Assembly (NCBI GenBank): GCA_019116865.1
Contig: DXAW01000028.1
Span: forward strand, 28,498 to 92,497
Direction: 5' to 3'
From: Candidatus Coprenecus stercoravium
GTDB lineage: Bacteria; Bacteroidota; Bacteroidia; Bacteroidales; UBA932
DNA: 64,000 bases
The notes under the pieces are model-generated. The model did not search any database. It was not told the origin of the DNA and saw only the letters and a program-made list of their open reading frames with translations. Numbering within the stretch: the first letter of the stretch is position 1; each line of letters starts with the position of its first letter. Positions 1 through 64,000 of this stretch are shown here, in pieces. Both the position numbers and the translations under genes were made by a program.

Positions 1-316
1 CCAGCATACTGGTCGAAACGTCCAGAGCCAGAACTATGTCAATACCCTCCGAGTCTGTTCTGGTAAGGTTGGACGATGTCTTGGGCCGGGCTATCGCCAC
101 TATGAGCAAGGAGACGGCCGCCATTCTGAGCACAAACGGCAGATGCCTCAGCACTCCGGCAGCACCGGCGTCACGTCCGCCGAGAGGAGCCGTGGTCGAT
201 ACTATGACATACGGACGGCGGGAACGCAACTGCTTCCAGACGTAATAAGCCGCCATAGGAACCAGAACCAGCTCCAGCCACAGCACCCAGGGATATTCAA
301 AAAAAAGACTGTTCAT
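1..316 (-). CDS. batA: BatA-like von Willebrand factor A membrane protein, N-terminal part (cut by window edge)
   Basis: This reading frame is absent from the ORF track because its stop lies outside the window. Reading the minus strand from the ATG at 316 gives 105 residues: a membrane segment at about 10-26, a second at about 60-77, then the start of a VWA domain, GIDIVLALDVSTSML, with the metal-site pattern DxSxS at D99, S101 and S103. This is the usual N-terminal layout of BatA, an inner-membrane protein of the Bacteroides Bat operon linked to aerotolerance and stress. The ATG overlaps the stop of the preceding gene by one base (TGATG), indicating translational coupling. The order moxR, DUF58, membrane protein, batA supports the call. 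The rest of the VWA domain and the last membrane segment are not visible. Confidence 0.9.
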   Translation of the reverse strand, partial: MNSLFFEYPWVLWLELVLVPMAAYYVWKQLRSRRPYVIVSTTAPLGGRDAGAAGVLRHLPFVLRMAAVSLLIVAIARPKTSSNLTRTDSEGIDIVLALDVSTSML

Positions 317-1254
317 CACTCTATCTCCTGCATGTATGTATCATTGACAAATCTCACGGCCGACGGTACGGCGTTCTCATTCTCAGCATCTCCGGCAGTA
401 TATTTGGCGAACTTCACCAGATCTGCAAGTCCGAACAAATCTTTAAGCAACTCATAGTCAGAAGGAGACATCCGGCATGCCGACAAGTCGGCAAGTATCT
501 CGTTGGAGGTACGCTCCATAGTCTTCACTCCGAAACGGCTCTCGATATACTGCCGGAGCGTGTCCGTTATCTCCGTATAATACTGCTTCTGTCCGCCTTT
601 CTGCCACAGTTTTTCCTCCCGTATACGGTCCAGACTCCGCAGGGCCGTTATATGCGGCGGTTCATCCGGGACGGGTTTCTCATAATCAATACGCCTTCTT
701 CTGCGCCGCCTTACCGCCAGCACCACCAGGACCGCCAAAGCGGCCAGCACTACCGCCAGAAGCACCCAGGGCAGGACTTCCCCGAACGTCACCGGATACC
801 TGAACTGAGGTCTGATATCGTACATCTCAAACGACGCCGTATCCACCGGCACTGTAGTCACCTCCAACGGCACCGCCCGCATCCGGAGCGTATCAGCCAC
901 ATCTCCGTCCCGGCATACATACACGACAAGCGGAGGAAGCACATAGCTTCCGCTGTCGAACGACGTTATGACGGCCTTTGTCTCCAGAGTCGAGACCGCC
1001 CCTTCCGTTCTCACCGTATCAGTATGGAAATCCTTTATCAGCTCCACCCCCGGCACCACGTAGCCGGACATCGGATCAATCTCAACGGTCATGCCCTCCG
1101 GCACCCTTATCTCCGATTTCCACTCCACCTGGTCACCTATAAGTATCGTATCCCTGGACACAGTAGTGTACACCAAGTCCTGCGCCACCGCATCCGGAGA
1201 GAAGAAGACAGCGGTCAACACCGCCCCTATATACACTGCAATCTTTCTCATCAT
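316..1254 (-). CDS. Membrane protein of the Bat operon, signal peptide plus one C-terminal-half membrane helix
   Basis: A protein of about 312 residues if it starts at the ATG at 1254, one base after the DUF58 stop. The track start at 1296 would lie inside the DUF58 gene and put 14 odd residues before the clear signal peptide MMRKIAVYIGAVLTAVFF...AVAQ. After the signal comes a beta-rich extracytoplasmic domain, then a strongly hydrophobic helix (VLPWVLLAVVLAALAVLVVLAV type) followed by an RRRRRR stop-transfer stretch and a cytoplasmic tail. It occupies the slot between DUF58 and BatA that holds a poorly characterised membrane protein in Bacteroidota Bat operons. It probably acts with the MoxR/VWA machinery at the inner membrane, but its molecular role is unknown to me. 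Confidence 0.75.
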   Translation of the reverse strand: MMRKIAVYIGAVLTAVFFSPDAVAQDLVYTTVSRDTILIGDQVEWKSEIRVPEGMTVEIDPMSGYVVPGVELIKDFHTDTVRTEGAVSTLETKAVITSFDSGSYVLPPLVVYVCRDGDVADTLRMRAVPLEVTTVPVDTASFEMYDIRPQFRYPVTFGEVLPWVLLAVVLAALAVLVVLAVRRRRRRRIDYEKPVPDEPPHITALRSLDRIREEKLWQKGGQKQYYTEITDTLRQYIESRFGVKTMERTSNEILADLSACRMSPSDYELLKDLFGLADLVKFAKYTAGDAENENAVPSAVRFVNDTYMQEIE

Positions 1255-1255
1255 C

Positions 1256-2143
1256 CTATGCTCTTGTCTTGAAAAGGGCCACCAGGCTTCTGACATAGTC
1301 CTGGTCAGTCCTTATACTTACCGAATCCACTTTATATTTCCTCAGCATTATTATTGTCTCCGCATACGCCTTACGGGCCCAGTCCCCGTATTCTTCCCTG
1401 ACCCGCCTCAACGAAGTGTTGACATAGACGGTCCTGCCTGTCTCGCTGTCCCTGACAGGGATAAGACCCACATCCGGCAGCGAGCGGTCCCTCTCGTCGT
1501 ATATATTGATGACAGAAATATCATGACGTCCGGCAGCCACTTTCAAGGCCTCCTCATAATTAGGGCGCCGTGTAAGTCTGTCCACATCCAGCATATCCGA
1601 CAGGAGAAATGCCGTACAACGCTTTTTCAAAGCATTGGTGAGGAATCTCAAGGCCTCCCCTATGTCCGTTCCCTTATCCTTCGGCTGAAATTCCAGAACC
1701 TCCCTGATAATCCTCAGCAGATGACTGCGGCCCTTCTTCGGAGGGATGAACTTCTCCACCTTGGAGCTGAAGAACAAGGCTCCCACCTTATCATTGTTGA
1801 TTGATGCGGAAAAAGACAGTACCGCCGCTATCTCCGCCGTAAGCTCTTTCTTGGTCTTGGACATGGTGCCGAAAATCCCGGAACCGCTGGCGTCTATAAG
1901 AAGCATCACGGTAAGCTCCCGCTCCTCCTCGAACACTTTGACATAAGGCGTACCGGTACGGGCCGTCACATTCCAGTCCATATTGCGGACATCGTCTCCT
2001 ATCTGATACTCACGCACCTCGCTGAAAGCCATTCCGCGCCCCTTGAACGCCGAATGGTACTCACCGGCGAATATCTGACTGGACAAGGCCCTGGTCCTTA
2101 TCTCTATCTTCCTGACTTTTTTCAACAGGTCGTTGCTGTCCAT
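1256..2143 (-). CDS. DUF58 protein with degenerate VWA fold
   Basis: The 295-residue protein carries the DUF58 signature region around residues 39-58 (FSEVREYQIGDDVRNMDWN) followed by a VWA-type strand, VMLLIDASGSG, with the metal-site-like DASGS at 84-88. DUF58 proteins are usual partners of MoxR AAA+ ATPases; the ATPase is thought to remodel or activate the VWA-containing partners. It sits 3 nt downstream of moxR and 1 nt upstream of the membrane protein gene, so the four genes are one operon. There is no membrane segment, so it is probably cytoplasmic or peripheral. The exact client is not known. Confidence 0.9.
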   Translation of the reverse strand: MDSNDLLKKVRKIEIRTRALSSQIFAGEYHSAFKGRGMAFSEVREYQIGDDVRNMDWNVTARTGTPYVKVFEEERELTVMLLIDASGSGIFGTMSKTKKELTAEIAAVLSFSASINNDKVGALFFSSKVEKFIPPKKGRSHLLRIIREVLEFQPKDKGTDIGEALRFLTNALKKRCTAFLLSDMLDVDRLTRRPNYEEALKVAAGRHDISVINIYDERDRSLPDVGLIPVRDSETGRTVYVNTSLRRVREEYGDWARKAYAETIIMLRKYKVDSVSIRTDQDYVRSLVALFKTRA

Positions 2144-2146
2144 ATG

Positions 2147-3139
2147 CTACGGAACCTCCACTGCGTTGATTATGTCGGAAATAATATTCTCTGTCGTCAC
2201 ATTCTCAGCCTCGGCCTCATATGTCAGGCCTATACGGTGACGCAGAACCTCGTAGCACACAGCGCGCACGTCCTCAGGTATCACATAGCCCCTGCGCTTG
2301 ATAAATGCATAGGCCTTGGCCGCCATCGCCAAAGAGATGGACGCACGTGGAGACGCACCGTATGAGATCATATCCTTGAGAGAATTGAGTCCATAATCCC
2401 CAGGGGTACGGGTCGCATAGACCATATCCACTATATAGCGCTCTATCTTCTCGTCCATATACACCTCACGCACCACCGAGCGGGCTTTGACGATATCCTC
2501 GGGCTGGAGCACCTGAGATGCCTTCGGAAAGTTTCCGCCATTGTTCATCCTGATTATCAGCTTCTCCTCTTCCTTCCTGGGATAAGTCACCACTACCTTC
2601 AACATAAAACGGTCCACCTGTGCCTCGGGAAGAGGATATGTACCCTCCTGCTCGATAGGGTTCTGGGTCGCCATCACCAGGAACGGCTCGGGGAGCGGGA
2701 ATGTCTGGTCGCCTATGGTCACCTGACGTTCCTGCATGGCCTCAAGCAGTGCGGACTGCACCTTGGCCGGAGAGCGGTTAATCTCATCAGCCAGCACGAA
2801 GTTGGCGAAGACAGGCCCTTTCTTTATCTGGAACTGCTCGCTTTTCTGACTGTAAATCATGGTGCCTATGAGGTCCGCCGGAAGAAGGTCCGGAGTAAAC
2901 TGAATCCTGCTGAACTTTGCGTTGATACAAGACGCCAAGGTATTAATCGCCAATGTCTTCGCCAGACCTGGAACACCTTCCAGCAGAATATGGCCGTTGG
3001 CGAGAAGACCGATTAGAAGATTCTCCACCAGATGCTTCTGCCCGACTATAACCTTCGTCATCTCCATTGAGAGAATATCTACGAACGCACTCTCCTTCTG
3101 AATCCGCTCATTTAATTCCTTTATGTTTACCGTGTCCAT
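2147..3139 (-). CDS. MoxR-family AAA+ ATPase
   Basis: The 330-residue protein has Walker A GVPGLAKT at 55-62, Walker B FVLADEIN at 114-121, sensor 1 around MATQNPIEQEGTYPLPEAQ and a C-terminal lid, the standard MoxR architecture and length. MoxR proteins act as chaperone-like ATPases with VWA partners; here those would be the DUF58 protein and BatA directly downstream. It is the first gene of the Bat operon and is divergent from truA, with only 63 bp between the two starts. A TAATTTTG -7 type element lies about 36 nt upstream of its ATG. Confidence 0.93.
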   Translation of the reverse strand: MDTVNIKELNERIQKESAFVDILSMEMTKVIVGQKHLVENLLIGLLANGHILLEGVPGLAKTLAINTLASCINAKFSRIQFTPDLLPADLIGTMIYSQKSEQFQIKKGPVFANFVLADEINRSPAKVQSALLEAMQERQVTIGDQTFPLPEPFLVMATQNPIEQEGTYPLPEAQVDRFMLKVVVTYPRKEEEKLIIRMNNGGNFPKASQVLQPEDIVKARSVVREVYMDEKIERYIVDMVYATRTPGDYGLNSLKDMISYGASPRASISLAMAAKAYAFIKRRGYVIPEDVRAVCYEVLRHRIGLTYEAEAENVTTENIISDIINAVEVP

Positions 3140-3153
3140 TATTAAAATATTTG

Positions 3154-3161
3154 TATTTTTG
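3154..3161 (+). promoter_or_regulatory. Possible -7 element for truA
   Basis: TATTTTTG fits the Bacteroidota -7 consensus TAnnTTTG and lies 41 nt before the truA ATG. No TTG sits at the expected -33 spacing, so this is a half-supported promoter in the divergent moxR/truA gap. Confidence 0.4.
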
Positions 3162-3174
3162 CTGTCTAAAATTA

Positions 3175-3182
3175 CAAAATTA
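3175..3182 (-). promoter_or_regulatory. Possible -7 element for the moxR-bat operon
   Basis: On the minus strand this reads TAATTTTG, matching TAnnTTTG, about 36 nt upstream of the moxR ATG. A -33 TTG at the right distance is not visible, so support is partial. Confidence 0.4.
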
Positions 3183-3202
3183 ACGATTTTCTCCGATACC
3201 CG

Positions 3203-3988
3203 ATGAGGTTTTTCGCATCAATATCGTACAATGGCTCAGGATACAGCGGCTGGCAGATACAGGACAACGCCCCGAGTATTCAAAATGAAGTCCAGAAAGC
3301 CCTGTCGGCCATTCTCGGTGAGAAAATCGACGTAACCGGCGCCGGACGCACGGACACCGGTGTCAATGCTTCTGACTTCACCGCTCACTTCGACTCTGAC
3401 GACGACCGCATAATCAAAGAGCACGGGAAGATAATCTACAAAATAAATGCCATCCTGCCTGCCAATATAGTCGTCAATTCCATCACCAGGGTAAGAGAAG
3501 ACGCCCATGCCAGATTCGACGCCGTAAGCCGTACCTACAAATACTACATACACAGCAGCAAGGACCCCTTCGCCCCGCATTTCTCATGGTACTGCAAATT
3601 CCCGCTCGACATCCGGGCCATGAATGCGGCGGCCAGCCTGTTGACAGGGAAAAAGGACTTCAGCTGCTTCGAGAAAACCGGAGGCTCGCAGGTCTCGCCC
3701 ATATGCGACATATCCACCGCTTACTGGGACACCTACACCCCGTCCATAACCGCACTGCCCGGCACAGATTATCTGGTATTCACCATTACCGCCAACCGTT
3801 TTCTGCGCAATATGGTGAGAGCCATCGTCGGCACCATGGTGGAGATAGGCCGCGGCCGGCACACCCCGGAGTGGATGGAGGAAGTCCTGAGCTCCAGGGA
3901 CAGAGGCCAGGCCGGTCAGTCAGTACCCGGCCATGCCCTCTTCCTCACAAACGTACGCTACCCTGAAGACATATTCAAATTACAATAA
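3203..3988 (+). CDS. truA: tRNA pseudouridine(38-40) synthase TruA
   Basis: The 261-residue protein starts MRFFASISYNGSGYSGWQ and has the TruA active-site motif GAGRTDTGVNA with the catalytic aspartate at D51, then a second domain with FLRNMVRAIVGTMVEIG near the C-terminus. TruA converts uridines 38-40 of the anticodon arm to pseudouridine in many tRNAs. Its length is normal for the family. It is the first gene of a plus-strand run with exbB, exbD and tonB, 23 nt before exbB; the association with energy-transduction genes is probably co-transcription, not shared function. Confidence 0.96.
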   Translation: MRFFASISYNGSGYSGWQIQDNAPSIQNEVQKALSAILGEKIDVTGAGRTDTGVNASDFTAHFDSDDDRIIKEHGKIIYKINAILPANIVVNSITRVREDAHARFDAVSRTYKYYIHSSKDPFAPHFSWYCKFPLDIRAMNAAASLLTGKKDFSCFEKTGGSQVSPICDISTAYWDTYTPSITALPGTDYLVFTITANRFLRNMVRAIVGTMVEIGRGRHTPEWMEEVLSSRDRGQAGQSVPGHALFLTNVRYPEDIFKLQ

Positions 3989-4011
3989 CCCATTAACAAA
4001 AGTTTCAAATC

Positions 4012-4713
4012 ATGCTCACACTACTGCAAGCAAGCTCAGATGTTCTCATCCAGGAGGCAGCCGCTCCGGAGAAAATGTCCTTAATAAAAATGGCCGTCGC
4101 CGGAGGATGGCTGATGATAGTTCTCCTGCTTCTGTCCATCGTCGCCATTTACATCTTCGGAAGCCGTTGGTGGGCCATTCGCAAGGCATCCAAGACCGAC
4201 CCTGACTTCATGAGAAACATCCGCGACCTCCTTCACGAAGGCAAGGACAAAGCCGCACTCGCTCTATGCAGGGACAATGATACCCCGGCAGCCCGTCTTA
4301 TAGAAAAAGGCATCGAGAGACAGGGACGTCCGCTTCAGGACATCCAGGCCGCCGTGGAGAATGTCGGCAACATCGAAGTAGCCAAACTCGAGAAAGGACT
4401 GCCGATGCTGGCCACCGTCGCAGGAGGCGCCCCGATGATAGGATTCCTCGGAACAGTACTGGGCATGATACAGGCATTCTTCAACATGTCCCAGGCAGGC
4501 AACAATATTGACATCACCCTGCTGTCAGGCGGTATATATACTGCCATGGTAACTACCGTAGGAGGTCTGTTTGTAGGAATTATAGCTTATTTCGGATACA
4601 ACTACCTCACCACCAAGATTAACGACATAGTATTCAAGATGGAGAGCGACACCATCGAGCTGATGGATGTGCTCGGCGGCAAGGAAGCCGCTGAAATCAA
4701 TCTGGAGGACTGA
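4012..4713 (+). CDS. exbB: ExbB/MotA/TolQ-family proton channel protein
   Basis: The 233-residue protein has three hydrophobic segments: about 27-50 (GGWLMIVLLLLSIVAIYIFG), about 135-160 (LATVAGGAPMIGFLGTVLGMI) and about 170-200 (GIYTAMVTTVGGLFVGIIAYFGYN). The second and third form the conserved MotA_ExbB domain. With ExbD it forms the proton-driven motor in the inner membrane that energises TonB. ExbD follows after 2 nt and a TonB-like gene follows that, so the ExbB assignment is preferred over TolQ or MotA. Confidence 0.93.
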   Translation: MLTLLQASSDVLIQEAAAPEKMSLIKMAVAGGWLMIVLLLLSIVAIYIFGSRWWAIRKASKTDPDFMRNIRDLLHEGKDKAALALCRDNDTPAARLIEKGIERQGRPLQDIQAAVENVGNIEVAKLEKGLPMLATVAGGAPMIGFLGTVLGMIQAFFNMSQAGNNIDITLLSGGIYTAMVTTVGGLFVGIIAYFGYNYLTTKINDIVFKMESDTIELMDVLGGKEAAEINLED

Positions 4714-4715
4714 CG

Positions 4716-5129
4716 ATGGCCATAAAACGCAGAACCAAGGTAGAGCCGGCTTTCTCGATGTCGTCCATGACGGACATCGTCTTCCTGCTGCTCATTTTCT
4801 TCCTTGTCACCTCCACGCTGATCAATCCGAACGCCCTAAAGCTGCTGCTGCCCAAAAGCACCAACCAGATATCCACAAAGGCCTCCGTCAGCGTATCCAT
4901 TAAGCACTATCCGGAGCGGAATACTTTCTCATACCACATCAACGGTGAGGAAATGCCGGTTCCGTTCAGCGAGATAGAGCCTTCGCTCCAGGAGCTGCTC
5001 CAGGATTCGGACGACCCCACATTCTCCATATACGCCGACAAGACAGTTCCTATAGAGGAAGTGGTGAATCTCATGAATATAGCCAAGCGCAATAAATACA
5101 AGGTCATACTGGCCACATCCCCCGAATAG
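4716..5129 (+). CDS. exbD: ExbD-family biopolymer transport protein
   Basis: The 137-residue protein has a short cytoplasmic N-terminus, one membrane helix (SMTDIVFLLLIFFLVTSTLI, about residues 17-38) whose aspartate D21 is the usual proton-carrying residue of ExbD/TolR, and a periplasmic domain. It lies 2 nt after exbB and 2 nt before the tonB-like gene. Many Bacteroidota have two ExbD copies in this position; only one is present here. Confidence 0.93.
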   Translation: MAIKRRTKVEPAFSMSSMTDIVFLLLIFFLVTSTLINPNALKLLLPKSTNQISTKASVSVSIKHYPERNTFSYHINGEEMPVPFSEIEPSLQELLQDSDDPTFSIYADKTVPIEEVVNLMNIAKRNKYKVILATSPE

Positions 5130-5131
5130 CG

Positions 5132-5896
5132 ATGAACGGGAAGCCCAAATATGCCGGCGCCATACTTACCGCCGCAGTGCACTGCCTCCTGCTGTTGTTG
5201 CTTGTCTCCGCAGACATAAGCAGCGCACCGGCCCCGCAGCGCACTGAAGGCATGCTTATAGAATTCCCCGAAGAGGAGCCGGAACCTGTAAAAAGCGAGC
5301 CGGTCCCTGTAAGGACTGCCGTAGGCATAGAGCCACGTGCCGCCGAAGCATCTCCGAAAGAGGAAGCAAGGCTCGTCCAGCGTTCCGAATCACCGGCAGA
5401 GGCCATTGCAGAAAATATCAATTCAGAAGCGACGGTAGCTGATGACGGGGACGTGGAGATTCCTGAGCCTCCGAGAGAGAAGCCTGTCAACCGCAGAGCC
5501 CTGTTCCCGGGCAGCGGAAGCAGCAAAGATACAACTGCCGTACACACAGCGGAAAAGGCCTCTTTCAAGCTGCACGCCGGACACCCTCAAGGCAATACCG
5601 GGGAGGGTAATCCGGACGGGAAACCGACGGCGCGGCTGGAAGGCCGTACAGTAATGGGGAATCTGCCTCTGCCTGAATACAGTGTGGAAAAATCCGGAAC
5701 AGTCGTAGTCCGCATCCTGGTGGATCAGTACGGCAATGTCACAAGCGCCACCCCCGGAATCAAAGGGACCACAGTTCAGGATGCCGTACTATGGGAAGCC
5801 GCCAAGGAAGCGGCTCTTAAGGCCAAGTTCAACCTGAGCGCAGATGCACCGGCGGTTCAGGAAGGCAGCATCTCGTATGTGTTCACCTTACGGTAA
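5132..5896 (+). CDS. tonB: TonB-family energy transducer
   Basis: The 254-residue protein has an N-terminal anchor (about residues 8-28, ILTAAVHCLLLLLLV), a long Pro/Glu-rich and low-complexity periplasmic linker (about 45-175), and a C-terminal TonB-like domain containing VVVRILVDQYGNVTSA and ending GSISYVFTLR. TonB spans the periplasm and passes ExbB/ExbD energy to outer-membrane TonB-dependent transporters such as the SusC homologue at 45562-48552. The last nine codons are part of a 19-bp-stem hairpin that probably terminates the operon. Confidence 0.9.
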   Translation: MNGKPKYAGAILTAAVHCLLLLLLVSADISSAPAPQRTEGMLIEFPEEEPEPVKSEPVPVRTAVGIEPRAAEASPKEEARLVQRSESPAEAIAENINSEATVADDGDVEIPEPPREKPVNRRALFPGSGSSKDTTAVHTAEKASFKLHAGHPQGNTGEGNPDGKPTARLEGRTVMGNLPLPEYSVEKSGTVVVRILVDQYGNVTSATPGIKGTTVQDAVLWEAAKEAALKAKFNLSADAPAVQEGSISYVFTLR

Positions 5897-5913
5897 CACA
5901 TACGAGATGCTGC
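5865..5913. terminator. Long perfect inverted repeat overlapping the tonB stop, probable bidirectional terminator
   Basis: GCAGCATCTCGTATGTGTT (5865-5883) is exactly complementary to 5895-5913. Inside it, ACC/GGT adds three pairs around a TTAC loop with one bulged C. The left arm is tonB coding sequence, so the final TonB residues are encoded in the stem. It lies between the convergent tonB and aroK genes. There is no clean T-run on either side, so intrinsic termination is inferred from the stem strength and position only. Confidence 0.6.
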
Positions 5914-5921
5914 TGCGCAGC
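5878..5921 (+). repeat. 44-bp direct repeat, copy 1 (tonB 3' end)
   Basis: The 44 bp starting TGTGTTCACCTTACGGTAAC and ending GCTGCGCAGC recur at 5981-6024 with a single difference (T5911 versus C6014). Copy 1 covers the last TonB codons and stop and is part of the full 19-bp hairpin, which suggests it is the original. Confidence 0.95.
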
Positions 5922-5941
5922 TTTATCCACCCTCTCCCAAA

Positions 5942-5959
5942 CCCTCTCCAAGGAGAGGG
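5942..5959. repeat. Short GC-rich hairpin between the two 44-bp repeats
   Basis: CCCTCTCC (5942-5949) pairs perfectly with GGAGAGGG (5952-5959) over a 2-nt AA gap. A second CCCTCTCC lies just upstream (5930-5937). It forms part of the 132-bp non-coding gap between tonB and aroK. No T-run follows. Confidence 0.6.
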
Positions 5960-5980
5960 CTCAGTCGCTTCGCTCCGGGC

Positions 5981-6024
5981 TGTGTTCACCTTACGGTAAC
6001 ACATACGAGATGCCGCTGCGCAGC
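5981..6024 (+). repeat. 44-bp direct repeat, copy 2 (next to aroK stop)
   Basis: 43 of 44 bases match copy 1 at 5878-5921. It still contains a non-functional remnant of the tonB stop region and ends 4 bp from the aroK stop on the minus strand. Here the inverted repeat is reduced to TGTGTT/AACACA plus the ACC/GGT core, because the left arm of copy 1 was not duplicated. Confidence 0.95.
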
Positions 6025-6028
6025 CGGG

Positions 6029-6526
6029 TCAGACGGTAGTGCGCGCCAGCGCCTCGTAGAGCGGTTCGCGCTCGTGATAGAGATGTTCGATGACCTGACG
6101 CAGAGAAGCGTCACCACGGTTTTCAAGAAGTGTTCGTCCGCCGGTATCCTTCGAAAGACGCTCGAACAATGTATCCACATCGGCCTTGACATACACACAA
6201 TAGGTAAAACGGGAAATAAGGTCCCGGCAGCCGGGAGTGGTGACTATACCTCCGCCCAAAGACAGCACCAGGGTACAGTGCGTCATGTCTTCCAGGGTCT
6301 CGGGATGCTGCGAGACATGCTCTTCCAGAATGCCCTCCAGGCATTCTTCCTCGATGCGGCGGAAACCGGATTCTCCGTCGGAGGCGAAAATCTCAGATAT
6401 AGTCCTGCCCTCCCGTTCTTCTATGTATGCGTCGGTATCAATCAGCGGCGCCCCTAATTTGGCGGAAAGTTCCCGGCCCATAGTCGTCTTGCCGGCCGCC
6501 ATAAATCCTATAAGAGAAATAATCAT
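6029..6526 (-). CDS. aroK: Shikimate kinase
   Basis: The 165-residue protein begins MIISLIGFMAAGKTTMG, with a Walker A at residues 7-14, the shikimate-binding aspartate region LIDTDAYIEE near D32, a central GGG in LSLGGGIVTT, and the lid region GGRTLLENRG. It phosphorylates shikimate at the 3-hydroxyl with ATP in chorismate synthesis. Another shikimate-pathway gene, aroE, lies at 12677-13468 but in a different transcript. It starts 12 nt after the parC stop on the minus strand and is likely co-transcribed with it. Confidence 0.95.
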   Translation of the reverse strand: MIISLIGFMAAGKTTMGRELSAKLGAPLIDTDAYIEEREGRTISEIFASDGESGFRRIEEECLEGILEEHVSQHPETLEDMTHCTLVLSLGGGIVTTPGCRDLISRFTYCVYVKADVDTLFERLSKDTGGRTLLENRGDASLRQVIEHLYHEREPLYEALARTTV

Positions 6527-6538
6527 ACCGGAAAGGTG

Positions 6539-9331
6539 TTAGAACAGAGTGGGTTCATCGTCGTCATGGTAGTCTGTATTGCCGTCAGACTGGAAAAGGT
6601 CAATGTTCAGTTCTACGACTTCACCGGCACTGTGCCCGGAAGCGGCATCCGAAAGGTGCATGTCCGGGGAGTCCGCACGGTCAGCGATAGATTGAGGCGC
6701 AGGGCCGTCAGTAAGCGCAGAGGCATCTTCGTCCGGCAGATCCAGAGAGTATACCGGCTCTTCTTCTGTTTCTTTGACCAGCGGCTCTCCGAATACGATA
6801 GAGGCTATCTTCTCTCCGGCTCTCTTGCCTTTGGCCCGGAAACTCTTGACCCCGATGAATTCCCCGGCATCGATGACGGCAGGCTCCTTGGGCTTGGCGC
6901 CCGAAGGGATAAACTCCACAAGCACGGACGGCCACCTGTCCTCCGAGACTGCGACAAGACGCGCTCCCTCGTCCACGGGAATGAAATTCTGCGAGGTATT
7001 GTCACTAAGTTCGAAGCAGAAACGCTTGATATAGTAGTAGCCCGAGACCTTGTCCCAATATATGGCTGTGAATACTTTTTCCGGATCGAATTTCTCCACC
7101 AGCAGCAGGTCTCCCTGAAATCTCGTGCTCAGATCCAGCCCCGTGGTATAGAACGAACCGTCCTTGCATACAGCCAGGATATGCTCGTCTCCGCGGAACT
7201 CTCCCAACAGGTCTCCACGGCCGTCCTCATTGAGACGGTCTATATCCCTGTCGAACCACATACGCTTGCCGCCTATGGTGGACACTCCGGCCGACTTGAG
7301 CAGTATCTTCTGCACCTGATGCTTGGTCACGATATTTCCCATGGAACCGCGGCCCTTGATGGCCAGTCCCGAGAAATCAAAATCTATGATTAGTTTCTTG
7401 ATATTCTGTCTGTTGCGCAGGTATATCTTCACTGTCTCCGCCTCACCGTTGGAGTTGGCCGTCAGCCAGTATACCTGAGACTCAGGAGTACCCTTGGTCA
7501 GGTCATACCAGCGGTCTCTTATAATGCCTGTGACAGCGAAACGCTTGCCGTACATATAGCCGGCCTTTCCGTCACGGTATATCGCATTGTATATGGTCCT
7601 GGTATCTCCGCGCTTGAAGACGGCCGCATGGATTATGTTCTTCTCGACAAACTGCTTGTCGGATATCTTGCGCAGTGTATAGCGTCCGTCCTTGAGGAAC
7701 ACTATCACCTCGTCGATATCGGAGCAGTCACAGACGTACTCGGCCTCCTCTATCTTCTTGGCAGATGTACCGATAAAGCCCTCCGAGCGGTTGATATAAA
7801 GCTTGGCGTTTGATGCCACTACCTTGGATGCCTCGATATTCTCGAACGATGTGATTTTTGTCCTTCTGGGATGCTTGTCCCCGTATTTGTCTTTCAAGGA
7901 CTGGAAATAGTCGATGCAGTATTCCGTAAGATGCTCCAGATGGTATCTGAGCTCCGCCTCTTTCTTCTCTATGGCCTTTATCTTATCAGTAACGGCCTTG
8001 ATATCGAATTTGGATATTTTCTTGACAGGTTTCTCCACCAGACGGACTATATCCTCGTCGGTTATCTCCTTTCTGAGCAGATGCTGATAAGCCTGCATCG
8101 CCGTCTTCACGTCTCCCAGCTGCTTTTCCCAGCTGCGGGCATCGTTCTCCAGCACCTTGTATACCCTGTTCTCGAAAAATATTTTCTCCAGCGAAGTATA
8201 ATGCCACTCGGTCTCCACCTCTCCAAGACGGATGGTAAGCTCCCGCCGCATCAGCTCCCGGGTACGCTCGGTGTTGTCCCTGAGAATATCGTCCACACCA
8301 AGGAACTGCGGACGCTTGTCCTTAATCACGCATGTGTTGGGCGATATGCTTACCTCACAGTCCGTGCAGGCATAGAGAGCGTCGATAGTCTTGTCCGGAG
8401 ACGTATCGCTGTAAAGCTGTATCACTATCTCGACATGCTCGGCCGTATTGTCGTCGATTTTTCGTATCTTGATCTTTCCCTTGTCGTTGGCCTTGAGTAT
8501 GGAATCTATGATATCCCCGGTTGTGGTGCCGTATGGAATCTCCGTAATGACCAGAGTGTTCTTGTTTACTTTCTGGATATTGGCCCTTACCCTCACCTTT
8601 CCTCCGCGCAGACCTCTGTTGTAGGCGGAAGTATCCGCGAATCCTCCGGTAGGAAAATCCGGCTCCAGGACAAAATCCTCGCCTTTGAGCACGGCAATGG
8701 ACGCATCCAGCAGCTCGTTGAAATTGTGCGGTAATATCTTGCAGGCCAGACCTACGGCGATACCCTCCGAGCCCTGAGCCAGCAGGAGCGGAAACTTAAC
8801 CGGCAGATTGACAGGCTCCTGATTACGGCCGTCATATGAGTTGACCCACTCGGTGAGCTTGGGGTTGTAAAGCACCTCATTGGCAAACGGAGTAAGACGG
8901 GCCTCTATATACCTGCCCGCAGCCGCCGGGTCACCGGTGAGGATATTACCCCAGTTCCCCTGACAGTCGATGAGCAGGTCCTTCTGACCAAGCTGGACCA
9001 GTGCGTCCTTGATTGAAGCGTCACCGTGAGGATGGTAAGGCATTGTGGCGCCCACAAGGCTGGCCACCTTGTTGAAACGTCCGTCATCCTCGGTCTTCAT
9101 GGCATGCAGAATCCGTCGCTGGACAGGCTTCAGTCCGTCCTCGATGTGAGGCACGGCCCTTTCCAGAATCACATACGAGGCATAGTCGAGAAACCACTCC
9201 CTGTACATGCCGGAGAGCTTATATTTCTTGGTTCCGTCAGAAATCACCTTGTCGAACTTACCGGATCCGGAACTGTCGTCTCCGGCCTCGTCCACCACTA
9301 CATCGTCTATGTCTTCGTCTTCTCTGCTCAT
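6539..9331 (-). CDS. parC: DNA topoisomerase IV subunit A (Bacteroidota ParC type)
   Basis: The 930-residue protein has the GyrA/ParC breakage-reunion domain from about residue 40. The active-site tyrosine is Y141 in AAAGRYIEARLT, preceded by GATMPYHPHGDASIKDALV and followed by GYR-type segments such as KFPLLLAQGSEGIAVGLA. A beta-pinwheel-like C-terminal domain and a very acidic tail (DDDEPTLF) follow. With ParE it unlinks daughter chromosomes. The GyrA-box heptapeptide of gyrase is not apparent, which favours topoisomerase IV over gyrase. parE is not in the window. The N-terminal 30 residues are acidic and low in complexity. Confidence 0.9.
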   Translation of the reverse strand: MSREDEDIDDVVVDEAGDDSSGSGKFDKVISDGTKKYKLSGMYREWFLDYASYVILERAVPHIEDGLKPVQRRILHAMKTEDDGRFNKVASLVGATMPYHPHGDASIKDALVQLGQKDLLIDCQGNWGNILTGDPAAAGRYIEARLTPFANEVLYNPKLTEWVNSYDGRNQEPVNLPVKFPLLLAQGSEGIAVGLACKILPHNFNELLDASIAVLKGEDFVLEPDFPTGGFADTSAYNRGLRGGKVRVRANIQKVNKNTLVITEIPYGTTTGDIIDSILKANDKGKIKIRKIDDNTAEHVEIVIQLYSDTSPDKTIDALYACTDCEVSISPNTCVIKDKRPQFLGVDDILRDNTERTRELMRRELTIRLGEVETEWHYTSLEKIFFENRVYKVLENDARSWEKQLGDVKTAMQAYQHLLRKEITDEDIVRLVEKPVKKISKFDIKAVTDKIKAIEKKEAELRYHLEHLTEYCIDYFQSLKDKYGDKHPRRTKITSFENIEASKVVASNAKLYINRSEGFIGTSAKKIEEAEYVCDCSDIDEVIVFLKDGRYTLRKISDKQFVEKNIIHAAVFKRGDTRTIYNAIYRDGKAGYMYGKRFAVTGIIRDRWYDLTKGTPESQVYWLTANSNGEAETVKIYLRNRQNIKKLIIDFDFSGLAIKGRGSMGNIVTKHQVQKILLKSAGVSTIGGKRMWFDRDIDRLNEDGRGDLLGEFRGDEHILAVCKDGSFYTTGLDLSTRFQGDLLLVEKFDPEKVFTAIYWDKVSGYYYIKRFCFELSDNTSQNFIPVDEGARLVAVSEDRWPSVLVEFIPSGAKPKEPAVIDAGEFIGVKSFRAKGKRAGEKIASIVFGEPLVKETEEEPVYSLDLPDEDASALTDGPAPQSIADRADSPDMHLSDAASGHSAGEVVELNIDLFQSDGNTDYHDDDEPTLF

Positions 9332-9354
9332 CTTTTTGTACGTTTACCTGTCGG

Positions 9355-9362
9355 CAAAATTA
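9355..9362 (-). promoter_or_regulatory. Possible -7 element upstream of parC
   Basis: The minus strand reads TAATTTTG, matching TAnnTTTG, about 23 nt before the parC ATG in the 60-bp era-parC gap. No -33 TTG at the right spacing. Confidence 0.4.
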
Positions 9363-9391
9363 AAAAATATTTCGGTAACGCCATCCGGACG

Positions 9392-10276
9392 TCAATACCC
9401 GAAAGCGGCAAGTTTCCGCTTGTCGTCCCTCCAGTGGGGAGCCACTTTCACATAAAGCTGGAGGAATACTTTTTTCTGGAAGAAATCCTCCATGTCCATA
9501 CGGGCCTGAGTACCCACACGTTTGAGCGCACTGCCCCTGGAACCGATGATAATCCCCTTCTGCGAATCCCGCATGACGTTGATTACCGCCCTGATGTCGT
9601 AGCGGTCCTCGTTTTCCCTGAACTCCTCTATCACCACCTCCGTACAGTATGGAATCTCCTTGTCATAATTGGTGAGTATCTTTTCCCGGATTATCTCCGA
9701 GGCGAAGAAGCGCAGGTTGCGGTCAGTGAAAAAATCCTTGTCATACCACGGTTCCCCTTCCGGAAGCAGTTCCAATATGCGGTTGAAGACAGCCTCCAGA
9801 CCGAATTTTTCCAAAGCCGAAGCAGCGAATATCTCAGCATGGGGCACCTCTTCCCCCCATTTGGCGGCAAGGGCCGAGACAGCGGCCTGGTCACTGAGGT
9901 CTATCTTGTTTATGACTATAAGTACGGGACATGAGACTTTATTGAGCTTGTCCACATATTCCCTGTTCTTGTCTCCCTTCTCCACCACATCCGTCACATA
10001 CAATATGACATCCGCATCGCCTATGGCGGTGTCCACATATTCCATCATGCTCTGCTGCAGGGAATAGGCCGGCTTGAGGATGCCGGGGGTATCAGAATAT
10101 ACTATCTGGTAGTCCTCGCCGTTGACGATACCCATAATCCTGTGCCGCGTGGTCTGGGCTTTCGATGTGATGATTGAAAGCCGCTCGCCTACCAGAGCAT
10201 TCATCAGTGTGGACTTGCCCACATTGGGATTGCCGATGATATTGACAAATCCGGCCCTGTGCGGAGCACTACTCAT
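9392..10276 (-). CDS. era: GTPase Era
   Basis: The 294-residue protein shows G1 GNPNVGKST (15-23), G2 in QTTRHR, G3 DTPG (62-65), G4 NKID (near 122-125) and a C-terminal KH domain with the GxxG-type segment IIIGSRGSALKRVG. Era binds the 3' end of 16S rRNA and aids 30S subunit maturation. The length is normal. Its start overlaps the end of the rluB-like gene by 8 bp, so the two RNA/ribosome-maturation genes are one transcript. Confidence 0.96.
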   Translation of the reverse strand: MSSAPHRAGFVNIIGNPNVGKSTLMNALVGERLSIITSKAQTTRHRIMGIVNGEDYQIVYSDTPGILKPAYSLQQSMMEYVDTAIGDADVILYVTDVVEKGDKNREYVDKLNKVSCPVLIVINKIDLSDQAAVSALAAKWGEEVPHAEIFAASALEKFGLEAVFNRILELLPEGEPWYDKDFFTDRNLRFFASEIIREKILTNYDKEIPYCTEVVIEEFRENEDRYDIRAVINVMRDSQKGIIIGSRGSALKRVGTQARMDMEDFFQKKVFLQLYVKVAPHWRDDKRKLAAFGY

Positions 10277-11348
10277 AAAAGTTGTTTTTAAGCATTACCA
10301 CCTCCTCGTCGCTGAGGAATCTCCACTGGCCTCTGCGCAGATTCTTCTTGGTAAGACCGGCGAAATACACTCTGTCCAGTTTACGCACCTTATATCCGAG
10401 AGCCTCGAACATTCTCCTGACAATACGGTTCTTGCCCGAATGTATCTCTATTCCGACTATGCTTCTGTCATCTCCGTTGTAAGCCACCTCGTCCGCATAG
10501 GAGACACCGTCTTCGAGGGAGACTCCCTTCACCAGCCGGTCCATATCCTCCTGTTTCACATTCTTGTCCAGAGTGACCTGGTATATTTTCTTCTTCTGAT
10601 ATGACGGATGAGTAAGTCTCTCGGCCAGCTCTCCGTCATTGGTAAGCAGCAGCACTCCCGTCGTGGACTTGTCCAAGCGTCCTACCGGAAATATCCTCTC
10701 CGGGCACAGAGTGCGGCTTATCAGCTGCATCACATTCTTCTCCGCATGAGGATCGCTCGTCGTGGTCACATAGTCCTTCGGTTTGTTCATCAATACGTAT
10801 ACTTTCTTCTCACCACGAAGCCTCTCCCCGTTGAAGCGGATATCATCGCCCGGCTTCACCTTCACTCCCAACTCAGTCACCACCTCTCCGTTGACGGTCA
10901 CCAGACCGGCAGAAATATACTCGTCCGCTTCCCTGCGGGAGCATACACCTGAATTGGCGATGAATTTATTGAGGCGGACAAGTCCGTCATCCTCCTTTAT
11001 AATAATAGGTGCGGCGGGTGCTGTCCTCGGAGCGGACGGCCTCCTGCGGTCTGTCTTGAATCCGTTCCGGGATCTTTCCGTGCGCTCATGCCGGGTTCCG
11101 TGTCCCTGGGCCCTTCCGTAGCCCTGGGATCCGCCGTGCTCCTGCGGTCTTCTCCTATTGCCGTAAGCAGGCTTATCTTCCTGTCCTGCCCGGCTCCTGC
11201 GCCTGTCCGGCCTGTCTTCTCCGGCACGTTTCCCTTCAGGTCGGCGGTTATCCTCCCTGCGGGGTCTGCTGTCTTTATTTCTGTGACTTTTCTGTCTGTC
11301 CTGATCATGCCCGTCCCGGGTAAATGATCTCTTAATCCGTGGTCTCAT
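10269..11348 (-). CDS. rluB: RsuA/RluB-family rRNA pseudouridine synthase with long basic N-terminal extension
   Basis: The 359-residue protein has three parts. Residues 1 to about 118 are Arg/Asp/Gly-rich and look disordered. An S4 RNA-binding domain follows (RLNKFIANSGVCSRREADEY). The catalytic domain has the family motif GRLDKSTTGVLLLTNDG with the active-site aspartate. Enzymes of this family modify a uridine of 23S rRNA (RluB) or 16S rRNA (RsuA); the length and S4 layout favour RluB, but the site cannot be fixed from sequence. It overlaps era by 8 bp. Confidence 0.85.
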   Translation of the reverse strand: MRPRIKRSFTRDGHDQDRQKSHRNKDSRPRREDNRRPEGKRAGEDRPDRRRSRAGQEDKPAYGNRRRPQEHGGSQGYGRAQGHGTRHERTERSRNGFKTDRRRPSAPRTAPAAPIIIKEDDGLVRLNKFIANSGVCSRREADEYISAGLVTVNGEVVTELGVKVKPGDDIRFNGERLRGEKKVYVLMNKPKDYVTTTSDPHAEKNVMQLISRTLCPERIFPVGRLDKSTTGVLLLTNDGELAERLTHPSYQKKKIYQVTLDKNVKQEDMDRLVKGVSLEDGVSYADEVAYNGDDRSIVGIEIHSGKNRIVRRMFEALGYKVRKLDRVYFAGLTKKNLRRGQWRFLSDEEVVMLKNNFYE

Positions 11349-11373
11349 ATTAATTTTTTGTCAGATTTGGCTG

Positions 11374-11381
11374 CAAAGGTA
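11374..11381 (-). promoter_or_regulatory. Possible -7 element upstream of rluB-era
   Basis: The minus strand reads TACCTTTG (TAnnTTTG) about 25 nt before the rluB ATG. A TTG exists 5 nt upstream, but none at the usual 19-22 nt spacing. Confidence 0.4.
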
Positions 11382-11436
11382 TGTCAATCGGAGATAATTT
11401 CCTATTTTTACTCCGCGAATTACAAGTGAGGCAGTT

Positions 11437-12672
11437 ATGAAGAGGAGAACAAGGCTGGCGGAGAACGCCGGCATCGCAGTCAGATCCATCAAATCCAACA
11501 AATTACGCTCGGCCCTGACGATAACAATCATCGCCGTGGGAATAACATCCCTGGTAGGTGTGCTCACAGCCGTCGACTCCATGGACGCCTCGCTGAGGGA
11601 CGCCTACAGCAGACTCGGCGCCGGAAGTATCCGCATCCGGTCCATGCACTCCTTTCCTCCGGACATGCACAGAATAATTAATCAACTGGAAATATCGGAG
11701 GCCCAGGCGGAAATGTTCGCCAGAAATTATGACATTCCGTCCACTGTAACGATATTCTCACTGGTTGCGGACAATACAAGCATAGAATCCGGTTCGAGAA
11801 AGACCAACCCAGTGGCCAGAATCGTAGCCGTCGATGAGAATTACCTGAGATACAACATCTACGACGTTGCATACGGGAGGAATTTCTCAAAAGAGGATAT
11901 CCGCGGCGGGCGGTCCGTGTGTATCATGGGAGCGGAAGCGGCCGGCTCCTTGTTCCCGGACGGGCAGGCTCTTGGCAGGACAATAGCAGCTGAAGGATAT
12001 GAATGCACGGTAACGGGGGTGGCCGACAGGACCGGTTCGACAGCTGACGGAGGCATGGACTGGAGCATACTGGTCCCCTACACACATCCCCTGGCCCGTT
12101 CAGGGAGCCGGACAGCGGACTTCGCCATAGGCATACTTCCTGACTGCGGAATATCTCCGGACAAGGCAGCCGACAGAGCCGAGGCCGTATTCCGTTCTGC
12201 AAGACGCCTTTCCCCCGCCGACAAGACCGACTTCCGCATCACCAGAAGCGAGACCGCCCTGAAAGAGATGGAGACCTCTATCAGGGACCTCACAGTGACC
12301 GCAGTAGTCATAGGCCTGATAACCATACTAGGCGCAGCCGTCGGTCTGATGAACATAATGCTGGTGTCAGTCAAAGAAAGAACCGGAGAAATAGGTCTGA
12401 GAAAAGCTGTCGGAGCCACCTCCGTAGCCATACGCAACCAGTTTCTTCTGGAAGCCGCCGTCATAGGCGAAAGCGGAGGCATCATCGGAATTGCGGCGGG
12501 CATCACCGCCGGCAACATCATAGCCGCAGTCATGGAATCCGCATTCGTCATACCGTGGTTGTGGATATCGGCTGCGGTACTGCTCTGCCTTATCGTAAGC
12601 ATCCTGTCCGGATATATCCCGGCACGGCGCGCCGCAGCCATGGATCCGGTCACCTGCCTCCACCACGACTGA
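11437..12672 (+). CDS. FtsX/MacB-type ABC transporter permease
   Basis: The 411-residue protein has the MacB layout: one membrane helix near residues 26-46 (LRSALTITIIAVGITSLVGVL), a large periplasmic domain, then three helices in the C-terminal third (about 280-305, 335-360, 370-395) with ERTGEIGLRKAVGAT, the coupling-helix region conserved in FtsX-like permeases. No ATPase or membrane-fusion gene is adjacent, so its partner must be elsewhere. It lies alone on the plus strand between two minus-strand blocks, and its stop is only 4 bp from the convergent aroE stop. Substrate unknown. Confidence 0.88.
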   Translation: MKRRTRLAENAGIAVRSIKSNKLRSALTITIIAVGITSLVGVLTAVDSMDASLRDAYSRLGAGSIRIRSMHSFPPDMHRIINQLEISEAQAEMFARNYDIPSTVTIFSLVADNTSIESGSRKTNPVARIVAVDENYLRYNIYDVAYGRNFSKEDIRGGRSVCIMGAEAAGSLFPDGQALGRTIAAEGYECTVTGVADRTGSTADGGMDWSILVPYTHPLARSGSRTADFAIGILPDCGISPDKAADRAEAVFRSARRLSPADKTDFRITRSETALKEMETSIRDLTVTAVVIGLITILGAAVGLMNIMLVSVKERTGEIGLRKAVGATSVAIRNQFLLEAAVIGESGGIIGIAAGITAGNIIAAVMESAFVIPWLWISAAVLLCLIVSILSGYIPARRAAAMDPVTCLHHD

Positions 12673-12676
12673 CGGA

Positions 12677-13468
12677 CTATATCTGCGGACCGAGAACGAT
12701 ACGGTATGTGGCCTGAGCCTGAAGACGAAGCCATACCTGACCGGAGACGTAACGCCGGCACTGAACATGATTCAGGGAAGGAGACTTGTACGAGGCCTCC
12801 ACAATCGCTTTTCCGGAGAATATATCAGAATAAGCGGACAACAGCCGGACAATCTCCTCAACCGGCTCAGGCAAAGTATAGATGACAACATCGGCGTCAG
12901 CCACTGTTTTCTCAAGACGAGACAGACACTCCGGCTCCACTGTTCCCGCACAGCGGCCGGAGAAGCGCAGATGTGACGCAAAATCCTCAGCACGGCTCAG
13001 CGTGCGGTTACATATAATTGTCCGCATACCGGAATCATAGGCCGCCGCCGAAGCAGCTTTTCCGGCTCCGCCACAGCCTATTACCACGGCATTAAGACCT
13101 TCCGTGCCCTGAAACTCCAGACGCAGAATCTCCCTTACCGCCTCAAAATCCGTATTATATGCCCTGATTCCCTGATTTTCTTTTACAAGCAGATTGGATG
13201 CCCGGCACAGCACCGCAGCTCTGTCATGACTGTCCGCCGCACGATAAGCATCCTCCTTGAACGGAGCCGTTACATTGACGGCCAGATAATCCCGGAGAAA
13301 CACAGCATATGCGTCCTGAAAACGGGAGCAGTCGATCAAGTCATATGAATAGCGGGACAATATGTCCGGCCTGCCGGAGAAATACTCCAGGAAAAGTGCC
13401 GGACTCTGACTGTGGCTGACAGGACAGCCCATAAGCCCGAGTTTATGCGATGCTTTCTCACTTTGCAT
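12677..13468 (-). CDS. aroE: Shikimate 5-dehydrogenase
   Basis: About 263 residues with start at 13468 ([20 protein letters not shown]). The track start at 13597 would add 43 residues lying inside the upstream methyltransferase gene with no homology-like content. Visible motifs are GCPVSHSQSPALF for shikimate binding, NVTAPFKEDAYR with the catalytic lysine, the YNTDF substrate loop and the NADP-binding glycine loop VIGCGGAGKAA. It reduces 3-dehydroshikimate to shikimate. The start overlaps the end of the methyltransferase gene by 11 bp. Confidence 0.92.
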   Translation of the reverse strand: MQSEKASHKLGLMGCPVSHSQSPALFLEYFSGRPDILSRYSYDLIDCSRFQDAYAVFLRDYLAVNVTAPFKEDAYRAADSHDRAAVLCRASNLLVKENQGIRAYNTDFEAVREILRLEFQGTEGLNAVVIGCGGAGKAASAAAYDSGMRTIICNRTLSRAEDFASHLRFSGRCAGTVEPECLSRLEKTVADADVVIYTLPEPVEEIVRLLSAYSDIFSGKAIVEASYKSPSLNHVQCRRYVSGQVWLRLQAQATYRIVLGPQI

Positions 13469-14303
13469 GGTGTGATATCTTACGCTGACGAAGAGCCTCG
13501 TAACAGAGCACAGCCATGGAGACGGATACGTTGAGCGAGTCGATAGCTCCCAGCATCGGTATACGGACATGTGCGTCAGCGGCCTGTCTCCAGGCATCGG
13601 AAAGGCCGGTGGACTCGGTTCCGAACACCAGGGCCGTACCTCCGGTCATATCCGTATCGTAATAAAGCTCCGAATCCTGAAGCTGAGCCGTAATGATGCG
13701 GACTTCTCTGGACTTGAGCCAGGCTATGGCTTCGGATGAAGTACACACGGCTATATTCCGGGTGAACACTCCACCCAGGCTGGAGCGGATAAGATTGGGA
13801 TTGTACAGGTCCGTATGCGGGTCGCAGATTATTACCGCAGATACTCCGGCACCGTCGGCGGTACGGAGCATTGCTCCCAGATTGCCCGGCTTCTCCACCG
13901 ACTCGACGACCGCAATCAGAGGTCCTGTACTGTCACCCGTACCGGAACCGCCATACAGGATGCGGTCCAGAGCCTCCAGCGACCTGTCCCGCACATCTCC
14001 GCGCACCACCGCCAGTATTCCCTCTGTCCCGCCACGATAAGCCATTTTGCCATACACTGCCGCTGAGACCTCAAACACCCTCGCTCCTTCGGAAAGGGGC
14101 ACCTGAGGTTGAGGACAGACGGACGGGCAATAGAACAGCGAGCGGAGAGCGAAGCCGCTCTCCATGCAGCGCTCCATCTCCCGGCGGCCCTCAACGACAA
14201 ACAGCCCCTTCTCCCTGCGGAGAGAGGAGCTGCTCTGAAGGGCCGTCACCTCCTTGACCTTGGGGTTCTGAAGGGAGGTTATGGTCTCTATGCTGTTATT
14301 CAT
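13458..14303 (-). CDS. SpoU/TrmH-family RNA 2'-O-ribose methyltransferase
   Basis: About 281 residues from the ATG at 14303 ([19 protein letters not shown]). An in-frame ATG at 14318 is also possible and would add MPLRI. The C-terminal half holds the SPOUT-fold motifs: [29 protein letters not shown] and [23 protein letters not shown]. The N-terminal part resembles a substrate-binding SpoU_sub_bind domain. These enzymes use S-adenosylmethionine to methylate a ribose 2'-OH of rRNA or tRNA; the target is not identifiable. It overlaps lysS by 8 bp and aroE by 11 bp, so the three are one operon. Confidence 0.9.
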
Positions 14304-15849
14304 TATTCTCAGCGGCATCCGTTTCCTGGGACACAGCTTTCTTCTCAGGCCTCATCTGCGGGAAGAAAAGCACGTCCTGAATGGAGGGAGAATCTGTCAT
14401 GAACATGGTAAGACGGTCTATGCCCATGCCGAGACCGGATGTCGGAGGCATACCGTACTCCAGGGCACGGACAAAATCCATATCTATGTACATGGCCTCA
14501 TCGTCTCCTTTATCCTTGAGTTTGAGCTGCTCCTTGAAACGGTAAAGCTGATCGATGGGGTCATTGAGCTCACTATAGGCATTGGCCAGTTCCTTGCCGT
14601 TGACAAACAGCTCGAAACGCTCGGTCAGGGACGGATCGCTGCGGTGACGCTTGGTCAGAGGCGATGTCTCCCATGGATAATCGGTGATGAACGTAGGCTG
14701 TATCAGATGCTTCTCGCAGTACTCCCCGAATATGGAGTCGATGAGCTTGCCCACACCCATAGTCTTGTCCACCTCCACATGCAGGTCGGCGCACACCTTC
14801 CGCAAAGCTTCCTCATCCATACCGCGCACATCCACTCCGGCATATTCCTTGATGGCGTCCAGCATGGGCAGACGGCGGTAGGGCTTCTTGAACTCCACCT
14901 CGTTGCCGCCGATGGTCAGCCTGGTCTTTCCGTTGACAGCCACAGCCACCTTCTCCAGCAAGTTCTCCACGAACTCCATCATCCATATATAGTCCTTGTA
15001 CGCCACGTATATCTCCATGCAGGTGAACTCCGGATTGTGGGATTTGTCCATTCCCTCGTTGCGGAAGTCCTTGGCGAACTCATAGACTCCGGCGAATCCT
15101 CCCACTATCAGTCTCTTAAGGTACAGTTCATTGGCAATACGCAGATACAGAGGAATATCCAGAGCATTGTGATGGGTGATGAAAGGACGGGCATTGGCGC
15201 CTCCGGGAATCGGCTGAAGTATGGGGGTCTCCACCTCAAGATAGCCGAATGAGTTGAAATACTCCCTCATGGTCTGCATGATGCGTGTCCTTTTTACGAA
15301 TACGTCCTTGACCTTGGGATTGACCACCAGGTCCACATAACGCATACGGTAACGCAGCTCGGGATCGGAGAAGGCATCATAGACCTCTCCCTCCTTTTCC
15401 TTGACTATAGGAAGCACCCTCAATGACTTGGAAAGTACAGTGAGCGACTTGGCATGAATGGAGAGCTGTCCTGTCTGCGTGATGAACGCATATCCCTTCA
15501 CACCGATGAAATCACCGATATCCAACAGTTTCTTGAACACCGTATTGTACATGGTCTTATCCTCGCCGGGACATATCTCGTCACGTTTGACATAGACCTG
15601 AATCCTGCCCTCGGAATCCTGCAGCTCAATGAAAGAGGCGGCGCCCATGATACGGCGGCTCATCATCCTGCCGGCAATAGACACCTCGGCAAACGGACAT
15701 TTTTCGGGGTCGTATTTCTCCTTTATCTCCGTCGTGGTCGTATTCACATCGTAAAGCGCGGCGGGGTAAGGCTCTATTCCGAGCTCCCTCAACTTCACAA
15801 CCGCATCACGCCGGTTTTGTTCCTGCTCATTAAGCTCTGTATTTTCCAT
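14296..15849 (-). CDS. lysS: Lysyl-tRNA synthetase, class II
   Basis: About 517 residues from the ATG at 15849 ([17 protein letters not shown]), preferred over the track start at 15879, which would lie upstream of the likely transcription start. It has an N-terminal OB-fold anticodon-binding domain ([20 protein letters not shown]) and the class II catalytic core with motif 2 [20 protein letters not shown] and motif 3 [11 protein letters not shown]. It charges tRNA-Lys with lysine. Length and motifs are standard for bacterial LysS. Confidence 0.97.
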
Positions 15850-15876
15850 ATTTAAAAACTTTAAACTTTGAATTGG

Positions 15877-15884
15877 CAAATTTA
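15877..15884 (-). promoter_or_regulatory. Probable -7 element for lysS
   Basis: The minus strand reads TAAATTTG (TAnnTTTG), 27 nt before the lysS ATG at 15849, giving a short leader. No clear -33 TTG. Confidence 0.45.
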
Positions 15885-15909
15885 ACTTTTTTTCTAATAA
15901 TAATTGTTA

Positions 15910-15917
15910 TAATTTTG
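15910..15917 (+). promoter_or_regulatory. Possible -7 element abutting the recJ start
   Basis: TAATTTTG (TAnnTTTG) ends only 5 nt before the recJ ATG at 15923. If used, transcription would begin at or within a base or two of the start codon. The region where -33 would lie is T-rich but has no TTG. Confidence 0.35.
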
Positions 15918-15922
15918 CAGTT

Positions 15923-17653
15923 ATGGCAATTGAAAAAAAATGGATAGTTAAAGAGCAGGGCAATCCAGCCACGGTCAGGGCGCTCTCAGCAGAGCTGGGA
16001 ATAGATCAGGTGCTGGCCAACCTGCTGGTCCAACGCAATATAACCACAGCCGAACGAGCCAGGGAATTCTTTAAGCCCGACTTGTCCAAACTCCACGACC
16101 CTTTCCTCATGAAAGACATGGACAAGGCTGTCCAGCGTCTTATCGACGCCATCTCCTCCGAAGAAAAAGTACTCATATACGGTGATTACGATGTGGACGG
16201 AACCACGGCTGTCGCCCTAATGTACACATTCATCCGCAACTTCAATCCCAATGTGGAGTACTACATACCGGACCGCTATGACGAAGGCTACGGAATCTCG
16301 TACAAAGGCATCGACTGGGGACATGAGAACGGATATACCCTCATCATCGCCCTCGACTGCGGAATAAAGGCCGTGGAGAAAGTCGCATACGCCAAGAGTC
16401 TGGGCATAGACATCATCATCTGCGACCACCATCTTCCAGACGAGGAACTTCCCGCTGCGGCAGCGATTCTGGACCCCAAACGCAATGACTGCAACTACCC
16501 TTTCGATGACCTGTCAGGATGCGGGGTGGGATTCAAGCTGATACAGGCCTACGCCATACGCAAGTCGCTTCCTTTCGCATGGGTGGAGTCCTTTCTCGAC
16601 CTGGTGGCGGTAAGCATAGCCGCCGACCTGGTGTCAATGACAGGCGAGAACCGCATACTTGCATACTACGGACTCGAAAGGCTCAACCACTCCCCGCGCA
16701 AGGGGCTGCAGTCGATTATCAAGCTCTCCGGACTTGAAAACCATAAAATCACCGTAGACGACATCGTATTCAAGATAGGTCCGCGCATCAATGCCGCAGG
16801 CAGGATGGAATCCGGACGCACGGCCGTTCATCTTCTGGTCTCCCGCAATGACGACGAGGCCCAGAGCATAGGAAAGATTATCGACCTGCACAACAAAGAG
16901 CGCAAGAGCGTGGACAAACAAATCACCAAGGCCGCGATAGAGTCGGTGATGAACGACCGGCACTTCATGGACCGCAAGTCCACAGTGGTATTCGACCCGA
17001 AATGGAACAAGGGAGTCGTAGCCATCGTGGCCTCCCGTCTGGTGGAGGCGTTCTACCGCCCCACCATTGTGCTCACAGAGTCCAACGGACTGATTACCGG
17101 CTCAGCCAGAAGCATAGCCGGCTTCGACCTGTACGAGGCCATAAAAGAATGCTCCGAATATCTGGAGAACTACGGCGGACATATGTATGCGGCGGGACTG
17201 ACACTCAAAAAGGAGAACCTGCTGCCGTTCGAGGAGAAATTCGAGAAAGTGGTCGCCGAAAAAATCACAGAAGACATACTCACCCCTGTCGTTCAGATAG
17301 ACACATATCTGGACTTCAAGCAGATAACACCTAAATTCTTCCGTATACTCAAACAGTTCCAGCCGTTCGGTCCAGGAAACCAATCCCCTGTGTTCATCAC
17401 CGAGAATGTCTACGACAACGGCAACGGACGCCTCGTCGGCTCCGGCAACGGACACATGAAACTGGAGCTTATCCAGGAAGACGAGCCGTACCGGTACATA
17501 TCTGCCATTGCTTTCAACCGCTCAGAGCATTTCGAGCACCTGCACGCAGGCAATCCGGTAGACATCTGCTACTCAATAGCCGAGAACTACTACCGGGGCA
17601 TTGCCAACATACAGCTGCGAGTCAAGGACATACATAAAAAAGAACTGTTTTAA
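15923..17653 (+). CDS. recJ: Single-stranded-DNA exonuclease RecJ
   Basis: The 576-residue protein has the DHH-family motif I YGDYDVDGTTA (D88, D90, D92), the DHH motif CDHHLP near residue 163, DHHA1 features including GSARS (ITGSARSIAGFDLYEA) and GGHMYAAGLTL, and a C-terminal OB-type domain. RecJ degrades 5'-ended single strands in recombination and mismatch repair. Length fits the family. M1 is required because the next methionine lies within the conserved N-terminus. A threonine aldolase gene follows after 12 nt. Confidence 0.96.
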   Translation: MAIEKKWIVKEQGNPATVRALSAELGIDQVLANLLVQRNITTAERAREFFKPDLSKLHDPFLMKDMDKAVQRLIDAISSEEKVLIYGDYDVDGTTAVALMYTFIRNFNPNVEYYIPDRYDEGYGISYKGIDWGHENGYTLIIALDCGIKAVEKVAYAKSLGIDIIICDHHLPDEELPAAAAILDPKRNDCNYPFDDLSGCGVGFKLIQAYAIRKSLPFAWVESFLDLVAVSIAADLVSMTGENRILAYYGLERLNHSPRKGLQSIIKLSGLENHKITVDDIVFKIGPRINAAGRMESGRTAVHLLVSRNDDEAQSIGKIIDLHNKERKSVDKQITKAAIESVMNDRHFMDRKSTVVFDPKWNKGVVAIVASRLVEAFYRPTIVLTESNGLITGSARSIAGFDLYEAIKECSEYLENYGGHMYAAGLTLKKENLLPFEEKFEKVVAEKITEDILTPVVQIDTYLDFKQITPKFFRILKQFQPFGPGNQSPVFITENVYDNGNGRLVGSGNGHMKLELIQEDEPYRYISAIAFNRSEHFEHLHAGNPVDICYSIAENYYRGIANIQLRVKDIHKKELF

Positions 17654-17665
17654 GACCTCACATAC

Positions 17666-18691
17666 ATGCTCAATTTCGAATGTGACTACATGAGAGGAGC
17701 CTGTCCTGAAGTGCTCGACAGACTCGTCAAGACCAATATGGACGAAACCCTGGGCTACGGAGACGACCCCTACTGCAAATCGGCGGCCGGACGCATCAGG
17801 GAGATATGCGGCTGTCCTGATGCCAGGGTATATTTTCTCGTGGGAGGCACACAGGTCAATGCCACAGCCATATATGCCGTACTGAAGCATTGTCAGGGCG
17901 TGATATCTCCTGTCACGGGACACATCAATCATCATGAAGCAGGAGCCGTGGAAGCCACCGGGCACAAGGTCATATCCCTGCCCGGGCGCGACGGCAAACT
18001 TGATGCGACAGAAGTAAGAAACTATCTGAAGGCCTATTGGAATGACGAGAATTACGCCCACATAGTCGAGCCGGGCATGGTGTACATCACCCATCCTACC
18101 GAACTGGGCACACTGTACAGCCTCAGAGAACTTCAGGATATGGCAGCGGTATGCCGGGAATACCACATCCCTCTATACCTTGACGGAGCCAGGCTGGCAT
18201 ACGCCATAGCGTCGGACAAGACGGACGTCACACTAAGGGACATCGCCTCGCTGTGCGACATTTTCTACATAGGAGGAACCAAATGCGGAGCCCTCTTCGG
18301 AGAGGCCCTGGTCATTCCGCGCCCGGAACTGACAGGCGATTTGTTCTCCATCATCAAACAAAGAGGCGCGATGCTGGCCAAGGGCCGCCTTCTGGGACTT
18401 CAGTTCGACACTCTGCTGGCTGACGGCCTGTATGAACGGAACGGCCTCAACGCCATCCGGACAGCCGGTCTGCTCGCCAAAGGACTTCAAGCCAAGGGCT
18501 ACCGCTTCCTGATACCGCCGCAGACCAACCAGTTGTTCGTCATCATGGGCAATGCCGGGATCGAGCGGCTGCGCAAGAAAGTCTCATTCTCACTGTGGGA
18601 GCATGTGGATGCAGACCACAGCGCCATACGTCTGGTGACAGACTGGGCTACCTCCGAGGCCGATGTCGAGGCGCTGCTGTCGCTTCTTTAA
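17666..18691 (+). CDS. ltaE: Low-specificity L-threonine aldolase (PLP enzyme)
   Basis: The 341-residue protein is of the beta-eliminating lyase / threonine aldolase family. It has GGTQVNATAIYA near the cofactor phosphate site, the LYLDGARLAYA aspartate-containing strand, and FYIGGTKCGALFGEA with the presumed PLP lysine. It cleaves L-threonine or L-allo-threonine to glycine and acetaldehyde. It sits 12 nt after recJ. Its stop codon directly abuts the stop codon of the convergent MFS gene with no bases between. Confidence 0.92.
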   Translation: MLNFECDYMRGACPEVLDRLVKTNMDETLGYGDDPYCKSAAGRIREICGCPDARVYFLVGGTQVNATAIYAVLKHCQGVISPVTGHINHHEAGAVEATGHKVISLPGRDGKLDATEVRNYLKAYWNDENYAHIVEPGMVYITHPTELGTLYSLRELQDMAAVCREYHIPLYLDGARLAYAIASDKTDVTLRDIASLCDIFYIGGTKCGALFGEALVIPRPELTGDLFSIIKQRGAMLAKGRLLGLQFDTLLADGLYERNGLNAIRTAGLLAKGLQAKGYRFLIPPQTNQLFVIMGNAGIERLRKKVSFSLWEHVDADHSAIRLVTDWATSEADVEALLSLL

Positions 18692-20065
18692 TCAACGCCC
18701 TCCCGCCTTCTCGTCCAGCCCCAGCTCAGGATGACGGTCAGACGAGCGGCTCAGCAGCACAGCCGTAACAATCGCACACACTGACATGCCGATAAAGAAA
18801 TACTCGGCAACTACCGGAGACGATGCCCTGTCCATAATATGTCCCACGACTATGGGCACAGTAAAGAGGCCGATATTCTGTACCCAGTAAACCAATGAGA
18901 ATGCCGTACCCAGTTTATTCTCCGCAATGATTTTAGGCACCGATGGCCACATGGCCGCGGGAACCAGCGAATAGCCCAGACCGAGGACACCTATGGCAAT
19001 GAAGCCGAAGACCGGCAAGCCAGGTGCAAAAGCCACTGTCAGATGCGATAGAAGTATCATACCGGAACCCAGTATCATTATCTTCGTGCCGCGTCCCACC
19101 TTGTCCACGACAGCTCCGAACAGCGGAGCGAAAACCAGGGTGAAGAACGGTATCATGGCCACCATCACCGAGGCCACATTACTGTCTATACCGAATCTGG
19201 GCATCAGTATGGCCGTGGCGAACTTGCGGAACGACACCACGCAGCAGTAGAAAAATACGCAGAGCAGAGATATGAGCAGGAAATGACGGTTGGTAATCAC
19301 CTTTATCACGTCCCTGAAACGAAAACGGTCCTCTTCCTGCACCCCTCCGGCCTGAGCCGCCGGCTCTCCCTTTCTGTCGGCGCCGTAGTCCATCAGCACG
19401 AACAAGCCCCAAAGAAGCAGGGCGAAGAGCAATAACGTCAGTCCTACCACAGCAGGACGGGACGTCTCCGAGAACGGGATATAACCGTCCAGTTCCACAA
19501 TACGCGGTACAACTATAAGAGCCACGGCAGTGCCCAGACGGGCCAGAGCCAGCTGCAATCCCATGGCGAAAGCGATCTCCTTACCCTTGAACCACTTTGC
19601 GATAGCCCTGTTGACAGTCACCCCCGCTATCTCGCTGCCCAGGCCGAACATGGCGCACCCGGCGTAGGCCAGCGACAGAGACGGTTTGGCGGACACCCCG
19701 GAAAGCAATGCGTACAAACGGCTGCCGGCAAATCCCTCCGATATGGCATAGGTAATCAGCGCGGCACCGCCTACCATCAAGCCGACGAATATCGAGCCTG
19801 TAAGCCTAACACCCCAGCGGTCAAGCAACATTCCGCAGATTATCAGTCCGCCGAATATGCACAGCAGCGAATAGGCACTGCGGTAAAAGCCGTAATCGGT
19901 CATCGACCAGCCAAGGGCCACCATCGACGGATCCTCGAACTCCTGGTTGATAGTCGAGAATATGTCATCGAAAAAGTACGATGCGAACATCGGAAGGGCA
20001 AGACACAAAAGGGCCACCCATCGGATGGCCCCTTTATCTCTAAGCGTCTTAAGCAGTCTGCTCAT
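18692..20065 (-). CDS. MFS transporter, paralogue 1
   Basis: The 457-residue protein is very hydrophobic, with about 12 membrane segments and a mid-protein cytoplasmic loop (about 225-250). Conserved stretches such as NRAIAKWFKGKEIAFAMGLQ and YWVQNIGLFTVPIVVGHIMD are closely matched in the next gene, so the two are tandem paralogues. The family pumps small organic or inorganic solutes; the substrate cannot be inferred. It lies 9 nt downstream of paralogue 2 in one transcript. Confidence 0.9.
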   Translation of the reverse strand: MSRLLKTLRDKGAIRWVALLCLALPMFASYFFDDIFSTINQEFEDPSMVALGWSMTDYGFYRSAYSLLCIFGGLIICGMLLDRWGVRLTGSIFVGLMVGGAALITYAISEGFAGSRLYALLSGVSAKPSLSLAYAGCAMFGLGSEIAGVTVNRAIAKWFKGKEIAFAMGLQLALARLGTAVALIVVPRIVELDGYIPFSETSRPAVVGLTLLLFALLLWGLFVLMDYGADRKGEPAAQAGGVQEEDRFRFRDVIKVITNRHFLLISLLCVFFYCCVVSFRKFATAILMPRFGIDSNVASVMVAMIPFFTLVFAPLFGAVVDKVGRGTKIMILGSGMILLSHLTVAFAPGLPVFGFIAIGVLGLGYSLVPAAMWPSVPKIIAENKLGTAFSLVYWVQNIGLFTVPIVVGHIMDRASSPVVAEYFFIGMSVCAIVTAVLLSRSSDRHPELGLDEKAGGR

Positions 20066-20074
20066 AGCCGCAGA

Positions 20075-21451
20075 TTATTCTTCTTTCTTCACCACGTTCG
20101 GCAGCTCCAGACCGTATTTCTTCCTGCGGTCCTCGGCTTTGAGGAGGAAACTCAGGATAAATGCCAGAACACCGAAAGATGAGAATATTATCATAGGCGC
20201 AAGATATCCTCCTGTCGACTGGAGCACCTTGCCTATCAGCAGAGGCACAAGGCAGAGACCGATGTTCTGCACCCAGAAGATAAGGCAGTATGCGCTGCCG
20301 AGTATCTTCTCGTCGATAATCTTGGGCACCGAGGGCCACAGTGCGGCCGGCACGAGGGAGAAGCTGACACCGAGTACGGCAATCAGAGTAACTGCCAGCC
20401 ACTTATGAGGATATACAGGCAGGATGAATGCAAATGAAAGATGGCATACTATCATGATGATGGCTCCAAGCATCAGCATCGTGGCGCCCTTGCCCTTGCG
20501 ATCCAGGAAGATACCGAGCAGAGGCGTGAGGCACATGGCCAGAATGGGGAAGAAACTGAAGAGCTGGGAAGCCGTGGCATTGTCAACTCCGAGGGTCACC
20601 TCCAGATAGTTCGGTGCATATCTCTGGAAGGGGAATATGGCTGAATAATAAAGTACGCAGAGCAGGGCTACCAGCCAGAACATTTTGCTTGAGAATATCT
20701 TACCGAGATCCCTGAGATGGAACTCGTCCTCAGGGGATTTCTCCTCAGTGGCCATGCCGGCCGCCACGAGCTGCCTGTCGAACTTGGTATCCATCACCGA
20801 GAATACTATGTAGTTGATGAGTCCTATCAGAAGCAGCACCGTACAGAAACCGACGGGAGCCACCACAGAATGGTCGAACTTATTGGAGATGATAGGAGCC
20901 AGCCACATGACGGCGAACACACCGAGACGGGCGATAGCCATCTCAAGACCCATTGCCAGAGCCATTTCCTTGCCTTTAAACCACTTGGCAATGGACTTGG
21001 ACACTGTGGTACCGGCCATCTCGCAGCCGCAGCCGAAGACCATGAAACCGAGGGAAGCCATCTTGGCGCTGCCGGGCATTGCAGTCCACCAGCTGTCCAG
21101 CCAGGCGCACATGCCGGTGGTCTGGAACCATTCGCTTATACCTACGAACTTAATGCTTGCTCCGATTACCATAAGTGAGGCGGAGAGCACTCCGGTGAAA
21201 CGGATGCCCATCTTGTCCAGGATAATACCGGCCAGAATCAGGAAGCCGCACACATTGAGGATATACTCCGATGCCGCATAAGTTCCGAACGCTCCGCTGT
21301 CCCAGCCTCTGGCCGACTCCACCAGCGACTTCAGGGGAGACATCACGTCCACGAACATATATGCGAAAAACATCATCAGCGCGATGAGAATCAACGCGGC
21401 CCAACGCGCCACTACGCTGTCGTTGAGCATCTTTGCTACTTTTTGTTGCAT
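20075..21451 (-). CDS. MFS transporter, paralogue 2
   Basis: The 458-residue protein has about 12 membrane helices and the shared segments SKSIAKWFKGKEMALAMGLE and FWVQNIGLCLVPLLIGKVLQ with paralogue 1. It is the first gene of a two-gene unit preceded by a good Bacteroidota promoter (21483-21514). The tandem arrangement and equal length indicate gene duplication. They could work as a pair or transport related solutes; no enzyme or regulator next to them tells which. Confidence 0.9.
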   Translation of the reverse strand: MQQKVAKMLNDSVVARWAALILIALMMFFAYMFVDVMSPLKSLVESARGWDSGAFGTYAASEYILNVCGFLILAGIILDKMGIRFTGVLSASLMVIGASIKFVGISEWFQTTGMCAWLDSWWTAMPGSAKMASLGFMVFGCGCEMAGTTVSKSIAKWFKGKEMALAMGLEMAIARLGVFAVMWLAPIISNKFDHSVVAPVGFCTVLLLIGLINYIVFSVMDTKFDRQLVAAGMATEEKSPEDEFHLRDLGKIFSSKMFWLVALLCVLYYSAIFPFQRYAPNYLEVTLGVDNATASQLFSFFPILAMCLTPLLGIFLDRKGKGATMLMLGAIIMIVCHLSFAFILPVYPHKWLAVTLIAVLGVSFSLVPAALWPSVPKIIDEKILGSAYCLIFWVQNIGLCLVPLLIGKVLQSTGGYLAPMIIFSSFGVLAFILSFLLKAEDRRKKYGLELPNVVKKEE

Positions 21452-21482
21452 TTGATTTCAGGTATTAGGATTAATCAGGATT

Positions 21483-21514
21483 CAAAAGTACCGTTTTTTG
21501 GCTGAAATGGCAAA
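21483..21514 (-). promoter_or_regulatory. Bacteroidota promoter of the MFS pair
   Basis: On the minus strand TTTG (21511-21514) is followed after exactly 20 nt by TACTTTTG (21483-21490), matching the TTG / TAnnTTTG consensus with correct spacing. The ATG lies 31 nt downstream of the -7 element. Confidence 0.75.
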
Positions 21515-21558
21515 AAATAATGCTATCTTAGCAGTCCGAATTTTAATTAATCCTTATT

Positions 21559-22050
21559 ATGTCATTGAACAAAGTCCTACTTATAGGAAATGCGGGAAGA
21601 GATCCCGAGGTTAGACATCTGGAAAGCGGGGCGATGACCGCCACTTTTTCCCTGGCCACCACCGAGCGTTACAGGGACCGCAGCACCGGAGAACCGAGAG
21701 AGCAGACAGAGTGGCACAACATCGTATGCTGGAGAAATCTGGCTGAGATAGCGGAGAAATACGTCAGGAAAGGCACACAGCTTTTCATCGAGGGACGCAT
21801 ACGGACCCGCTCCTACAACGACAAGGACGGCAACACAAAATATGTCACCGAGATCGTGGCGGACAACTTCCAGCTTCTCGGACGCAAGTCGGACAACCCC
21901 GCCACCCCGGTGCAGTCAGGAAGACCCGCCCAGGCTCCATCCTATCAGCAGAGCTATAACACGCCTCAGTATTCAGCTCCGGCACAGCCTGCCCAAACAG
22001 CTCCCGCCGATGTCCAGAACGATGAGATAGGAGACGACCTTCCGTTTTAA
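21559..22050 (+). CDS. ssb: Single-stranded DNA-binding protein
   Basis: The 163-residue protein has the SSB OB-fold (MSLNKVLLIGNAGRDPEVRH; WHNIVCWRNLAEIAEKYVRKG; LFIEGRIRTRSY) over residues 1-105, a Gln/Pro/Ala-rich linker, and the acidic tip DEIGDDLPF that recruits repair and replication partners. It coats single-stranded DNA in replication, repair and recombination. It is followed by purA after 23 nt. No strong promoter consensus was seen upstream; TATCTTAG at 21534-21541 is a one-mismatch -7 candidate. Confidence 0.96.
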   Translation: MSLNKVLLIGNAGRDPEVRHLESGAMTATFSLATTERYRDRSTGEPREQTEWHNIVCWRNLAEIAEKYVRKGTQLFIEGRIRTRSYNDKDGNTKYVTEIVADNFQLLGRKSDNPATPVQSGRPAQAPSYQQSYNTPQYSAPAQPAQTAPADVQNDEIGDDLPF

Positions 22051-22073
22051 TTTTTCCATACGCATTCGCAGAT

Positions 22074-23354
22074 ATGAAAAACAATAAAGCAAAAGTAGAC
22101 GTAGTCCTCGGCCTCCAGTGGGGCGACGAGGGTAAAGGCAAGATTGTAGATGTTCTTGCCGACAGATACAATATCATAGCAAGATTCCAGGGCGGTCCCA
22201 ACGCAGGTCACTCGATACAGTACGGAGACAAGAGCTTCGTGCTCCATTCGGTACCCTCCGGAATATTCAGGGAAGGGACAGACAACATCATAGGCAACGG
22301 AGTGGTTCTGGACCCCATTATTTTCCAGAAAGAATGCACGGACCTTGAGAAGACCGGAGTCCCTGTGAGGAACCGCATACGCATATCCAAGAAAGCCCAT
22401 CTGATCACTCCCACCCACAGGATTATAGACGCTGCGTCGGAAGCTGCCAAAGGCAAGTCCAAGATCGGCTCCACACTCAAGGGCATAGGACCGGCCTACA
22501 TGGACAAGACAGGCCGCAACGGCTTGAGAGTAGGCGACATCCTGGCTCCCGACTTCCAGACCAGATTTGACAATCTTAAAAAGAAGCACATCGCTTTTCT
22601 CAAACAGTTTGACTACACCTACGATCCCGACATGGACGTGGAGAAATGGATGTCGGCCGTCGAATATCTGAAGACATTCGACCTGGTGGACGGAGAATAC
22701 TATATCAACTCCAGACTTGACGCCGGAGCCAGCGTACTGGCCGAAGGTGCCCAGGGTTCTATGCTGGATGTGGATTTCGGCTCCTACCCTTTCGTAACTT
22801 CCTCCACCACCATCTGCTCCGGCGCATGCCTCGGCTTAGGCGTCGCCCCCGGTTCCATAGGCAGCGTATACGGCATCTTCAAGGCCTACTGCACCCGAGT
22901 CGGCAGCGGTCCATTCCCCACCGAGCTGTTTGACGCCACCGGCGAGGAGCTGCGCACCAAGGGGCATGAGTTCGGCGCCACCACCGGACGCTCCCGTCGT
23001 ACGGGATGGCTGGACATGGTAGCTCTCAAGTACGCCGTGATGCTCAACGGTGTGACTGAGCTGATCATGATGAAAGCCGACGTCATGGACACATTCGACA
23101 CGATAAAAATAGCCACCGGCTACATCGTGGACGGACAGAGGCAGGACAGCGTACCCTATGACACTTATGCGGAGATAACCCCTGTATACAAGGAGTTCAA
23201 GGGATGGAAAGCCGACCTTTCAAAGATAAGGGACGAGAAAGACCTGCCTGCTGAATTCAAAGAATACATATCATTTATAGAACAAGAGACCGGCGTTCCT
23301 GTTACCGTCATCTCGCTCGGCCCGGACCGCGCAGAGACTATTTTCAGGAAATAA
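22074..23354 (+). CDS. purA: Adenylosuccinate synthetase
   Basis: The 426-residue protein opens with the GTP-binding loop VVLGLQWGDEGKGKIVD and contains GNGVVLDP, the IMP-binding GSTLKGIGPAY, SSTTICSGACLGLG and TGRSRRTGWLD, all PurA hallmarks at normal length. It makes adenylosuccinate from IMP, aspartate and GTP, the first committed step to AMP. It lies between ssb (23 nt) and dxs (4 nt), suggesting one transcript. Confidence 0.97.
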   Translation: MKNNKAKVDVVLGLQWGDEGKGKIVDVLADRYNIIARFQGGPNAGHSIQYGDKSFVLHSVPSGIFREGTDNIIGNGVVLDPIIFQKECTDLEKTGVPVRNRIRISKKAHLITPTHRIIDAASEAAKGKSKIGSTLKGIGPAYMDKTGRNGLRVGDILAPDFQTRFDNLKKKHIAFLKQFDYTYDPDMDVEKWMSAVEYLKTFDLVDGEYYINSRLDAGASVLAEGAQGSMLDVDFGSYPFVTSSTTICSGACLGLGVAPGSIGSVYGIFKAYCTRVGSGPFPTELFDATGEELRTKGHEFGATTGRSRRTGWLDMVALKYAVMLNGVTELIMMKADVMDTFDTIKIATGYIVDGQRQDSVPYDTYAEITPVYKEFKGWKADLSKIRDEKDLPAEFKEYISFIEQETGVPVTVISLGPDRAETIFRK

Positions 23355-23358
23355 ACGC

Positions 23359-25218
23359 ATGTCACTTCTAGAACAAGTCAACAGCCCCGAGGATATTCGG
23401 GGCTTCTCTGTCAAACAGCTGGAGACACTGTGCGGCGAGATACGCCGGTACATGATAGACTGCTGTGCCAAAAACCCGGGGCATCTGGGCGCAAGTCTCG
23501 GCGCAGTGGAGCTGGCCGTAGCCCTGCACTATGTCTACAACACCCCAGTGGACAAAATCGTCTGGGACGTAGGTCACCAGGCATACGCCCATAAAATAAT
23601 CACCGGACGCAGGGAGGCCTTCAAGACCAACCGTACATACAAAGGCATCAGCGGCTTTCCCAAGATGTCCGAAAGCATATTCGACACATTCGGCGTCGGA
23701 CATTCCTCGACATCCGTATCCGCCGCCCTGGGCATGGCCGTTGCGTCAAAACTATCCGGCATCGATGAGAAAATCGTAGCCGTAATCGGAGACGGCGCCC
23801 TGACCGGAGGCATGGCCTTCGAGGGCCTTAACAACGCCGGCTCGATGAAGACAGACATTCTCGTCATTCTCAACGACAACCACATCTCCATAGACGAGGG
23901 CATGGGAGCCATGCACAACTACCTGCTCAAAATCTCCACTTCCGAGACATACAACAGGATAAAGAACCACGTCTGGGACATCATCGGCTCAGCCCGCCTG
24001 CGCAGGGGAGTACAGAAATTCATGTTCAGCACGAAAATGGCGGTACTCAAGAGCGGATCGCTGTTCGAGTCCATGGGATTCCGCTATTTCGGAGCCATAG
24101 ACGGCAACGACATAGGCCAGCTCACCACCACCCTTGCGTCTCTTAGGAACATCAAAGGGCCCAAGCTGCTGCACGTCATCACCAAGAAGGGCAAAGGATA
24201 CAAACCGGCCGAGGAGAATCAGACAGTGTGGCACGCACCGGGAACATTCGACCCGGTAACAGGAAAGCGCAGCATAAGTGCCGGAACAAGCGCCGCCAAA
24301 TACCAGGACGTTTTCGGCGAGACTCTTCTGGAACTGGCCAGGGCCGACAAGAAAATCGTGGCAGTGACTCCCGCCATGGCGTCCGGATGCGGCATGAACA
24401 TCATGATGAGAGAGATTCCGGAAAGGACTTTCGATGTCGGCATCGCCGAGCAGCACGCCGTAACATTCTCGGCCGGCATGGCCGCTTCCGGCCTGCTACC
24501 GTTCTGCAACATATACTCGTCATTCATGCAGCGCGCCTACGACAGCGTCATACACGACGTAGCCCTGCAGAACCTGAAAGTCGTTTTCTGTCTCGACAGA
24601 GCCGGACTGGTCGGAGAAGACGGAGCCACACACCACGGAGTATTCGACATGGCCGCATTCAGGCCGGTTCCCAATCTTATCATCGCCTCTCCCCTCAATG
24701 AACTGGAGCTGCGCAACATTATGTATACAGCATCCCTCCCGGACATACACGCACCTATTATAATAAGGTATCCGCGCGGAACCGGCGAAGGCGTCGACTG
24801 GAGAGACAAGGAGTTCGTTCCCGTCCCGATAGGAAAAGGACAGCTTCTTCACAACGGCTCCGGTACGGCCGTGCTTACCATAGGTCCCGTCGGCAATATA
24901 GCCGCCGAAGCCGTACGTATTGCAGAAGAGCGCGGCTTCTCCGTCCTGCACTACGACATGAGGTTCCTCAAACCTGTAGACACGGATATTCTGAAAGACG
25001 TGTGTGCGAATGCTAACAGGATCATCACCGTAGAGGACGCCTCTGTAATAGGAGGGCTGCACGACGCCGTATGCTCCTACGTGGCAGAACACGCACCGGG
25101 ACTGCCTGTCATCGGGCTCGGCGTGCCGGACAGATTCGTCGAACAGGGCACTGTAAAGCAGCTGAGACATGAGTGCGGCTTCGACACAGAAGATATTCTT
25201 AACGCAATTATTGAATAA
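23359..25218 (+). CDS. dxs: 1-deoxy-D-xylulose-5-phosphate synthase
   Basis: The 619-residue transketolase-like enzyme has the thiamine diphosphate motif GDGALTGGMAFEGLNNAG...NDNHISI, early DVGHQAYAHKIITGR, and in the second half AEQHAVTFSAGMA and DRAGLVGEDGATHHGVFD, both typical of Dxs. It condenses pyruvate and glyceraldehyde 3-phosphate, the entry step of the MEP isoprenoid pathway; uppS at 60358 uses the products. It starts 4 nt after purA. Confidence 0.97.
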   Translation: MSLLEQVNSPEDIRGFSVKQLETLCGEIRRYMIDCCAKNPGHLGASLGAVELAVALHYVYNTPVDKIVWDVGHQAYAHKIITGRREAFKTNRTYKGISGFPKMSESIFDTFGVGHSSTSVSAALGMAVASKLSGIDEKIVAVIGDGALTGGMAFEGLNNAGSMKTDILVILNDNHISIDEGMGAMHNYLLKISTSETYNRIKNHVWDIIGSARLRRGVQKFMFSTKMAVLKSGSLFESMGFRYFGAIDGNDIGQLTTTLASLRNIKGPKLLHVITKKGKGYKPAEENQTVWHAPGTFDPVTGKRSISAGTSAAKYQDVFGETLLELARADKKIVAVTPAMASGCGMNIMMREIPERTFDVGIAEQHAVTFSAGMAASGLLPFCNIYSSFMQRAYDSVIHDVALQNLKVVFCLDRAGLVGEDGATHHGVFDMAAFRPVPNLIIASPLNELELRNIMYTASLPDIHAPIIIRYPRGTGEGVDWRDKEFVPVPIGKGQLLHNGSGTAVLTIGPVGNIAAEAVRIAEERGFSVLHYDMRFLKPVDTDILKDVCANANRIITVEDASVIGGLHDAVCSYVAEHAPGLPVIGLGVPDRFVEQGTVKQLRHECGFDTEDILNAIIE

Positions 25219-25231
25219 TTTTCTAAATTCT

Positions 25232-25262
25232 TTTGTATTTTTTAAGAAAAGATATATCTTTG
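25232..25262 (+). promoter_or_regulatory. Bacteroidota promoter of the tRNA-tuf operon
   Basis: TTTG (25232-25235), 19-nt spacer, TATCTTTG (25255-25262): a full match to the Bacteroidota -33/-7 consensus. The first tRNA starts 20 nt after the -7 element. Confidence 0.85.
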
Positions 25263-25282
25263 CAGTCCCAAAAATAAGCGTT

Positions 25283-25356
25283 GCCGATATAGCTCAGTTG
25301 GCCAGAGCAGCTGATTTGTAATCAGCGGGTCGTGGGTTCGAATCCCTCTATCGGCT
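25283..25356 (+). tRNA. tRNA-Thr (anticodon TGT)
   Basis: Full cloverleaf with acceptor GCCGATA/TATCGGC, anticodon stem GCTGA/TCAGC around loop TTTGTAA (anticodon TGT) and T-loop TTCGAAT. No CCA is encoded. The T-stem has a T-T mismatch at 50:64. It is the first RNA of the tRNA-tuf operon. Confidence 0.97.
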
Positions 25357-25389
25357 CAAGTCCTTTGAAATAAGTATTTTACAAAATAC

Positions 25390-25472
25390 GGGGAGATACC
25401 AAAGTGGCCAACTGGGGCAGACTGTAAATCTGCTGGCGCACGCCTTCGGAGGTTCGAATCCTTCTCTCCCCA
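25390..25472 (+). tRNA. tRNA-Tyr (anticodon GTA)
   Basis: 83-nt class II tRNA with acceptor GGGGAGA/TCTCCCC, anticodon stem GCAGA/TCTGC around CTGTAAA (GTA) and an extended variable arm (TGGCGCACGCCTTCG), as bacterial tRNA-Tyr has. CCA not encoded. Confidence 0.97.
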
Positions 25473-25486
25473 CACATATACGAAGA

Positions 25487-25505
25487 GGCATCCGCAGAAG
25501 ATGCC
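25487..25505 (+). repeat. Small hairpin, partial copy of the tRNA-leader repeat
   Basis: GGCATC (25487-25492) pairs with GATGCC (25500-25505). The segment CGCAGAAGATGCCC here recurs at the 3' end of the large element at 25522-25640, so this looks like a fragment of the same repeat. Confidence 0.6.
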
Positions 25506-25521
25506 CTGAATGAACGAGAGG

Positions 25522-25640
25522 TTTTTCGTTTTGAAGGGGGAGATTCAAGGAACGTGAGGAGAGAGCACCGGAGTTTACTTGTGTAAATGAGGATGCGAGC
25601 GACAAGCGGTGACGCAGAAGATGCCCTTCAAAACGAAAAA
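25522..25640 (+). repeat. 119-bp stem-loop element A directly 5' of tRNA-Gly
   Basis: TTTTTCGTTTTGAAGGG (25522-25538) and its exact complement (25624-25640) enclose 85 nt. These contain GCACCGGAG followed by the small hairpin TTTAC-TTGT-GTAAA and then TGAGGATGCGA. The element ends 1 nt before tRNA-Gly. The core is shared with element C (27203-27324). It lies inside the tRNA operon, so it should be transcribed as a long hairpin. No convincing protein is encoded. Confidence 0.85.
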
Positions 25641-25641
25641 G

Positions 25642-25714
25642 GCGGAAGTAGCTCAGTTGGTAGAGCATCAGCCTTCCAAGCTGAGGGTCGCGGGTTCGAA
25701 CCTCGTCTTCCGCT
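25642..25714 (+). tRNA. tRNA-Gly (anticodon TCC)
   Basis: Cloverleaf with acceptor GCGGAAG/CTTCCGC, anticodon stem TCAGC/GCTGA around CTTCCAA (TCC) and T-loop TTCGAAC. No encoded CCA. The 17-bp-arm element A ends 1 nt upstream. Confidence 0.97.
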
Positions 25715-25720
25715 CTTAAA

Positions 25721-25792
25721 GCCAGTGTAGCTCAGGGGTAGAGCGCTTCCTTGGTAAGGAAGAGGTCATGAGTTCAAATCTCATCACCGGCT
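25721..25792 (+). tRNA. tRNA-Thr (anticodon GGT)
   Basis: Cloverleaf with anticodon stem CTTCC/GGAAG around TTGGTAA (GGT) and T-loop TTCAAAT. The acceptor stem GCCAGTG/CACCGGC contains an A-C mismatch at 4:69. No encoded CCA. It is 6 nt after tRNA-Gly and 35 nt before tuf. Confidence 0.95.
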
Positions 25793-25827
25793 CAATTTAT
25801 TATATACATTAAATTAAATCTCACATT

Positions 25828-27015
<1,188 letters not shown>

Positions 27016-27042
27016 TTATCCCCTAACAGGGAAATAATAAAT

Positions 27043-27069
27043 AAAGGGGGTCTACTCGGCCCCCTTTTT
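27043..27069 (+). terminator. Rho-independent terminator after tuf
   Basis: AAAGGGGG (27043-27050) pairs with CCCCCTTT (27060-27067) around TCTACTCGG and is followed by more T, the classical shape. It ends the tRNA-tuf transcript. Confidence 0.9.
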
Positions 27070-27127
27070 AAAGTAACCGAGTAGAAAGGGCCACAGACGG
27101 CACAGAATCTGATCGAACCTCTGACTT

Positions 27128-27176
27128 TTTTAGGGCTTAGGGCCGGCAGATTCAAGGAGCGCGAGGAGCGAGCACC
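27128..27176 (+). repeat. Truncated copy B of the tRNA-leader element
   Basis: TTTTAGGGCTTAGGGCCGGCA resembles the left arm of element C at 17 of 21 positions and is followed by GATTCAAGGAGCG...GAGCACC, the start of the shared core. The copy then diverges, without the inner hairpin or right arm. Together with element C it fills most of the 256 bp between the tuf terminator and tRNA-Trp; no gene is seen there. Confidence 0.7.
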
Positions 27177-27202
27177 AAAGGAACTGACGTACCTTAGACC
27201 TC

Positions 27203-27324
27203 TTTTAGGGTTATGGGGCGGCAGTTTCAAGGAGTGCGACGAATGAGCACCGGAGCTTACTTCTGTAAGTGAGGATGCGAATGAGGAGCAGCGACGCCGA
27301 AAATGCCGTCCTAGAACCCTAAAA
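27203..27324 (+). repeat. 122-bp stem-loop element C directly 5' of tRNA-Trp
   Basis: Left arm 27203-27223 (TTTTAGGGTTATGGGGCGGCA) pairs with 27304-27324, 20 of 21 positions when G-U pairs are allowed. The 80-nt interior matches element A, including GCACCGGAG and TGAGGATGCGA. The inner hairpin is CTTAC-TTCT-GTAAG, where the outermost pair is C-G instead of T-A in element A. It ends 1 nt before tRNA-Trp, exactly as element A does before tRNA-Gly. Confidence 0.85.
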
Positions 27325-27325
27325 A

Positions 27326-27396
27326 AGGGACATAGTTCAAGGGTAGAATAGCGGTCTCCAAAACCGTTGATGGGCGTTCGAATCGCTCTGTCCCTG
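27326..27396 (+). tRNA. tRNA-Trp (anticodon CCA)
   Basis: Cloverleaf with acceptor AGGGACA/TGTCCCT, anticodon stem GCGGT/ACCGT around CTCCAAA (CCA) and T-loop TTCGAAT. No encoded CCA. It precedes secE-nusG, a gene order common in bacteria. Confidence 0.97.
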
Positions 27397-27403
27397 CAAG
27401 ATA

Positions 27404-27423
27404 CCGGATTGTTACGGATCCGG
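27404..27423 (+). other. Small hairpin between tRNA-Trp and secE
   Basis: CCGGAT (27404-27409) pairs with ATCCGG (27418-27423), followed by CATTTT. It may mark tRNA 3' processing or weak termination; support is limited. Confidence 0.35.
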
Positions 27424-27479
27424 CATTTTAACGACGGCTCGAGGCAAGCTTCCGGCTGACAGCCGACAAAACATTAAAA

Positions 27480-27674
27480 ATGAGCAAAGTATCAGTTTAC
27501 GTAAAAGAGTCGTACAAGGAGCTGACTCAAAAGGTCAGCTGGCCGTCATGGAACCAGCTTCAAAGTTCGGCTATTGTCGTGATGGTGGCATCTGTCATCC
27601 TCGCTGCGATAATTTTCCTTATGGACTTCGTGTTCAGACATTTGATGACCACGATCTATAATTTATTGTATTAG
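27480..27674 (+). CDS. secE: Preprotein translocase subunit SecE
   Basis: The 64-residue protein has the SecE pattern: an amphipathic N-terminal helix (YVKESYKELTQKVSWPSWNQL) and one membrane helix (IVVMVASVILAAIIFLMDFVF). It stabilises SecY in the inner-membrane translocon. Length is typical of single-helix SecE. It sits between tRNA-Trp and nusG (5 nt), the standard position. Confidence 0.97.
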   Translation: MSKVSVYVKESYKELTQKVSWPSWNQLQSSAIVVMVASVILAAIIFLMDFVFRHLMTTIYNLLY

Positions 27675-27679
27675 ACGCA

Positions 27680-28234
27680 ATGGCTGAGCTGGAAAAGAAA
27701 TGGTATGTCATCCGGGTCGCCGGAGGTAAGGAGAAAAAGGCTAAGGAATATATTGAGAGCGAGTTGAAAGCACTCGGTCTCGATAATTACGTATCCCAGA
27801 TTCTCATTCCCACCGAAAAGATCTATCAGGTACGCAACGGTAAGAAGGTAAGCAAGGAAAGTATATTCTTCCCCGGCTATATTCTTATTGAGGCGCACTT
27901 GACCGGCGAGCTGCAGCACATCATCAGAAACATTCCGCACGTATCCGGATTCCTCACGGAAAGACAGGGCAAGGACAAGGAGCCTATCCCTCTCAGACCC
28001 TCCGAGGTCAACCGCATACTGGGAATCGTAGACGAGCAGCTCGAGCAGGATGAGGAAAACATCACTCCGTTTGTCATTGGCGAGGCTGTCAAGATTACCG
28101 ACGGACCTTTCAACGGTTTCGACGGTACTATTGAGGAGATTCTCCAGGACAAGAAGAAGCTCAAAGTGATGGTCAAGATTTTCGGACGTAAGACTCTTTT
28201 GGAACTCAACTTTGTTCAAGTAGTTAAAGAATAA
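27680..28234 (+). CDS. nusG: Transcription elongation/antitermination factor NusG
   Basis: The 184-residue protein begins [21 protein letters not shown] (NGN domain) and has FFPGYILIE and a C-terminal KOW domain, [21 protein letters not shown]. NusG clamps on RNA polymerase and links it to Rho or the ribosome. Located directly before rplK as in most bacteria. Confidence 0.97.
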
Positions 28235-28248
28235 ATCTAGTAGTAATT

Positions 28249-28695
28249 ATGGCCAAAGAAATTGCCGCATTTATTAAATTGCAGATAAAAGGCGGTGCCG
28301 CGAATCCCTCACCTCCAGTAGGACCGGCTCTCGGTTCGAAGGGCGTGAACATCATGGATTTCTGCAAACAATTCAATGCCCGTACTCAGGACAAAGCCGG
28401 AAAAGTGCTGCCTGTGATTATTACAGTCTACAGCGATAAATCCTTTACATTTGTTGTAAAGCAGCCCCCTGTAGCCGTACAGATCAAAGAGGCCGCAAAA
28501 CTGTCCAAAGGCTCTGCCGAGCCCAACCGCAGCAAGGTCGGCTCGCTTACCTGGGAGCAGGTAAAGGCTATCGCTCAGGACAAGATGCCTGACATGAATG
28601 CATTCACACTCAAGTCTGCAATGAAAATGGTAGCTGGTACTGCCAGAAGCATGGGTGTTACTGTAACGGGAACATTTCCTGAAGATATAAAATAA
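28249..28695 (+). CDS. rplK: 50S ribosomal protein L11
   Basis: The 148-residue protein has the L11 N-terminal domain ([35 protein letters not shown]) and the rRNA-binding C-terminal domain ([16 protein letters not shown]). L11 forms the GTPase-associated centre with 23S rRNA. It starts 14 nt after nusG. Confidence 0.98.
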
Positions 28696-28704
28696 TCACG
28701 CGCT

Positions 28705-29406
28705 ATGAGTAAATTGACTAAAAACCAGAAGACAGCTGTCGAGAAGGTTGATTTCGGGAAACAGTACAGACTCTTGGAGGCCTGCAAGCTGGTCAAGGAG
28801 ACCAACTATGCCAAATTTGACGCCTCTGTGGACATGGCTGTACGTCTCGGAGTCGATCCCCGTAAGGCTAACCAGATGGTACGTGGCGTCGTGACCCTTC
28901 CTCACGGAACAGGAAAAGTGACCCGCGTACTCGTATTGTGCACCCCCGATAAGGAGAATGAAGCCCGTGAGGCTGGTGCCGACTATGTAGGTTTGGATGA
29001 ATTCGTTGAGAAAATCAAAGGAGGCTGGACCGATGTGGATGTTGTCATCTGTACTCCCTCTGTCATGGGTAAGGTAGGTGCCCTCGGCCGTATCCTCGGT
29101 CCGCGCGGCCTGATGCCTAACCCCAAGACAGGTACTGTGACAATGGAAATCGGAAAGGCTGTAAAAGAAGTGAAAGCCGGTAAAATCGACTTCAAGGTGG
29201 ACAAGACCGGTATCGTTCACGCAGCTATCGGCAAGGTTTCATTCGAAGCCGAGCAGCTCGCCGAGAACGCACAGGAGCTTCTCAACACAATCGCCAAACT
29301 GAAACCTCAGTCCCTGAAAGGAACTTACGTGAAGAGTGTTTTCATCTCTTCTACTATGAGCCCCGGTATTTGCATAGATTCCAAAACTTTCAGTGCTGCT
29401 GAATAA
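28705..29406 (+). CDS. rplA: 50S ribosomal protein L1
   Basis: The 233-residue protein has the L1 signature [17 protein letters not shown] and normal length. L1 forms the mobile stalk at the E site. Only 9 nt separate it from rplK and 15 nt from rplJ. Confidence 0.98.
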
Positions 29407-29421
29407 TTAATTTAGAGTATC

Positions 29422-29946
29422 ATGAGAAAAGAGGAAAAAGCACAGATTATAGATCAGGTTGCGGCTCAGTTGTCTGAGACTCCCAACTTCTATGTAACCG
29501 ACATATCGGGCCTCAATGCGGAAAATACAACAGCTCTCCGCAGGGCTTGCTTCGAGAAGGAAGTAAAATTGATGGTCGTTAAGAACACTCTGTTCATCAA
29601 GGCTCTTGAGAAGATTGAGGGACAGGCTGTAGAGGCCATCAAGCCCATCATGGAAGGCTCATCCGCTATAATGTTCACTACTACCCCCAACACCCCCGCC
29701 AAACTCATCAAGGAATACGGAGAAAAGATGGGCAAGCCGGTGCTGAAGGGTGCGTATGTTCAGGATTGCGCATATATCGGCGCCGAGAATCTTGAGGTTC
29801 TCGTCAACATCAAGTCCCGTGAGGAACTCATCGGTGAAATCATCGGTCTGCTGCAGTCTCCTGCACGCAACGTTATCTCCGCTCTGCAGGCTTCTGCCGG
29901 CGGAAAAGTCGCAGGACTTGTCAAGACCTTATCGGAAAAAGAATAA
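29422..29946 (+). CDS. rplJ: 50S ribosomal protein L10
   Basis: The 174-residue protein has the L10 N-terminal rRNA-binding region (NFYVTDISGLNAENTTALRRACFEKEVKLMVVKNTLF) and a C-terminal helix for L7/L12 dimers. It is the base of the L7/L12 stalk. The 15-nt gap after rplA leaves no room for the long L10 leader that regulates rplJL in some bacteria. Confidence 0.97.
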   Translation: MRKEEKAQIIDQVAAQLSETPNFYVTDISGLNAENTTALRRACFEKEVKLMVVKNTLFIKALEKIEGQAVEAIKPIMEGSSAIMFTTTPNTPAKLIKEYGEKMGKPVLKGAYVQDCAYIGAENLEVLVNIKSREELIGEIIGLLQSPARNVISALQASAGGKVAGLVKTLSEKE

Positions 29947-29978
29947 AAATAAAACAAACAATTTAATAATTAGAAATC

Positions 29979-30356
29979 ATGGCAGATATCAAAAAATTTG
30001 CGGAAGAATTAGTTAACCTTACAGTTAAAGAAGTTCATGAACTCGCACAGGTACTGAAGGAGGAATATGGAATCGAGCCTGCAGCAGCCGCTGCAGTAGC
30101 AGTAGCCGCTCCCGCAGCAGGCGGAGCAGCAGCTGAGGCTGAGCAGACACAGTTCGATGTTATCCTGACCTCTGCCGGACAGGCTAAACTCCAGATTGTA
30201 AAGGTCGTTAAGGAGATTACCGGTCTCGGACTGAAGGAAGCTAAAGACCTCGTAGACAAGGTTCCTGCTCCCGTAAAGGAGAAAGTATCCAAAGCTGAAG
30301 CTGAACAGGTAAAAGCACAACTCGAAGAAGCAGGCGGAGAAGTTGAAGTTAAATAA
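29979..30356 (+). CDS. rplL: 50S ribosomal protein L7/L12
   Basis: The 125-residue protein has an N-terminal dimerisation domain ([19 protein letters not shown]), an Ala-rich hinge ([14 protein letters not shown]) and the C-terminal factor-binding domain ([19 protein letters not shown]). It recruits translational GTPases. A strong hairpin separates it from rpoB. Confidence 0.98.
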
Positions 30357-30386
30357 ACATACTCTATCCCGCTGACGGGAAAATTC

Positions 30387-30421
30387 AGGTTTAGGGTCCT
30401 CCCGGGACTCTAAACCTTTTT
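30387..30421 (+). terminator. Terminator-like attenuator between rplL and rpoB
   Basis: AGGTTTAGGGTCC (30387-30399) pairs with GGACTCTAAACCT (30405-30417), 13 pairs including one G-U, with loop TCCCG and a following TTTTT. Shape and strength are those of an intrinsic terminator. With rpoB 39 nt downstream and no Bacteroidota promoter seen in between, partial read-through is the likely way to set the rpoBC to ribosomal-protein ratio. Confidence 0.8.
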
Positions 30422-30459
30422 GTCGTTTTCAAAGTTTATCTTCAACAAAACCGGATACA

Positions 30460-34281
<3,822 letters not shown>

Positions 34282-34310
34282 TTTTTGTATTGGATAAATA
34301 GCAATCAGAT

Positions 34311-38573
<4,263 letters not shown>

Positions 38574-38588
38574 CCTCTTCCTTGCTTA

Positions 38589-38630
38589 CAATAAAAAATC
38601 CGGCCACATCTGTGGTCGGATTTTTTATTG
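38589..38630. terminator. Strong bidirectional terminator between rpoC and the porV-like gene
   Basis: CAATAAAAAATCCGGCCACA pairs with its complement through TGTGGTCGGATTTTTTATTG, about 20 pairs with one G-T and a 2-nt loop, with an A-run on one side and a T-run on the other. It can stop transcription from both directions between these convergent units. Confidence 0.93.
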
Positions 38631-38647
38631 TCTATACCCTGACTCTA

Positions 38648-39601
38648 CTAGAACTCGAAGCCGAGTCCGAGTGTAAAGGTATTGGTCAAAGGAGAATTTT
38701 TGTCAGTTCCGATAAGATATGCGGCATTGAAAGATATACCGATAATCTTGAATCCAAGACCTACTGAGGCGTAGGAACCGTAGTACATCTTGTCCGCATC
38801 GCCATAGTGATAACCGGCGCTTACACGGAACATATCATTGTAGGCGTACTGCGCTCCCAGACCGGCGAAGAAAGAAGACTCCTCAAAAGTAAGTCCTCCC
38901 TCAAGATTCACAGCTACAGCATGCTTGTCCTCCTGACCGAAATGCTGCTCCGTACCCAGACCCAGCTTTACATTTGCAGGAAGCTGGTAGGCAGCAGCGC
39001 CATAGCTGATCTTCGAACCGATATTCGAGGCAGTCACACCTATCCGCATGAATTTCAAATCCACCAATGCGCCGAAATCAGCAGATACCGCACCGCCTTT
39101 CGCATCCTTGCTCAAAGCACTGTGTACATAGTTGACATTGGCGCCGAGAGAGAGGATAGGAAGGATACGGAAACCGAATCCGACACCGGCCTCAAGATCT
39201 ATGGGTGAGAACTGGCTTATATTCACTCCGTCCGACGTAATCGAAAGGGGCTGTCCGCCGAAATACCTCAGTCCGGCCGACACTGTCATGAATCTGGCAA
39301 CCCTGCCGTATCCTGCCACTGCCACCGCATTGAACGGACCAGGTGCGGCAGCCTTATCAGCCGAGGTGTTCCAAAGCGTGTAAGACGCACCAACCTGAAA
39401 TTTCTGCTCATCGAGAGCAGTGGAGGCAATATTGTTCCACATCGCATAGGGTGTGGACTCGAGAACTGTACCTGTTCCGGCCATGCCGAGCGCTACAGGA
39501 TCGGGATTGACCTCAAGAAAACCTGCAGGCTGAGCCTGGGCGGTAAAGGCAGCCGCTGATAACACGGCTGCCGCTATGATTGTTGTCTTAATACTTTTCA
39601 T
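38648..39601 (-). CDS. PorV/PorQ-family outer-membrane beta-barrel protein
   Basis: The 317-residue protein has a signal peptide (MKSIKTTIIAAAVLSAAAFTAQAQ), then GFLEVNPDPVALGMAGTGTV and YAMWNNIAST, which resemble the N-terminal region of PorV/PorQ proteins, and many alternating beta strands ending in aromatic GLGFEF. PorV shuttles T9SS cargo at the outer membrane and PorQ belongs to the surface attachment complex. This gene starts within the stop of the S8 protease gene (TAATG), and that protease carries a T9SS domain, so a role in its export or anchoring is plausible. It may be a dedicated paralogue and not the housekeeping PorV. Confidence 0.75.
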   Translation of the reverse strand: MKSIKTTIIAAAVLSAAAFTAQAQPAGFLEVNPDPVALGMAGTGTVLESTPYAMWNNIASTALDEQKFQVGASYTLWNTSADKAAAPGPFNAVAVAGYGRVARFMTVSAGLRYFGGQPLSITSDGVNISQFSPIDLEAGVGFGFRILPILSLGANVNYVHSALSKDAKGGAVSADFGALVDLKFMRIGVTASNIGSKISYGAAAYQLPANVKLGLGTEQHFGQEDKHAVAVNLEGGLTFEESSFFAGLGAQYAYNDMFRVSAGYHYGDADKMYYGSYASVGLGFKIIGISFNAAYLIGTDKNSPLTNTFTLGLGFEF

Positions 39602-42336
39602 TACAGTTTAGCTATATCTGTGGTTATTTTTGTATCACCGTAGGAAAGAGTAAGGGTGTACACACCTGCCGAAAGAGCGGAGAGATCAAGCGCATAAGGC
39701 TCGGATGACGATATATTCATATTATCCTCCTGTTTCTTGAGAGCTCCGCTGGCTGAACGAATCTCGACAGATGCGGCAGTAACGGTCTCAGGTGTCCGGA
39801 TATAAAGTGTATCCGTCACGGGATTGGGATAGAAGTCAGCCTGTGCGCCGCCTTCACGGATCGTCACGTCGAATGTGATGGAAGCCGTCTCGTCCATGGC
39901 GTCGTAGGCTGTGACTGTCACTGCTGTCTGTCCTGTTGCCAGAGGCGCGAGCACAAGAATATTCTCACGGAATGTTCCGTTTACAATTCCAGGCGTCTTG
40001 TAGGCAATTCTATAGGAAAGTTTGTCTCCATCACTGTCTTTGAAATATTGAGTAAGATCCATTTCATATGAGGAGCCGGGACTGATGGTCACTCCCTCAG
40101 GCTGTTTGATGACTTCGGGAACCGAGTTCTCAAGCACCTCGAAATTGACAGTCTTGACCGCTGTTCCTCCGAATCCGTCATCCAGTGTCACATCAATTGT
40201 ATGATTGCCTGTGCCGGCCTCCATACTTGAGATAGTGAGTCTGACTGTTGAGTCATTCAGCATTCTGACAGTAGCGACCCTACTCTCAGGTACTGTAGCG
40301 CTCAGTTTATGACCGTCCAAATCTCTAACACGGAAGTTAATATCCGCATTATTAGGATATTTTATGCTAGTATCCAAAGGCTCAGAAGGTACGAACTCCG
40401 GAAGAGTGTTGGGACCGGTGGTCACCTCCTGAACGGCACTGAATGTAGAGAGATTGCGTGCGAAATCGCAGGCTGCCGAAGTTATATAGTACTTGGTCTC
40501 GAACTCAAGTGCGCTGATAACACCGGAGAACTTATCACCCACGGCATAATCCGTCACCATCTCGCTCACATTGGGCAGAGCCACCACTGAAGCGGAATCG
40601 GTGATATCTATAGGGCTGGTCGAATAATACACATTGACGTATGTAGGATGCTCGTCATCCTCGTCCGCCGGAATTGTCAGGCTGTAATTGACGAAATTGG
40701 AGCGTACGGAAAGTTCCAGATCGGTGATGGGATCAGGACGCACGGTACTTGCAGTGGCAAGAGCACGCTGAACATCGACAAGACCATGACCCATAACATC
40801 GGAAGTGACATACTGGGAAATATCCCTTGCGGATGACTCCAGTATGTCCCTGAGCATATCGGCTGTGAAACCTTGCGAACCGAAATATGATACGAGAAGA
40901 GCGGCGGCTCCGGACACATGAGGACACGCCTGCGATGTACCCTCGTAAGCGCCGTAGCTGTCATTGGGTACAGTACTGAGCACCTCCTGCTGTTTGTCAC
41001 TGTCTCCTCCCGGAGCACATATATCAACCCAGTTGCCGAAGTTGGTATACCATGTCCTCTCGTAATCCCCTCCGATAGCTGCAACAGCTACACAAGGCTC
41101 GTATTCTGCCGGGAATCCCGTACCCCTATTATCATTACCTGCCGCAAAAATCACTATACCTCCGGCCATAGGGCCTACCTGATTGCCGCCGTCCCTGCCA
41201 TTTTCATCATAACCGGCATTCTTTATAAAGTAATCTATACCGGCCTTGTCCGAAGGTGCGATGGTATTGTAATGAGACTTGGCCGTGTAACCCCAGCTGT
41301 TCTGGCTGATAACAGCACCGTTGTCGGCAGACCACGCAATAGCCTCTCCTGTCGCGTTGGAAGAATTATCGCCCTCGAATATCTGGCAGGACATCAGCCT
41401 TACACCCTCAATGCCCTCTGCCGCATTGCCACCGGCAACACCTGTCACACCCTCACCGTTGTTTCCTACGGCACCGACAATACCGGCCACGTGCGTGCCG
41501 TGATCGTCAGCGGTCACCAGATATGTGTTATTGACAAAGTTACGGCCGTGGCTCTGTGAGGGATCCTTACTAATCTCCGGGTCCGGATTGACCCACATCG
41601 CATCCTTAAGGTCCTTATGCTGAAAATCTATACCGCCGTCGACAACGCCCACAATCACCTCTCTGCCATCTGTCGTATAACGGGTGCCGTAAATACCGCG
41701 CTTCCAGACAGGCAGGACATTGACATCCGAACCTGATCTGGCCAGACTGTTGAATGTACCGTCATTGTACATATGCCACTGCTGCGACAAATACGGGTCA
41801 TTAAAGAGTTCGGTGGCCGCATTGTTCCTCTGGGCAGGAGGAGTCTGAGTAACAGAACCTGGTACAAGAGTTCCTCCAAGATTTACGATTTCAGGACGGT
41901 ACTCCACAAACTCCACTCCCTCTATGCTTCCGAGCTCGTCACCGGCACGGGTCAGACCGATATTCTTGTCGAAATACACGTCATACCAAAGGTGAAGACC
42001 GGCTTTTCTTCTACGTGCCTCGAATTTGCCACCGTGGGGAAAAGTACGTTCCATCTTTGTGATGCCGATGGCTGCCAAATCGTTGACAGACTTGACACCG
42101 TCGACTGTCAGTCGGCCTATTGAGTCGCTCTGAAGACTGAGCTTTTCGGCCAGCTCCTCTGTAAGCCGCAGACGCACCATACCCTGTACATAACCGTCGG
42201 TAGGCACCTCACGTCCGTTAACGACAATTGTCTCGGACTTGTTCAGACGGTCCTCATCTATACTGCAGGAGGATACGGCGACAGAAACTGCCGCTGCTGC
42301 AAAAAGAACCGCCGCATGTTTGAACTTTCTATGCAT
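39601..42336 (-). CDS. Subtilisin-like (S8) protease with lipoprotein signal and T9SS C-terminal domain
   Basis: About 911 residues from the ATG at 42336; the track start at 42381 precedes the clear signal peptide MHRKFKHAAVLFAAAAVSV. A lipobox VSSC is followed by the acidic SIDED. After a propeptide-like region, the peptidase domain has the triad in VVDGG (D233), DDHGTHVAG (H279) and GTSQACPHVSG (S467), plus AAGNDN for the oxyanion asparagine. Fibronectin-like and Ig-like repeats follow, then a T9SS sorting domain with DFYPNPVTDTLYI and LSAGVYTLTL at the C-terminus. It is probably cell-surface and probably degrades proteins for the SusCD importer of the same locus. Substrate inferred only. 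Confidence 0.85.
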   Translation of the reverse strand: MHRKFKHAAVLFAAAAVSVAVSSCSIDEDRLNKSETIVVNGREVPTDGYVQGMVRLRLTEELAEKLSLQSDSIGRLTVDGVKSVNDLAAIGITKMERTFPHGGKFEARRRKAGLHLWYDVYFDKNIGLTRAGDELGSIEGVEFVEYRPEIVNLGGTLVPGSVTQTPPAQRNNAATELFNDPYLSQQWHMYNDGTFNSLARSGSDVNVLPVWKRGIYGTRYTTDGREVIVGVVDGGIDFQHKDLKDAMWVNPDPEISKDPSQSHGRNFVNNTYLVTADDHGTHVAGIVGAVGNNGEGVTGVAGGNAAEGIEGVRLMSCQIFEGDNSSNATGEAIAWSADNGAVISQNSWGYTAKSHYNTIAPSDKAGIDYFIKNAGYDENGRDGGNQVGPMAGGIVIFAAGNDNRGTGFPAEYEPCVAVAAIGGDYERTWYTNFGNWVDICAPGGDSDKQQEVLSTVPNDSYGAYEGTSQACPHVSGAAALLVSYFGSQGFTADMLRDILESSARDISQYVTSDVMGHGLVDVQRALATASTVRPDPITDLELSVRSNFVNYSLTIPADEDDEHPTYVNVYYSTSPIDITDSASVVALPNVSEMVTDYAVGDKFSGVISALEFETKYYITSAACDFARNLSTFSAVQEVTTGPNTLPEFVPSEPLDTSIKYPNNADINFRVRDLDGHKLSATVPESRVATVRMLNDSTVRLTISSMEAGTGNHTIDVTLDDGFGGTAVKTVNFEVLENSVPEVIKQPEGVTISPGSSYEMDLTQYFKDSDGDKLSYRIAYKTPGIVNGTFRENILVLAPLATGQTAVTVTAYDAMDETASITFDVTIREGGAQADFYPNPVTDTLYIRTPETVTAASVEIRSASGALKKQEDNMNISSSEPYALDLSALSAGVYTLTLSYGDTKITTDIAKL

Positions 42337-42358
42337 TGCTCTTCTGGTTTTTAATAAT

Positions 42359-43075
42359 TTATTGCTGTTGACCCTGAGCACAAAACATGAACAGAGCCTT
42401 TAAATCATCCTTGTTATCGAAATCCACGGCATGTTCCTTGACATAGCCCTTTATGGATTTTTTACTGGCTGGAAACAGCTTGGCAAAAGAAGACTGCCTG
42501 GCCGGATACAGCCGCTCGCCGTCAGTAAGGACATAGCCCGTAGACAGCGTGTAGTCGACTACTGTGGTAGCCTCAAAGCGTCTGGACGGATCCAGAGCCA
42601 TGACGTTTGCCGTAACTGCCGTAGAGGTAGGAGGCGATGTTATGCCTCCCGTGGACTTGTCTGAAGACTGATCCAGTTCTAGATGAGTCCTGAAGGCAAG
42701 CGACACGGGACCGAACACAGCGAGCTGCTGCACGAACTCCCCCGCCACCGGCACATATATCTCTTCTCCGGCGATAATTCTGTTGACAAACGCAAGCTTA
42801 GACATAAGGAGAGTATCACCATTGTCGGAGATGAACCTGATGGAATTATCCACCAGACACACGTTCACTACTCCTGACGACATCCCTCCGTCATTACGGT
42901 AAATATCGGCCTGTCTAAACTCAGGGAAAAGGTAGAGCACATCCCCGGGGAGTTTGTCCAAGAGATTCTCCCTGGTCCGGACTGTCACACTTCCCCGTCT
43001 CTCCTCCGCCGGCATAACGAACGCTGTAAGGGCTGAGACAGACAAAAATACCGCTATAGCTACTATTTTTTTCAC
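42359..43075 (-). CDS. Secreted protein of unknown function in the SusCD-protease locus
   Basis: The 238-residue protein starts with a signal peptide (MKKIVAIAVFLSVSALTAFV) cleaved probably near MPA-EE. The rest is a mixed alpha/beta protein with no motif I recognise. A Lys-rich segment (ASKKSIKGYVKEHAV) lies near the end, and the last residues are CAQGQQQ. It is 22 nt upstream of the protease start and 82 nt downstream of the lipoprotein gene, with a terminator-like hairpin in that gap. It may be periplasmic and assist the protease or its export; no function can be assigned. Confidence 0.7.
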   Translation of the reverse strand: MKKIVAIAVFLSVSALTAFVMPAEERRGSVTVRTRENLLDKLPGDVLYLFPEFRQADIYRNDGGMSSGVVNVCLVDNSIRFISDNGDTLLMSKLAFVNRIIAGEEIYVPVAGEFVQQLAVFGPVSLAFRTHLELDQSSDKSTGGITSPPTSTAVTANVMALDPSRRFEATTVVDYTLSTGYVLTDGERLYPARQSSFAKLFPASKKSIKGYVKEHAVDFDNKDDLKALFMFCAQGQQQ

Positions 43076-43085
43076 AATGATTTTT

Positions 43086-43126
43086 AATAAAAGGGAACCG
43101 TCACAATCTACACCGCGACGGTCCCC
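43086..43126 (-). terminator. Terminator or attenuator hairpin inside the SusCD-protease locus
   Basis: In the minus-strand RNA GGGGACCGUCGC (from 43126) pairs with GUGACGGUUCCC (to 43093) as 12 pairs with two G-U, followed by UUUUAUU. It lies between the lipoprotein gene and the secreted-protein gene and probably lowers or separates expression of the protease-porV half. Confidence 0.75.
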
Positions 43127-43157
43127 CTGTTAATACAATTCATAAAAGAACTTTCCG

Positions 43158-44003
43158 CTAGATTCTCCGACCGCTGGAGCCAGACTCGGCATTAATCTTA
43201 CCCGCATAGGAGTCTCCGTCAAGGAATCCTGCGAAGAATCCCTCAGGAACATAGATTTCATCATCGCTCCTGAACTCGAAGACTACTCCCTCCTTGAGGT
43301 AGTTCTGCTGTTCTTCCTCATTATAGGTGAACGAGAAGAGCTGCCATACGCGTCCTGAGGCATCAGTATAGGACTGACCGGCAGGAGCAGTAAGGGTATT
43401 GATGCTCCTTGTCGCCTTGAACTCATCTGTCTTCTCACCCATGATGCTGATATAATAAACAGTAGGATCTGAAGGATCAGCTGTTATCTGCATGCTCTGG
43501 TTAGGATCCCCGCTGAAGTAGAAGGTTCCCTCCATATTATACTGAGCTACTGACTCGAACACATATGTCGCAGTAGAAGGCTCAGCAACATGGTCACCGG
43601 AAATACTGAACTCAATGGTGAGCTCCTGAATAACCCTGTACTCAGGCAGACGGATTTCGAATGAAGTCACGGAATCGGCATCAGGCTCATCTGTCCAGGG
43701 GCCTACATAGACTGTACTGCTTGTCAGAATTACCGTACTGTCCGGAACGTTGTTGAACTCAGCGCCGCCGACATATGTTCCGGAGACACTCACAATCTCA
43801 ACCTCTACCTTAGTAGCGGTCTGGCTCTTGGTCACCTGACGCAGGGGAATATCGAAGTACTCGCCGATAATATCCAGAGTGTCAAGAGTCTCGACAAACT
43901 GAACCTGCGTACTGCCGGTGGCCGGAGTAAGGTCTGTCTTGTCGCAGGAAGCGAGAAGCCCGAGCAGACCTGCCGCAATTATGAAAAATTTAATCTGTTT
44001 CAT
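43158..44003 (-). CDS. Surface lipoprotein in SusE/SusF position
   Basis: The 281-residue protein has a lipoprotein signal (MKQIKFFIIAAGLLGLLASC, lipobox LASC) followed by DKTDLTP. The mature part is beta-rich with two apparent beta-sandwich-like halves and no catalytic motif. It follows susD by 17 nt. In SusCD loci this slot usually codes for an outer-membrane binding lipoprotein; that role is inferred from position. I do not recognise the specific family. Confidence 0.75.
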   Translation of the reverse strand: MKQIKFFIIAAGLLGLLASCDKTDLTPATGSTQVQFVETLDTLDIIGEYFDIPLRQVTKSQTATKVEVEIVSVSGTYVGGAEFNNVPDSTVILTSSTVYVGPWTDEPDADSVTSFEIRLPEYRVIQELTIEFSISGDHVAEPSTATYVFESVAQYNMEGTFYFSGDPNQSMQITADPSDPTVYYISIMGEKTDEFKATRSINTLTAPAGQSYTDASGRVWQLFSFTYNEEEQQNYLKEGVVFEFRSDDEIYVPEGFFAGFLDGDSYAGKINAESGSSGRRI

Positions 44004-44020
44004 CTCTTAATGTTTAACTG

Positions 44021-45550
44021 TTAGTACTGTTCGTTCTGCTGACCAGCCATATTGGGGTTGGTGTCAAGCTCGGTCTGAGGAATCGGCCAAACAAACCTGA
44101 AATCATCCGCATAAGCTACGGTACCGGTCATGGCATTATGAGTATACATAATGCTGGGAGCCTGCTCTTCTCCTCTTACCACATCCGCACCCCATCTCTT
44201 GAGGTCCCAGAGACGGAAACCTTCACCGATAAGCTCACGCACACGCTCATCCCTGATCTGGGAACGAAGGTCGGAAACTGCATAAGAGGGACTTGTATAA
44301 CCGGGAATACGGGCTGTCCTGAGTGTCTGGAGCGTAGTAGCTGCATCAGAGGTGTTGCCGCTCTCAAGATAAGCCTCAGCAAGATTCAGATATACCTCCG
44401 CGATACGGAAAGGTTTGTTCTTATGCAGGTAGTTGGACTGAGGAGACTGCATTCCGCTGGGGAAGAGAGCAGGGTTTCCGGGGAACTTGTTGAACAGATA
44501 TACTGAGTCAGACAAAGAATTGGAAACCGCCTTCTCATACTTGAGGAACTGAGCCGTACGGAGGTCGTCGGGCCATTCCAGGAACAGGTCTACTATAGCC
44601 TGGGTAGGAATAAACGCAGGCTGGTAATTTTCCTGGGAAATCTGGTAGTTGATATAACCCGGGTCATAAGAGGTGGCCTGGTTGTTGGACTCATTGCTTG
44701 CATCCATCATCATCAGGGTCTCGCGGCCTGAGTCATTGACCCACATATTGTTGAAATCCGTAGCATTGTTCACGAGGGTATACCTGCTGAGAATAGGCGA
44801 AGCATACTCGATCACTTTCTGATAATCTTTCATAGTCAGATATACTCTGGCTCTGAAAGCGGATACAACATCAGCTGTAAGATACATGCTGCCTACCTGT
44901 CCGGGAGTGGTTATAAGCTGCTCGGCCAGGTCAAGGTCCTCGTTGATACCCTCATAGGTCTCGGAGAGATAAGGTCTGGCAGGATAGTCATCCTTGTTGG
45001 CTGTAGGATTATAGTCCCTTACATAGGGTACTCCCAGTACTGTTCCGGCTGAATTGGCATCATATACCTTGCAGTATCTGTAAGCAAGCTCATAGTGGCA
45101 GTAAGCCCTGAAGAAATAAGCCTCGCCGAGAATAAGGTTGAGCTGGTCTATGTCGTCATCCGAGAATGTCTCAGGAGTGTTGTTGAGAACTCTCTCCAGA
45201 TTCTCGATAAGGAAGTTGGCACTGGCCACTACAGAGTAGCAGCTGGCCCAGATGCTCTCGATTCCGGCCTCGGAAGAGGTGAAGTCCCAACGAAAGAAAG
45301 CACCGAAGTTGTTACCGTAGCTCGATGTCGGCTGGAAGAGGTCACTCTGTATCTCCGCATCAGCGACAAAGGCTCCTGCGCAGATGGAACGGAAGTTGAC
45401 ATACATACCGCGCCTCAGCCTCTCAGCATCGTCCATCGATGTCAGAGCGTTGTCGGCATCAATGGATCCGGGCTGACGGAGGTCCATGGTGCAGCTGAAG
45501 GCAGCTGCCATTACAGACAATATTAAAGTTGCTTTAAATAATTTTCTCAT
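44021..45550 (-). CDS. RagB/SusD-family substrate-binding lipoprotein
   Basis: The 509-residue protein has a lipoprotein signal (MRKLFKATLILSVMAAAFSC), the SusD-like N-terminal region (IWASCYSVVASANFLIENLERV; EAYFFRAYCHYELAYRYCKVYD), TPR-like helices and the C-terminal segment IRDERVRELIGEGFRLWDLKRW typical of RagB/SusD. It forms the lid over the SusC barrel and captures substrate. Located 11 nt after susC. Confidence 0.95.
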   Translation of the reverse strand: MRKLFKATLILSVMAAAFSCTMDLRQPGSIDADNALTSMDDAERLRRGMYVNFRSICAGAFVADAEIQSDLFQPTSSYGNNFGAFFRWDFTSSEAGIESIWASCYSVVASANFLIENLERVLNNTPETFSDDDIDQLNLILGEAYFFRAYCHYELAYRYCKVYDANSAGTVLGVPYVRDYNPTANKDDYPARPYLSETYEGINEDLDLAEQLITTPGQVGSMYLTADVVSAFRARVYLTMKDYQKVIEYASPILSRYTLVNNATDFNNMWVNDSGRETLMMMDASNESNNQATSYDPGYINYQISQENYQPAFIPTQAIVDLFLEWPDDLRTAQFLKYEKAVSNSLSDSVYLFNKFPGNPALFPSGMQSPQSNYLHKNKPFRIAEVYLNLAEAYLESGNTSDAATTLQTLRTARIPGYTSPSYAVSDLRSQIRDERVRELIGEGFRLWDLKRWGADVVRGEEQAPSIMYTHNAMTGTVAYADDFRFVWPIPQTELDTNPNMAGQQNEQY

Positions 45551-45561
45551 TGCTGTCTATG

Positions 45562-48552
45562 TTAAAATGTTAATTCGACTCCTACACTGAACTCCCTTGT
45601 GTTGGGATAACCTCCCAATGTCACGTTGGAGTCAACCTCAGGATCCCATCCGGTATATCCGGTCACTGTGAAGAGGTTCCTGGCGATTGCATAGATTCTG
45701 GCACCTCCGAGGAAACCGGTCTTCTGCATCCAGCGCTCGGGGAGGCTGTAAGATACCTGGAGGTTCTTCAGACGGAGGAATGAGGCGTTCTCAAGAAGAG
45801 TATCGTCATCAATCTGTCTGGTGGAGTTGATGGAAGGTATGTCAGTTACCTGACCGGGCTCTCTCCAGATATTGAGCATGTCTGTGGACATGTTGAAGAA
45901 GGGGAACTCAGTAGGGTTGGTGAGGAACCAGCGGTCATTGTTGATCAGGTAGTTGTTGGCAACCCATGTGAAGTCTGCTCCGATGTACAGTCCCTTGTAC
46001 TGGAAGTTGAGCTGGAGACCACCTGCCCAAGGCGCATACCTCTGCTTGCCGGTCATCACCATATCATCCTGAGAGAAGACTTTGGTCTTGTTTCCGTTCT
46101 TGTCATACCACATCTGCATACCGTCACGAGGGTCGACACCTGCGGAACGCACCAGATAGTACTCTCCCCATGAGTGTCCTACCTCCATTCTCAGACCTGT
46201 ACCTGCAAGTGTGTAGCTGTCACGGCCGTCGAACAGGGCTGTCACCTCGTTCTTGTTGTAGTTGAAGTTGGTCTTCACGTTGAAGTAGATATCCCTTGTG
46301 TTGATGATATCAAAGCTCAAGTCAACATCGACACCACGGTTGTACATGTCACCGATGTTACCTACACCTGAAGAATAACCTGTAGTATAGGAATAAGGGA
46401 TGGACATCAACATGTCGCGGGTGTTCTTGTTATAGAACTCTACGCTTATTCCCAAGAAGTTCCACAGACGGGTGGTCAGACCGACATTGAGGGTCTCCAC
46501 AGTCTCCCATGTGAGGTCAGGGTTTGCGGCTGAGGCTACTCCCCATGCTGTACCGCCGTCATAAATCTGGGCGTATGCTCCTACCTGAGCATATGACAGG
46601 TAGTTGTCGATACCTGAGTTACCGGTTGTACCGTAGCTGGCCTTGAAACGGAGGTCGTTGATCCAGGAAGCACCCTGCATCCAGCGCTCACGCTTGAGGT
46701 CCCACATGAAACCTACAGAGTAGAAGTTAGCGTATTTCTTGTTGACACCGAAGAGTGAGGAACCGTCGATACGCCATGAGGCATCGATATAATATCTCTC
46801 GTCAAAGTCATAGGAGAGACGTGCGAATGCTGAGTTGTAGTTGATCTCAGACTTGCCCCATGTGGGTATGTCTGCCTGAAGACCGAATCCGAGGTAAGGC
46901 TGACGTGCGTCTGTCTGACCGTTGGAACCTGCGTCAAATGACTCGGAGTCTTCGATGATGGACTCATGACCGAGCAGGATGGCGAAGTGATTGCGCTCAG
47001 CCACTGCGAATCTGTACTCAGCTGTATTGGTGAATGTCAAGGCATAGTAACGTCCGAATGACTCATAAGCCTGAGGAGTCTCGGAAGAGAAAGGCCATGG
47101 ATCGGAGGCGAGAACCTTTCCTGATGTACGGGTATCATATCCCTCGATGCTCTGCTGAGCTTTCAGGGTCAGACCCTTAATCGGGGTAATCTGCTGATAC
47201 GTGCTGGCATTGAGACGTACTGTGGTGTAAAGACGGGGCTGAATCTCAGCCAGATATTTAGGGTTGTACACCTGGATTGCATCCCAGTAGTCAAGCTCAC
47301 CGCCTTCATAGTCAACATATGCCTCGTTGGTATTGTCGTCCACCTTGAGGTCATAAGGAGACAACCATGAAGGCAGGTTGGATGAAGCGAACATCACGTT
47401 ACCGAATGAGTTGTTACCGCTGCCTTGATAAGGAGTGGTACTGTACTCCTGGTATGTCATACCGATGTTCATACCCATTTTCAACCAGTCGTTGACCTGA
47501 GTGTTCACATTTGTACGGATATTATACCTGGTCATCTCGGAATCCAGTGCGATACCGTTCTGGTCGAATACTCCGAGAGAGATGTAATAGTCAGACTTGG
47601 CTGTGGCACCTGACACAGATGCGTCAAGGCTCCATACAGGAGCTGCGTTGTCGAAGAAATGCCTTGTCCAGTCTGTGTTGATACCGAGCTCCTGAGACAG
47701 GTACTGATAATCGGAGTACTCATAGCTGTCTCCGTAAATCATATCCTGGAAATCGAACCACTGCTCACCGCTCATGAGGTTCATCCTGTTACGGGCCATC
47801 TGAGAGACACCGTACTGAGCCCTTACCGACACTACAGGTTTCTCTCCTGACGCTCCCCTCTTGGTGGTGATGTAGATGACACCGTTTGCAGCACGGGAAC
47901 CGTAGATAGCTGTAGAAGAAGCGTCCTTCATGACCACAACGTTCTCGATATCGTTACTGTTCAGTGATGTGAACACTGATGCCGATACCGGGGAACCATC
48001 GAGAATGAACAGAGGAGTGGTATCGGCGTTGATGGAGCTGACACCACGCAGACGCATGGAAACTGATGCTGAAGGCTCACCTGAAGACGAGAACACCTGC
48101 AGACCGGACACCTGACCCTGAAGAGCGTCACCGGCGTTGGCTGTAGGCCTGTTGGCGATTACCTTCTTGTTGACAGTCGAAGCGGAACCTACCACCGAGG
48201 ATATCTTTCTGGCAGAACCGTAACCTACGACGATCACGTCGTCCAGCATCTCCGCCGACATCTCCAGTTCGACATCAATAGCACTTCTGCCATTGACAGG
48301 AACCTCAAGCGTAGTGTAACCTAAGAAGCTGACTTCCAGGACTCCGTCAGAAGGCACTGAAAGGGTGTAGGCACCCATTCCGTCAGTCAGTGCCCAGACA
48401 GAGGAATTACCCTTGAGCAACACGGTCGCACCGGCTATTCCTTCTCCTGTCGAAGCATCAGTAACAGTACCTGACACTGTGATGTCCTGCGCATATACAG
48501 ACGCAGTCACCGCAAGCAGCAGACCTGTTAGAAATAGTCTGATTTTTTTCAT
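45562..48552 (-). CDS. SusC/RagA-family TonB-dependent outer-membrane importer
   Basis: The 996-residue protein has a signal peptide (to about AQ, residue 22), a CarboxypepD_reg-like domain (ITVSGTVTDASTGEGIAGAT), the TonB-box region DDVIVVGYG, a plug domain (LQGQVSGLQVFSS; SSINADTTPLFILDGSPV; SSTAIYGSRAANGVIYITTK) and a 22-strand barrel ending EFSVGVELTF. With SusD it imports oligomeric nutrients using TonB energy. No regulator or glycoside hydrolase is adjacent; a protease is downstream, which hints at peptides, as for RagAB of Porphyromonas gingivalis. Confidence 0.96.
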   Translation of the reverse strand: MKKIRLFLTGLLLAVTASVYAQDITVSGTVTDASTGEGIAGATVLLKGNSSVWALTDGMGAYTLSVPSDGVLEVSFLGYTTLEVPVNGRSAIDVELEMSAEMLDDVIVVGYGSARKISSVVGSASTVNKKVIANRPTANAGDALQGQVSGLQVFSSSGEPSASVSMRLRGVSSINADTTPLFILDGSPVSASVFTSLNSNDIENVVVMKDASSTAIYGSRAANGVIYITTKRGASGEKPVVSVRAQYGVSQMARNRMNLMSGEQWFDFQDMIYGDSYEYSDYQYLSQELGINTDWTRHFFDNAAPVWSLDASVSGATAKSDYYISLGVFDQNGIALDSEMTRYNIRTNVNTQVNDWLKMGMNIGMTYQEYSTTPYQGSGNNSFGNVMFASSNLPSWLSPYDLKVDDNTNEAYVDYEGGELDYWDAIQVYNPKYLAEIQPRLYTTVRLNASTYQQITPIKGLTLKAQQSIEGYDTRTSGKVLASDPWPFSSETPQAYESFGRYYALTFTNTAEYRFAVAERNHFAILLGHESIIEDSESFDAGSNGQTDARQPYLGFGLQADIPTWGKSEINYNSAFARLSYDFDERYYIDASWRIDGSSLFGVNKKYANFYSVGFMWDLKRERWMQGASWINDLRFKASYGTTGNSGIDNYLSYAQVGAYAQIYDGGTAWGVASAANPDLTWETVETLNVGLTTRLWNFLGISVEFYNKNTRDMLMSIPYSYTTGYSSGVGNIGDMYNRGVDVDLSFDIINTRDIYFNVKTNFNYNKNEVTALFDGRDSYTLAGTGLRMEVGHSWGEYYLVRSAGVDPRDGMQMWYDKNGNKTKVFSQDDMVMTGKQRYAPWAGGLQLNFQYKGLYIGADFTWVANNYLINNDRWFLTNPTEFPFFNMSTDMLNIWREPGQVTDIPSINSTRQIDDDTLLENASFLRLKNLQVSYSLPERWMQKTGFLGGARIYAIARNLFTVTGYTGWDPEVDSNVTLGGYPNTREFSVGVELTF

Positions 48553-48618
48553 GTAGATAATTTTTTAAAGTTAATAACAAGTTAATCTTTGTAAATTCAG
48601 TTTTAATTTTTCAAACCG

Positions 48619-48649
48619 CAAATTTTAGAAATTGTTTTTTAAAAAACAA
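48619..48649 (-). promoter_or_regulatory. Probable promoter of the susC locus
   Basis: On the minus strand TTG (48647-48649), 19 nt, then TAAAATTTG (48619-48627), the -7 consensus with one extra base. A leader of about 60 nt precedes the susC ATG. The 137-bp gap is AT-rich and holds nothing else coding. Confidence 0.5.
48632..48649. repeat. 18-bp perfect palindrome in the susC promoter spacer
   Basis: TTGTTTTTTAAAAAACAA is its own complement. It overlaps the proposed -33 element and spacer of the susC promoter and also follows the hppA gene on the same strand. It could be an operator, a weak hppA terminator or chance in AT-rich DNA. Confidence 0.5.
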
Positions 48650-48689
48650 CTCTGAAGCGATATTATTGCAAAATAATTACAACTTTTTT

Positions 48690-50906
48690 CTAAAGAATAC
48701 TGAATGCCACGTTCAGTCCGGCAGTTACGATAGAGACCATACTCATCAGCTTGATAAGGATATTGAGCGACGGTCCTGACGTATCCTTGAACGGGTCTCC
48801 CACTGTATCTCCGACCACCGTGGCCTTATGCGCCTCCGAGCCTTTGCCTCCCAGATTACCTTCCTCCACATACTTTTTGGCATTGTCCCACGCTCCTCCC
48901 GAATTGGCCATGAAGATGGCGAGCACGAATCCGGAGCCGAGAGAGCCCACCAGCAGTCCCACGGTGCCCGAGACTCCGAATATCAGACCTACCAGAAGAG
49001 GCACTATGATGGCCAGCAGCGAGGGGAAAAGCATCTCTCTCTGCGCTCCCTTGGTGGAGATTGCCACACAGCGGGCATAGTCCGGAGTGGACTCTCCGGT
49101 AAGGATACCCTTCATCTCCCGGAACTGACGGCGCACCTCGGCCACCATCTTCTGGGCAGCCCGTCCCACAGCGTTCATGGTCAGACCGCAGAACAGGAAG
49201 GACATCATGGCGCCGATGAATACTCCGGCCAGCACTGAAGGATTCATGAGATTGATTTTGAAATATTCCATAAAGTCAGGTATCGTAGCGGACGCCACTT
49301 CCACCATCCGGCCTCCTCCCAGGTCGAGAGACGTCTCCCCTATCCTCTGAAGACCTATCTTAATCTCTTCAAGATAGGATGCCAGAAGCGCCAGAGCCGT
49401 AAGCGCCGCCGAACCTATTGCGAAACCTTTTCCTGTCGCAGCGGTAGTATTGCCGAGCGCGTCCAGGATATCCGTGCGCTCCCGCACCTGTGGCTCCAGA
49501 CCGCTCATCTGCGCATTGCCGCCGGCATTGTCGGCTATAGGACCGTAAGCGTCCGTTGCGAGTGTGATACCTAGCGTGGACAGCATGCCGACAGCGGCTA
49601 TGCCTATACCGTAAAGGCCCAGACTCAGATTCTGCGCAGTGAGCATATTGTTGACATCGAAACCGATGGCACACAGATATGCCAGAATAATCGCAGCCAC
49701 TATGGTAATGACAGGTATTGCTGTCGATATCATTCCGAGACCCACTCCGGAGATAATGACCGTAGCGGGTCCTGTCCCGGAGCTTTCCGCAAGTTTCCGG
49801 GTAGGCTTATATGAATGCGAAGTGTAGTATTCGGTCGACTGACCTATGATGATACCGGCAAGCAGACCTACTATGACGGAGCAGGATATCCAGGCCCAGT
49901 TGGGTATACCCAATATATAAAGCACTCCGAATGTGGCCGCCGCTATGAGTACCGACGATACGTTTGTGCCGAGACTCAGAGAGCGGAGAAGCTGCTTCAT
50001 ACCTGCGCCCTCCTTAGTCTTCACCAGATATATGCCTATGACCGAGAGTATTATTCCCACTGCGGCTATAAGCATCGGGGCAAACACGGCTTTCAGCTGT
50101 ACAGATGTGTCGGCATAGGAATAGAAAGCCGATGCTCCCAGAGCGGCCGTAGCGAGTATCGAACCGCAATAGGACTCATACAGGTCTGCTCCCATACCGG
50201 CGACATCTCCCACATTGTCTCCGACATTGTCGGCTATAGTAGCCGGGTTGCGGGGATCGTCCTCGGGGATACCGGCCTCCACCTTTCCCACCAGATCCGC
50301 TCCGACATCAGCCGCCTTGGTGTAGATGCCTCCTCCGACACGGGCGAAAAGAGCCTGGGTCGACGCTCCCATACCGAATGTAAGCATGGTAGTGGTGACC
50401 ACCACCAGCTTCTGGGGGCCGTCCGCATCTACGAAATGGTCGAGAATCATATACCACACCGATATATCAAGCAGGCCCAGGCCGACTACAGTCAGTCCCA
50501 TGACCGCACCTGAACGGAAAGCGAGTTTGAGACCTGAGTCAAGCGAACGGCGGGCCGCATTGGCTGTCCTTCCGGAAGCATATGTGGCGGTCTTCATGCC
50601 TATGAATCCTGCCAGACCGGAGAAAAATCCGCCTGTCAGGAATGCGAAGGGAACCCAGCGGTTCTGCACTCCGAATCCGTAAGCCAGCACAGCGAAAAAC
50701 ACTGCCAGAATAATAAAGACGACGGTCACTACCTTGTACTGCTGTTTGAGATATGCCATAGCGCCCTCACGGACATACGCGGCTATCTCTCTCATGGTAG
50801 GAGTACCCTCATCCTCCTTGAGCATCCTCTTATAGAAAAAGAATGCGAATCCCAGTGCTATCAGCGAGGACAGCGGAATGAGATAAAATAATAAATCGAC
50901 TGACAT
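48690..50906 (-). CDS. hppA: Membrane-bound ion-pumping pyrophosphatase
   Basis: The 738-residue protein has about 16 membrane helices, the substrate motif GADLVGKVEAGIPEDDPRNP followed by ATIADNVGDNVGDVAGMGADLYESY, and C-terminal TVGDPFKDTSGPSLN. The segment GNTTAATGKG has Ala where K+-independent enzymes have Lys, so this is a K+-dependent type, the group that includes Na+ and Na+,H+ pumps of Bacteroides. It couples PPi hydrolysis to ion export at the inner membrane. Located 18 nt after murI. Confidence 0.95.
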   Translation of the reverse strand: MSVDLLFYLIPLSSLIALGFAFFFYKRMLKEDEGTPTMREIAAYVREGAMAYLKQQYKVVTVVFIILAVFFAVLAYGFGVQNRWVPFAFLTGGFFSGLAGFIGMKTATYASGRTANAARRSLDSGLKLAFRSGAVMGLTVVGLGLLDISVWYMILDHFVDADGPQKLVVVTTTMLTFGMGASTQALFARVGGGIYTKAADVGADLVGKVEAGIPEDDPRNPATIADNVGDNVGDVAGMGADLYESYCGSILATAALGASAFYSYADTSVQLKAVFAPMLIAAVGIILSVIGIYLVKTKEGAGMKQLLRSLSLGTNVSSVLIAAATFGVLYILGIPNWAWISCSVIVGLLAGIIIGQSTEYYTSHSYKPTRKLAESSGTGPATVIISGVGLGMISTAIPVITIVAAIILAYLCAIGFDVNNMLTAQNLSLGLYGIGIAAVGMLSTLGITLATDAYGPIADNAGGNAQMSGLEPQVRERTDILDALGNTTAATGKGFAIGSAALTALALLASYLEEIKIGLQRIGETSLDLGGGRMVEVASATIPDFMEYFKINLMNPSVLAGVFIGAMMSFLFCGLTMNAVGRAAQKMVAEVRRQFREMKGILTGESTPDYARCVAISTKGAQREMLFPSLLAIIVPLLVGLIFGVSGTVGLLVGSLGSGFVLAIFMANSGGAWDNAKKYVEEGNLGGKGSEAHKATVVGDTVGDPFKDTSGPSLNILIKLMSMVSIVTAGLNVAFSIL

Positions 50907-50924
50907 AAGTTGAGTTTTATTGGA

Positions 50925-51683
50925 TTATATACTGATTGTCTCAAAATCGGCCGGACTCAGCGAAGGGTCTATGCCTGTCGCCAAAGACCGCAGAACCGCA
51001 GTGTCTCCTGTGGAATAAAATTTTCTGGTACCTGTCCCGGAGACATGTCCGTCCAGCACTCGCATCGTCTGCGCTGCGACGGCCGGTGCCGGATTGACAA
51101 TCCGCACCGAAGGACCGGCACACCGGGATATCTCGTCTTCAAGAAAAGGGTAATGCGTACATCCGAGTACGATGACATCGGCACCCTCCCCCACCATCTC
51201 ATCCACATACCGCCGCACAAGACCGCGGGGTATCTCTCCTTTCTCGACAGCCTCGACCAGACCACGGCCTACTTTTTCTATGACAGTGATACCAGAGGCA
51301 TATTTCATGACCGTGTCCCTGTAAAGCGACCCCTTAAACGTATTGGCCGTGGCAAGGACACCCACGACACCGGACACCGAAGCAAGAGCCGCAGGCTTTA
51401 CCGCCGGTTCCATACCTATGAACGGAACTTGGTATGATGCCCTCAGATAAGAAATTGCGGCGGCGGTAGCCGTATTACAGGCCACCACCACCGCATCGGC
51501 TCCTTTTTCCAGAAGCAGGCGGGTAACAGCATCCGCCCTGCCGACTATATATTCCGGAGATTTCTCACCATAAGGACAGTGCGCCGAATCCGCGACATAG
51601 ACATAATCCTGTCCCGGCATCAACGCCACAAGTTCCTTCCATACAGACAGGCCGCCTACTCCGGAATCATATACGCCGACCAT
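50925..51683 (-). CDS. murI: Glutamate racemase
   Basis: The 252-residue protein has VGVYDSGVGGLSVWKEL, the first catalytic cysteine in VVVACNTATAAAI and the second in VLGCTHYPFL. It supplies D-glutamate for peptidoglycan. In other Bacteroidales, as I recall, murI commonly follows the bamA-ompH genes; here it is about 5.5 kb away behind korAB-gdhA-tlpA. It lies 14 nt after the TlpA-like gene. Confidence 0.96.
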   Translation of the reverse strand: MVGVYDSGVGGLSVWKELVALMPGQDYVYVADSAHCPYGEKSPEYIVGRADAVTRLLLEKGADAVVVACNTATAAAISYLRASYQVPFIGMEPAVKPAALASVSGVVGVLATANTFKGSLYRDTVMKYASGITVIEKVGRGLVEAVEKGEIPRGLVRRYVDEMVGEGADVIVLGCTHYPFLEDEISRCAGPSVRIVNPAPAVAAQTMRVLDGHVSGTGTRKFYSTGDTAVLRSLATGIDPSLSPADFETISI

Positions 51684-51697
51684 ATTCTTCAGTTGCG

Positions 51698-52813
51698 CTA
51701 GTCTTTCAGATACTTGTCAAGCAGAGGCCGTATCTCATCCTCGGCCACCTTCCGTCCGATGATGCATCCGGTACTGTCCACAAAGACATTCTGCGGTATG
51801 TATTTTACATTGTACATATCCGAAACTGCATTGTCCCAGAAACCCAGATCGGAAACCTGAGGCCATGAAAGTCCGTCCATCTCTATGGCACGCACCCATC
51901 TTGAGGAATCCCTGTCAAGCGACACTCCGACTATCTCAAGACCAAGATCATGATAATCCTTGTATATCTCCACCAGCTGGGGATTGAACCTGCGGCAAGG
52001 CTGGCACCAGCTTGCCCAGAAATCGAGCATTGTCACTTTATTACGGCTGTATATCTCGGAGAAAACCACCGGCTCGCCTTCAGGATTGTTCATCGTAAAG
52101 TCCAGACACTTCATTCCCAGCTGGAGCAAGACTTCTTTCTGGAGCAGGGTGTCCATCGACGCCAATGTCCTGTTGCGTCTGAAACTACGGTCTGCCTTGA
52201 AACGGTTCACCATAAGCTGCGCCGAGTCAATAGGGATATTCAGCAGGTCATTCTCCAGAAAATACAGAGAGAAACTGGAGACAGGCGCCTTGGCTATGTA
52301 TGAGTTCCTTACCGAATCACACTCAGCTGTGAAAGTCTCGTACACCTTCATGGCGGACTCTCTCTCTTCCTGAGACAGCATTCCCATCTGAAGCATCATG
52401 CGGATACTGTCGATACCGTATTTGTCAGCTATCCGGTACACCTCTGCGTTAAGGTCATTGAACATCTGCTGCGCAACGCCTCCGGTAACAGCTGAGAGCG
52501 AATATGCGGTATCTGTTCCGCTGATTTGGTAAGACTCATTCTCCAGATAGACGGACACCATTCCAGGCACTCCGTCAACCACCACCAGGTACTGCTCGGG
52601 AGTATCGACATGTCCTCTGAACTCGAAGACTCCGTCCACAATGTCGACAGTGTCTCTGATAGGGAAATTCCTGTCCCTGTTCATCAGGTAGACTTTTCCG
52701 TTCTTGATATGGTCGCTGTTTCCGGTAATCTTTCCCTTGATGGAATACTGCCTGCTACCGTCACAGGCCGCAGCAAGGATAATGGCAGCTGCGAGGAAGA
52801 GTAATTTTTTCAT
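51698..52813 (-). CDS. TlpA-like thioredoxin-domain lipoprotein with DUF4369-type N-terminus
   Basis: About 371 residues from the ATG at 52813; the track start at 52873 adds 20 residues overlapping the gdhA terminator. The signal MKKLLFLAAAIILAAAC is a lipoprotein type. The N-terminal half (YSIKGKITGNSDHIKNGKVYLMN...) resembles DUF4369. The C-terminal half is a thioredoxin fold with active site WASWCQPCRR and GVSLDRD. It likely reduces or isomerises disulfides in the periplasm. Preceded by its own -7 element and followed by murI in 14 nt. Confidence 0.88.
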   Translation of the reverse strand: MKKLLFLAAAIILAAACDGSRQYSIKGKITGNSDHIKNGKVYLMNRDRNFPIRDTVDIVDGVFEFRGHVDTPEQYLVVVDGVPGMVSVYLENESYQISGTDTAYSLSAVTGGVAQQMFNDLNAEVYRIADKYGIDSIRMMLQMGMLSQEERESAMKVYETFTAECDSVRNSYIAKAPVSSFSLYFLENDLLNIPIDSAQLMVNRFKADRSFRRNRTLASMDTLLQKEVLLQLGMKCLDFTMNNPEGEPVVFSEIYSRNKVTMLDFWASWCQPCRRFNPQLVEIYKDYHDLGLEIVGVSLDRDSSRWVRAIEMDGLSWPQVSDLGFWDNAVSDMYNVKYIPQNVFVDSTGCIIGRKVAEDEIRPLLDKYLKD

Positions 52814-52838
52814 ATTGTCTTCTTTCAGAAATAATGCA

Positions 52839-52846
52839 CAAATATA
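52839..52846 (-). promoter_or_regulatory. Probable -7 element for the tlpA-like gene
   Basis: The minus strand reads TATATTTG (TAnnTTTG), 25 nt before the ATG at 52813 and just past the gdhA terminator. No TTG at the -33 position. Confidence 0.5.
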
Positions 52847-52849
52847 GAA

Positions 52850-52890
52850 AAAATAATAAAAAAGAGACCGCATCCTTATCGGATACGGTC
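52850..52890 (-). terminator. Rho-independent terminator of gdhA
   Basis: In minus-strand RNA GACCGUAUCC (52890-52881) pairs with GGAUGCGGUC (52875-52866), 10 pairs with one U-G and loop GAUAA, followed by UCUUUUUUAUU. Classical shape, 60 nt after the gdhA stop. Confidence 0.9.
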
Positions 52891-52949
52891 CTTTAACTTT
52901 AGGAGGAGAACATCGCTATAACAGATGTAACTCCTGAGGTGCGCCGGAA

Positions 52950-54293
52950 TTAGATGATTCCCTGCTCGAGCATAGCCTGAGCCACCTTCATGAAGCCGGC
53001 GATGTTGGCACCCTTGACATAGTCTACATGACCGTCAGGCTGTGTACCGAACTTAACGCAAGCCTCGTGGATGCTCTGCATGATGAAGTGCAGCTTCTCA
53101 TCAACCTCCTTGGCAGACCAGCTGATGTGTGTAGCGTTCTGGGTCATCTCGAGACCTGATGTAGCCACACCGCCGGCGTTGACTGCCTTACCGGGAGCGA
53201 AGAGGATACCGTTGCTCTGGAACTCATGGATAGCCTCAGGGGTGCAACCCATGTTGGATACCTCGCAGCAGCACCATGTACCGTTCTTGATAAGCTCCTT
53301 GGCATCGTCACCGTTCAGCTCGTTCTGGAATGCGCAGGGCAGTGCGATGTCGCACTTAACGCTCCATGCCTTCTTGCCGGCTGTGAACTTGGTAGCCTGA
53401 GGGAACTTGTCGTTCATATCCTGAACCTTGTTCCTGTTGGAAGCACGCATAACGAGCATGTAGTCAATCATCTCGTCGGTGATACCGCCGGGGATCTCGC
53501 AGACTCCGTCAGGACCGGAGATAGCGACAACCTTTGCGCCGAGCTCCTTAGCCTTTGTAGCGGCACCCCATGCTACGTTACCGAAGCCGGAGAGAGCGAC
53601 TGTCTTGTCCTTGATGTCCTTGCCTGCGTGATGCAGAAGGTGCTGTGTGAAGTAGAGAGCACCGAAACCGGTAGCCTCAGGACGGAGGATAGAACCACCC
53701 CATGTACCGCCTTTTCCGGTGAGGACACCTGTATTGTATTCACGGGCCAGCTTCTTGTACATTCCATAGAGGAAGCCGATCTCACGTCCGCCGACTCCTA
53801 CGTCACCTGCAGGGATATCGGTGTCGGGACCGATGCATTTCCAGAGCTCGAGCATGAAGGCCTGGCAGAATCTCATGATCTCTGCGTCAGACTTGCCGAC
53901 GGGGTCGAAGTCAGAACCACCCTTTGCACCGCCCATAGGCAGAGTTGTAAGGGCATTCTTGAATGTCTGCTCGAAACCGAGGAACTTCAGCATGGAAGGT
54001 GTAACGGCCTTGTGGAAACGGAGACCTCCCTTGTAGGGGCCGATAGCGGAGTTGAACTGAACCCTGTAACCGGTGTTGGTCTGAACCTCTCCCTTGTCGT
54101 CAACCCAGGTAACCCTGAATGTGAAGATACGGTCAGGCTCTACGATTCTCTCGACGATCTTAGCCTTCTCGAACTCGGGATGCTGGTTGTAAACCTCTTC
54201 GATGGATTCGAGCACCTCGCGTACTGCCTGGAGATACTCTTTCTCGTTGCCATACTTAGCCTCAAGTTTGGCCATGATTTCAGAAACTTTCAT
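52950..54293 (-). CDS. gdhA: Glutamate dehydrogenase, hexameric NADP-type
   Basis: The 447-residue protein has YKGGLRFHKAVTPSMLKFLGFEQTFKNALT, LPMGGAKGGSDFDP with the catalytic lysine region, PAGDVGVGGREIGFLYG, and a Rossmann domain (VALSGFGNVAWGAATKAKELG). The length and N-terminal layout fit the about 445-residue hexameric bacterial enzymes, usually NADP(H)-linked. It interconverts 2-oxoglutarate plus ammonia and glutamate. The upstream korAB genes act on the same 2-oxoglutarate pool. Confidence 0.96.
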   Translation of the reverse strand: MKVSEIMAKLEAKYGNEKEYLQAVREVLESIEEVYNQHPEFEKAKIVERIVEPDRIFTFRVTWVDDKGEVQTNTGYRVQFNSAIGPYKGGLRFHKAVTPSMLKFLGFEQTFKNALTTLPMGGAKGGSDFDPVGKSDAEIMRFCQAFMLELWKCIGPDTDIPAGDVGVGGREIGFLYGMYKKLAREYNTGVLTGKGGTWGGSILRPEATGFGALYFTQHLLHHAGKDIKDKTVALSGFGNVAWGAATKAKELGAKVVAISGPDGVCEIPGGITDEMIDYMLVMRASNRNKVQDMNDKFPQATKFTAGKKAWSVKCDIALPCAFQNELNGDDAKELIKNGTWCCCEVSNMGCTPEAIHEFQSNGILFAPGKAVNAGGVATSGLEMTQNATHISWSAKEVDEKLHFIMQSIHEACVKFGTQPDGHVDYVKGANIAGFMKVAQAMLEQGII

Positions 54294-54341
54294 CTTTTTG
54301 TGTTTTAGTTATGTTGTTAAACAATATTCAATACATTCAAG

Positions 54342-55358
54342 TTACTTGACCTCCCATGTGGAACCGCTGTGCAGCAGCTCGTCCATGTTGTGGATAGTGG
54401 ACTTGGCCTTTACCTCCTCCAGCTGGTCCCTGACATTGTCGTCATACGTCTTGTCCGGAACATCCCTGATGACTCCCAGCGCTACCGGGAACTCAGGCCA
54501 TTTCATATCGATAAGCATACTGTGCATTCCCATATCCTGGGTATGAGCATCATGTATCAGTATGTCATCTGCGGTGAAACCGCCTTCCCCGATAGTCACG
54601 ACCTTGAGTTTCTTGTTCTCAAGAATAAGGCCCTTGTCCTTGTTCTTGCCGAAAATCATCCTCTCACCGTGTCTGAGAACTATCGTGCGGTCCTCCTTCA
54701 CTTCCTTGTCGGATATCTCTCTGTGGGATCCGTCATTGTAAATCACACAGTTGACAAGCATCTCCGTCACTGAGCATCCGTCATGTCTGGCCGATGCCAC
54801 GAATATCTCCTGATTGAGCTTCAGCTCCGAATCTATGCTTCGTGCAAAGAATGTGCCGCGTGCGCCCATGACAACGGCTCCGGGATTGAAGGGATGCTCG
54901 ACAGTACCGTAAGGCGATGTCTTGGTTATTTTGCCCAAAGGAGATGTCGGAGAATACTGACCTTTTGTCAGTCCGTAAATACGGTTGTTGAAAAGGACGA
55001 TATTGATGTCAATATTACGTCTGATAGCATGTATGAAGTGGTTTCCGCCAATGGCGAGCGCATCACCGTCACCGGTGGCCTGCCATATAGACAGTGTCGG
55101 ATTGGCAACTTTCATACCTGTCGAGATAGCTGTCGCACGTCCATGGATTCCGTGGAACCCGTATGTGTTCATATAGTAGGGCAGACGGGATGAGCATCCG
55201 ATACCGGACACGAACACGAAACGCTCCATTGAATATCCCAGATCATCAGCCACCTGCGGAAGCGCTCTCTGAAGAGATGCCAATACTGAGTGGTCTCCGC
55301 ATCCGGGGCACCACCTTACTTCCTGATTGCTTTTGAAATCCTGTGCTGTATATTTCAT
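54342..55358 (-). CDS. korB: 2-oxoglutarate (2-oxoacid):ferredoxin oxidoreductase, beta subunit
   Basis: The 338-residue protein has WCPGCGDHSVLASLQRA, the thiamine diphosphate motif GDGDALAIGGNHFIHAIRRN with NNRIYGLTKGQYSPTS, the KorB pattern. With KorA it converts 2-oxoglutarate and CoA to succinyl-CoA and reduced ferredoxin, or runs in reverse. Related enzymes act on other 2-oxoacids; gdhA next door favours 2-oxoglutarate. 11 nt after korA. Confidence 0.92.
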   Translation of the reverse strand: MKYTAQDFKSNQEVRWCPGCGDHSVLASLQRALPQVADDLGYSMERFVFVSGIGCSSRLPYYMNTYGFHGIHGRATAISTGMKVANPTLSIWQATGDGDALAIGGNHFIHAIRRNIDINIVLFNNRIYGLTKGQYSPTSPLGKITKTSPYGTVEHPFNPGAVVMGARGTFFARSIDSELKLNQEIFVASARHDGCSVTEMLVNCVIYNDGSHREISDKEVKEDRTIVLRHGERMIFGKNKDKGLILENKKLKVVTIGEGGFTADDILIHDAHTQDMGMHSMLIDMKWPEFPVALGVIRDVPDKTYDDNVRDQLEEVKAKSTIHNMDELLHSGSTWEVK

Positions 55359-55369
55359 AATCTATCCTC

Positions 55370-57211
55370 CTATAACAATTTATTTACTGCATCCACGACA
55401 TCCTTCACGATGAAGGGCTGTCCCTGCACCTTGTTCAACTGATAATACTGGAATTTCTGGTGTTTTGCGCGCAGATAATTGGCAAACTGACCGGAGTTAA
55501 GCTCGCAGACTATGATCTTCTTGAACTTGGAGAACACTTCCTCAGTGTTGAGAGGAAGCGGGTTGATATAGTCGAAGTGAGCGAGGGACACGCTCTTGCC
55601 CTGCTTGTGGAATTCCTTGACAGCTGTATAAAGGTGTCCGAATGTTCCTCCCCATCCTACGATGAGAACTTCTCCGCTCTCCTCGCCGATAACTTTCAAA
55701 GGAGGTATGTCACGGGCCACCAGCGCCACCTTCTTAGCCCTGGTATCCACCATCATCTGATGGTTCTGGGGGTCGGATGAAATCACACCTGCGGGATTCT
55801 TCTCCAGACCTCCCACCCTGTGCTCCAGACCGGGAGTACCGGGAAGCGCCCAGCGGCGCACAAGCGTCTCGGGGTCGCGCTCGAAAGGAGCGAACTTACC
55901 TCCGCACTCGGACGCATCCTTGATGAAAGGAGGATGTATCTCAGGCAGGTCCTTCATGGAAGGAATCTTCCAGGGCTCGGAACCGTTACCCAGGAAACCC
56001 TCCGAGAGAAGGATGACAGGCATCATGTGCTCCATTGCGAACTTACCGGCATAGAATGCTTTTTCGAAGCAGTCCGAAGGAGAATGCGCTGCCATAACCA
56101 TGATGGGGCACTCTCCGTTACGGCCATAAAGAGCCTGATTGAGGTCTGTCTGCTCCGTCTTGGTTGGAATACCGGTGGACGGACCGCTGCGCTGCACGTC
56201 CACGATAACCAGCGGAAGCTCGGTAATCATGGCCAGACCAAGTGCCTCTGACTTAAGTGAGAGACCGGGACCGGACGTCGTGGTCACAGCGAAGTTGCCC
56301 GCATATGCCGCACCTATGGCGGTGCAGATGCCGGCTATCTCATCCTCACACTGGAGAGTCTTGGCCTTCAGTTCCTTATGAATAGCCAGCTCTTCAAGGA
56401 TGGCTGTTGCCGGGGTAATGGGATAAGAACCGCAGAAAAGAGGCACGCCTGACTTCTCCGAAGCAGCCAGAAGTCCCCATGCAGTGGCCTGGTTACCGTT
56501 GATATTACGGTAAGTGCCTTTTTCCTGCTTCGCAGGCTGCACATAATAGGTGTTGGCTATGGCGTGTATGTTGGATGCGTAATTGAAACCGTCCTTGAGG
56601 ACTTTCTTGTTGGTGTCAATCAACGCAGGTTTCTTCTTGAATTTCTTCTCAAGATATGCGAAGGTATGGTCAAGTTCCTTGTTGAACATGAAGAAGCACA
56701 TACCCAGGGTGAACATGTTTTTGCATCTTACGATGGACTTCATGTCCAGACCGCTGTCCTTGAGGCTTTCCTTGGTAAGGGTGGTGATAGGTGACACGAT
56801 GATGTTACGGTCGCCGATACCGAGTTCCTCGATAGGATTCATGGTCTTGAAGCCGGCCTTCTGAATACCTTTTTCATCGAAGGCGTCCTCATCGAGGATG
56901 ATGGTCGCCGTGGGTTTGGCCCATTTGGCGTTGGCCATGAGAGCAGCAGGGTTCATGGCGACAAGGACGTCGCAGAAATCACCCGGAGTGTTGACCTCGA
57001 TTGAACCTATGTGAACCTGAAATCCGGAGACTCCGGACACTGTGCCCTGAGGGGCGCGTATCTCAGCCGGATAATCCGGGAATGTAGAGATCTCGTTACC
57101 GAAAAGTGCGGATGAGTCGGCAAACAAAGTACCTGTCAACTGCATTCCGTCACCGGAGTCACCGGCAAAACGGATAACGACATCGTCTATATCAATAACT
57201 TTGTGTTGCAT
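55370..57211 (-). CDS. korA: 2-oxoglutarate (2-oxoacid):ferredoxin oxidoreductase, fused gamma-alpha subunit
   Basis: The 613-residue protein is a fusion: an N-terminal gamma domain (VVIRFAGDSGDGMQLTGTLFADSSAL, about 10-190) and a C-terminal pyrimidine-binding alpha domain (GSYPITPATAILEELA; TTTSGPGLSLKSEALGLA; RSGPSTGIPTKTEQTDLNQA). This fused form is usual in Bacteroidota and Actinobacteria. No separate ferredoxin or delta gene is nearby. 11 nt before korB. Confidence 0.93.
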   Translation of the reverse strand: MQHKVIDIDDVVIRFAGDSGDGMQLTGTLFADSSALFGNEISTFPDYPAEIRAPQGTVSGVSGFQVHIGSIEVNTPGDFCDVLVAMNPAALMANAKWAKPTATIILDEDAFDEKGIQKAGFKTMNPIEELGIGDRNIIVSPITTLTKESLKDSGLDMKSIVRCKNMFTLGMCFFMFNKELDHTFAYLEKKFKKKPALIDTNKKVLKDGFNYASNIHAIANTYYVQPAKQEKGTYRNINGNQATAWGLLAASEKSGVPLFCGSYPITPATAILEELAIHKELKAKTLQCEDEIAGICTAIGAAYAGNFAVTTTSGPGLSLKSEALGLAMITELPLVIVDVQRSGPSTGIPTKTEQTDLNQALYGRNGECPIMVMAAHSPSDCFEKAFYAGKFAMEHMMPVILLSEGFLGNGSEPWKIPSMKDLPEIHPPFIKDASECGGKFAPFERDPETLVRRWALPGTPGLEHRVGGLEKNPAGVISSDPQNHQMMVDTRAKKVALVARDIPPLKVIGEESGEVLIVGWGGTFGHLYTAVKEFHKQGKSVSLAHFDYINPLPLNTEEVFSKFKKIIVCELNSGQFANYLRAKHQKFQYYQLNKVQGQPFIVKDVVDAVNKLL

Positions 57212-57242
57212 TGTGTTTATTTGTTTTGTGTGCTTTCTGCTT

Positions 57243-57788
57243 TTACTGGATAGGTGTCTGCGGCAGAGTCTTGTCCGGGGATATGTTCAGCTCGGCCTTG
57301 ACCTGGGCTGTGATATCCATGCTCTGAGCCGCATCGAAATAAGGAACGGCTCCCGTAGAGACATCAAAAACATAAATGAGTCCGTTTGCCTTTCCGACTT
57401 TGGACACGGCGTTATTGGCTTTATTCATGATAGGCATCATCAGCTGCTGCTGAAGATTGTTCATGTCAGCACCGGCATTCTGCTCATACTGCTGAATCCT
57501 TGTCTGAAGATCCTGAAGTTCCTGCTGCTTGGTGGCAAGCACGGCAGGAGTCCAGCTTGCACCCATCTCGTTATATGTACGGTATTTTGTATTGAACTCC
57601 TCCACCATCGCATTATACGTGGCCTCGGTATCCATCCTGAACTGATCCAGTGCAACTCTGGCGGAATCCATATCGTCCATGAGATATATCACTTCCTGCA
57701 TATTGATATGTCCGAACTTGAAGTCCTGTGCCGTCACGACAGCAGCCGCCGAGAACATTCCCAGGGCCAAAACAATAATCCTTTTCAT
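57243..57788 (-). CDS. OmpH/Skp-family periplasmic chaperone
   Basis: The 181-residue protein has a signal peptide (MKRIIVLALGMFSAAAVVTAQ), FGHINMQEVI at the start of the mature part, and a long Gln/Glu-rich coiled region (KQQELQDLQTRIQQYEQNAG), matching Skp/OmpH. It chaperones unfolded outer-membrane proteins to BamA, whose gene is 53 nt upstream. Bacteroidales often have two such genes in tandem; only one is here. Confidence 0.9.
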   Translation of the reverse strand: MKRIIVLALGMFSAAAVVTAQDFKFGHINMQEVIYLMDDMDSARVALDQFRMDTEATYNAMVEEFNTKYRTYNEMGASWTPAVLATKQQELQDLQTRIQQYEQNAGADMNNLQQQLMMPIMNKANNAVSKVGKANGLIYVFDVSTGAVPYFDAAQSMDITAQVKAELNISPDKTLPQTPIQ

Positions 57789-57841
57789 CTTTTTCTATTA
57801 ACTGTTTTTAATTGCGCAAATTTAGTAAAAATTTCCTCTCA

Positions 57842-60361
57842 TTAGAACTGCTGTCCTATCACGAAATGGAAATTGGAGCCGCCTCTTTCCCTACCCTGCA
57901 CCGGATCGAATCCCCAGCCCCAGTCAACACCGAGCAGACCCAGCATCGGAAGCATTATCCTGACGCCGACACCGGCGGAACGCTTGATCTGGAACGGATT
58001 GAAATCCCGGATATCCTCCCAGCAGTTACCGCCTTCGAGAAATGCCAGGACATAGATAGTGGACTGCGGCTGAAGTATCACAGGATAACGCAGTTCTATG
58101 GTGAACTTGTCATAGACGTGACCGACATAGATACCGTCCTCGTTCGTAGGTGTCAGGGAATAATTCTGATAACCTCTGAGAGCTATTATCTCCGAGCCGT
58201 AAGTGTTGTAGCCGGACATTCCGTCACCGCCGACCTGATATCCCTCAAAAGGAGAGTAACCGAGGTTGCGGTTGTAATAGCCCAGATAACCGAACTGAGC
58301 CCTTGTCATCAGCACCAGGTCATCGAAAAGACGGACATACAGCGCTCCCTTGAAAGTCCACTTGTGATACTCAATCCAACGGTACCGCTGCTGGTCTGTC
58401 ATGGAAGCATAGTCGGTGTTCTTGTCCCTAAACAGCGAATAAGGCGGGGTAAGCTGCAGAGACAGCTGGAAATCCGAGCCCTCACGGGGATAAACCGCCT
58501 GGTCCGTGGAGTTTCTCGCCAGCGTTATCTTATAGCTTATATTGTTGGAGCGGCCGGTATCGAACAGGAAGTTGTACCTCCAGTTATGCAGGTTATAGGT
58601 CTGCCAGCTCAGCTCGTGATAAAGCACAAAATAATTGTCAGGCCACTTCAGACGGCTTCCAAGCGAAGCGGCTATACCGTACACCTCGTAATACTCATCC
58701 GTATTCTGATAGAAATAATAGGAGTTGGTCTGACGGGTATAGTACCCGGCGAGGTTGAATGAAGTAGGCTTCTTGCCGAACAGCCACGGTTCTATGAAAT
58801 TGACAGAGGCGGCCGTATAGTACGTACCGTTGGTCTGGAAACGCAGGGAAAGAGTCTGGGCGTCTCCAAGAGGGACCGGCTTCCAGGCTCCCTTCTTGAA
58901 CATTCTGCCAATGGAGAAGTTGTTGAAGCTGACGCCGACTGTACCGACAAACGAATATCCGCCCCAACCTCCTGAAAGCTCAAACTGGGAATTGGGTTTC
59001 TCGGCTACATTATAAGTAATATCCACAGTATTGTTCAGCTGGTTGGGTATCACCGAATAACCTCTGGTATGATCCAACGCCTGCTCGGGGTCGAAGTTTC
59101 CCATCGAGGCTATTTCCCTGAGCGAGCGTTCCAGCATGGACTGACTGTACAGATAGCCCGGCTTTGTGAAAAGCTGGCGGCGCACCACTTTCTCGTTTGT
59201 AATGGTGTTGCCGCTTATGATTATCTTGTTGAATGTAGCCGGCTTACCCTCCACTATACGCAGCTCCACATCAACGGAGTCACCCACTATATTTGTCTCC
59301 ACGGGGACGAGATTGAAAAAGATATAGCCCTGGTCCGCGTAAAGAGTATGGACGTCCATAAACTCCTTTTTAGGGTCTCCGAACAGCCTCTTCTGCAGAT
59401 TGACCACATCATAGACATCTCCTTTTTTTATCATCAGGATATTGTTCAGCTGCTCCGCAGTGTAAAGAGAGTTGCCTGTCCACGTTATATTCCGGAAATA
59501 ATACCGCTTGCCCTCGTCTATGACTATCTTGATGCCAAGCCGGTCCGGCTCTATATAATATATGGAGTCACTGACTATGCGGGCGTCCCTGAAACCGGCC
59601 TCATTGAAGACGCTAATCAGAGACTGCTTGTCCGTCTCGTATTCCTTTTCGTTGAACTTCTTGGTCTTGAATATATTACGGATACGCATATCCCTGGTCT
59701 TGGCCATCGAGCCGACCAGCTTGCCCTCCGGGACATGGTCATTGCCCTCGAATACTATGGTCTTTATCTTGACTTTGGACTTGCGGTCCACGACAAATGT
59801 CACTCTCACCGCATTGCTCACCATCGTATCCCTGACCTGAACCACATCAACGTCGGCATTGATAAAGCCTTTCTCCTTGAAATAATTCTTTATTATCCCC
59901 ACGGACGAGCGCAGCACATAATCCGAAAGCGGCACTCCGCGTCTGAGATTGAGCCTGTCCTGCAACTCACTCTGCTCGGAGTTCTTGATGCCCTGGAAGT
60001 TCCAACGGGAAACCCTCGGCCGCTCCTGGAGGCACAACGCCAGATAAACCGTATCTCCGGAGGACGACAGGGAGTCTATATTAAGGGAGACATCCGAAAA
60101 ATGTTTCTGTGCCCACATCTTTTTGACCACCGATGCGGTCTGGTCACTCGGGATCCTGACAGTAGAGCCTATCTGCAATCCGGTCAAAGCGATTATCTGC
60201 TGCTCTCCAAGAAATTTCACGCCCTTAATCCTGATGCCGCCCAGCACATAGTCCCTCGGATGCCGATAATCCACATCCACGCCGGAACTTTGAGCGCATA
60301 CCGCCCCCGTCATGAGCAACAGCAGAACAGCAGAAAGCAATAACCTCCTAATAGACATCAT
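57842..60361 (-). CDS. bamA: BamA outer-membrane protein assembly factor
   Basis: The 839-residue protein has a signal peptide (MMSIRRLLLSAVLLLLMTGAVCAQ), about five POTRA repeats over residues 30-430 and a C-terminal 16-strand barrel (from about 470) ending NFHFVIGQQF, an aromatic-terminated OMP signal. The GYQVGGDGMSGYNTYGSE and IALRGYQNYS region corresponds to the conserved loop-6 area. It inserts beta-barrel proteins. It overlaps uppS by 4 bp (ATGA). Confidence 0.95.
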   Translation of the reverse strand: MMSIRRLLLSAVLLLLMTGAVCAQSSGVDVDYRHPRDYVLGGIRIKGVKFLGEQQIIALTGLQIGSTVRIPSDQTASVVKKMWAQKHFSDVSLNIDSLSSSGDTVYLALCLQERPRVSRWNFQGIKNSEQSELQDRLNLRRGVPLSDYVLRSSVGIIKNYFKEKGFINADVDVVQVRDTMVSNAVRVTFVVDRKSKVKIKTIVFEGNDHVPEGKLVGSMAKTRDMRIRNIFKTKKFNEKEYETDKQSLISVFNEAGFRDARIVSDSIYYIEPDRLGIKIVIDEGKRYYFRNITWTGNSLYTAEQLNNILMIKKGDVYDVVNLQKRLFGDPKKEFMDVHTLYADQGYIFFNLVPVETNIVGDSVDVELRIVEGKPATFNKIIISGNTITNEKVVRRQLFTKPGYLYSQSMLERSLREIASMGNFDPEQALDHTRGYSVIPNQLNNTVDITYNVAEKPNSQFELSGGWGGYSFVGTVGVSFNNFSIGRMFKKGAWKPVPLGDAQTLSLRFQTNGTYYTAASVNFIEPWLFGKKPTSFNLAGYYTRQTNSYYFYQNTDEYYEVYGIAASLGSRLKWPDNYFVLYHELSWQTYNLHNWRYNFLFDTGRSNNISYKITLARNSTDQAVYPREGSDFQLSLQLTPPYSLFRDKNTDYASMTDQQRYRWIEYHKWTFKGALYVRLFDDLVLMTRAQFGYLGYYNRNLGYSPFEGYQVGGDGMSGYNTYGSEIIALRGYQNYSLTPTNEDGIYVGHVYDKFTIELRYPVILQPQSTIYVLAFLEGGNCWEDIRDFNPFQIKRSAGVGVRIMLPMLGLLGVDWGWGFDPVQGRERGGSNFHFVIGQQF

Positions 60362-61065
60362 TCGGCGTCGTTCTTTTTTTCAATGGTCACCTGATCTCCC
60401 GTCTTACCGAAACGACGGCTACGGGAGGAATACTCGTCAAGAGCTTTTTGGAACTCGGTTTTGCGAAAATCGGGCCAAAGAACAGGCGTAAAATAAAATT
60501 CAGTATAAGCGCATTGCCACAACATGAAATTGCTTATGCGCTGCTCTCCGCTTGTACGTATCAGCAAATCCGGATCCGGAATCCCCGCCGTGGCAAGATA
60601 GTCGCTGAAATGTCCTTCCGGAGCACCGGAGGCCGCAAAACGTCCGGCAGCCTGCTCTATGTCCCACTTCCCGCTGTAACTTAGAAATACGATAAGTGTA
60701 AGTCCCGTATTGGCGGATGTCTCCTCCATAGCCTCATCGATGTCCTCGTTGAGAGCTTCGGAAAGACGGCTGCGGTTGCCGATAACCACAAAACGTATAT
60801 TGTTTTTCTTGAACACAGGCCGCTCATTGAGTATTGAGACAGCCATAAGATGCATCAGTTCCGAGACCTCGGCATCAGGACGGGACCAGTTCTCCTCGGA
60901 AAAGGCGAAAAAGCTCAAATACCGGATGCCCTTCTCCACCGCATACTCGGTACATGCGCGGACACTCTCCGTGCCCTCGTGATGTCCGAATACACGCTCC
61001 TTGCCGCGCATCTTCGCCCATCTTCCGTTACCGTCCATTATTATCGCCACATGTTCAGGAATCAT
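60358..61065 (-). CDS. uppS: Undecaprenyl (isoprenyl) diphosphate synthase
   Basis: The 235-residue protein has HVAIIMDGNGRWAKMRG with the catalytic aspartate, FFAFSEENWSRP and DLLIRTSGEQRISNF, the UppS motifs. It makes the C55 lipid carrier for cell-wall and surface glycans. It overlaps bamA by 4 bp and starts 15 nt after nadK. Confidence 0.96.
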   Translation of the reverse strand: MIPEHVAIIMDGNGRWAKMRGKERVFGHHEGTESVRACTEYAVEKGIRYLSFFAFSEENWSRPDAEVSELMHLMAVSILNERPVFKKNNIRFVVIGNRSRLSEALNEDIDEAMEETSANTGLTLIVFLSYSGKWDIEQAAGRFAASGAPEGHFSDYLATAGIPDPDLLIRTSGEQRISNFMLWQCAYTEFYFTPVLWPDFRKTEFQKALDEYSSRSRRFGKTGDQVTIEKKNDAE

Positions 61066-61080
61066 ATTCTGTCGTTTTAA

Positions 61081-61980
61081 TCAATGGTCTTTACTAATTC
61101 TGTCGTTTCTACGGTCCTCGCCCCAGAGCAGTTTCTCATTCAGAGCCTCGAAAAATCCGCCTCGTCCGAAAGTAATGCGCGCCAGGGAGAATCCGGCCTT
61201 GCGGACACAGACCTTCGTATCCTCGGGCAGCTCGGCAGAACGGTTATCAGCCGAAAGAAGCGTACGGTGACCGTTCGACCTTATAAGCACCTCCACCTCG
61301 GATGTATCAGGAACAATCAGAGGGCGCACATTGAGATTGTGCGGAGACATGGGGGTTATTATGAACACCGAAGAGTCAGGAGACACAACCGGGCCGCCGA
61401 CACTCAGAGAGTAGGCTGTAGAGCCGGTAGGCGTCGCCACCAGCAGACCGTCCGCCCAATAAGTGGGGATTCTCATACCGTCTATGGACACCTCTATGCC
61501 TATCATATTCGGGTCATGTCTCTGCATAGTTATCTCGTTCAGAGCATAGGGATAGAATGTCTTGGAACGACCGTTATAAGAAATCTCCAGAAGGCTTCTG
61601 CGCTCCACCCTGTAATCTCCGGCAATTATACGGTCCACCAGAGAGCATCCGGCGTCACCGCTTCCGGCAGCGGTAAGAAATCCCAGACGGCCGAAATTAA
61701 TGCCGGCCAGCGGAATCTCCCTGTCCCGGACGATTGTCAGCGAGCTCAGGAATGTGCCGTCTCCTCCAAGAGACAGAAACACATCCACGTCCTCAGGCAG
61801 GTCCTCGTTGGAAGAGAAAACTCCGGCGAATCCGCTTGCGGAGCGCACTTCCTCCAAAGCATCCGCCAATTCCGCACATACGGACAACCTGACACCTTTA
61901 CGAAGAAGATGTCCGCACAAGGCAGATATCCGGTGTCCGGATTCCAGGTTCTGACTGCGTCCGTACAGGGCGAAATGCAT
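61081..61980 (-). CDS. nadK: NAD kinase
   Basis: The 299-residue protein has the GGDGTFL motif, [16 protein letters not shown] and [12 protein letters not shown], all NadK hallmarks. It makes NADP from NAD with ATP. It is the first gene of the nadK-uppS-bamA-ompH unit and is divergent from pdxJ, an arrangement I recall as common in Bacteroidales. Confidence 0.96.
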
Positions 61981-62014
61981 TTTATGTAGATTTTTTCAAT
62001 ACAATTTGCAAATA

Positions 62015-62047
62015 TTGTGATTTTATTTTGATAATACCTTATTTTTG
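62015..62047 (+). promoter_or_regulatory. Promoter of pdxJ
   Basis: TTG (62015-62017), 22 nt, TATTTTTG (62040-62047): consensus elements with slightly long spacing. The pdxJ ATG lies 20 nt downstream of the -7 element. Confidence 0.65.
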
Positions 62048-62066
62048 CAAAAAAACTCCAAAGCAT

Positions 62067-62789
62067 ATGACCAGATTAAGTGTAAACATAAACAAATTCG
62101 CCACACTGCGCAACGCACGCGGAGGCAATATGCCGGACGTTGTCAAGGCCGCCCTCGACTGCGAGAGGTTCGGCGCCGAAGGCATCACAGTACATCCAAG
62201 ACCTGATGAAAGACACATCAGATACAGCGACGTTACCGCCATCAAACCGCTTCTGACCACCGAGTTCAACATCGAGGGCAATCCTATTCCTAAATTCACG
62301 GAGCTGGTGCTCAAGACCCGCCCGGCACAGGTGACACTGGTCCCTGACGCCGAGAACGTGCTTACCTCCAACGCCGGATGGGACACCGTCCGCAACAAGG
62401 GCTTTCTGAAAGAGATTTGCCGTACATTCAAGGAGGCGGGCATAAGGACATCCATCTTCATCGACCCGGAGCCAGAAATGATACGCCATGCGTCAGACAC
62501 CGGCTGCGACAGAGTCGAACTGTACACCGAGGCCTATGCTTCCGCATATTCATCCGGTAAAGAGCGGGCCATCGAGAAATACGTGAAAGCTGCCGAGACG
62601 GCGGCCGGCTGCGGCCTTGGCATCAATGCAGGCCACGACCTCAATCTGGACAATCTCAGATATTTCATCCAGACCATACCTTATATTGATGAGGTCTCCA
62701 TAGGACACGCCCTTATATGCGACGCCCTGTACTACGGGCTGGAGAATACCGTCCAGCTCTACCTCCGAGAAATCCGCATGGCCCGTTGA
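62067..62789 (+). CDS. pdxJ: Pyridoxine 5'-phosphate synthase
   Basis: About 240 residues from the ATG at 62067 ([20 protein letters not shown]). The track start at 62028 would precede the promoter. The motifs [26 protein letters not shown] and GINAGHDLN are PdxJ hallmarks, with the TIM-barrel catalytic His and Glu residues present. It condenses 1-deoxyxylulose 5-phosphate, made by Dxs at 23359, with an aminoacetone phosphate to form pyridoxine 5'-phosphate. Confidence 0.96.
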
Positions 62790-62816
62790 CATGTTCCGTG
62801 ATTTTTATTATTTTTG
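62786..62816 (+). promoter_or_regulatory. Promoter of the OmpH-like gene
   Basis: TTG (62786-62788, overlapping the pdxJ stop), 20 nt, TATTTTTG (62809-62816): a full Bacteroidota consensus with correct spacing. The ATG is at 62854. Confidence 0.75.
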
Positions 62817-62853
62817 TAATTTGTATCAATACTAACAGACAACCATTACAGTC

Positions 62854-63465
62854 ATGAAGAAGATAAACCTCATTATCAACATCATCCTGATTCTGGCGGT
62901 AGCCGCCTTATATGTTCTTCACTTTACCGGCCAGGGCACATCCGCAAACGAACCCAAGGCCACAGGCAGCAGCACGTCCGCTCCCGAAGGCGCTGTCGTA
63001 TACATCAATCTCGACTCCCTGGTCAACCAGTACGACATGTACAACGACCTGCGTTCCGAATTTCAGAACAAACTGAGCGCCATAGAGAACGACATCAACA
63101 AACAGGGGCGTGCCCTGGAGAATGATATAAAGAGTTTCAATGAGAAGATGCAGAGAGGACTTCTCACACACTCTCAGGCCGAAAGTATCAGCAACGACCT
63201 GGGTATGCGCGACCAGGAACTGAGAAACATGGCCCAGCAGAAACAGATGGAGATGGCCGAAGAGGAAAGCGTGCTGTACAACAAAGTAATGGACGCCATC
63301 ATCACCTACGTTGACAAATACAACAGCGACGGAAGATTCTCCCTGATTCTCTCCACCACCGCCGCCACCAACTCCGTACTCGACGGAGACCCCGGACTCA
63401 ACATCACCGAAGACATCCTCAAAGGTCTCAACGAAGAATATATAAAGAACCGCAATAAGAAATAG
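62854..63465 (+). CDS. Membrane-anchored OmpH/Skp-like protein
   Basis: The 203-residue protein has an N-terminal hydrophobic helix (INLIINIILILAVAALYVL) without an obvious cleavage site, a Ser/Thr-rich linker, then VVYINLDSLVNQYDMYNDL, which resembles the start of OmpH-family proteins, a long coiled coil (about 65-150) and a short C-terminal domain (FSLILSTTAATNSVLDGDPGLNIT). It is likely an inner-membrane-anchored periplasmic chaperone, distinct from the soluble Skp at 57243. Its stop is 4 nt before the glycosyltransferase start. Confidence 0.8.
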   Translation: MKKINLIINIILILAVAALYVLHFTGQGTSANEPKATGSSTSAPEGAVVYINLDSLVNQYDMYNDLRSEFQNKLSAIENDINKQGRALENDIKSFNEKMQRGLLTHSQAESISNDLGMRDQELRNMAQQKQMEMAEEESVLYNKVMDAIITYVDKYNSDGRFSLILSTTAATNSVLDGDPGLNITEDILKGLNEEYIKNRNKK

Positions 63466-63469
63466 CACT

Positions 63470-64000
63470 TTGAGAACCGCCATACTATCCTGCTTTCCCC
63501 CGTACCGCGGAGGCATCTCCCAGTTCAACACTTCCCTATACGGGGAGCTGTCGGGGTCATGCACGGTCAAGGCGTTCAATTTCAAAAGGCAGTATCCGGA
63601 GATTCTCTTCCCGGGAAAGACCCAGTACATAGAGGACGGCTCTCCGCTTCCAATAGATGCAGAAAGAGTACTGGATACGGCCAATCCTATTTCCTACATT
63701 AAAACAGCCCGGACCATATCAGCTTGGAAACCCGACCTGCTGATAATGCGCTACTGGATGCCGTACTTCGCCCCGTCCCAAGGCTACGTGGCCCGGCACA
63801 TGCCGGAAGGATGCAAGGTAATATCCATCCTGGACAATGTAGTGCCGCACGAAAGGCACTTCTTCGACAAGCCGCTCACTTCATACTATCTCAACGGCCA
63901 CGACGGATTCATCGTCCTGTGCAACGCCGTAAGGGACGACCTGCTGCATATCAAACCTGACGCCAGATACATAGTGTCTCCCCATCCGATATATTCCAAT
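63470..64000 (+). CDS. Glycosyltransferase (GT4-like), N-terminal part, TTG start, runs off the window
   Basis: An open frame of 177 codons from TTG at 63470 to the window end, missing from the ORF track because it has no early ATG and no stop in the window. It begins LRTAILSCFPPYRGGISQFN, with the G-G-I-S/A loop of GT-B glycosyltransferases, and continues with WKPDLLIMRYWMPYFAPSQG and VISILDNVVPHERHFFDKPL, typical of family GT4 acceptor domains. The donor-binding domain is outside the window. Start 4 nt after the OmpH-like stop suggests coupling. Substrate unknown. Confidence 0.85.
   Translation, partial: MRTAILSCFPPYRGGISQFNTSLYGELSGSCTVKAFNFKRQYPEILFPGKTQYIEDGSPLPIDAERVLDTANPISYIKTARTISAWKPDLLIMRYWMPYFAPSQGYVARHMPEGCKVISILDNVVPHERHFFDKPLTSYYLNGHDGFIVLCNAVRDDLLHIKPDARYIVSPHPIYSN

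Follow-up and report, generated by a model that had tools for sequence, protein, structure and literature searches.

The window, the whole stretch of 64,000 nucleotides analysed here, carries six intact and collinear genes on its minus strand, which encode a SusC–SusD importer pair, a lipoprotein (LP3), a secreted protein (SP4), an S8-family protease and an outer-membrane barrel. The source genome is a 'Candidatus Coprenecus' MAG, a draft of 1.83 Mb that is ~82% complete. Coprenecus is listed in the NCBI taxonomy as Rikenellaceae incertae sedis, Bacteroidales. The genes and the features within them are as follows.

45562..48552, minus strand: SusC, a RagA-like TonB-dependent importer of 996 aa (TIGR04056, 722 bits)
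45925..45942, minus strand: NNDRWF, SusC residues 871-876, aligning with the RagA substrate-site motif NNDRYF
44021..45550, minus strand: SusD/RagB-like lipoprotein lid of 509 aa (PF07980 and PF14322)
43158..44003, minus strand: LP3, a lipoprotein with a Calx-beta/Ig-like N-terminal domain in its predicted structure (no Pfam/NCBIfam family)
42359..43075, minus strand: SP4, a secreted protein (no family; kept in most Coprenecus loci)
39601..42381, minus strand: S8 lipoprotein protease, 926 aa as listed (Peptidase_S8_N, Peptidase_S8, Big_9 and T9SS type A sorting domain)
42265..42267, minus strand: lipobox cysteine, residue 39 of the listed S8 ORF, invariant in 14/14 aligned S8 proteins
39604..39831, minus strand: T9SS type A CTD, S8 residues 851-926 (PF18962 and TIGR04183 over cut-off)
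38648..39601, minus strand: PorV/PorQ-family outer-membrane barrel of the S8-linked type, 317 aa (NF033709, 163 bits; cut-off 90)

The order, strand and coordinates in a preliminary description of this DNA agreed with our check of the ORFs, and the families named there were confirmed. A single transcript is likely, because the intergenic gaps measure only 11, 17 and 82 nt in order from SusC to SP4 and the S8 and PorV-like genes overlap by 1 nt. The S8 gene probably starts at the ATG at 42336 rather than at the GTG at 42381, since its relatives begin there and the overlap with the preceding gene then vanishes.

The six genes sit among housekeeping genes, between rpoC, which together with rpoB forms one flank, and a pyrophosphatase gene. 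This second flank also encodes glutamate racemase, a TlpA-like protein, glutamate dehydrogenase, 2-oxoacid:ferredoxin oxidoreductase, BamA, uppS and NAD kinase; the glutamate dehydrogenase and the oxidoreductase might faintly hint at amino acid use. As first described, no CAZyme, sigma/anti-sigma pair or hybrid sensor lies in the flanks checked. Of the marks of a polysaccharide utilisation locus (PUL), the six-gene locus has the SusCD pair; a glycan-active enzyme was found neither among the six genes (Pfam/NCBIfam) nor in the flanks checked. Elsewhere in the window, two MFS transporters at 18692-21451 were considered as peptide transporters and set aside, as neither reached an NCBIfam cut-off.

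Products of the six genes

The comparison with RagAB made in the preliminary description is supported. RagA of P. gingivalis is by far the top PDB match of the SusC (621 bits, with the next different SusC at 386), and RagB is narrowly that of the SusD (107 bits versus 94 for the next SusD). This SusC alone passes the TIGR04056 cut-off in its genome. Residues N893-F898 of RagA form a substrate-binding site that is conserved across all RagA types, is missing in SusC and probably matters for substrates that are proteins, not sugars (PMC11817032). The corresponding motif is present in all seven RagA-like cassette SusCs that were aligned, as NNDKYF in one of them. The other cassette SusC type, which is closest to a non-RagA SusC (408 versus 353 bits), lacks it. 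These resemblances suggest that peptides rather than glycans are imported, and suggest it less strongly where the SusC of a cassette is unlike RagA. A role for the SusCD pair as a BAM accessory was also considered; the accessible passages of a Bacteroidota BAM paper give it no support.

Glycans are the cargo of most characterised SusCD pairs. The importer could accordingly take up glycans or glycopeptides, with the protease stripping protein off a glycoprotein substrate. The second SusC type, with its non-RagA affinity, would sit well with such a role, as would the BNR and F5/8C lipoproteins encoded in the cassettes of family f106. The window's own SusC is nonetheless RagA-like and bears the substrate-site motif, and its surroundings lack a CAZyme as far as they were checked, which makes glycan import distinctly unlikely.

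The S8 protein combines a lipoprotein signal with a T9SS-type CTD, in a genome where SprA was not found; the preliminary description mentions neither point. Across the 14 aligned S8 proteins, the lipobox cysteine is mostly followed by acidic residues, catalytic D248, H294 and S483 are invariant, and the penultimate residue of the CTD is an invariant lysine. This CTD is the only one over the cut-off in its genome. Type A CTDs have a near-terminal, almost invariant lysine that contacts PorV (PMC10994853), and the penultimate S8 lysine is likely its counterpart.

The barrel scored 118 bits against the model for PorV proper (NF033710), under the cut-off of 250, and by sequence it is a short PorV relative rather than PorV itself. 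The S8-linked PorV relatives examined range from 302 to 344 aa; those aligned lack an insertion of ~45 residues that all four canonical PorVs of the alignment possess. In a phylogenetic tree, the barrel and its counterparts in L083-L085, G147 and G203 form a group separate from canonical PorV (support 98/93). Because this tree has several long branches and places other S8-linked PorVs elsewhere, a single origin of the S8-PorV pairing is not established.

The two remaining products were approached through predicted structures. In the LP3 model (pLDDT 83), a second beta domain comes after one of Calx-beta/Ig-like type; the fold matches are to Calx-beta domains and to two functionally uncharacterised Bacteroides proteins. 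LP3 is probably a lipoprotein of the cell surface with a binding or scaffold role. The SP4 model (pLDDT 81) returned no fold match at E <= 0.001.

Linkage across genomes

Related loci outside the source genome were collected by a contig search with an alignment of the PorV-like barrel, which yielded the Coprenecus genus and L083-L085. The genomes compared are mostly drafts, and several are probably or certainly MAGs. SusC or SusD lies near an S8-PorV pair in 11 Coprenecus genomes besides the window, in L083-L085 and in f106. The full six-gene order, from rpoC to the pyrophosphatase gene, recurs in three genomes (G006, G012 and G015), and G007 keeps it as far as its contig end. In G004 and G001, the S8 gene is present as a tandem pair, and SP4 is missing between LP3 and S8. 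SusCD and S8-PorV form divergent halves in G008 and G010, and a more distant SusCD stands next to S8 and PorV in G014, G011 and G016.

Beyond Coprenecus, the lineages L083 (which is also G023) and L085 show the order SusC-SusD-lipoprotein-S8-PorV, and L084 has it from SusD onward, its contig ending there. The PorV-like barrels of these three share only 32-34% identity with that of the window. An order-wide search added f106 (L184 and L185), which encodes a SusC-like protein, SusD, BNR and Calx-beta lipoproteins, S8 and PorV; this SusC is not recognised by Pfam and was assigned from bit scores of 87 and 106 against the SusC of the window. S8, CTD and PorV adjoin one another in f106 and, without SusCD, in f3, f87 and f74, and SusCD lies beside S8 lipoproteins without a CTD in L194 and L195.

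The linkage of SusCD, S8 and PorV exceeds chance, because it reappears in other lineages and where the SusCD type has been exchanged. Conservation beyond close relatives had been named beforehand as decisive for the proposed unit; as SusCD, protease and barrel are linked across lineages and SusCD types, non-conservation does not count against it. LP3 and SP4, the two genes without a family, vary between cassettes.

Such linkage could also join an S8-PorV pair and a SusCD set that are mere neighbours without shared function, the protease having for instance a role in surface maturation. The SusCD-less pairs of f3, f87 and f74 are what one would expect in that case, and so are the divergent halves in G008 and G010. 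However, the linkage survives rearrangement and embraces at least two SusCD types within the clade and a third in f106; we hold mere proximity to be highly improbable.

CTDs and barrels in genomes without SprA

The search for T9SS parts covered two of them, SprA and PorU. SprA was found in none of the 19 Coprenecus genomes and in none of the L083, L084 and L085 genomes. The SprA model works, since the same search gave matches in G019 and in each of the 16 genomes sampled from other families. For PorU, no match over the cut-off was obtained in Coprenecus, and the weak matches sit at the CTDs of S8 proteins. Export of the S8 protease via SprA is therefore unavailable, as far as searched. Since neither SprA nor PorU was found, the barrel cannot work for an ordinary T9SS in this organism. 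The preliminary description had presented it as a T9SS-family protein: membership of the PorV/PorQ family stands, while the implied tie to a T9SS does not. The S8-PorV pair is not confined to SprA-less organisms, because some genomes with such pairs in f3, f87, f74 and f106 do contain SprA.

CTDs over the cut-off (Pfam) occur in 17 SprA-less genomes, and all 27 of them belong, by coordinates, to this S8 family; SprA-bearing G019 and G025 gave 54 and 101 CTD matches. The SprA-less genomes without a CTD-bearing S8 (G002, G003, G013, G017, G018, G020, G021 and G022) have no CTD over the cut-off.

Protease and barrel also tend to occur together. Among the 19 Coprenecus genomes, 13 have both and four have neither, with S8 alone in G009 and PorV alone in G018 (Fisher p = 0.006, an approximate value for related genomes, uncorrected, and incomplete drafts). 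G018 has lost the S8 gene that would stand between SP4 and PorV, and its PorV gene is interrupted by an in-frame TAA. In the order as a whole, 25 CTD-bearing S8 genes whose flanks could be read have a PorV-family gene as neighbour, and roughly one third of such genes have none. None of four clearly CTD-less lipoprotein relatives lies next to PorV (p ~0.02 by protein and 0.01 by lineage, relatedness uncorrected). The CTD model, built from Coprenecus, misses CTD-like tails in four of the eight S8 relatives that it scored as CTD-less. Counted by lineage, S8-CTD and PorV are adjacent in seven, and one CTD-bearing lineage is without the adjacency. The observed pattern is suggestive of CTD presence going with PorV adjacency. 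CTD-bearing S8 genes without a PorV neighbour occur in the arrays of f113, as Coprenecus copies near ppk, and in L036; G009, where PorV was not found, has a CTD-bearing copy of the near-ppk type.

These solitary copies in f113 and near ppk, together with the case of G009, lend themselves to another explanation, in which the locus is a protein-uptake unit whose CTD does not dock on the barrel: the CTD would be a relic or would serve stability, and the barrel would have another role, for example as a small-molecule channel. It is hard to square with the loss of CTDs from all but this protease in SprA-less genomes, with an adjacency seen in seven lineages against one and in 0/4 clearly CTD-less lipoproteins, or with the damage to PorV where S8 was lost (G018), and we think it unlikely. 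The most far-reaching interpretation, which we put at somewhat less than even odds, is that CTD and PorV make up a surface-docking module working without a T9SS translocon, beside a SusCD importer. If so, recognition between CTD and PorV would be separable from secretion.

A proposed protein-utilisation locus

With gene content, family relationships, conserved linkage, lipobox, CTD and intact catalytic residues established, the locus can be read as one for protein utilisation, in which a subtilase, a lipoprotein of the cell surface that is probably held by its CTD on a PorV-like barrel, feeds a RagAB-like importer (probability about 0.6). The subtilase would be made as a lipoprotein and reach the cell surface via the lipoprotein route, where its T9SS-type CTD would probably dock on the barrel encoded next to it. 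It would then cut proteins at the surface, and the RagAB-like SusCD pair would take up the resulting oligopeptides, with LP3 probably assisting as a surface binder or scaffold. Much of the self-contained degradation and uptake unit first envisaged is thereby retained, in the linkage and in the RagA-like SusC with its motif; surface location, docking on the barrel and peptide import are what we infer.

The closest known system is RagAB. By sequence the SusC belongs to the subfamily of RagA and the SusD is narrowly closest to RagB, both SusCs have the RagA substrate-site motif, and proteolytic nutrition is assumed for both systems. Gingipains feed RagAB (PMC11817032), and P. gingivalis exports them through the T9SS (PMC7712824). 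Here, by contrast, the set itself includes the gene for a single subtilase, a lipoprotein, in a genome where SprA was not found. The protease and barrel likewise recall T9SS type A cargo and PorV, with a type A CTD, a near-terminal lysine and a PorV-family barrel. They differ in the lipoprotein signal, in the failure to find SprA and PorU, and in a shorter PorV relative encoded beside its presumed partner. CTD-based anchoring has a precedent in type B CTD proteins that attach to PorP-like barrels (PMC9143113). There a surface protein is anchored by its CTD on a dedicated barrel, as is proposed here, but the present CTD is of type A, the barrel is of the PorV family and the T9SS translocon was not found.

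As in SusCD utilisomes (PMC7618045), a presumed surface enzyme, a probable binding lipoprotein and SusCD are encoded together; a protease replaces the glycan enzyme, and a further barrel is added. The layout is also that of a PUL, with a protease standing where glycan enzymes would. SusCD loci with peptidases have been proposed to serve oligopeptide uptake in Flavobacterium collinsii (PMC10132118) and Petrimonas mucosa (PMC7768429), so the general pairing of SusCD with a peptidase is not new. In the accessible parts of those papers, peptidase genes adjoin the SusCD pair as they do here; the peptidases given are S9, S37, M24 and M43, and M60 and S15, respectively, and a CTD/PorV pair is not mentioned. 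A limited search of the open-access literature found no description of a lipoprotein protease with a type A CTD and a PorV relative in a genome where SprA was not found. The SprA-less CTD/PorV module is a new variation on known SusCD-plus-peptidase loci.

Should the proposal be correct, uncultured gut Bacteroidales would own a self-contained protein-utilisation counterpart of polysaccharide loci. It would also provide a natural case of a CTD-PorV pair persisting where SprA and PorU were not found, in which a possible role of that pair as an anchor in its own right could be tested apart from secretion. The locus holds the only SusCD pair over the cut-off in its genome.

Two types of cassette SusC

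The window's SusC (45562-48552, minus strand) was compared with the cassette SusCs of loci L038, L039 and L044 and of L083 and L085, two cassettes outside Coprenecus. The set holds two types: the RagA-like type of the window, which carries the substrate-site motif, and a more distant type without it. Across residues 1-100, comprising the signal peptide and the carboxypeptidase-regulatory-like domain, the aligned sequences of the two types share 57-74% identity. Over much of the length of the barrel, identity is ∼25%. The pattern looks as if the barrel had been swapped behind a retained N-terminal domain.

SP4 and a decaying locus

Window, 42359-43075, minus strand: SP4, a secreted-protein family member
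G018, contig C33, 1-6046: L197, a decaying locus

SP4 is retained in most Coprenecus loci, rearranged ones included, and Pfam, NCBIfam and fold searches returned no match for it. In the decaying locus of the Coprenecus genome G018, the S8 gene is absent and the PorV-like gene, interrupted by an in-frame TAA, directly follows SP4.

S8 proteases in other settings

G238, contig C8, 1228000-1247500: L188, a tandem S8 lipoprotein array of at least six copies
G139: L190, a tandem S8 lipoprotein array

The lipoproteins of both arrays, from family f113, bear divergent tails resembling the T9SS-type C-terminal domain (CTD). PorV is absent from their vicinity, and a search of both genomes for the translocon protein SprA did not find it. 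Cassettes of eight genes occur in family f106 (L184 in G132, L185 in G231), encoding SusC and SusD, lipoproteins with BNR, Calx-beta and F5/8C domains, an S8 protease and PorV; their SusC is unrecognised by Pfam. SprA is present in G231 and was not found in a search of G132, from the same genus. CTD-less S8 lipoproteins lie near SusC/SusD genes and other lipoproteins in L194 (G283) and L195 (G207); SusCD-protease loci possibly form a wider class.

S8 copy number in Coprenecus

Two Coprenecus cassettes (L040 in G004, L041 in G001) contain two tandem CTD-bearing S8 lipoproteins and a single PorV-like gene. A second CTD-bearing S8 lipoprotein is also found at L043 (G009), L046 (G012) and L047 (G014); this copy, with PorV absent from its vicinity, lies upstream of what appear on inspection to be polyphosphate kinase and exopolyphosphatase genes.
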